A stretch of DNA of 42,861 nt. It comes from Thiomonas sp. Lineage in GTDB: Bacteria > Pseudomonadota > Gammaproteobacteria > Burkholderiales > Burkholderiaceae_C. The translations under genes were made by a program, and so were the position numbers. Under the pieces are notes generated by a model. The model ran no database searches, was not told where the DNA came from, and saw only the letters and a list, made by a program, of their open reading frames with translations. This document shows, one piece after another, positions 1 to 42,861 of the stretch. The stretch is from positions 22,840 through 65,700 of the forward strand of contig JAGDVQ010000128.1 in assembly GCA_023255715.1 (NCBI GenBank), written 5' to 3'. How positions within the stretch are numbered: position 1 is the stretch's first letter; every line of letters begins with the position of its first letter.

Positions 1-714
1 CAGCGCCTGGCCACCTTCGCCGCCGAGCGCTACGGTGGCGCCGCCGACGCGGTGCGCTTGCGCGGTGGACAGGTGCATGTCGGCGGCATCGCCCTGCCCT
101 TCGCCGATCTGGTGCAGCAGGCCTACGCGGCGCGGGTGCAGTTGTGGAGCGACGGCTTCTACGCCACGCCCGATCTGCACTGGGACGCCAAGACCCTCAC
201 TGGCCACCCGTTCTACTACTTCGCCTACGGCGCGGCGGCGAGCGAAGTGCTGGTGGACACCCTCACGGGCGAATGGCGGCTGCTGCGCGCCGACCTGCTG
301 CACGACGCCGGTCAGTCGCTCAACCCGGCCATCGACATCGGCCAGATCGAAGGGGCCTTCATCCAGGGCATGGGCTGGCTGACCATGGAAGAACTGGTGT
401 GGCATCCCAAGACCGGACTGCTGCTCACCCACGCCCCCAGCACTTACAAGATCCCCACAGCCAACGACTGCCCTGCGGTGCTGCGGACGGCCCTGTTCGA
501 CCATCCCAACCCCCAGCCCACCATCCACCGCTCCAAGGCCGTGGGCGAACCGCCACTGCTGCTGCCGTTCTCGGTGCTGCTGGCGATCCGCGATGCCATC
601 TCCTCAGTGGGAGAGCACCGCATCGACCCGCCGCTGCGCGCCCCGGCAACGCCCGAGGCCATTCTCGACGCGGTCGAGGCGGTGCGCGCGCAAGGCGCAG
701 CGGAGGCGACATGA
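1..714 (+). CDS. xdhB: Xanthine dehydrogenase molybdopterin-binding subunit, C-terminal part (5' truncated by window)
   Basis: Frame 1 open from base 1; ...DIGQIEGAFIQGMGWLTMEELVW...STYKIPTANDCP...SKAVGEPPLLLPFSVLLAIRDAI is typical of XdhB; followed by xdhC. Confidence 0.93.
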   Translation, partial: QRLATFAAERYGGAADAVRLRGGQVHVGGIALPFADLVQQAYAARVQLWSDGFYATPDLHWDAKTLTGHPFYYFAYGAAASEVLVDTLTGEWRLLRADLLHDAGQSLNPAIDIGQIEGAFIQGMGWLTMEELVWHPKTGLLLTHAPSTYKIPTANDCPAVLRTALFDHPNPQPTIHRSKAVGEPPLLLPFSVLLAIRDAISSVGEHRIDPPLRAPATPEAILDAVEAVRAQGAAEAT

Positions 715-1559
715 AACCGGAGCCGAACCCGGGTCTGCTGCAACAAGACGATGCACAACAGGCCCCTTGGGTGCGGGTCACCCTCAGCCGGGTGCGCGGC
801 TCCGCGCCGCGTGAACAGGGTGCGTGCATGCTGGTTGGCGCCACGCGCACGAGCGGCAGCATTGGCGGCGGGCATCTGGAATTCCGCGCCATCGCGACCG
901 CGCGGCAGTTGCGCGCGCGCTGGATCGCGAGCGAGCCGCCCGTGCCGCATGTGGAAAGCCACGCGCTCGGCCCCGCACTCGGGCAATGCTGCGGCGGCCA
1001 GGTCGAGCTGCACTACGAAATCGCCGCCAGCGCTGCGCTGCCCTCGCCCACTCCGCTGTTCCATCTGCAGCTCTTTGGTGCGGGTCATGTCGGCCGGGCG
1101 TTGGTGCGGGCACTGCGCCCGCTGCCCTGCCACATCGACTGGATCGACGAGCGCGAGCAGGAATTTCCGCCGGATGCCCTCGCTCCCGAGCCCGAGCACC
1201 CATGGACGTCCACCCTGCGCGCGCTGGCGGTGGACGCCCCCGAAGCCGAAATCGCCACCGCCCCGCCCGGCGCCTTCTATCTGGTGATGACCCACAGCCA
1301 CGATCTCGACTTTCGCCTGGGCGAAGTCATCCTGCGGCGATCAGACATTGGCTGGTTCGGACTGATCGGCTCGGCCACCAAGCGCGCGCGCTTCCTGCGC
1401 CGCTGGCGCGATCGCGGCGTTGCGGAAACCGCGCTGCAGCGGCTGGTCTGCCCGATCGGTATTTCCGGCATCGTCGGGAAGGCGCCAGAGATCATTGCCG
1501 CGTCGGTGGCGGCGCAGTTGCTGCTGGTGGCGTCCCAGATCCGCTCGTGCGCCGCCTGA
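711..1559 (+). CDS. xdhC: Xanthine dehydrogenase accessory protein XdhC
   Basis: MKPEPNPG...TSGSIGGGHLEFRA...LFGAGHVGRALV...GLIGSATKRARF...IGKAPEIIAASVAAQLL; ATGA overlap with the xdhB stop. Confidence 0.92.
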   Translation: MKPEPNPGLLQQDDAQQAPWVRVTLSRVRGSAPREQGACMLVGATRTSGSIGGGHLEFRAIATARQLRARWIASEPPVPHVESHALGPALGQCCGGQVELHYEIAASAALPSPTPLFHLQLFGAGHVGRALVRALRPLPCHIDWIDEREQEFPPDALAPEPEHPWTSTLRALAVDAPEAEIATAPPGAFYLVMTHSHDLDFRLGEVILRRSDIGWFGLIGSATKRARFLRRWRDRGVAETALQRLVCPIGISGIVGKAPEIIAASVAAQLLLVASQIRSCAA

Positions 1560-1568
1560 GCGGGCCGG

Positions 1569-3410
1569 TCAGTCCTTGAGCAACTCCGCGTTGCGCACCG
1601 CACCCTTGTCGGCGCTGGTCACCAGTTTGGCGTAAGCCCTGAGCGCCTGGCTGACCTTGCGTGCGCGCGGGGCAGCGGGCTTCCAGCCGCGGGCATCCTG
1701 CTCGGCGCGGCGGCGGGCCAGTTCCTCATCGCTCACATCCACGCGCACCACGCGGTTCGGAATGTCGATCACGATGCGATCGCCGGTGCGCACCAGACCG
1801 ATGGCGCCGCCTTCTGCCGCCTCGGGCGAGACATGGCCGATCGACAGCCCGGCGGTGCCACCGGAAAAACGCCCGTCGGTGATCAGCGCGCAGACCTTGC
1901 CCAGGCCCTTGGATTTGAGATAGCTCGTCGGGTAGAGCATTTCCTGCATGCCGGGGCCGCCGCGCGGGCCTTCGTAGCGGATGACCACCACGTCGCCCGG
2001 CTTGATCTGCCCGCCCAGAATGGCATCCACCGCCGCGTCCTGGCTTTCCAGCACCACCGCGGGGCCGGAGAAGGTGAGGATGCTCTTGTCCACCCCTGCG
2101 GTCTTGACGATGCAGCCGCGCTCGGCCAGATTGCCGAACAGCACGGCCAGACCGCCGTCTGTGCTGTAGGCGTGTTCCAGATTGCGGATGCAACCCGCCG
2201 CGCGGTCGAGGTCCAGCGTGTCATAGCGGCAGCTCTGCGAGAACGCCTTTGTGCTGCGCACCCCGGCGGGGCCGGCGCGGTAGAAAATCTGCACCGCATC
2301 GGCAGGCTGGCGCGCCACGTCCCAGGTGTCGAGCGCTGCCCCCAGCGTCGGCGCATGGACCGTGGGCACGCGGGTATCGAGCAGCCCGGCGCGATCGAGC
2401 TCGCCCAGAATGGCCATCACCCCCCCGGCGCGGTGCACGTCTTCGAGGTGGAAATGGCTGGATGGCGCAACCTTGCACAGCGTGGGCACCTTGCGCGACA
2501 GCCGGTCGATGTCGGCCATGCCAAAGTCCACGCCGCCTTCCTGTGCCGCAGCCAGGAGGTGCAGCACGGTATTGGTCGAGCCGCCCATCGCGATGTCCAG
2601 CGACATGGCGTTCTCGAACGCCGCCTTGCACGCAATGCTGCGCGGCAGCACGCTCTCGTCATTGCCTTCGTAGTAGCGCCGCGCCAGTTCGACGATGGTG
2701 CGCCCGGCACGGCGGAACAGTTGCTCGCGATCGGCATGCGTGGCCACCAGCGAGCCATTGCCCGGCAGCGACAGGCCCAGCGCCTCGGTCAGGCAGTTCA
2801 TCGAGTTGGCGGTGAACATGCCAGAGCACGAGCCGCAGGTCGGGCAGGCGGAACGTTCGATCGACTGCACATCGTCGTCCGACACCTTGTCGTCGGCGGC
2901 GGCGACCATCGCGTCGATCAGGTCGAGCGAAATCACCTTGCCGGCCAGCCGGGTTTTGCCAGCCTCCATCGGCCCGCCCGAGACGAACACCACCGGGATG
3001 TTCAGCCGCAGCGCGGCCATCAGCATGCCGGGGGTGATCTTGTCGCAGTTGGAAATGCACACCAGCGCGTCGGCGGTGTGTGCATTGCACATGTATTCGA
3101 CGCTGTCGGCAATGATGTCGCGCGACGGCAGGCTGTAGAGCATGCCGTCATGCCCCATCGCAATGCCGTCATCCACCGCAATGGTGTTGAACTCCTTGCC
3201 CACCCCGCCGGCCTTCTCGATTTCCTCGATGACCAACTGCCCGAGGTTCTGCAGATGCACATGGCCGGGGACGAACTGGGTGAAGGAATTGGCCACGGCA
3301 ATGATGGGCTTGCCGAAGTCGCCATCCTGCATGCCGGTGGCGCGCCACAGCGCGCGGGCCCCGGCCATGTTGCGGCCGGCTGTGCTGGTACGGGAACGGT
3401 AGGCGGGCAT
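1569..3410 (-). CDS. ilvD: Dihydroxy-acid dehydratase
   Basis: 613 aa; [27 protein letters not shown]...[32 protein letters not shown]...[31 protein letters not shown]. Confidence 0.97.
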
Positions 3411-3517
3411 GGGGCGGTTCTCCTGCGTGGAATGATGGATACGGACCGAGATTGTCCGAACCCTCGGCTATATTGAACAATACATTTTCGATTGTGGCGC
3501 CATACGTCAGACGAATC

Positions 3518-4417
3518 ATGGAACTGCGGCAGCTCCGGTACTTCATCACCATTGCGGAACAGGGCAGCTTCTCGCGGGCGGCCGAGCGACTGCATGTGTC
3601 GCAGCCCCCGCTGTCGACCCAGATCAAGGCGCTCGAGGATGAGCTCGGCGCGCGGCTGCTGGAGCGCAGCAATCGCGGCGTGGCGCTCACACCATCCGGG
3701 GCGGCCTTTTTCGAGGACATCCGCTCCGTTCTCGCCCAGCTGGAACACGCCGTGGGGCGGGTGCGGCAATGCGAGCGCGGCGATGTCGGCACGCTGTCCA
3801 TCGGCTTTGTCTCCATTGCCGACTTCGGCATCCTGCCCCCGACGCTCAAGAGTTTCCGCGCACACTACCCGCAGGTGGACGTGCAACTGCACGAACTCAC
3901 GACCGATGCCCAGATCCGCGAACTGCGCGCCGCAGAGCTCGATCTCGGCATCGGCCTTGCCCCGGTGGACGAACCTGGGTTGACCTTCACCAGCCTGCTG
4001 CACGAGCCACTGATCCTCGCCGCCCCGACGGCGCACCCCGCTGTGCAGAGCAGCGGCGCAGTCGATCTGCACGTCCTCGCCAAGGAACCTTTCATCGTGC
4101 CGCCCCGCAGCATCGGCCCCGGCCTGTACGACCTCACGCTCAGCCTGTGTCAGGCCGCCGGATTTGCGCCCCGCATCACCCAGCATGCGCGGCAGATGCA
4201 GACGGTCATCGGACTGGTCTCGTGCGGCATGGGCGTGGCCCTTGTGCCGGCCTCGCTGCGTCACCTCAAGCGTGCCGGCGTGCAGTACCGGCCACTGCTC
4301 GGCAAGCCTTCCACCATCGAGCTCGGCATCCTGCAGCCCATCCAGACGCCCAACCCCCTGCGGGACAACTTCATCCACAGCCTGCGCGAAGCGGCCCAGC
4401 GCCTGGCGCAGACGTGA
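3518..4417 (+). CDS. LysR-family transcriptional regulator
   Basis: MELRQLRYFITIAEQGSFSRAAERLHVSQPPLSTQIKALEDELGARLLERS HTH; divergent from ilvD; start chosen at the internal ATG of the 3452 ORF. Confidence 0.92.
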   Translation: MELRQLRYFITIAEQGSFSRAAERLHVSQPPLSTQIKALEDELGARLLERSNRGVALTPSGAAFFEDIRSVLAQLEHAVGRVRQCERGDVGTLSIGFVSIADFGILPPTLKSFRAHYPQVDVQLHELTTDAQIRELRAAELDLGIGLAPVDEPGLTFTSLLHEPLILAAPTAHPAVQSSGAVDLHVLAKEPFIVPPRSIGPGLYDLTLSLCQAAGFAPRITQHARQMQTVIGLVSCGMGVALVPASLRHLKRAGVQYRPLLGKPSTIELGILQPIQTPNPLRDNFIHSLREAAQRLAQT

Positions 4418-4520
4418 GGGGGTGCGCAAGGCCATCCCATCCCTTTGAGCAGAATCAACACGCAATTCCTAGAATACCGATCTGGACCCGTGCAACCGCC
4501 ACTCACTCAAGGAGAAGCCC

Positions 4521-5102
4521 ATGCAACACGAACTGCCCCCCCTGCCCTTCGCTCCCGACGCGCTCGCACCGCACATGTCGCGCGAGACGCTGGAATACCA
4601 CCACGGCAAGCACCATCAGGCGTATGTCAACAACACCAACAATCTGATCAAAGGCACCGAGTTCGAGTCCATGCCGCTCGAAGACATCATCAAGAAATCC
4701 AGCGGCGGCATTTTCAATAACAGCGCCCAGGTGTGGAACCACACTTTCTTCTGGAACTGCCTCAAACCCAACGGGGGCGGCGAGCCCAAGGGCGCGCTGG
4801 CTGCGGCGATCAACGCCAAGTGGGGCAGCTACGCCGCGTTCAAGGAAGCGTTCCACAAATCTGCCGTCGGCAATTTCGGCTCCGGCTGGACCTGGCTGGT
4901 CAAAAAGCCCGACGGCACGGTGGACATCGTCAACACGTCGAACGGCCAAACCCCGCTGACCACTGCCGACAAGGCCCTGCTCACGGTCGACGTGTGGGAG
5001 CACGCCTATTACATCGACTACCGCAACCGTCGCCCTGACTTTGTCACCACCTTTCTCGACAAACTGGCGAACTGGGACTTTGCCGAGAAAAATTTCGGCT
5101 GA
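4521..5102 (+). CDS. sodB: Superoxide dismutase, Fe type
   Basis: [40 protein letters not shown]...[18 protein letters not shown]...[22 protein letters not shown]. Confidence 0.96.
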
Positions 5103-5125
5103 GCTGCGCTGACAGTGCTCGAAAG

Positions 5126-5147
5126 GCCCGCTGATGCGGGCTTTTTT
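5126..5147 (+). terminator. Rho-independent terminator after sodB
   Basis: GCCCGC-TGAT-GCGGGC stem followed by TTTTTT. Confidence 0.85.
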
Positions 5148-5302
5148 CTGCCCGGTCTGAAGATTCTTGCCGAGTGTTCACACCGTTGATCAGGTTTCTT
5201 GCACTCGATTACATTGGAATCATTCAAGCAGGCCGTGCAGTCCCTCCGCGCTGTGTTTCGCGTGGATCGCACAAACGGTTCACATTCCCACAGCCAACCG
5301 TC

Positions 5303-7435
5303 ATGTCGACTCTCCCCCTGCGCACCTTGCCGCTTGCCGCAACCCTGCCGCCCGACTGGCGCGAGCAGGTTCGCGCCGCATTCCACGCCACCTTCGATCG
5401 CTACGAGTCGCTGTTTCAACTGCTGCAAGGCGACGAGGCGTATTTCAAAAAACCCATCGCGCTGCGTCACCCGCTGATTTTCTACCTCGGCCACACCGCC
5501 ACCTTTTTCATCAACAAGTTCGTCCTCGCCGGGATCCTTGAGCAACGCATCGACCCGCAGCTGGAGTCGATGTTCGCAGTCGGCGTCGACGAAATGAGCT
5601 GGGACGATCTGGACGAGGCGCACTACGACTGGCCGCCGGTGCAGGCGGTCTGGGACTACCGGGCCAGGGCGCGCGAGCTGATCGACGGCGTCATCTCCCG
5701 CCTGCCGCTCGACCTGAGCGACGGCTGGTGGAACAGCCCCTGGTGGGTGGTGATGATGGGGATCGAGCACGAGCGCATCCATTTGGAGACCTCCTCGGTG
5801 CTGATCCGCCAGCACGCGCTGCGCTACGTCAAGCCGCATCCGGACTGGCAGCCTTGCCGCGATGCCGGCGAGCCGCCCCAGCCCGAGCTGGTGCCGATCG
5901 CCGCGCGGCAGTTTCGCCTCGGGCGCGACCGGCGCGACCCGCAGTTCTACGGCTGGGACAATGAATTCGGCGTGCACGAGGCGCGCACCGCAGCGTTTCA
6001 AACCGGGCGCACCCTGGTGTCCAACCGCGAATTCCTCGCTTTTGTCGAGGCCGGCGCCTACCGCGACGACGCCGTCTGGAGCGAAGAAGGGCTGGCTTGG
6101 CGGCGCTTCGCCCAGGCCGAACATCCGACCTTCTGGGTGCGCGGCGCGGACGGCTGGCGGCTGCGCCTGCTCGCCGAGGAAGTGCCGATGCCGTGGGACT
6201 GGCCGGTCGAGACCAATTTTCACGAGGCCAAGGCGTTTTGCAACTGGATGGCGCGGCAAACCGGCCTGCCGTACCGTTTGCCCACCGAGGACGAATGGCA
6301 CGCGATTCGGCTGCAGGCCGGCGTGCCCGATGCGCCGCAACCCGTGCCCGCGGCGGCAAACATCGAGCTCGACCATTTCGCCTCCAGCTGCCCGGTGACG
6401 CGGTTTGCGCACGGCGAGCTGTTCGACGTCATCGGCAACGTCTGGCAGTGGTGCGAGACCTGCACCTACCCGTTCGACGGCTTCGAGGTGCACCCGGTGT
6501 ACGACGACTTCACCACTCCGACCTTCGACGACCGCCACGCGATCCTCAAAGGCGGATCGTGGATTTCCTGCGGCAATGAAGCGCTGCCTGGATCGCGCTA
6601 TGCATTCCGCCGGCACTTTTTCCAGCACGCCGGGTTTCGCTACGTGATCAGCGACGCGCCGGTGCCGCAGCTGGCAAGCAGCTATTACGAAACCGACGCG
6701 CAGGTCGCGCAATACTGCGAGTTTCACTGGGGTCAGGAATATTTTGGCGTGCCCAACTTCCCCAAGGCGCTTGCCGAGTCGTGCGTGCAGGCGATGCAAG
6801 GCCAGCCGATGCGCCGCGCGCTCGACCTGGGCTGCGCCACCGGCCGGGCGAGCTTCGAGCTGGCGCGACATTTCGAGCACGTGACGGGAATCGATTTTTC
6901 CGCGCGTTTCATCGGCATCGGCCATCAGCTCGCTGCGCAGGGGCGTATTCGCTACACCCTGTTCGATGAAGGCGAGCTCGCCAGTTACCACGAGCATGGC
7001 CTGGCCGAACACGGTCTGAGCGATTGCGTCGCGCGCACCGAATTTTTCCAGGGCGATGCGTGCAATCTCAAACCGGTCTACACCGGTTACGACCTCATCC
7101 TCGCCGCCAACCTGATCGACCGGCTTTACGAGCCGGCGCTGTTTTTGCGCGAGGTGCACCAGCGCATCGTCCCCGGCGGACTGCTTGCGATCACCTCGCC
7201 CTATACCTGGCTGACCGAATTCACCAAGCGCGAACACTGGATCGGCGGTTTCAAAAAGGACGGCGAAAACTTCACCACCCTCGACGGCCTGCACGCGCTG
7301 CTCGATGCGCACTTCGAGCGCATCGCGCCGCCACGCGACCTGCCCTTCGTCATCCGCGAGACCGCACGCAAGTTCCAGCACAGTCTCTCGCAGCTCACGC
7401 TGTGGCGGCGCCGCACCGATCCGGGGAGCGCATAG
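5303..7435 (+). CDS. ovoA: 5-histidylcysteine sulfoxide synthase / 4-mercaptohistidine N1-methyltransferase (ovothiol biosynthesis)
   Basis: DinB-like and FGE-like domains with the iron-binding motif HERIHLE (HX3HXE), GNVWQWCETCTYPF, KGGSWISCGNEA, then a C-terminal SAM methyltransferase domain (ALDLGCATGRASFELARHFEHVTGIDFS). Confidence 0.93.
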   Translation: MSTLPLRTLPLAATLPPDWREQVRAAFHATFDRYESLFQLLQGDEAYFKKPIALRHPLIFYLGHTATFFINKFVLAGILEQRIDPQLESMFAVGVDEMSWDDLDEAHYDWPPVQAVWDYRARARELIDGVISRLPLDLSDGWWNSPWWVVMMGIEHERIHLETSSVLIRQHALRYVKPHPDWQPCRDAGEPPQPELVPIAARQFRLGRDRRDPQFYGWDNEFGVHEARTAAFQTGRTLVSNREFLAFVEAGAYRDDAVWSEEGLAWRRFAQAEHPTFWVRGADGWRLRLLAEEVPMPWDWPVETNFHEAKAFCNWMARQTGLPYRLPTEDEWHAIRLQAGVPDAPQPVPAAANIELDHFASSCPVTRFAHGELFDVIGNVWQWCETCTYPFDGFEVHPVYDDFTTPTFDDRHAILKGGSWISCGNEALPGSRYAFRRHFFQHAGFRYVISDAPVPQLASSYYETDAQVAQYCEFHWGQEYFGVPNFPKALAESCVQAMQGQPMRRALDLGCATGRASFELARHFEHVTGIDFSARFIGIGHQLAAQGRIRYTLFDEGELASYHEHGLAEHGLSDCVARTEFFQGDACNLKPVYTGYDLILAANLIDRLYEPALFLREVHQRIVPGGLLAITSPYTWLTEFTKREHWIGGFKKDGENFTTLDGLHALLDAHFERIAPPRDLPFVIRETARKFQHSLSQLTLWRRRTDPGSA

Positions 7436-8541
7436 TGACCGCGCCCGACATGGCCGACCGCGCGCAAGGCGCGCTGCTCGGCGCGTTCATCGGCGAGGCG
7501 CTGGGCGTCGGCCCGCACTGGGTGTACGACCTCGACCAGCTGCGCGCCGATTTCGGCCCATGGATCGACGACTACACCGCGCCACGCCCGGGGCGCTACC
7601 ACGCCGGATTGCGCGCGGGCGACTCGTCGCAGCCCGGCTTTTTGCTTGAACTCACACTGCAAAGCCTGGTGGCATGCGGCGGATACGATGAGACCGACTT
7701 TTGCCGGCGCATCGACACCGAGTTTTTCCCGCTGATCGACGGCACGCCGCACAGCGGCCCCGGCGGCTACACCAGCCAGTCGATGCGCGAGGCCTGGCGC
7801 AAGCGGGTGCAGCAGGGTCTGCCCTGGGGTCGGGTCGGCGGTCTGGCTGACAACACCGAGGCCGCCGAGCGCACGCTGGCGATCGCGGTGCGCTATGCCC
7901 CCGATCTGGGCGCAGTCGCCCGGCATGTCGCAGCCAACGCGGCATTGACCCAGATCGATCCGACCGTGCTGGCGATGACCACCGCCTACGGCTGTGTGCT
8001 CGCGCTGCTGGTGCAGGGCGAGCCACTCGATGCGGCGATTTCCGCCAAACTGCTCGCCCGCGTGCACCGCGGCGAGCTGCCGTTTCACCACGTCACCGAT
8101 GCCGCGCTGGACGCAGTTCCGACGGGCGCCGAGCGCACGGCGCAGCCGGGCGAGTTCGCCTCGCCCGATGCGCTGCTCACCGCGGGAAGCATTGCGCGCG
8201 CGGCGCACGACCCCGATGTGCGCATCGACCCGGCGTGGAAAGTGTCGCTTGTCTACGGCATGCCGTGCGCGGTCTATCACCAATTCCCTGCGGCCTACTA
8301 TCTCGCCGCGCGCTTTGCCGACGATTTCGAAAGCGCCGTGCTGCACGCGGTCAACGGCGGCGGGCAAAACCAGGCGCGCGCGATGCTCACCGGCGCGCTG
8401 CTTGGTGCGCAGGTCGGACTGTCAGGAATCCCGCAGCGCTTCATCGACGGCTTGTTGTGCGCGCCGCGCGTGCTGCCGCTGAGCGCACGGCTTGCCGAGC
8501 AAGTCACACGCGCAAGCAAGCTGACACCCCGCGCACCCTGA
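7435..8541 (+). CDS. ADP-ribosylglycohydrolase (DraG/ARH)-family-like protein, apparently lacking canonical metal-binding Asp residues
   Basis: GTG start overlaps the ovoA TAG stop; VTAPDMADRAQGALLGAFIGEALGVGPHWVYD... and NGGGQNQARAMLTGALLGAQVGL match the ARH architecture. Confidence 0.8.
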   Translation: MTAPDMADRAQGALLGAFIGEALGVGPHWVYDLDQLRADFGPWIDDYTAPRPGRYHAGLRAGDSSQPGFLLELTLQSLVACGGYDETDFCRRIDTEFFPLIDGTPHSGPGGYTSQSMREAWRKRVQQGLPWGRVGGLADNTEAAERTLAIAVRYAPDLGAVARHVAANAALTQIDPTVLAMTTAYGCVLALLVQGEPLDAAISAKLLARVHRGELPFHHVTDAALDAVPTGAERTAQPGEFASPDALLTAGSIARAAHDPDVRIDPAWKVSLVYGMPCAVYHQFPAAYYLAARFADDFESAVLHAVNGGGQNQARAMLTGALLGAQVGLSGIPQRFIDGLLCAPRVLPLSARLAEQVTRASKLTPRAP

Positions 8542-8675
8542 CGCGCCCGCTGGGGATGGTGTTCAAAATCGCCTGAACGCCGCTGCGACGGAACCATGAA
8601 GGCCAGGAGATGATTTCTGTCAGGGGTTGCATCCCGCCAAATCCCTACATGGCCCCTACACGAACGCCGCGCAAC

Positions 8676-8703
8676 AAAAAGCCCCGCGGGTGCGGCGGGG
8701 CTA
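8676..8703 (-). terminator. Rho-independent terminator downstream of tRNA-His
   Basis: Minus strand: AGCCCCGC...GCGGGGCT stem followed by TTTTTG. Confidence 0.7.
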
Positions 8704-8721
8704 AGTGTTTGAATTCATTGG

Positions 8722-8795
8722 GGTGGCTGATGGGACTCGAACCCACGACAACAGGAATCACAATCCTGGACTCTACCAACTGAGCTACAGCCACC
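8722..8795 (-). tRNA. tRNA-His (anticodon GTG)
   Basis: Minus strand GGTGGCTGTAGCTCAGTTGGTAGAGTCCAGGATTGTGATTCCTG...GGTTCGAGTCCCATCAGCCACC; anticodon GTG; complete cloverleaf. Confidence 0.95.
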
Positions 8796-8852
8796 ACAGA
8801 AAAACGAACATTCTACACCAGAGCGACTTGCTGGCCTGGTGCGACGAGTGGG

Positions 8853-10775
8853 TCAACCTACTGCAGCGGGCTCGGCCTTGGGCCGATAGAGAATTTCCAC
8901 GCCAAACCGCTTTTTCAAAGCCTCGACATACGCATTGATGATGCCTTGCGTGAGGGTCTGGTTCTCTGCACTGGCAGCAGCGCGGACCAGTTCTGTTGGC
9001 ACAGCCCCTTCGATGGTTTTCACGAGCTGAACGACGGCGTAGCCTTGGGCACCGAGGTCCACTCCGGCCACGGTCGGCAGCTTCTCGGTGCTGAGCCCGA
9101 ACGCCTTGGCGACGACTGCGGTTGGAACATCCGGCGTCGGCTGAGTCTGGCTCAATGTCAGGGGCGGACCAAAGGTCAGTGCGGCTGGTGACTTCAGCGC
9201 CTTTTCTCCAGCCTCGCGCGCAAGATCTGCAGCCTTCTGATCGATGAGCAGTTGCCTGGCCCGCGACTGTACTTCGGCGAACGGTTGGGTCTGTGCTGCT
9301 GAATAGCTCAGTACGCGCCCGGATGCCCAGACGTTGGGGGCAATTTGAATGGCCTGCAGATTGTGCTTGTTGCGCAGGCTGTTTTCGGCAAACAGTGCGT
9401 CGAGGAAGGCCTTGCTGGCCAGCGGATTGGTGCTGCCCGGCGCCGCGGGCTGCGGGGTGCGGGTGACGCCATTTGCGGTCTGCAATTTCAGGTGCAGTTT
9501 GTCCACCACAGGCTGAAAGCTGTCGGGGTGCTCGAAAACGGTGTTGGTGAATGTATCCACGTCAGCGGACAGGCGCTTTTGCACGGCCTCCTGCTGCAGC
9601 TGTTTTTCGATGTCTGCCTTGACCGCATCGAACGGTTGCTGTCGGCCGGGCTTGATGCCGGTCAGTTCGATGATGTGGTAGCCAAACTGGGTTTTGATCG
9701 GGCCGACGATTTCGCCGATCTTGGTCATGCCGAACACTGCATCAGAAAAAGGCTTGACCATGGCACCGGCGGTGAAATAGCCCAGGTCGCCACCCTTGTC
9801 GGCCGAGCCTGGATCTTGAGAGTCTTTTCGGGCCAGCTCCGCAAATGTCGCGGGGTTCGCCTCGACCTGTCTGGCGATGGCTTCCGCCTTGGTCTTGGCG
9901 GCACTGGCCTGCGCAGGGGTGGCGTCGCTCGGCACCGTGATCAAGATATGGCTGGCGCGACGTTCAGCCGGGGTTGAAAACTTGGCGAGATTCGCGTCGT
10001 AATACGCCTTGGCCTGCTCCGGCGTGATCTGGACATCGGCGGCCAGAGCGTCTGCACTCAGGACCACATATTGAATGTTCGCTTCTTCAGGCTTTTGAAA
10101 ACGCGCGGTATTGTTTTTGTAGAACGCCTCGACTTCTGCGGGCGTCACCTGCACCTGGTTCACATAGTCGGAGGGCTTGAACAGCGCCAGGCGAACCTCG
10201 CGTTGCTGCGCCGCGGCCTTGGCCGCCGCAGTCGCCAGGGCCTGGCTATCGATCACAGAGCCCGCAACGCCGCCCAGCACCTGCTGCAGAATGAGTTGTT
10301 CGCGCACCTGAGCCTCGAATTGCGCGGTGGTCATGCCTTGCGCGGCGATCAGACTGCGGTAGGCCTGCACATCAAAACTGCCATCCGGCTTGCGCAGAGC
10401 CGCCACCTGCGGAATTTGCAGGATGGCCTGCTGAACCTGGGCGTCCGTCACCGCAAGATGTTCGCGTCGCGCTTCGAGCTGCAGCAGCCGCTGACGCACC
10501 AGGCCGTCGAGCGTGCGCAGCTTCTGTTGGGGGGTGTCGAGTTGCTTGATGTCCACCGAACTGCCCAGCATGCTTTGCAGGCGCGCAATCTCTTCACGGT
10601 TAGCGGCGTCAAGTTGTTCCATGGAAATGACTTGTCCATCGACCTTGGCCGCCGCATTCTGCTTGCCTTCGAAACTGCTGTAACCCTGGATGCCGAACAA
10701 CACAAAAGATGGGAAGATCAGCACGAACAGCACGATCTGCATCAGCTTGCTGTGTTTGCGTATGGATTCGAGCAT
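8853..10775 (-). CDS. ppiD: Periplasmic folding chaperone / peptidylprolyl isomerase PpiD (SurA_N plus parvulin domains)
   Basis: MLESIRKHSKLMQIVLFVLIFPSFVLFGIQGY N-terminal TM; RRASHILI...ELARKDSQDPGSADKGGDLGYF parvulin motif. Confidence 0.93.
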   Translation of the reverse strand: MLESIRKHSKLMQIVLFVLIFPSFVLFGIQGYSSFEGKQNAAAKVDGQVISMEQLDAANREEIARLQSMLGSSVDIKQLDTPQQKLRTLDGLVRQRLLQLEARREHLAVTDAQVQQAILQIPQVAALRKPDGSFDVQAYRSLIAAQGMTTAQFEAQVREQLILQQVLGGVAGSVIDSQALATAAAKAAAQQREVRLALFKPSDYVNQVQVTPAEVEAFYKNNTARFQKPEEANIQYVVLSADALAADVQITPEQAKAYYDANLAKFSTPAERRASHILITVPSDATPAQASAAKTKAEAIARQVEANPATFAELARKDSQDPGSADKGGDLGYFTAGAMVKPFSDAVFGMTKIGEIVGPIKTQFGYHIIELTGIKPGRQQPFDAVKADIEKQLQQEAVQKRLSADVDTFTNTVFEHPDSFQPVVDKLHLKLQTANGVTRTPQPAAPGSTNPLASKAFLDALFAENSLRNKHNLQAIQIAPNVWASGRVLSYSAAQTQPFAEVQSRARQLLIDQKAADLAREAGEKALKSPAALTFGPPLTLSQTQPTPDVPTAVVAKAFGLSTEKLPTVAGVDLGAQGYAVVQLVKTIEGAVPTELVRAAASAENQTLTQGIINAYVEALKKRFGVEILYRPKAEPAAVG

Positions 10776-10913
10776 GGTGGCGCGGGCTTGTAGAGGGGTG
10801 CAATGCGAAACGGCGTCGCATTGTGGGTCGTCTGTTCAATGCCAATGCAATGGCAAGCCGATCAGGACGAAGGGAAAGGACGGGGGGACTGCAATGCGTG
10901 AACTGGCAACCGA

Positions 10914-10989
10914 TGGTGGGTGCTGAGGGGTTCGAACCCCCGACCTACGCCTTGTAAGGGCGCCGCTCTACCAACTGAGCTAAGCACCC
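10914..10989 (-). tRNA. tRNA-Val (anticodon TAC), CCA encoded
   Basis: Minus strand GGGTGCTTAGCTCAGTTGGTAGAGCGGCGCCCTTACAAGGCGTAGGTCGGGGGTTCGAACCCCTCAGCACCCACCA. Confidence 0.96.
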
Positions 10990-11060
10990 GGTTGCCGCTC
11001 AACGCGATGTGACGGCACGGCCATTGCAGCAGCGCCCTTGCCGTCACAGCGGAGGAACGA

Positions 11061-11333
11061 TTACTTGATGGCGTCTTTCAACCCCTTGCCGGGGCGGAAT
11101 TTCGGAATCTTGGCGGCCTTGATCTTGATGGCTGCGCCGGTACGCGGGTTGCGCCCGGTACGTGCGGCGCGCTTGGTCACAGCGAAGGTGCCGAAACCGA
11201 TGAGAGACACACTGTCGCCCTTTTTCAGAGTGCGACGCACCGCGTCCACCAAGGCATCGAGCGCACGACCAGCCTGGGCTTTGTTCAGTTCTGCGTTGTT
11301 GGCGATGTGTTCGATCAGTTCTGCCTTGTTCAC
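11061..11333 (-). CDS. hupB: DNA-binding protein HU
   Basis: GTG start; (M)[89 protein letters not shown]. Confidence 0.95.
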
Positions 11334-11527
11334 TTGTGTCCCTCTTCGGTCTAGGTGGATGTGGATGCGCAAGGCAACACCCTGCGCCAAAATTGCGCCC
11401 TTCTCAGCAGCGCAACGACGATCTGTTGATTAGAGCGGGGACGAATTGCCCCTGTCAATGCGGCGGATCGGCGACAACGCAAGCCGCGCGCAAGACCGTG
11501 CATTCTAGCTGCGCTTGAAATGGGGTT

Positions 11528-12631
11528 TCACAGGCATTCGGCGATTGCACGGCCCAGATCGGTCGTGCGATCGCGCCCTCCCAGATCAGGCGTGCGCGGA
11601 GCGCCGCTGGTCGGGTCGAGCACGGTTTCGATTGCGCGCAGCAGGGCACCGTGCGCTGCGCGGTGACCGAGAAAATCCAGCATCAATGCCGCGCTCCAGA
11701 TCTGCGCGATCGGGTTGGCGATGCCCTGCCCGGCAATATCCGGCGCCGAGCCGTGGACCGGCTCGAACAGCGAGGGAAACCGCCGGTCCGGGTTGAGGTT
11801 GGCCGAGGGTGCGATGCCGATCGTGCCGCAACATGCCGGCCCCAGATCGGAGAGGATGTCGCCGAACAGATTGCTGGCCACCACCACGTCGAACTGCTGT
11901 GGGCGCTGCACGAAATGCGCGGTGAGGATGTCGATGTGGAACTGGTTGACCTGCACATCGGGATAGTCGGCGGCCATCGCCCGCACCCGCTCGTCCCAGT
12001 ACGGCATGGTGATCGAAATGCCATTGGACTTGGTCGCCGAGGTCAACAGCTTGCGCGGCCGGCTGCGCGCCAGATCGAAGGCGTAGCGCAGCACACGGTC
12101 GACGCCGATGCGGCTCATCACCGTCTCCTGGATGACCACCTCGCGCTCGGTTCCGGCGTACATGCGCCCGCCGATGCTCGAGTATTCGCCCTCGGTGTTC
12201 TCGCGCACGATCAGCATGTCGATCTCGCCCGGCGCATAGGCGCTGCCATCGCGCCGCACCAGTGGCGAGCGCACCCCGGGCATCAGCCGCGCCGGGCGGA
12301 GGTTGACATACTGGTCGAACTCGCGCCGGAACTGCAGCAGCGATCCCCACAGCGACACATGGTCGGGCACCACATCCGGGCAGCCAACCGCGCCAAAGAA
12401 AATGGCGTCATGCGCTCCGATGCGATCCTTCCAGTCGTCGGGCAGCATCTTGCCGTGGCGCTGGTAATAGGCGCACGAGGCAAAGTCGAAATGATCGAGC
12501 TGCAAAGCGATGCCAAAGCGCCGCGCCACGGCGTCCAGCGCGCGCAGGCCCTCGGGCATGACTTCCTGGCCAATGCCATCCCCGGCAATGACCGCAATGC
12601 GCAGTGGCTGTTGCGTTGATGCGATGGTCAT
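11528..12631 (-). CDS. Tartrate dehydrogenase / isopropylmalate-dehydrogenase-family decarboxylating dehydrogenase
   Basis: RIAVIAGDGIGQEVMPEGLRALDAVARRFG...RENTEGEYSSIGGRMYAGTEREVVIQETVMSRIGVDRVLRYAFDLA...NLFGDILSDLGPACCGTIGIAPSANLNPDRRFPSLFEPVHGSAPDIAGQGIANPIAQIWS. Confidence 0.88.
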   Translation of the reverse strand: MTIASTQQPLRIAVIAGDGIGQEVMPEGLRALDAVARRFGIALQLDHFDFASCAYYQRHGKMLPDDWKDRIGAHDAIFFGAVGCPDVVPDHVSLWGSLLQFRREFDQYVNLRPARLMPGVRSPLVRRDGSAYAPGEIDMLIVRENTEGEYSSIGGRMYAGTEREVVIQETVMSRIGVDRVLRYAFDLARSRPRKLLTSATKSNGISITMPYWDERVRAMAADYPDVQVNQFHIDILTAHFVQRPQQFDVVVASNLFGDILSDLGPACCGTIGIAPSANLNPDRRFPSLFEPVHGSAPDIAGQGIANPIAQIWSAALMLDFLGHRAAHGALLRAIETVLDPTSGAPRTPDLGGRDRTTDLGRAIAECL

Positions 12632-12656
12632 GGAACGTGCTCCTTCGATCGATTCA

Positions 12657-13556
12657 TCAACGGATCAATGGCGCCGCGGGGCTGCGGGTCACTGCAACCA
12701 CACCGGCAGCCACCATACCCATGCCCAGCCAGGTGGCTGGCCCCAGCGTCTCGGAAAACAGGACCCAGCCCATCAGCGCGGTCACCGGTGGCACCCAATA
12801 GATCAGACTGGTCACCTGGACCGCAGCGCCGCGCTGGATGAGCAGGTAGAGCAAGGCCCCGGCTCCCACGGTCAGCGCCAGCACCGACCAGGCCAACGCA
12901 CTGATCAGCTGGCCGTTCCAGATGACAGGCTCCGCTTCGAGCAGCGCAAACGGCGCGCTCAGGATGAAGGCGGCAAGCAGTTGTACGGCAAGCGCACCCC
13001 AGACGGCGGTGGGCTGCACGAAGCGCTTCTGCCACAGTGTCCCCGCGGTGATGCTGCCCAGCGCCAGCAGCGCCAGGAACAGGTTGTGCGCGCTGAGTTC
13101 GCCGCCTTCGAGCTTGTGCAGAACCACCAGTGCCAGACCGCCGAACCCGAGCAACAGGCCGAGCCACTGGCGACTGTGGACGCGCTGCCCCGCAGCGGAC
13201 ACGAGCACCGCGGTCAACAAGGGTTGCAGGCCGACGATCAACGCGACGGTACCAGCAGGGATGCCGTGCTTGACCGCGGCCCAGACACCACCGAGATAGC
13301 CCGCCTGCATCAACCCGCCGACGACCGCCAGATGCATCCATTGCCGCCAGCCACGGGGCCACTGCGTGCGCAGCCACCAGGCCAGGGGCAACAGGACCAG
13401 CAGCGAAAAGGCGTAGCGCAGGCAGAGAAACTTCAGCGGCGGCGCGTACGGCATGCCGTAGCGAGCGACGATGAAGCCGGTGCTCCAGATCAGCACGAAC
13501 ACCCAGGGCATGACGCGCCGCAACCCCTGTGCAGCGGTGCTGTGTGATGCATTCAC
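12657..13556 (-). CDS. EamA/DMT-superfamily transporter
   Basis: GTG start overlapping the pgsA stop; hydrophobic repeats (RRVMPWVFVLIWSTGFIVARYGMPYAPPLKFLCLRYAFSLLVLLPLAWWL...) typical of EamA. Confidence 0.88.
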   Translation of the reverse strand: MNASHSTAAQGLRRVMPWVFVLIWSTGFIVARYGMPYAPPLKFLCLRYAFSLLVLLPLAWWLRTQWPRGWRQWMHLAVVGGLMQAGYLGGVWAAVKHGIPAGTVALIVGLQPLLTAVLVSAAGQRVHSRQWLGLLLGFGGLALVVLHKLEGGELSAHNLFLALLALGSITAGTLWQKRFVQPTAVWGALAVQLLAAFILSAPFALLEAEPVIWNGQLISALAWSVLALTVGAGALLYLLIQRGAAVQVTSLIYWVPPVTALMGWVLFSETLGPATWLGMGMVAAGVVAVTRSPAAPLIR

Positions 13557-14131
13557 GACAGCTTCAGACCGGCCAGGGCGATGCGGAAGTAATACAGCAT
13601 CGACCACAGGGTGAGACCCGCAGCCACCCAGATCAGCACCTGCCCGATCGGCACCGTCTCGGCCACGCCGAACAGCGTGCCGCCGTACAGCAGAAACGGG
13701 ATGGCCACCATCTGCACGGCGGTCTTGACCTTGCCGATGTAGCTCACCGCCACACGCCGCGACTGGCCGATCTGCGCCATCCACTCGCGCAGCGCGGAAA
13801 TGGCGATTTCGCGGCCGATGATGATGAGGGTGACCAGCGCATCAACACGTCCGAGCTGCAGCAAGATCAGCAGGGCGGCCGAGACCATCAACTTGTCCGC
13901 CACGGGGTCGAGAAACGCGCCGAACGCCGAGGTCTGGTTCCACTTGCGCGCCAGATAGCCATCCAGCCAGTCGGTGATGCCGCTGAGGATGAACAGCACC
14001 GTCGCAGTGATGTTGCGCTCCGGCAGAGTGAGCCAGCCCGTCGGCAGGAAATACACCCCAACGATCAGGGGAATGGCCGCCACCCGCGCCCAGGTGAGCA
14101 GGGTTGGCAGATTGATCGCTCGGGTGGACAT
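13553..14131 (-). CDS. pgsA: CDP-diacylglycerol--glycerol-3-phosphate 3-phosphatidyltransferase
   Basis: NLPTLLTWARVAAIPLIVGVYF...ITDWLDGYLARKWNQTSAFGAFLDPVADKLMV; CDP-alcohol phosphotransferase motif. Confidence 0.95.
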   Translation of the reverse strand: MSTRAINLPTLLTWARVAAIPLIVGVYFLPTGWLTLPERNITATVLFILSGITDWLDGYLARKWNQTSAFGAFLDPVADKLMVSAALLILLQLGRVDALVTLIIIGREIAISALREWMAQIGQSRRVAVSYIGKVKTAVQMVAIPFLLYGGTLFGVAETVPIGQVLIWVAAGLTLWSMLYYFRIALAGLKLS

Positions 14132-14300
14132 AAGACTGATCAGGACAGGTGACGGACGACGAAAAACCGGACAGGACAAGGGCATTGCACGGCAAGCCGG
14201 ATCAGGAACGCGACAATCCACGCCTCACACCACGCCGGGCCGTTACGGCATGATAGGGTCATCGCCCTGTGCTGCCTGCCCCGACTTCCGGAACCCACCC

Positions 14301-14453
14301 ATGCAATCCAACTGGTTTGCGTCGCATGTCGACCTTCTGCTCTACATCTATGGTGGCCTCGCCATCGCCCTGGTTGTCTGGACGCTGTGGCGGGCGCGCA
14401 AGCGCAAACGCGCCGCCGCGCAAGATGACAGCGGGCCTTCCCGTTCAGACTGA
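14301..14453 (+). CDS. Small single-TM membrane protein of unknown function (50 aa)
   Basis: MQSNWFASHVDLLLYIYGGLAIALVVWTLWRARKRKRAAAQDDSGPSRSD: one TM helix and a basic cytoplasmic flank; 3' end overlaps the convergent histidine kinase gene. Confidence 0.5.
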   Translation: MQSNWFASHVDLLLYIYGGLAIALVVWTLWRARKRKRAAAQDDSGPSRSD

Positions 14454-15815
14454 AGGCGATTGCGGAACCTCCACCCACGCCATCAGGCCGCCGCCCTCGC
14501 GCGCCTGAAGGCCCACTTGCCAGCCATGCTGCTGCGCGAGTTGGCGTGCGATGGCCAGCCCCAGCCCCGAGCCCACACCCTGCCCCGGTGTGCGTGCCGC
14601 GTCCAGCCGGTTGAAGGGCTCGAACACCGCGTCCAGCTGGTCTGACGGTATGCCCGGGCCGCGATCGAGCACGGTGATGCGCACACGCCCTGCCGTCTGC
14701 GCTGGCCTGGCCTGCAGAACGATCGGGCCCGGCGCATGGTGCACCGCATTGGCCAGCAGGTTGTCCACCACGCGCTGCAACGCGTGAACATCCACCCAGG
14801 CCTGTAGATCCGGCGCGCCCTGCACCTCCAGAACTGCGCCTTGCGCGCGCGCCCAGTCTGCGTGTGTCTGCGCACGTTCTCGCAGCCAGGGCAGCAGCGC
14901 GAGCTGTTGCGGCGCGCTGGCCTGCAGCCCGCGGGCGAGTTGCAGCACCTCGCTGATCAGACGATCCATCGCCAGCACATCGCGCTCGATCTGATCGAGC
15001 CGCGCCTCGGTGGGCTGCAGGCGCTGCAGTTCCAGCGCGAGGCGAATGCGGGCAAGCGGCGTGCGCAGATCGTGCGACACCCCGGCGAGCAGATGGGTCC
15101 GTGCCTGCAGCAAGGTGTCGATGCGCGCGGCCATCTGGTTGAAATGCGCAGCCAGACGAACAAGTTCTCGCGGGCCGGTCTGTAGCAGGCGTTGTGGCGT
15201 ATCGCCCTGGGCGAGTTGTGCAGCCGCCTGTTCCATGGCTTCCACGGGCCGGGTGATGCGCCGCGCCCACCACAGGGCGAGCAAGGTCGCGAGCGGCAAG
15301 CTCAGCAGCAGCCCCACGACCAGTGCGCGCACAGGCTGGGTCTGGATGCGGCTGTTGTCCACGCCCACGCCGATCTCGCGCCCGCCCGCAGGAATGCTGG
15401 TCCACAACCAGACGTGGCCGAGCGCATCGGTCTGGCGCTCGAAGTACAGGGGATGCCCCACGCGTTGCTGCAGCGCCTGCTCGACATAACCGATGTACAG
15501 GCCATGCACCAGACCCGTGTCGGCGGGCGGCGGCAGATCCGGTCGCAGGCTGAGACGGTAATTGGCCTGCAACTCCCGTTCAAAGGCCGGGCGCGTCTGC
15601 GGCGGCAATTCGGCCCAGGTCTGTGCGGACAGCACCATGAGCCCGGCAAGATCATGCGCCGAGCGCTTTGCCATGGGCTGCAGCACGAACAGCAGCGCCG
15701 TCGCGGCGAACGCCAGTTCCAGCGCCAGCACCAGCACCACCATGGCGCGCACGGTCTGCAGGCGCAGGGTGCGCGTGCGCAGCACGTTGTCGATCAGGCG
15801 GGACTCGCGCGGCAC
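14445..15815 (-). CDS. EnvZ/OmpR-family sensor histidine kinase
   Basis: N-terminal TM, HAMP region, LLAGVSHDLRTPLARIRLALE H-box, VDNLLANAVHHAPG, VLDRGPGIP, GSGLGLAIARQLAQQHGW. Confidence 0.95.
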   Translation of the reverse strand: MPRESRLIDNVLRTRTLRLQTVRAMVVLVLALELAFAATALLFVLQPMAKRSAHDLAGLMVLSAQTWAELPPQTRPAFERELQANYRLSLRPDLPPPADTGLVHGLYIGYVEQALQQRVGHPLYFERQTDALGHVWLWTSIPAGGREIGVGVDNSRIQTQPVRALVVGLLLSLPLATLLALWWARRITRPVEAMEQAAAQLAQGDTPQRLLQTGPRELVRLAAHFNQMAARIDTLLQARTHLLAGVSHDLRTPLARIRLALELQRLQPTEARLDQIERDVLAMDRLISEVLQLARGLQASAPQQLALLPWLRERAQTHADWARAQGAVLEVQGAPDLQAWVDVHALQRVVDNLLANAVHHAPGPIVLQARPAQTAGRVRITVLDRGPGIPSDQLDAVFEPFNRLDAARTPGQGVGSGLGLAIARQLAQQHGWQVGLQAREGGGLMAWVEVPQSPSV

Positions 15816-15833
15816 GGCGTCAGTGAGATCAAC

Positions 15834-16574
15834 TCAGGCTGCGGCGCCTGCCGGGTTGAACAGATAGCCCTGGCCCCGGATGGTGCGGATGTAGACAGGA
15901 TGCGCCGGGTCGTCCTCGATCTTGCGGCGCAGGCGCGTCACGCGCACGTCAATGCTGCGATCAAAGGCATCGCGCTCATAGCCCTTGAGCCAGTCGATGA
16001 GCTGATCCCGACTGAGTACACGATTGGGGTGCTCGGCCATGGCTTGCAACAACGTGAATTCGGCCACGCTCAGGCCCACGTCCTGACCATCACGCAGCAG
16101 CCGAAACGCTGCGGCGTCGATCAAAAAAGGGCCGAAGCGCGTCACGCCCTTGGCGACTTCGGCACCTGCCTGCGCCGCGTCGCCTGGCGCAGCAGCCTGC
16201 GCCCGACGCAGCAGCGCACGCAACCGGGCCAGCAGTTCGCGCGGGCTGAAGGGCTTGGGCAGATAGTCGTCGGCGCCGACCTCCAGGCCGATCACGCGGT
16301 CGATCTCTTCGCCGCGCGCCGACAGCATGAGGATGGGCACGTCGCTGGTGCGGCGCAGCGCGCGCGCCAGCGAGAGGCCGTCCTCACCGGGCAGCATGAG
16401 ATCGAGGATGACAGCCTGCGGCGCGGCCTGCGCCAGGCGCTCGCGCATTGCGTCGCCATGCGCTGCCAGATCGACCGTGTAGCCGTTGCCCGTGAGGTAA
16501 TCGCGCAGCATGTCGCGCAACTCCGGGTCATCGTCCACCACCAGAATGCGTGCAGTTTGAGAGAGCGTGATCAT
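15834..16574 (-). CDS. OmpR-family response regulator
   Basis: RILVVDDDPELRDMLRDYLTGNGY...ILDLMLPGEDGLSLARALR...LPKPFSPRELLARLRALLRR plus winged-helix RVTRLRRKIEDDPAHPVYIRTIRGQGYLF. Confidence 0.96.
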   Translation of the reverse strand: MITLSQTARILVVDDDPELRDMLRDYLTGNGYTVDLAAHGDAMRERLAQAAPQAVILDLMLPGEDGLSLARALRRTSDVPILMLSARGEEIDRVIGLEVGADDYLPKPFSPRELLARLRALLRRAQAAAPGDAAQAGAEVAKGVTRFGPFLIDAAAFRLLRDGQDVGLSVAEFTLLQAMAEHPNRVLSRDQLIDWLKGYERDAFDRSIDVRVTRLRRKIEDDPAHPVYIRTIRGQGYLFNPAGAAA

Positions 16575-16737
16575 TCCTGAAGTCTAGGCCGGTCTGCCCG
16601 CTCTGCGTGCAGCCTGAAATATGCTGAAACACAGCGTCACTCAGAGCAACCAAGCCAGGCTTGCAGGACATCCGGGCGAAACCTGCGCCGACAAACATGA
16701 CGGCATCGATCACGTTCACTGCCTTGTCCACCCCACC

Positions 16738-17103
16738 ATGTTCGCTCGTCCGGCCCTTGTCACCCGCATTGCCTTGCAGGCCAGCCTCGGCCTGAGTCTT
16801 TGCGGCATGGGGCTGGCCTCTGCGCAGCAGCCGCGGTTGAGCGCGGGTGCGCTGTTCGAGTCATCGCGCCAGGTGGCGGTCGATCAGGCGCAACAGGCCG
16901 AATCGGGTGTCGCAGCGCAGGTCAGCAAGGCGCTGCCCGCTGCCGCGATGTCCCCAGCCGTCGGACTTCGGGGCTTGCCCGACCGGCTGCCGCTGGCGCC
17001 GCTGCCGGCGGTGGGGCGGGAGCCGGAGCCCATGCGGGCGGACAAGGCAGTGGACGTGGTCGACGCTGATTCAAGTTTTTCAACCTCAAGGAGTTCATCA
17101 TGA
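16738..17103 (+). CDS. Putative secreted protein of unknown function
   Basis: MFARPALVTRIALQASLGLSLCGMGLASAQ signal peptide; stop overlaps the next ATG; an upstream in-frame ATG exists at 16621. Confidence 0.55.
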   Translation: MFARPALVTRIALQASLGLSLCGMGLASAQQPRLSAGALFESSRQVAVDQAQQAESGVAAQVSKALPAAAMSPAVGLRGLPDRLPLAPLPAVGREPEPMRADKAVDVVDADSSFSTSRSSS

Positions 17104-17417
17104 AACAACGCAATGTCCTTCGTCTTCTGGCTGCCGCAGTGGCCGTGGGTGCCGCAGGGTCCGTGTTCGCCGCGGGCATGGGTGGTGGCGGCATGGGCGG
17201 GATGGGTGGCGGCATGGGTGCCGGGGCGGCTGCAGGCGCCGGAGCGGGCCAGATGCAGCAACACCAGTACGAGCATCGCAACATGCATCAGAACAGCGGC
17301 ACCGCGCCAGGAACTGCGCAGGGCCAGAAGCTGCAGCAGCGCGATCAACAGCGGGATCAGCAGCGCATTCAGGACCCCGCCTTGAGCCCGACGGCACCTG
17401 CCACCTCGACCAACTGA
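17100..17417 (+). CDS. Small secreted Gly/Met- then Gln/Arg-rich protein of unknown function
   Basis: MKQRNVLRLLAAAVAVGAAGSVFAAGMGGGGMGGMGGGMGAGAAAGAGAGQMQQHQYEHRNMHQ...QQRDQQRDQQR; signal peptide; ATGA overlap with the upstream CDS. Confidence 0.7.
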   Translation: MKQRNVLRLLAAAVAVGAAGSVFAAGMGGGGMGGMGGGMGAGAAAGAGAGQMQQHQYEHRNMHQNSGTAPGTAQGQKLQQRDQQRDQQRIQDPALSPTAPATSTN

Positions 17418-17436
17418 TCGAAAGGACGACCACACC

Positions 17437-18126
17437 ATGCAACGCCGACTCGTTCTGGGTTCCATCCTCGGCGCTGCGCTGTTGACTCTGGGTGGCTGCG
17501 GCGGCGGAGACACCGCCGTCGCAGCAGCACCGGCGAGCAGCGACGCAACTTCCGCCACGGCCATCACCGCACTCAGCACCCAACTCGCCACCATTCCCGC
17601 GTCCACGCTTTCCACCGAGGAAGCCAGCGCGCTGGTGTTCATGCGCGAGGAGGAGAAACTCGCCCGCGACATCTATCAGCTGCTGTTCACGCAGTGGGGA
17701 CAGAAGGTGTTCAGCAACATTGCCGCCAGCGAACAGCAGCACATGGACGCGGTTGCACTGCTGCTCACCCGCTACGGCCTGCCCGATCCGGCCGCTGGAA
17801 CTGCCGTGGGCGTCTTCCATGATGCCCATGTGCAGGAGCTGTTCAACACCCTGATGGCGCAGGGTCAGACCTCGCTGATCGGCGCCCTCAGCGTGGGGGC
17901 GACGATCGAGGATCTGGACATTGCCGATCTGCAGCAACGCATCGCGGCAACCGACAACGCCGACATTGCCTTGGTCTTTGGCGAGCTGATGAAAGGCTCA
18001 CGCAACCACTTGCGCGCGTTCATCTCGCAACTGACCAAGCAGGGCGTGACCTACACGCCGCAGTACATCACCCAGGCCGAGTTTGACGCCATTGTCAACA
18101 GCGCGACCGAACAGGGCAGCATCTGA
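17437..18126 (+). CDS. DUF2202 (ferritin-like) domain lipoprotein
   Basis: Lipobox-like LLTLGGCGGG; LSTEEASALVFMREEEKLARDIYQLLFTQWGQKVFSNIAASEQQHMDAVALLLTRYGL is characteristic of DUF2202. Confidence 0.85.
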   Translation: MQRRLVLGSILGAALLTLGGCGGGDTAVAAAPASSDATSATAITALSTQLATIPASTLSTEEASALVFMREEEKLARDIYQLLFTQWGQKVFSNIAASEQQHMDAVALLLTRYGLPDPAAGTAVGVFHDAHVQELFNTLMAQGQTSLIGALSVGATIEDLDIADLQQRIAATDNADIALVFGELMKGSRNHLRAFISQLTKQGVTYTPQYITQAEFDAIVNSATEQGSI

Positions 18127-18205
18127 GCCTGTTCAACCCTTCCGCGGCCTTCTCAGGCTGCGGCTTGGTGGACAGGTGATTCACACAGCACCGAGCCAGG
18201 CCGGA

Positions 18206-18253
18206 GCAACGCCACGCCACACATTGCGGGTGGCCCGGCGTTGCGCTGTTTTT
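18206..18253 (+). terminator. Probable Rho-independent terminator after the DUF2202 gene
   Basis: GCAACGCC..GCCAC....GTGGC..GGCGTTGC nested stem followed by GCTGTTTTT. Confidence 0.65.
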
Positions 18254-18254
18254 A

Positions 18255-18425
18255 GGCAACACTGAACAACACTGAACAAGTCCCCTGCGCGCTGCGCATC
18301 CGGCCTGCAGGCGGTCTGCGGCGTTGCACATCCTCGCCATAGCTTCGGCTATGGCTGTGGTGTGCGCCTTGCATCCCTTACCGCCGCCCGGCGCGCAGCA
18401 TCACAAGGACTTATTCAGCATTGCC
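18255..18425. repeat. MITE-like / foldback repeat element with imperfect terminal inverted repeats
   Basis: Left end GGCAACACTGAACA(acactgaaca)AGTCC versus right end (reverse complement) GGCAATGCTGAATAAGTCC; central perfect hairpin GCCATAGC-TTCG-GCTATGGC at 18336-18355. Confidence 0.65.
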
Positions 18426-18426
18426 T

Positions 18427-18753
18427 TTACTTCGTCCCCGGCTTGATGTTGGCGAAGTACATCGCGATCTGGTCGATGTCGGAATTGCTCAGCGGCTTGG
18501 CCATCGCGCCCATGATGGCGTTGGGCCGCGTACCGTCGCGGAACTCACGCAGCGTCTGGACCAGATAGTCCTTGTTCTGCCCGGCCAGGTTGGGATAGGT
18601 CGGAAGAATGGCGTGGCCGTCTGCGCCATGGCAGGAGAAGCACACGCCAAACTTGGCGTTGAGCGCGGCATTCGGCGCGGCCTGTGCCAGCCCGCTGCCT
18701 GCGGCCAGCAGGAGACCCGCGATGAGGACGGAAAAGAATTTGCGTTGATTCAT
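18427..18753 (-). CDS. Periplasmic class I c-type cytochrome
   Basis: Signal peptide MNQRKFFSVLIAGLLLAAGSGLAQA; FGVCFSCHGADGHA heme motif; distal Met in AIMGAMAKPLS. Confidence 0.92.
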   Translation of the reverse strand: MNQRKFFSVLIAGLLLAAGSGLAQAAPNAALNAKFGVCFSCHGADGHAILPTYPNLAGQNKDYLVQTLREFRDGTRPNAIMGAMAKPLSNSDIDQIAMYFANIKPGTK

Positions 18754-18813
18754 GATGCAGCTCGAAATGAGGTCGATGAGAGCGCGCTGCGTCGGCCGAC
18801 GCAGCGCAGGTCG

Positions 18814-20067
18814 TCAGGCGGCAAAGCCGATGTTGCGCACGTAGGCCCACACGCCAATGGCGAAGAAGGCAGCCATCCAGGTCCAGTTGACCCACACGGC
18901 AATGTCGCCCATGCGGGACACCGTGCGGTCTGCGGTGTACAGCCCCTTGATCTTGCCAGCCTTCCACAGCATGGTGGTGTAGAACGCGACCAGCGAACCA
19001 CCAACTCCCACAAACGTGGCGAAGAACCAGATCACCGCGCCCCATTCATAGTGCGGCTTGGAGGCCAGGTTGTAGTGATACGGCGCCAGATAGGCCACGC
19101 GCAGCGCCTCGCGGTCGACCGAGACGATCAGCGCCATCAGGGCATAGAGCGCCATGGCCGAATACGCTTGCAGCGCCGAGCTGCCCACCGGCACCTGGCG
19201 CGCATACAGTGCGACGCCGACGATCAACAACAAGGTCAGCCAGAACAGCGGCTGGGTGAACACCAGCATGGACGACGGCAGGCCATAGGCCCACAGCAGG
19301 CCGGTGACAAGCTGCAGCGCCACACCCCAGTACGCCGTCTTTACGCCAAGGCGGTGCGCCAGGTCGAGATAGTCCGATGGAAAGTCGGCGCGCGCGCGGA
19401 AGTAACGCGCATAGCCCAAAAGGAACACGCCCGTCATGGTCAGCGACATGACAATGAAAAAGGCAAAGCGCGACAGCTCGAAGGCGTGAATGCCCATGCC
19501 GTTCATTACCGGCACGCCGTGGGGCGCATACCACTGCATCCACTTCTGCGGAAACAGCCCCTGATACGACAGCACATGCATGATGAAGCCGTCGAACAGC
19601 AGCAGCGACAGCGCCGCGGTGGCCCACCAGACCGTGGTGTCCGGCGCCTCGGCGGCGTGCGACACGTCGTGGTTCTTGAAATAGAACACGAACCACAGGG
19701 TGTAGCCGATGCCCAGGGTGAAAATGAAAAAGATCACCCAGAATGCCGAAAGCACGTTGCTGGTGTACCACGACGGGTCATAGATGGTCTGGGTGAACAG
19801 CAGCGGCGCCACGCCGAGCACGATGGCCATCGAGACGGCGATCTTGGCCACGCCGGTCATGGCGACCGACAGCCGCGCCCAGGCGGGTTGATGACGGCGC
19901 ATGAAAGCGATGATGGCCAGCAGGCCGGAGCCCAGCGACAGGTTGACAAAGGCGATGTGAAACGCCCAGGTCAGCACGTTGAGGTATTGGAACAACCATG
20001 CAGGTGCTGGCAGGCCCGCCGGGTCCTGCAGCGCGCCGAGCATGGCGGAAACGGATGCGTTGTCCAT
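18814..20067 (-). CDS. Polytopic membrane protein, cytochrome bd subunit I (CydA)-like paralog without c-heme motif
   Basis: Multiple TM helices; LTWAFHIAFVNLSLGSGLLAIIAF matches the CydA-like first-helix His motif; 4-bp gap to the upstream CydA-like gene. Confidence 0.65.
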   Translation of the reverse strand: MDNASVSAMLGALQDPAGLPAPAWLFQYLNVLTWAFHIAFVNLSLGSGLLAIIAFMRRHQPAWARLSVAMTGVAKIAVSMAIVLGVAPLLFTQTIYDPSWYTSNVLSAFWVIFFIFTLGIGYTLWFVFYFKNHDVSHAAEAPDTTVWWATAALSLLLFDGFIMHVLSYQGLFPQKWMQWYAPHGVPVMNGMGIHAFELSRFAFFIVMSLTMTGVFLLGYARYFRARADFPSDYLDLAHRLGVKTAYWGVALQLVTGLLWAYGLPSSMLVFTQPLFWLTLLLIVGVALYARQVPVGSSALQAYSAMALYALMALIVSVDREALRVAYLAPYHYNLASKPHYEWGAVIWFFATFVGVGGSLVAFYTTMLWKAGKIKGLYTADRTVSRMGDIAVWVNWTWMAAFFAIGVWAYVRNIGFAA

Positions 20068-20071
20068 GAGG

Positions 20072-21556
20072 TCAGTCCTTTGCTTGGATGGCTTGTGCGC
20101 CCGCAGCCTGCGCAGCGGCGGTATGCAGCGGCGCCGCAACGGGCGCAGCGCGTGCGATCAGATGGCCCTCGGCGTCCACCGTGCCGGCGTTGACCGCGGC
20201 GAGGAACGTGGCCAGCGCGTGTTGTTCATTGGTCGGCAGATCGATCTTGGGCATGTAAGGCACCGAACCATGCGCCAGCGGCCCGGCGAGAAAGCCCTGG
20301 ATCATCGCCACATCCGTGGTGCCATGCAGCAGCTTGGGCAGCGGGCGCAGCGGACCGTCCTGGTTGATCGAGTGGCAGTTGGCGCAGGACATCACCGCCA
20401 GCAGACGCCCGGCCTCCATCTGGTTCTGCGGCGTGATCACGCGCAGGTCGGCCGGCACGAAGGCCGCGGTCTTGAGCAAGCCGTCCTTGGCGATCAGTGG
20501 CACCTCATCCTGGATGCCCAGCCCCGGCACGTCGCGCCCGATGACCTGATTGGAATACATGTACTGGCCGACCACCCAGGGTTTGCGCAAGCTCTCCCGC
20601 GTGCGCTCCTCCGGCCAGATGCCGGCAACCAGCAAAATGGCCACCATGCCCACAGCGATCGGCACGCGCACCGACTGGGGCTTGAGGTAGACCCACAGCA
20701 GATACAGGCCGATCAGCACCGAGGTGGTGGCCAGCGGCACAAAGGTCGTGACGCGGAAATCCACGTGGCCGAACCAGTCGGGCAGACGATCCTTGAGGAT
20801 GACCAGGGCGTTGGGCGGCAGCGTGGCCACATACCACATGAAGGCGAGCGCGCCGCCCACCAGCCCGACGATGCCGAGCTTGGCCACGGTCTGCCCGACA
20901 TCGCGCCGCAACGGATCGCCCTTGGGAATGGCGGCGACGATGATGCTGCCCACCACAGCGGCCGAGGTCAGCATGAGGAAGCCTCGGTCGGCCAGCTGCG
21001 CGGCGAAGTTGAGGTTGTAGAACGCGTCGAACACCGAACCGGTGAGATACCAGCGCTGGCTGCCCGGCCACATCATGAACGAGAGGATGCCGATGATCAG
21101 CACCAGTGTGGCCACCGAGCTGACGACGAATGTCCAGGTGATCTTCAGGTGCGTCTTCGGGTCGATCTTGCCGATGGTGTAGACCAGCGCATACACCCCG
21201 ATGACCTCGACGGTGAAGAACACCCACTCGGTCGCCCAGGCCCAGACGAAGTTGTGGATCAGTGCGGAGATGCCGCGTGGACTGGCCACAGTGACCGAGT
21301 ACCAGATTCCCGGGCCGGTGACCGAGCCCCAGATGTACGAGAACACCAGCAGGAACATGCCGTACTTCTTGATGTACTGCATGATCTCGGGCTTGTTCTC
21401 GCGCACCGAGCGGCTTTCCAGCAGGGCAAACAGCACCGCAGCACCAACCGAGGTGTTGGACGCCAGCACATGGATCGTGCCGATGATGCCCATCACCCAG
21501 GCGGTACCGATTTGGGGCACGTACCACGTGGGATACATGCCGATCAGCTCAGACAT
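20072..21556 (-). CDS. Cytochrome bd superfamily subunit I-like protein with C-terminal cytochrome c domain
   Basis: IGTIHVLASNTSVGAAVLFALLE..., FSYIWGSVTGPGIWYSVTVASPRGISALIHNFVWAWATEWVFFTVEVIGVYALVY resemble CydA helices; C-terminal VMSCANCHSINQDGPLRPLPKLLHG is a CXXCH motif. Confidence 0.75.
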   Translation of the reverse strand: MSELIGMYPTWYVPQIGTAWVMGIIGTIHVLASNTSVGAAVLFALLESRSVRENKPEIMQYIKKYGMFLLVFSYIWGSVTGPGIWYSVTVASPRGISALIHNFVWAWATEWVFFTVEVIGVYALVYTIGKIDPKTHLKITWTFVVSSVATLVLIIGILSFMMWPGSQRWYLTGSVFDAFYNLNFAAQLADRGFLMLTSAAVVGSIIVAAIPKGDPLRRDVGQTVAKLGIVGLVGGALAFMWYVATLPPNALVILKDRLPDWFGHVDFRVTTFVPLATTSVLIGLYLLWVYLKPQSVRVPIAVGMVAILLVAGIWPEERTRESLRKPWVVGQYMYSNQVIGRDVPGLGIQDEVPLIAKDGLLKTAAFVPADLRVITPQNQMEAGRLLAVMSCANCHSINQDGPLRPLPKLLHGTTDVAMIQGFLAGPLAHGSVPYMPKIDLPTNEQHALATFLAAVNAGTVDAEGHLIARAAPVAAPLHTAAAQAAGAQAIQAKD

Positions 21557-21642
21557 ACAAACTCCTTCAAGCAATGTGTGGACGGTGGATCACGGTCTTG
21601 ACGCCGTTGCCCGTCGAGGCCATATCCATGCATCAGTATTCG

Positions 21643-21656
21643 CTGATGTGGATCAG
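21643..21656. promoter_or_regulatory. Imperfect FNR/Crp-family box
   Basis: CTGAT-GTGG-ATCAG, about 90 bp upstream of the CydA-like operon start. Confidence 0.4.
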
Positions 21657-21834
21657 GGAACAAGATGACAAAACGCCGCTGGGAAAACCCTGAATGTGCC
21701 AGGCGGCACGTGGAGCGCAGACGCGATGCGTCCCCTCCGCCAAGGCGGATGACCCAGTGGTCCCTGTGAAAAAACCAGGTGGCGAAAGCGTAGGCGCGTT
21801 TGCCTGCGACGCCGCGTCGCACCCAGACAGGCCC

Positions 21835-21848
21835 TTGATCTATATCAA
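21835..21848. promoter_or_regulatory. Perfect-consensus FNR/Anr-type box
   Basis: TTGAT-CTAT-ATCAA exactly matches TTGAT-N4-ATCAA; lies between divergent genes. Confidence 0.6.
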
Positions 21849-22045
21849 TTCGGCAATCGGCGGATCAGTCCGCCACCTCACGACGGCTCCTGCAGAGAGC
21901 CGGTGTCGCCCCGCAGCACCCGGTTGCGACAGATTGCCGCACCAGGCATGAAACTGCATGACATCAAAAGAAAAATCGTCACATTTCATTACATTCACCG
22001 GCCTTGCCGACGCGCTGTGCGTCGGCTCAAGCTCTGGAGATTGCC

Positions 22046-22525
22046 ATGCGTTCGTTCACCTCCCCTTTCCCCTTCAAGCGCACTGCGCTGCTGGCCGTGC
22101 TGCTGTCTGGTTTCATCGCGCCTGCTCAGTTCGCCCGCGCGGAAACGCCTGCCTACAACCTGGGCGAGCCGGTCATCGCGCTGGTGCCCGTCATCAAGCA
22201 GCATGAGAAGGCGCTCAAGCTCGACGCCAAGCAGCAGGAAGAGTTCGCCCAGTGGCTCAAAACCGCACCAGCCAAGCGCAAGGCGGCCGAAGACAGGCTC
22301 GCCAACACCCGCCTGCAGCTGCGCGACGCGCTGATGAACGGCATGGGCGATACGCCCGAGCGTCAGGCCATGATCGAGGACATCGGCAAGCAGGAAGCCG
22401 CGCTGGTGGCCATGCGCGCGGGATGCGTGGACAAGATGCACGCTCTGCTGGGCGCAGAGAAGTTCAAGGAAGCCGTCGCGCTGTACAAGGCCTCGCTGCA
22501 CCAGGGCCACGGCGCGGCGAAGTAA
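22046..22525 (+). CDS. Spy/CpxP-like periplasmic protein
   Basis: Signal peptide MRSFTSPFPFKRTALLAVLLSGFIAPAQFARA followed by a helical LKLDAKQQEEFAQWLK...AAEDRLANTRLQLRDAL...LGAEKFKEAVALYKA pattern. Confidence 0.55.
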   Translation: MRSFTSPFPFKRTALLAVLLSGFIAPAQFARAETPAYNLGEPVIALVPVIKQHEKALKLDAKQQEEFAQWLKTAPAKRKAAEDRLANTRLQLRDALMNGMGDTPERQAMIEDIGKQEAALVAMRAGCVDKMHALLGAEKFKEAVALYKASLHQGHGAAK

Positions 22526-22532
22526 GACCGCT

Positions 22533-24518
22533 TCAGTGCATCGCCTTGTAGATCGTGTGAGCGAGTTCGCGGGAGATGCCTTCCACGGTCATCAACTCGT
22601 CCTCGCTCGCTGCCTCGACGCCGCGAATGCCGCCGAACCGCGCCAGCAACTTTGCGCGGCGCTTGGGGCCGATCCCGGGGATGTCTTCCAGCCGCGAACC
22701 GCCGGTGCGCACCTTGGCGCGCGCGGCGCGCATGCCGGTGATGGCGAAGCGGTGCGCCTCGTCGCGGATCTGCGCCACCAGCATCAGCGCAGCGCTGTCG
22801 GCGGGCAAGGTGAGCTTGGGTCGGCCGTCGGCAAACACGAGTTCCTCCAGACCCACTTTGCGGCCCTCGCCTTTTTCCACGCCGACGATCACGCCGAGAT
22901 CGAGCCCGAGTTCAGTGAACACCTCGCGCGCCATCGCCACCTGGCCGCGTCCACCATCCACCAGCACCAGATCGGGTAGCCGAGCCTTGTCGGCGGTGTG
23001 CCGCTGCGCCTCGCCTCCGGTCGCGTCCGTCTCCTGCAGTTGCTGCGTCTGCGCCTCGGCCACGCGCCGGTAGCGCCGGGTGAGCACCTGGCGCATCGCG
23101 GCGTAATCGTCCCCGGGCGTGATGTCGTTGATACGGAACCGGCGGTATTGCGCCGGTTGCATGGCGTGGTCGGCGTACACCACGCAGGACGCCTGTGTCG
23201 CCTCGCCCGCGGTGTGGCTGATGTCGAAGCACTCCACCCGCAAGCCTTCGGCCTGGTCGGCATCCAGCCCCAGAGTCTGAGCCAGGGCCAGGGTGCGCTC
23301 GCGCTGCGAGCCTTCTTCCGCGAGCAGTCGGGTCAGCGCGATCTGTGCGCCCTTTTGCGCCATGTCCAGCCAGTCGCGCCGCTGGCCGCGCGGCTGGGTG
23401 ACCTGCTGCATGCGGTGCCCGGCATGCTCGCCCAATGCATCGAGCAGTTCCGGGTCGAGCGGCTCGGCGCACACCAGCACAGGCGGCGGCGCCATCTGGA
23501 GGTAATGCTGAGCGACGAAGGCGTGCAGCACGCGATGCGCAGCGCTGCGGGCGGCGTCCGTCTGCTGGCCTTCCGCGGCTGCGGGTGCGTCTTCGACCTC
23601 CAGCGCCGCCTGCACCTGACTGGGGAAATAGGCCCGGTCTCCCAGGTGCCGCCCGCCACGCACCATGGCCAGGTTGACGCAGGCGCGCCCCCCCTTGAGC
23701 GCCACAGCCAGCACGTCCACATCCTGCGTGCTGCCCACCTCCATGCTCTGCTGCTGCAGCACACCGGAGAGCGCGGCAATCTGGTCGCGCAGCACGGCGG
23801 CTTCTTCGAACCGCAGGGCTTCCGAGAGTGACTGCATCTGCAGCTGCAGATCGCCCAGCACCACGCCGTGGTCGCCGCGCAGAAAGCGCACCGCATGATC
23901 CACGTCGCGCGCATAGTCTTCGGCACTGATCTTGCCCACGCAGGGCGCCGTGCAGCGATGGATCTGGTGCAGCAGGCAGGGCCGGCTGCGGTTGGAAAAC
24001 ACCGTGTCCTCGCAGGTGCGCAACTGAAACACCTTCTGCAGCACGGCAATGCTCTCCTTCACCGACCAGGCGTTCGGGTAGGGACCGAAATACTGCTGCC
24101 GACGGTCGGTCGCGCCGCGGTAGTACGCCACCCGCGGAAAGGCATGGGCGGTGGTGATCTGCAGATAGGGATACGACTTGTCGTCGCGGAACAGAATGTT
24201 GTAGCGCGGGTGCTGGGTCTTGATCAGATTGTTTTCCAGCAGCAGCGCCTCGGCTTCGGTACGCGTGACGGTGGTGTCCAGTCGGACGATGCGCGAAACC
24301 ATCAGCCCGATGCGGGTGCCACCGTGATCCTTCTGGAAATAGCTCGATACCCGCTTGCGCAGATCGCGTGCCTTGCCCACGTACAGCAGCGTGCCGTCGG
24401 CAGCGAAATAGCGATACACCCCGGGCAGATGCGGCAGCGCGGCCACCTGTGCGAGCAGTTCGGCACTGTGCGCAGGTGCCGCATCAGAGGAGGAATCAGG
24501 GGACAAGTCAGCCGTCAT
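22533..24518 (-). CDS. uvrC: Excinuclease ABC subunit C
   Basis: [40 protein letters not shown] domain; ...[15 protein letters not shown]...; C-terminal Hh[20 protein letters not shown]. Confidence 0.96.
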
Positions 24519-24523
24519 GGTGA

Positions 24524-25204
24524 TCAGGTGGCAAGCTGCACGGCACGTTCGAACACCGCGCGGAACATTGGCGGGGTCAGGCGCCCGGTGTTCTGGTTGT
24601 AGCGGCTGCAGTGGTAACTGTCGATCAGGACATAGGCATCCAGGCGGTGTTCCGCAGCATGGGCAAACCGCGCGGCGGACGCTTTGTGCTCCAGGGCCAT
24701 CAGCACCGCGTCATGCGCCACCCTGCCCAGCGCAACAATGACCCGCAGCCGGGACATGGCATTGATTTCTTCTGCGAGATACCGGTTGCAAGTGCGGATT
24801 TCTGCTGGCAGCGGCTTGTTGCCCGGTGGCAGACATTTCACCGCATTGCTGATGCGGCAGCCCTGCAGTTGCAGGCCGTCGTCTGCCCGAATGGTGGACG
24901 GATGATCGGTGATGCGAATCGGCACCGGACGCGAGGCCAGCCCCAGCTCGGTCAGCGTGCCAAAAAGCAAAGGCCCGGCACCGTCGCCGGTGAACGGCCG
25001 ACCCGAGGCGTTGGCGCCCTTGAGCCCCGGCGCCAGCCCAGCGACGAGCAACGGCGCGTCCAGCGGGCCAAGAGGCGGCACCGGCTGGCAGGCATAGTCT
25101 GGATGCTCCTGTTTGACTTGATGTAAAAATGCCGCAAGACGCGGACACAAACGGCAGTGCGCGTCATAAAAAGATCTGGAGGTCGGTGCGTCGTCACCTG
25201 GCAT
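24524..25204 (-). CDS. Uracil-DNA glycosylase, family 5 (UdgB)-like
   Basis: [11 protein letters not shown]...[34 protein letters not shown]...[26 protein letters not shown]...[14 protein letters not shown]...[20 protein letters not shown]; start could also be 25210. Confidence 0.87.
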
Positions 25205-25208
25205 ATTC

Positions 25209-26375
25209 ATGAAAGTCCAACATCGGTGGGATCTGTTTTGCCACGTCGTCGACAACCTCGGCGACATTGGCGTGACCTGGCGGCTGGCGCGGCAGCTGGT
25301 GGCCGAACATCAGCAGCAGGTGCGATTATTTCTGGACGACTTCAAGGCGTTCTCGCACATCTGCCCCCAGGTGCAGTTGCGCGCCGCGGAACAGACCATC
25401 GCCGGAGTGCAGATTGTGCCTTGGGCACGGCAACTGCAGTCCACGCCGGGCGATGTGGTGATCGAGATGTTCGGCTGCCGCCTGTCCGACGCGTTCATCG
25501 CCCAGATCGGCAAGGCGCAGCCGCGCCCGGTCTGGCTCAACCTCGAGCACCTCAGCGCCGAGGCCCTGGTCGACCTGCATCACCTCAAACCCTCGCCGCA
25601 AAGCGGTGGCGTGCAGAAGTTCTTCTACTACCCCGGCTTCACCGCAAAAACCGGCGGTCTGCTGCGAGAAGCCGACCTGATTGCGCATCGGGACAACTGG
25701 CAGATGCAGCCTTCGGCCAAGCGCATCGCCATGCGCACCCTGGGCCTGCCACCGCCGCCCGACCATGCACTCACCGTGCTGCTGTTCAGCTACGCCCGCC
25801 AGCGCCTCGAAGGCTGGCTGCACACCATGGCCTCCTCGGAGCGCCCGGTCGCGCTGTGGGTCTGCCCCGGCCCGGTGATGACGGCCATCCATGCGTGGCT
25901 CGACATGGAGTTGCAGACCGGCCAGGTCACCAGCCGCGGCAGCCTGAGCATCTACGCCCTGCCCTATGTGCCGCAGGAGCGCTTCGACGAGCTGCTCTGG
26001 GCGGCGGACATCTGCATCGTGCGCGGAGAAGACTCTTTCGTGCGCGCGCAATGGGCGGCGAAGCCTTTCATCTGGCACATCTACCCGCAGGAGGACAGCG
26101 CGCACGACCGCAAGCTCGACGCCTTTCTCGACCGCTATCTTGCAGACGCCGACACCGATCTGCGCGACACCGTGATCCACTTCTGGACCGCATGGAACCG
26201 TGGGCTCGATCTGGCTCCGGCTTGGCTCGAATATATGAACAGCCTGCCCGCGCTGCAGCGCCACGCACTCCGATGGTCCCGTGCGCTGCAGGCACAGACC
26301 GATCTGGCCAGCCAGCTCGTCCATGACGTGTCGCGTCTGCAGGACATCAGGCCCAAGGTGGCAGCAGCCCGGTAG
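25209..26375 (+). CDS. earP: EF-P arginine rhamnosyltransferase EarP
   Basis: MKVQHRWDLFCHVVDNLGDIGVTWRLARQLVAEH...FFYYPGFTAKTGGLLRE...WAADICIVRGEDSFVRAQWAAKPFIWHIYPQED; directly upstream of efp. Confidence 0.95.
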   Translation: MKVQHRWDLFCHVVDNLGDIGVTWRLARQLVAEHQQQVRLFLDDFKAFSHICPQVQLRAAEQTIAGVQIVPWARQLQSTPGDVVIEMFGCRLSDAFIAQIGKAQPRPVWLNLEHLSAEALVDLHHLKPSPQSGGVQKFFYYPGFTAKTGGLLREADLIAHRDNWQMQPSAKRIAMRTLGLPPPPDHALTVLLFSYARQRLEGWLHTMASSERPVALWVCPGPVMTAIHAWLDMELQTGQVTSRGSLSIYALPYVPQERFDELLWAADICIVRGEDSFVRAQWAAKPFIWHIYPQEDSAHDRKLDAFLDRYLADADTDLRDTVIHFWTAWNRGLDLAPAWLEYMNSLPALQRHALRWSRALQAQTDLASQLVHDVSRLQDIRPKVAAAR

Positions 26376-26410
26376 AATAGGCATTTATCCTGAATTCCCC
26401 GAACTGTTCA

Positions 26411-26965
26411 ATGAAGATCGCCCAAGAAATTCGCGCCGGTAATGTCATCATGGTTGGCGACAACCCGATGGTGGTGCAAAAGACCGAATACAGCCGCGGT
26501 GGCCGCAATGCCGCCACGGTGAAAATGAAACTGAAGAACCTGCTCACCAGCGGCGGCACCGAAGCCGTGTACAAGGCCGATGACAAGATCGACTTCGTGA
26601 CGCTGGAGCGCAAGGAGTGCACCTACTCCTATTTCGCCGATCCCATGTATGTGTTCATGGACTCGGACTACAACCAGTACGAGGTGGAAAAAGACAATAT
26701 GGGCGACAGCCTGAACTACCTCGAAGACGGCATGGCCGTCGAAGTGGTGTTCTATGACGGCAAGGCCATCTCGGTGGAAATGCCCACCACCGTGGTGCGC
26801 GAAATCATCTACACCGAACCCGCCATCAAGGGCGACACCTCCGGCAAGGTGCTCAAGCCCGCGAGGCTGGCCACCGGCTATGAAGTGCCCGTGCCCATTT
26901 TCGTCGCGACGGGTGACAAGATCGAGATCGATACCCGCACCGGCGAGTACCGCAGCCGCGTCTGA
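26411..26965 (+). CDS. efp: Elongation factor P
   Basis: [51 protein letters not shown]; Arg in the modified loop, as expected for an EarP substrate. Confidence 0.97.
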
Positions 26966-26987
26966 CCGGAAGACCACGCTGCATCCC

Positions 26988-27017
26988 AAAAAAACCGCCT
27001 TGCAGGCGGTTTTTTTC
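26988..27017 (+). terminator. Rho-independent terminator after efp
   Basis: AAACCGCCT-TGC-AGGCGGTTT stem followed by T-tract. Confidence 0.88.
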
Positions 27018-27109
27018 ATAAAAAAGGGCCCGCGCTCGGCAGGCCCTGTCAACCTCGCAATGCCATCCCATTGCAAGGACTGGAGGATGGGTGATGCGTG
27101 GCGCGGGCG

Positions 27110-27391
27110 TCAGGACGAGAAACGCTCGCACCATCCGTTGGGGTCGATCGCCCCGGCAACCAGACGGCAGTTCCCCTTCGCTGTCGCGTCATTGCCGGGG
27201 ATGAAATACGCGCAATCACTGCAATGCTGCCCGCCGTGCGGCATGGGCTGATAGTGCACGGCCGCCTTGCTGAGCATGTCGTCTTCCGCCTGCGCGGGAA
27301 TCACTGCGGCAGCGCCAACAACGGCGAGCAGCAGCCCCCCGTTGCGCAACAGGGCACGGCGTTTCAGGTCAGTCTGTTTTGCTTGAGGCAT
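27110..27391 (-). CDS. High-potential iron-sulfur protein (HiPIP)
   Basis: Tat-like signal (KRRALLRNGGLLLAVVGAAAVIPAQA); HYQPMPHGGQHCSDCAYFIPG...GNCRLVAGAIDPNGWCERFSS with four Cys. Confidence 0.93.
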   Translation of the reverse strand: MPQAKQTDLKRRALLRNGGLLLAVVGAAAVIPAQAEDDMLSKAAVHYQPMPHGGQHCSDCAYFIPGNDATAKGNCRLVAGAIDPNGWCERFSS

Positions 27392-27446
27392 CTTGATCTC
27401 CAAGGGTTGGCACGCGGCGGACGCACCGGGCGTCCACCGCTCTGAC

Positions 27447-27905
27447 TCACTGATGCACCACGTCGGGCTGCATCGGCGCGAGGATGGCCAGCAACTGGTT
27501 CTGCAGACCCAGCGGCACGTTGTTGGAGTCCATGGATTTCTGCAGATCCTCCACCAGGGCGTTGAAATCCGCAGTGTTCAGGTGCATGCCCTTGTGCGCC
27601 TGTTTCATGCTCAGCCCGGTGTACTTGCACGGCCCGCCCGTGCCTTCACACACCTGGTTGACCAACTCCTTCTCCAGATGCGGAATATTGGTCTTGGCGA
27701 AGAAGTGATTGATCCGGTTGTCCGCCGCGACATTGACAACCATGTCGTGCACCACTTTGGTGATGGCTGGCTTGCCGCCGAGCTGCTCATAGAGCGTCGG
27801 GCTGGTGGATTGCGCCTGCGCGTTGAACAGGCCAGCAACCGACAGGGCGGCGACGAAGGCAGTGACTGCAAGCGGCTTGGTCAGGGATGAAATTGGGTGT
27901 CGCAT
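27447..27905 (-). CDS. Secreted group 1 truncated hemoglobin
   Basis: Signal peptide ...AALSVAGLFNAQAQ; SPTLYEQLGGKPAITKVVHDMVVNVAADNRINHFF...CKYTGLSMKQAHKGMHL globin pattern. Confidence 0.9.
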   Translation of the reverse strand: MRHPISSLTKPLAVTAFVAALSVAGLFNAQAQSTSPTLYEQLGGKPAITKVVHDMVVNVAADNRINHFFAKTNIPHLEKELVNQVCEGTGGPCKYTGLSMKQAHKGMHLNTADFNALVEDLQKSMDSNNVPLGLQNQLLAILAPMQPDVVHQ

Positions 27906-27935
27906 GATTGACTCCTTGAAAAATGGGAACTGCGC

Positions 27936-28973
27936 TCAGAACGTGCCGTTGAGCGAGAGATAAATGCCCTTGTTGCTGGCCTGGAACGGCAGCGGGCCGA
28001 GATCGGCATAGGCCGCGGTGAGCGACAGGCTCTTGTTCGGGAAATAGGCGATGAAGACGTCCTTCATCGTCCCGGGCGAGCCGATCGCCGTGGCCGCTGC
28101 ATTGACCGGGTACTTCATGTTGTCGGGCTGCTGGCGGAACTCGCCGCCCACCGCCACGTCCGGCCGCAGAAACACCGCAGCAGAGCCCTCGAGCTCGGCG
28201 TGATAGCTGTTGTCGCTCTTGGTGCCCAGTGCCCCGGCAATGCCGTTGGCGCTGTTGGTGCCAAAACCCAGCAGACCCATGGCGTTGGCCTTGGTGCCGC
28301 GCAGGGTCAGGTTGACCAGGGTGACGCGATGAAAGATGCCATTGAGGAACACCTTGGTGGCAGCAACGTAGAAATCGGTGCCGGAGTCCTTGGCCGCGCC
28401 GAAGAACTTGGGAATGCCGATCGGGCCCAAGCCTGAGAAGTTGCTGTTGAAGTCGTTGTTCTTCTTGTACTTGATGCCCACGGACACCTGCGGATACGGG
28501 GTATAGAGCATGTCGCCGAACAGGCGGGCCTTCAAACCCAGCACATCCATGCTGATGGTCTGGTTGCCGAGGTTGATGTTGGGGTTGGGGCTGGAGATGA
28601 GGCCCAGACCACCCGCTTGATTGCCCAGCACGCCCAGGCTGGAGAGCGCGCCCACATTGACATTGAGGTTCTCGTGCGCCACCGAGATCTCGAAACGGTT
28701 GTGGATGCCCACAGCCGCGCCCAGCGTGGTCAGGCCGTAGTTCGGCACGCTGACATAGGTGCCGGTGACCGAGCCACCCACCTCGTCGCCGGTGTCATAG
28801 CCGGCGATCACCGCCCAGGGTGAGATGCCGCCCCCGGTCGAGCCGCCCACCTCGGTGACGCCGCTGGTCGCCAGCAGGCGGCTGCCCTGCGCCTGCGCGG
28901 TGCCGACTCCCCAGATGCCCAGCCCTGCGATGGCAGTGGCTGCAATCGTTTTTTTCCAGTGATGAACTTGCAT
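27936..28973 (-). CDS. DUF3034-family putative outer-membrane protein
   Basis: Signal peptide MQVHHWKKTIAATAIAGLGIWGVGTAQAQ; beta-rich repeats; ends GIYLSLNGTF with C-terminal Phe. Confidence 0.78.
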   Translation of the reverse strand: MQVHHWKKTIAATAIAGLGIWGVGTAQAQGSRLLATSGVTEVGGSTGGGISPWAVIAGYDTGDEVGGSVTGTYVSVPNYGLTTLGAAVGIHNRFEISVAHENLNVNVGALSSLGVLGNQAGGLGLISSPNPNINLGNQTISMDVLGLKARLFGDMLYTPYPQVSVGIKYKKNNDFNSNFSGLGPIGIPKFFGAAKDSGTDFYVAATKVFLNGIFHRVTLVNLTLRGTKANAMGLLGFGTNSANGIAGALGTKSDNSYHAELEGSAAVFLRPDVAVGGEFRQQPDNMKYPVNAAATAIGSPGTMKDVFIAYFPNKSLSLTAAYADLGPLPFQASNKGIYLSLNGTF

Positions 28974-29214
28974 ACTGTCGCTCCTCTTGATTGGTCGTGG
29001 CACTCCAGAACTGGAGTGATCGCAACCGAGCCGTCCAGGCCAGCACCAGTTGCGACAAGAGGAACTACGCGGCAGAGAACAAACCGGATTCGGAAAATCG
29101 TCCGGCAGCGCCGATGAAGATGTAAAAATTTCCTACACGACCCAGCACGGCGTTAGATTGCCCCGGGAGGGGTCAGCCGCCACCCCGATGAAAACAGATC
29201 GGGCGTTTGGAAGC

Positions 29215-29871
29215 TCAGGCGGCAGCACGCAGGGCAGACGCCTCGCGCGCCAGGGTGGTGATCGCGCTCCAGTCGCGCGCCGCCAGTGCCGGCTCGGGCA
29301 CCAGCCAGGAGCCACCCACACAGGCCACGTTGGGCAATGCCAGATAGCTGGCGGCGTTGCCTGGGTTGATGCCGCCGGTGGGGCAGAACAGCAGTTGCGG
29401 CAGCGGGCCATGCAACGACTTGAGCAGCGTTCGCCCGCCCACGGCCTCGGCCGGGAACAGCTTGAGCGCGGTGAACCCGGCGTCCAGTGCGGCCATCGCC
29501 TCACTGGCGGTGGCCACGCCGGGCACGAAAGGCAGCGGGCTCTTTTGAGCGGCAGCCAGCAGCGCCGGAGTGAGGCCAGGGCTGATGCCGAACAGTGCGC
29601 CCGCGTCCTGCGCGCGGCGCCAGTCGTCCGGTGTGAGCACGGTGCCCGCGCCCACCAGCGCACCGGGCACGCGGTCGCGGATCTGGCGGATCGCGTCCAG
29701 CGCAGCGGGGGTGCGCAGCGTGACCTCCAGGGCACGAATCCCCCCGGCCAAGAGGGCGGCAGCCAGATCGACCGCCAGGGCCGCGTCGTGGATCACGATG
29801 ACGGGCAGCACCGGCCCGGTGCGCAGCAGGTCGGTGGCGCTGAGCATGTCTTGAGGGGTCATGGTGTGCAT
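29215..29871 (-). CDS. eda: 2-dehydro-3-deoxy-phosphogluconate aldolase (KDPG aldolase)
   Basis: VLPVIVIHDAALAVDLAAALLAGGIRALEVTLRTPAALDAIRQIRDRVPGALVGAGTVL...LKLFPAEAVGG...FCPTGGINPGNAASYLALPNVACVGGSWL. Confidence 0.96.
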   Translation of the reverse strand: MHTMTPQDMLSATDLLRTGPVLPVIVIHDAALAVDLAAALLAGGIRALEVTLRTPAALDAIRQIRDRVPGALVGAGTVLTPDDWRRAQDAGALFGISPGLTPALLAAAQKSPLPFVPGVATASEAMAALDAGFTALKLFPAEAVGGRTLLKSLHGPLPQLLFCPTGGINPGNAASYLALPNVACVGGSWLVPEPALAARDWSAITTLAREASALRAAA

Positions 29872-29873
29872 GC

Positions 29874-31730
<1,857 letters not shown>

Positions 31731-31823
31731 GGCGGGCGGACATTTAGGACAGGTGGCAAGGATATTGCAGCTTACTCAGGCATCATGCAGTCGAAATGAC
31801 ACGCAAATTTCATACCGTTCATC

Positions 31824-31838
31824 GTGTGCCGATCACAC
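31824..31838. promoter_or_regulatory. Palindrome in the edd-zwf divergent intergenic region (candidate operator)
   Basis: GTGTG-CCGAT-CACAC perfect 5-bp half sites. Confidence 0.3.
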
Positions 31839-31938
31839 TGGGGACATGTTTCATGATTCCAATCAATTTCCTGAAAACAATGCAGATCTCGACGAACAGC
31901 CGCAGCCGCCCCTGCCTACACTGAACCAGGATCATCTC

Positions 31939-33429
31939 ATGGCAACAACAACGCGAACAAAACCCGACATGACCGCCACTCCCGCTTTCGACATGGTGCT
32001 GTTCGGCGGCACGGGCGATCTGGCCATGCGCAAGCTGCTGCCTGCGCTGTTTCAGGCGCACCAGTCCGGCACGCTGCATCCCGCTGGGCGCATTGTGGCG
32101 CTGGGGCGCGGGGCGCTGACCCTGGACGATTATCTGGCGCAGGTACAAAGCCAGTCCGGCCCTCACCTCAAGGCCGACTTCGCCAGCGCGGCGTGGGCCA
32201 GTTTCGCTGCGCGGCTGACCTATCTCAAGCTCGATGCCAGTGTACCGGCCGACTTCGACGCGCTGGCCGCGCTGCTCGGCACGGACGATGCGCATGTCAC
32301 CGTGTGCTACCTGGCCACGGCGCCGTCGCTGTTCGAGCGCATCTGCACCCAGCTCGCCCGCGTAGGCCTGAACCACCCCGGTGTGCGCGTGGTGCTGGAA
32401 AAGCCTCTGGGCCACGATCTGGCGTCGAGCGAGGCGATCAACGCCGCGGTGGCGCAGTCGTTTACCGAGAGTCAGCTCTACCGCATCGACCACTATCTGG
32501 GCAAGGAGTCGGTGCAGAACCTCATGGCCATGCGTTTCGGCAACGTGCTGTTCGAGCCACTGTGGCGGCGGGAATGGGTGGACAACGTGCAGATCACCAT
32601 TGCCGAGGACCTGGGCGTGGAAGGGCGCGGCGAGTTCTACGACAAGACCGGCGCACTGCGCGACATGGTGCAGAACCACCTGCTGCAACTGCTGTGCATG
32701 GTGGCCATGGAACCCCCGGCCAGCCTGGAGGCCGACGCCATCCGCGACGAAAAGCTCAAGGTGCTCAAGGCGCTCAAGCCCTTTGCCGAGCCCGACGTGG
32801 CCAGCAAGAGCGTACGCGGGCAATACCGTGCCGGGGCCATCGACGGCAAGCCGGTGGTGGGCTATCTGCAGGAAGCCGACATCGCCCCGGACAGCCGCAC
32901 CGAGACCTTCGTGGCAATCAAGGCGGAAATCGCCAACTGGCGCTGGGCCGGGGTGCCGTTCTTCCTGCGCACCGGCAAGCGCATGCAGGAGCGGCTGGCG
33001 GAAATCGTCATCAGCTTCCGCGCGGTGCCGCTGAGCCTGTTCGGCGGTCCGGTCGCGCTGCAGGGCGCCAACCGCCTGGTGATCCGGCTGCAGCCCGAAG
33101 AGAGCATCAGCCTGCACTTTCTCGCCAAGGAGCCGGGCGACGGCATGCGTCTGCATCCCACCAAGCTCGATCTGGACTTCGAGTCCACTGCGCAGAAGCG
33201 CCGCGCCGATGCCTATGAGCGACTGCTGCTCGACGTGATCCGCGGCCAGCTCGGGCTGTTCATGCGCCGCGACGAACTCACCGCAGCCTGGCGCTGGGTC
33301 GAGCCCATCCTGGAATGCTGGGAGCGCAACGGCGAGGCGCCCAAGTCCTACACCGCAGGCACCTGGGGACCGGCGGCGTCCAGCGCCCTGCTGTCGCGCG
33401 ACGGTGCGTCGTGGCACGAGGAGCTGTGA
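31939..33429 (+). CDS. zwf: Glucose-6-phosphate 1-dehydrogenase
   Basis: FDMVLFGGTGDLAMRKLLPALFQ...RIDHYLGKESVQNLMAMRFGN...; start uncertain (in-frame ATG also at 31846). Confidence 0.95.
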   Translation: MATTTRTKPDMTATPAFDMVLFGGTGDLAMRKLLPALFQAHQSGTLHPAGRIVALGRGALTLDDYLAQVQSQSGPHLKADFASAAWASFAARLTYLKLDASVPADFDALAALLGTDDAHVTVCYLATAPSLFERICTQLARVGLNHPGVRVVLEKPLGHDLASSEAINAAVAQSFTESQLYRIDHYLGKESVQNLMAMRFGNVLFEPLWRREWVDNVQITIAEDLGVEGRGEFYDKTGALRDMVQNHLLQLLCMVAMEPPASLEADAIRDEKLKVLKALKPFAEPDVASKSVRGQYRAGAIDGKPVVGYLQEADIAPDSRTETFVAIKAEIANWRWAGVPFFLRTGKRMQERLAEIVISFRAVPLSLFGGPVALQGANRLVIRLQPEESISLHFLAKEPGDGMRLHPTKLDLDFESTAQKRRADAYERLLLDVIRGQLGLFMRRDELTAAWRWVEPILECWERNGEAPKSYTAGTWGPAASSALLSRDGASWHEEL

Positions 33430-33432
33430 GAC

Positions 33433-34122
33433 ATGCTGCATGTTTGCGCCAATCCGCAGGATCAGGTCGCTCAACTGGTGTGCGCCATCCAGACCGCGCT
33501 GGCGCAGGACATTGCGCAACGGGGCCGGGCGTTGCTGGCCGTCTCCGGCGGGCGTTCACCCATCCCGCTGTTTCACGCGCTGGCGCAGGCGCCGATCGAC
33601 TGGCCACGCGTGGCCGTCACGCTGGTCGATGAGCGCGTCGTCCCTCCAGACCATGCCGACAGCAACGCCGCACTGGTGCGCGCCCATCTGCTGACCGGCG
33701 CTGCGGCGCAGGCGCGCTTTCTGCCGCTGGTCGATGATCCGCAAGATCTTGCAGGCTGCGTCGCTCGGGCCAATGCGCACTTCCGCGAACTGGCACAGCC
33801 CATCAGCGTCGCCCTGCTGGGCATGGGAGAGGACGGGCACACGGCGTCGCTGTTTCCCGGCGCCGCCGAGCTGGCCGCGGGACTCGACCCCGCCTACCCC
33901 GAGCCCTATCTGTCCATCAGACCAACGCATGCACCGCACGCCCGCATCAGCCTGAGCCTGGCCGCACTGCTGCAATCGCGCCGCCTGCTGCTGTCGATTG
34001 CGGGACAGGCCAAGCATGCGGTCTATGCGCAGGCCGCCACGCCGCCGCCGTGCGTTGCACTGCCGATCAGTTTCCTCGTCCAGCAAACCCGCACCCCGTT
34101 CGATGCCTACTGGACACCTTGA
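33433..34122 (+). CDS. pgl: 6-phosphogluconolactonase
   Basis: LLAVSGGRSPIPLFHALAQAPIDWPRVAVTLVDERVVPPDHADSNAALVR...GMGEDGHTASLFPG. Confidence 0.94.
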   Translation: MLHVCANPQDQVAQLVCAIQTALAQDIAQRGRALLAVSGGRSPIPLFHALAQAPIDWPRVAVTLVDERVVPPDHADSNAALVRAHLLTGAAAQARFLPLVDDPQDLAGCVARANAHFRELAQPISVALLGMGEDGHTASLFPGAAELAAGLDPAYPEPYLSIRPTHAPHARISLSLAALLQSRRLLLSIAGQAKHAVYAQAATPPPCVALPISFLVQQTRTPFDAYWTP

Positions 34123-35158
34123 CCTCCATCCCCGGCTGCTTGCCGACATCGGCGGCACCCACGCCCGCTTTGCGCTGCAGACCCCGCAGGGGATCAGTCC
34201 CATCATCAACCTGGCCTGCGCCGACTTCCCGGCCGTGCAGGACGCCATCCAGGAGGCGCTGCGCCGCGCTGGCGCGCCCGCAGTGCGCCATGCGGCATTT
34301 GCCATCGCCAACCCGGTGCTGGGTGATGCGGTGCGCATGACCAACCATGACTGGGCGTTCTCCATCACCGCGCTGCGCGACGCCATGGGCTGGGAGACGC
34401 TGCTGGTGCTCAACGACTTCACCGCGCTGGCACTGGCGCTGCGGGAGCTTCCGCCCGACTCTCTGCGCCAGATCGGCGGCGGCGCGCCTGTGCCCGGCGC
34501 CGCCATCGGCCTGCTCGGCGCGGGCACCGGTCTTGGCGTCTCCGGCCTGATTCCGGGCCCGAACGGAACCTGGCTGCCGCTGGCCGGTGAGGGCGGGCAT
34601 GTGAGTTTCGCGCCGTTCGATGCGCGCGAGATCGACCTCTGGCGCTACGCCCGGGCGCGCTTCGGCCATGTCTCAGCCGAGCGCCTGCTCTCAGGCCCGG
34701 GGCTGCAACTCCTCCACGCCTGGCTGGGCGAGATCGACCCGCACCCCGCCGCAGGGCCGCCCCAAGGCGGGATGCACCCCCTCGGGGGGCAGCGAGGGCA
34801 AAGACCGAGCGCGGGGGCCGTCTACCTCCCCGCGGACATCACCGCGCGCGCCTTGAACGGCAGCGACGCCCGCTGCGTGCAAGCCGTCGATCTGTTCTGC
34901 ACCCTGCTCGGCACCGTGGCCGCCAATCTGGCGCTGACCCTGGGCGCGTTGGGCGGCATTTTCATCGGCGGTGGCATCGTGCCCAAGCTGGGTGCGGCAT
35001 TCGAGCGCTCGGGCTTTCGCGCCCGGTTCGAGGACAAGGGTCGTTTTTCCGACTATCTCGCCCGCATTCCGGTGTTTGTCATTCATCACCCCGATCCCGC
35101 ATTCCTCGGCGTGGCCAAGGCGCTGGACCAACACCTCACCTCTTCCACCCTCTCATGA
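34103..35158 (+). CDS. glk: Glucokinase
   Basis: RLLADIGGTHARFALQTP...LLVLNDFTALALALRELP...GAGTGLGVSGLIP...LPLAGEGGHVSFAPFD...GGIFIGGGIVPKLGAAFERSGFRARFEDKGRF. Confidence 0.94.
   Translation: MPTGHLDLHPRLLADIGGTHARFALQTPQGISPIINLACADFPAVQDAIQEALRRAGAPAVRHAAFAIANPVLGDAVRMTNHDWAFSITALRDAMGWETLLVLNDFTALALALRELPPDSLRQIGGGAPVPGAAIGLLGAGTGLGVSGLIPGPNGTWLPLAGEGGHVSFAPFDAREIDLWRYARARFGHVSAERLLSGPGLQLLHAWLGEIDPHPAAGPPQGGMHPLGGQRGQRPSAGAVYLPADITARALNGSDARCVQAVDLFCTLLGTVAANLALTLGALGGIFIGGGIVPKLGAAFERSGFRARFEDKGRFSDYLARIPVFVIHHPDPAFLGVAKALDQHLTSSTLS
34754..34819. repeat. Palindromic GC-rich repeat-like insertion inside glk
   Basis: GGGCCGCCCC...ACCCCCTCGGGGGGCAGCGAGGG...GCGGGGGCC: 66 bp, adding GPPQGGMHPLGGQRGQRPSAGA in frame. 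Confidence 0.6.
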
Positions 35159-36702
35159 CAACGCCCAACAACGGCAACCTCGGTGGCAACATCACCGCGA
35201 TGCGCTTTCCCCGTCGCAGCGGCGTGCTGCTGCACATCACCTCCCTGCCCGGGCCGCACGGCAGCGGCGATCTGGGGCCGGATGCCTATCACTTCGTCGA
35301 CTGGCTGCAGGCCAGCGGGCAGTCGCTGTGGCAATTCCTGCCGCTGGGCAATCTCGGCGTGGGGTACTCGCCCTACATGAGCAGCTCGGCCTTTGCAGGC
35401 AACGTGCTGCTGATCGACCTGGCCGAGCTGCAGCAACGCGGCTGGCTGGGCGCCGACGATCTGGCGCCGACCGACGGATTGCATGGCGCGCAGGTGAACT
35501 TCGAGCGCGTCATTCCGTTCCGCATGGAGCGCCTGCAGCGCGCTGCGCAGCGTTTTGCCGCCAGCGCCACGCCGCAAGAACGCGCCGATCTGGCCGCGTT
35601 CCGTGCCGCGCATGCCCAGTGGCTGGACGACTATGCGCTGTTCATGGCCTTGTCCGAGCACTTCGAGGACCGCTTGTGGAGCGATTGGGACGCCCCGCTG
35701 GCGCAGCGCCAGCCCGCGGCCTTGCTGCAGGCCAGGGCGGAGCATGCCGAGCGCATCGACTTCTGGACATTCGCGCAATGGTGCTTCTTCCGCCAATGGG
35801 GCGCGCTGCGCGCCTACGCCCACTCCCGCAGGGTGAAGCTGGTGGGCGACATGCCGATTTTCATCTCCCTCAACAGCGCCGATGTGTGGGCACGGCCCGA
35901 CCTGTTTCAGCTCGACGCCGCAGGCCGGCCCACGGTCGTGACCGGTGTGCCGCCGGATTATTTTTCCGCCACGGGCCAGCGCTGGGGCAATCCGCACTAC
36001 CGCTGGGCAGCGCACGAGGCCGAGGGCTTTGCCTGGTGGATCGCGCGGCTGCGCGCCACCTTCTCGCTGGTGGACCTGGTGCGCATCGACCATTTCCGCG
36101 GCTTCGAAAGCTGCTGGGAAATCCCGGCGGACGCGCCCACGGCGATCGGCGGCAAGTGGGTTGCGGCGCCGGGTGCGGCGCTGTTCGACGCGGTGTCCAG
36201 GGCGCTTGGCCCGTTGCCCATCATCGCCGAAGACCTTGGCGTCATCACCCCGGAAGTCACCGCGCTGCGGCAGCGCTTCGGCTTTCCCGGCATGCGCATC
36301 CTGCAGTTTGCCTGGGGGCAGGACGACGGCGGCAAGAATGCCTACCTGCCGCACAACCATACCCACGACAGCGTGGTCTATCCCGGCACGCACGACAACG
36401 ACACCACGGTGGGCTGGTGGGCCAGCGCGCCCGAAACGGTGCGCCACCATGTGCGCGACTACCTTGCCTGCGACGGCGGCGACATCGCCTGGACGCTGAT
36501 CCGCGCAGCCAGCGCCAGTGTGGCCGACATCGCCCTGTTCGCCATGCAGGACGTGCTGCGGCTGGACAGCAGCCAGCGCATGAACACACCCGGAACGGCG
36601 CAAGGCAACTGGGGCTGGCGTTTCACCTGGGATCAGGTACAACCAGGGCATGCGGCGGCATTGGCGCACTTCGGCCAGCTGTACAACCGCCACCCAAACT
36701 GA
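35155..36702 (+). CDS. malQ: 4-alpha-glucanotransferase
   Basis: RRSGVLLHITSLPGPHGSGDLGPDAYHFVDWLQASGQSLWQFLPLGNLG...VRIDHFRGFESCWEIP...IIAEDLGVITPEVTALR...YPGTHDNDTTVGWW; ATGA overlap with glk. Confidence 0.96.
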   Translation: MTTPNNGNLGGNITAMRFPRRSGVLLHITSLPGPHGSGDLGPDAYHFVDWLQASGQSLWQFLPLGNLGVGYSPYMSSSAFAGNVLLIDLAELQQRGWLGADDLAPTDGLHGAQVNFERVIPFRMERLQRAAQRFAASATPQERADLAAFRAAHAQWLDDYALFMALSEHFEDRLWSDWDAPLAQRQPAALLQARAEHAERIDFWTFAQWCFFRQWGALRAYAHSRRVKLVGDMPIFISLNSADVWARPDLFQLDAAGRPTVVTGVPPDYFSATGQRWGNPHYRWAAHEAEGFAWWIARLRATFSLVDLVRIDHFRGFESCWEIPADAPTAIGGKWVAAPGAALFDAVSRALGPLPIIAEDLGVITPEVTALRQRFGFPGMRILQFAWGQDDGGKNAYLPHNHTHDSVVYPGTHDNDTTVGWWASAPETVRHHVRDYLACDGGDIAWTLIRAASASVADIALFAMQDVLRLDSSQRMNTPGTAQGNWGWRFTWDQVQPGHAAALAHFGQLYNRHPN

Positions 36703-36717
36703 ACCGGAACCCCGCCC

Positions 36718-38912
36718 ATGCTGACCGAACACGACATCGCCGATCTTGCGCAAGGCCGCCACGCCGACCCCTTTGGCGTGCTCGGCATGCATGCGCGCGG
36801 CACCACGCTCTGGGTCAATGCCCTGCTGCCCGGCGCGCTGGGCGTGGAGGTCATCGAGCGTGCCAGTGGTGCTCCGGTTGCCGCGCTGGAGAAGCAGGAC
36901 GACACGGCGGTGTTCAGCGCCCGCATGGGCCGCCGCCGCAAGCCCTTCGACTATCTGTTGCGCGTGACCTGGCCGCCGCTGCGCCCGGGCGATCCACCCT
37001 GGGTGCGCGACCTGGAAGACCCCTACCGTTTCCCGCAGGTGCTGGGCGAGATGGACGCCTGGCTGCTGGCCGAGGGCACGCACCTGCGGCCGTATGAATG
37101 CCTGGGCGCACACCCCGGCGAGATGCTCGGCGTGGCCGGCACCCGCTTTGCCGTGTGGGCACCCAATGCACGGCGGGTGTCGGTGATCGGGGACTTCAAC
37201 CTGTGGGACGGCCGCCGCCACCCCATGCGGCTGCGGCGCGAATGTGGTGTGTGGGAACTGTTCCTGCCCGATGTAGGCAAGGGCGCGCTGTACAAGTTCG
37301 AAATCCTCACCCAGCACGGCGACATCCTGCACAAGGCCGACCCCATGGCCTTCCGCAGCGAACTGCGCCCCAACACCGCCAGCATCGTGCACGGTCTGCC
37401 GCCGCTGCACCCCATTCGCAGCGACATGGCGCGGGCCAATGCCTTTGCCGCGCCGATCAGCATTTACGAGGTGCATCTGGGCTCGTGGCGCAAGGCGGAT
37501 GGCTGGCGCTGGCTGAACTATCGCGAACTGGCCGACACCCTGGTGCCCTACGCCCGCGACATGGGCTTCACGCATCTGGAGCTGCTGCCTATCAGCGAGC
37601 ATCCCTTCGACGGCTCGTGGGGTTACCAGCCCATCAGCCTGTTCGCTCCCACCGCGCGTTTCGGCACGCCCGAGGATTTCCAGTCTTTCGTCGATGCCGC
37701 GCACGCCGCGGGGCTGGGCGTGATTCTCGACTGGGTGCCCGCGCACTTCCCGTCCGATGCGCACGGCCTGGCCAACTTCGACGGCACCCATCTGTACGAA
37801 TACGCCGATCCGAAGGAAGGCTTCCACCACGACTGGAACACCCTGATCTACAACTTCGGCCGCACCGAAGTGCGCAACTACCTGGTGGCCAACGCCCTGT
37901 ACTGGCTGGAGCGCTTCAACATCGACGGCCTGCGGGTGGACGCCGTGGCCTCGATGCTCTACCGCGACTACAGCCGCCCGGCCGGGCAATGGGTGCCCAA
38001 CAAGTTCGGCGGGCGCGAAAACCTGGAAGCCATCGACTTCCTGCGGCGCATGAACCACACCGTCGGCGTGCAGCGCCCCGGCGCCATCACCCTGGCGGAA
38101 GAATCCACCGCCTTCCCCGGCGTGAGCCGCCCGCCATCCGACGATTTGCGCAGCGGTGGTCTGGGCTTTCATTACAAGTGGAACATGGGCTGGATGCACG
38201 ACAGCCTGAGCTATGTGCGGCGCGACCCGATCCATCGCCAGTACCACCACAACGAGCTGACCTTCAGCATGATGTACGCCTACGACGAGAACTTCGTCCT
38301 GCCGCTCTCGCACGACGAGGTCGTCCACGGCAAGGGGTCGCTGCTGGCCAAGATGCCGGGCGACCGCTGGCAGCAATTCGCCAATCTGCGCGCCTACCTT
38401 GGCTACATGTTCAGCCATCCCGGCAAGAAGCTGCTGTTCATGGGCAACGAGTTCGCACAAGCGTCGGAGTGGCAGTCCGACTACAGCCTCGACTGGGACG
38501 CGCTGCTGCACGCGCCACACCGCGGCATCCAGCGCCTGGTGCGCGACCTCAACCTCACCTATCGCGCCCATCCCGCGCTGCATCAGCTCGACCACCATCC
38601 CGGTGGCTTCACCTGGATCACTTACGACGACGCCACGCAGTCGGTGCTGGCCTTCGAACGCGCGGCCAGCCAGGGCCCTGCCTTCGTCGTGCTGTGCAAC
38701 TTCACGCCCACACCGCGCCCCGGCTACCGCATCGGCGTCCCGCAGGCCGGGCGCTGGGAGGTGCTGATCAATACCGACGACCCGGTGTACGAGGGCTCGG
38801 GCCTGCCGCTGGATCTGCAGGACGCCGCGCCGCAGCCGTCGCACGGACGGGCGTTCTCGCTGCAGCTCACCCTGCCGCCGCTGGCCTGCGTCATCCTCCG
38901 CCCTGCCAGTTG

Positions 38913-38913
<1 letters not shown>
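36718..38913 (+). CDS. glgB: 1,4-alpha-glucan branching enzyme
   Basis: [13 protein letters not shown]...[11 protein letters not shown]...[23 protein letters not shown]...[17 protein letters not shown]...[22 protein letters not shown]...FMGNEFAQ. Confidence 0.97.
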
Positions 38914-42727
<3,814 letters not shown>

Positions 42728-42767
42728 GACTTTCGACTGCCCCCTAAAAACACCCAGGAGACCTGCC

Positions 42768-42861
42768 ATGAATCAGAACCAACCGCTGAGCCCGATGTCC
42801 CTGCAAGACCGCCAGACCCAGCCGCACATGCTGGTGCGCCGCTCGATCGCCCTGGTGCTGG
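42768..42861 (+). CDS. glgC: Probable glucose-1-phosphate adenylyltransferase N-terminus (truncated by window end)
   Basis: MNQNQPLSPMSLQDRQTQPHMLVRRSIALVL: start of a GlgC-like nucleotidyltransferase in a glycogen gene cluster. Confidence 0.65.
   Translation, partial: MNQNQPLSPMSLQDRQTQPHMLVRRSIALVL

Follow-up and report, generated by a model that had tools for sequence, protein, structure and literature searches.

What does a gene of the ADP-ribosylglycohydrolase (ARH) family do immediately downstream of an ovothiol synthase gene, with its start codon overlapping the stop codon of the synthase? The two genes lie in a stretch of 42,861 nucleotides of Thiomonas sp. DNA, the whole of which is referred to here as the window. 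An earlier note, made from the letters of the sequence, proposed that the ARH-fold protein has a role in ovothiol metabolism. Comparison of the pair across genomes marks the gene as a good candidate for a hitherto undescribed enzyme in this metabolism, and we favour, somewhat above even confidence, a repurposed ARH-fold enzyme without a metal site that acts in 5-thiohistidine or ovothiol metabolism in proteobacteria.

The overlapping genes and their surroundings

The features of the locus are collected in Table 1. The identification of ovoA in the earlier note is upheld: its predicted product of 710 aa exceeds the curated cut-offs for both OvoA modules (400 bits for TIGR04344 and 170 bits for TIGR04345). 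The one-base overlap with the ARH-like gene is present as the note described it, and the GTG start is credible because a Shine-Dalgarno-like sequence lies 6 nt upstream and orthologues, such as that of locus L045, share the start residue. In comparison with the nearest relative, the ARH-like gene shows dN of 0.087 and dS of 0.77, and ovoA 0.095 and 0.79; purifying selection on the two genes is similar.

Table 1. Features of the ovoA locus and of the ARH-like gene, in window coordinates
Feature	Position	Strand	Evidence
sodB-like Fe/Mn superoxide dismutase gene, upstream of ovoA	4521..5102	+	PF02777/PF00081
Terminator-like hairpin GCCCGC-TGAT-GCGGGC followed by a T-run, after sodB	5123..5147 (about)	+	read by eye
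ovoA, 5-histidylcysteine sulfoxide synthase with C-terminal 5-thiohistidine N-methyltransferase	5303..7435	+	TIGR04344 627 bits, TIGR04345 343 bits; DinB_2, FGE-sulfatase and methyltransferase domains
Shine-Dalgarno-like GGGGAG, 6 nt 5' of the ARH-like GTG start	7423..7428	+	sequence
TAGTG, base 7435 common to the ovoA stop TAG (7433-7435) and the ARH-like start GTG (7435-7437)	7433..7437	+	
ARH-like gene, 368 aa, PF03747 (ADP-ribosylglycohydrolase family), ARH metal site absent	7435..8541	+	PF03747 184 bits; AF2 pLDDT 92.3; ARH fold in PDB search
H28, replaces the catalytic Glu of ARHs	7516..7518	+	50/50 conserved
GDSSQPG (62-68), replaces the ARH GQxTDDT metal motif	7618..7638	+	Q66 50/50
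CAVYH, C278...H282, invariant Cys and His	8266..8280	+	50/50
NGGGQNQAR (307-315), replaces the ARH NxGxDADTT metal motif	8353..8379	+	Q311, N312, R315 50/50

The note had also placed the pair downstream of sodB and its terminator. The superoxide dismutase gene is there, and the hairpin that follows it can be read by eye but is absent from the list produced by a terminator scan. Just 3' of the pair, on the minus strand, lies a tRNA-His (GTG) gene (8719-8794); its position beside a unit whose substrate is histidine is probably a coincidence. Farther along the window, at 18814-21556, are two minus-strand genes; one matches cytochrome bd oxidase subunit I weakly (34 bits), and the adjacent one has no Pfam match.

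Fold and pocket of the ARH-like protein

An AlphaFold2 model built from 50 orthologues reached a pLDDT of 92.3 and a pTM of 0.93. When it was searched against the PDB, ARH structures led the matches, with MJ1187 (1t5j; Foldseek E 1.7e-11, TM by target 0.88), the Tri1 immunity hydrolase (6dre), DraG (2woc) and ARH3 (2foz) as the best, and an ARH fold is thus predicted with high confidence. Such matches, together with the 184 bits of PF03747, would suit an ordinary ADP-ribosylhydrolase of the DraG/ARH type that came to lie beside ovoA by chance. The four proteins share only 16-20% identity with the ARH-like protein, however, in which other residues stand in for their carboxylate metal ligands and catalytic Glu. 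In alignments with generic ARHs from related genomes, GQxTDDT corresponds to G-x-x-S-Q-(A/P)-G in the ARH-like family and NxGxDADTT to NGGGQNxAR, so that S65-Q66-A/P67 and Q311-N312-x-A314 stand where TDD and DxDT provide the di-magnesium ligands. The Glu of the VEF segment is likewise exchanged for H28, which aligns to E41 of ARH3, the position that we take to be that of the catalytic Glu.

The replacing residues are themselves invariant: Q66, Q311, N312, R315, H28, H56, H218, D245, C278 and H282 are each identical in 50/50 orthologues. Scores against hydrolase equivalogs fall far below their cut-offs (30 of 490 bits for NF041672 and 27 of 337 bits for TIGR02662). Since the metal ligands and the catalytic Glu have given way to other invariant residues, the protein is probably not an ADP-ribosylhydrolase. 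We reject the ordinary hydrolase on the loss of its metal and catalytic motifs; the recurrence of the neighbourhood, described below, also speaks against it, and we consider it very improbable. The pocket looks rebuilt, not decaying, and as judged from the alignments the protein belongs to a separate subfamily of the ARH/DraG fold, one from which the di-magnesium site has been lost. We found no experiment on any member of this subfamily in the literature.

A sister ARH-like protein outside the subfamily, of the HWxYD type, was seen in genome G075 (L012:1468-2427). It has the HW(L/Y)YD (here HWLYD) and AGDSS motifs in common with the subfamily, but its C-terminal motif, GGDSCGRA, retains an Asp; it shows 24-27% identity and is encoded away from ovoA. 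It may represent an intermediate step from metal-bearing ARHs to the ARH-like subfamily.

Association with ovoA and ovoB across genomes

The earlier note regarded confinement of the pair to close relatives as evidence against a common function and proposed a survey of genomes. We carried out this survey and found the pair kept well beyond close relatives. A single scan across 85,462 species genomes returned 517 relatives of the ARH-like protein, of which the best 80 were read. Among these 80 of 517, ovoA lies at most 6 kb from the ARH-like gene in 24; in 18 of the 24 it is immediately upstream on the same strand, and eight of the linked cases display a 4-base overlap of the two genes. Where the genes are unlinked, ovoA is still found elsewhere in the genome in 42 of the 50 genomes tested. 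In the tree of ARH-like proteins, the window protein falls inside a supported clade of 63 rows, in which all 59 tested genomes carry ovoA. The linked state requires at least four changes (gains or losses) on this tree; linkage was therefore gained or lost repeatedly and is not a single inherited accident.

Co-occurrence points in the same direction. In a sample of 299 genomes from the order Burkholderiales, 17 have the ARH-like gene and 43 (14% of the sample) have ovoA; every one of the 17 belongs to the ovoA-bearing set. Counted by genus, the 7/7 genera with the ARH-like gene are inside the 17 ovoA-bearing genera of 135 (hypergeometric probability about 2e-16 by genome and about 1.4e-7 by genus, relatedness ignored). 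A sample of 399 genomes of the phylum gave four genomes with the ARH-like gene, 4/4 inside the 24 with ovoA. Within genera of the order sample the ARH-like gene is patchy, yet always inside the ovoA-bearing set, and 26/43 genomes with ovoA are devoid of it. The relation is therefore one of containment, not identity, and ovothiol synthesis as such does not require the gene. These numbers bear on the simplest alternative, a coincidental local arrangement without functional meaning. A separation of 3.4 kb between the two genes in genome G001 of the same genus, and the unlinked state of most relatives, would agree with coincidence, but unlinked co-occurrence across Burkholderiales and other proteobacteria, along with repeated linkage with overlap, leaves it hardly credible.

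Across many genera, ovoA alone recurs as a neighbour. A conserved third neighbour was sought and rejected: the other shared neighbours mostly reflect single-genus synteny, as in Zoogloea. No plasmid-borne copies of the ARH-like gene were found at E <= 1e-30. Two copies each are present in G733 (C15, C13) and G873 (C10, C47), and in G733 one of the copies converges on ovoA (L294).

The earlier note stressed that nothing resembling the lyase OvoB is encoded nearby. A MalY/PatB-type PLP lyase adjoins ovoA directly in five genomes of the order; it is related to PatB, cystalysin and other C-S lyases in the PDB, and we take it as OvoB. A profile of these ovoA-adjacent lyases gave no hit at E <= 1e-30 in the window, in the genome that it comes from (95.8% complete) or in three ovoA-bearing congeners, which bears out the observation and extends it to the genome. 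Other PLP enzymes of Cys and Met metabolism are present in this genome and could supply the lyase step.

The missing lyase raises the possibility that the ARH-like protein is a non-orthologous replacement of OvoB, cleaving 5-histidylcysteine sulfoxide without PLP where the dedicated lyase is missing. The slot after ovoA usually holds either ovoB or the ARH-like gene. Dedicated OvoB—the ovoA-adjacent clade, defined by at least 440 bits, or at least 380 bits plus adjacency to ovoA—is absent in 26/27 genomes where the ARH-like gene and ovoA are linked and present in 16/29 unlinked ones (Fisher 2e-5, relatedness ignored), but the genomes counted are phylogenetically clustered. Over all ovoA-bearing genomes tested, presence of the ARH-like gene does not track absence of OvoB (17/56 vs 17/43, p = 0.40, relatedness ignored). 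The ARH-like gene and dedicated OvoB coexist in 17 genomes, once in a single row (ovoA, ovoB and the ARH-like gene in G153), while G002 and G011 have ovoA with neither. OvoB, whose fold is unlike that of the ARH-like protein—a PF03747 member, not a PLP fold-type I lyase—is moreover a broad-specificity enzyme (PMC12631010), and the other PLP enzymes of the window's genome likewise tell against a need for replacement. Coexistence in many genomes, and in one gene row, leads us to reject the ARH-like protein as a general OvoB substitute, and replacement where the lyase is missing is unlikely. For the same reason the missing OvoB, which the earlier note took as a clue to function, does not hold as a general one. 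In G153 a photolyase-like ORF follows the row (L188 3200-7600, G153:C28).

The Desulfovibrionia exception and a candidate role

Genomes without ovoA among the best 80 of 517 relatives are mostly sulfate reducers and their relatives. A sample of 120 genomes from Desulfovibrionia, the class to which one of them belongs, contained the ARH-like protein in 30/120 and OvoA in 0/120. Of 25 Desulfovibrionia proteins examined, 19 have almost the same pocket residues, and in the more divergent six these are changed. With the gene present, the pocket nearly kept and ovoA missing, the substrate in Desulfovibrionia cannot depend on OvoA. Any account of the subfamily must explain this case by a shared broader substrate, by substrate uptake or by another route to the substrate. 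OvoA uses oxygen, so an anaerobic route would, speculatively, have to differ.

The subfamily is common in this class (loci L224-L248, L100, L118 and L081). A fixed genomic partner was sought there, and none is consistent. In four Desulfovibrionia genomes (L232, L235, L238 and L239) the ARH-like gene lies next to a gene of the LigB-type (PF02900) dioxygenase family. In two genomes, ispG-like and proS-like genes, identified by reading the sequences, flank the ARH-like gene.

The exception feeds the main rival to a role in ovothiol metabolism, namely that the substrate has no relation, or only a loose one, to ovothiol (for instance a general thiol, an amino acid or a damaged cofactor) and that the gene sits with ovoA because the two share a redox-stress toolkit. 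Nearly the same pocket in genomes without ovoA, the absence of a fixed partner there and the sodB gene upstream of ovoA in the window all agree with it. The complete containment of the ARH-like gene in the ovoA-bearing genomes of the order and the recurrence of ovoA alone as neighbour do not, and we regard a general-metabolite role as possible, though clearly less probable than one in ovothiol metabolism. The proposal of the earlier note thus stands in part: the link to ovothiol is supported by the genome statistics, linkage and co-occurrence alike, but is not universal, as Desulfovibrionia demonstrate.

For the favoured role in ovothiol metabolism, we infer enzymatic activity and an OvoA-derived substrate, although the protein may bind a ligand without catalysis. 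With the di-magnesium site gone and the pocket rebuilt from other invariant residues, the subfamily would most likely comprise metal-independent, or differently cofactored, small-molecule enzymes, co-translated with OvoA where the genes touch. Candidate substrates would be 5-histidylcysteine sulfoxide, 5-thiohistidine, ovothiol, or their oxidised or conjugated forms. Our best guess at the step, a tentative one, is sulfoxide-to-thiol handling or handling of oxidised ovothiol, because Cys278 is invariant and the slot next to ovoA alternates with ovoB. A sulfenic acid, which requires a reductant, is the product of the related ergothioneine lyase (PMC4493562); an accessory protein bearing a thiol is thus conceivable, as a lead only. 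A bolder version, in which the subfamily would be dedicated to processing 5-thiohistidine by a new ARH-fold chemistry and its nearly unchanged pocket in sulfate reducers without OvoA would mark an oxygen-independent route to, or salvage of, ovothiol-like thiols in anaerobes, seems to us distinctly unlikely.

There is a precedent for finding such enzymes beside ovoA. The 5-thiohistidine N-acetyltransferase 5THNAT is also an accessory gene neighbouring ovoA and was identified from ovoA neighbourhoods by the same kind of reasoning (PMC12631010). The protein itself is unrelated to the ARH-like one: it has a GNAT fold, uses acetyl-CoA and occurs in Bacteroidota (PMC12631010). According to its authors, Seebeck and colleagues, knowledge of proteins transforming 5-thiohistidines is scant, 5THNAT is besides the ovothiol biosynthetic enzyme the sole enzyme known to recognise a 5-thiohistidine, and such enzymes must be found to learn the role of ovothiol (PMC12631010). 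Our literature search, which covered few subscription papers, found no paper linking the ARH-like or ADP-ribosylglycohydrolase family to ovothiol or ovoA. The subfamily seems to be an ARH fold that has shed its metal site, so the database label ADP-ribosylglycohydrolase is probably misleading for its members. Present in hundreds of genomes, several of them from culturable organisms, the subfamily offers another testable candidate for an enzyme of 5-thiohistidine.
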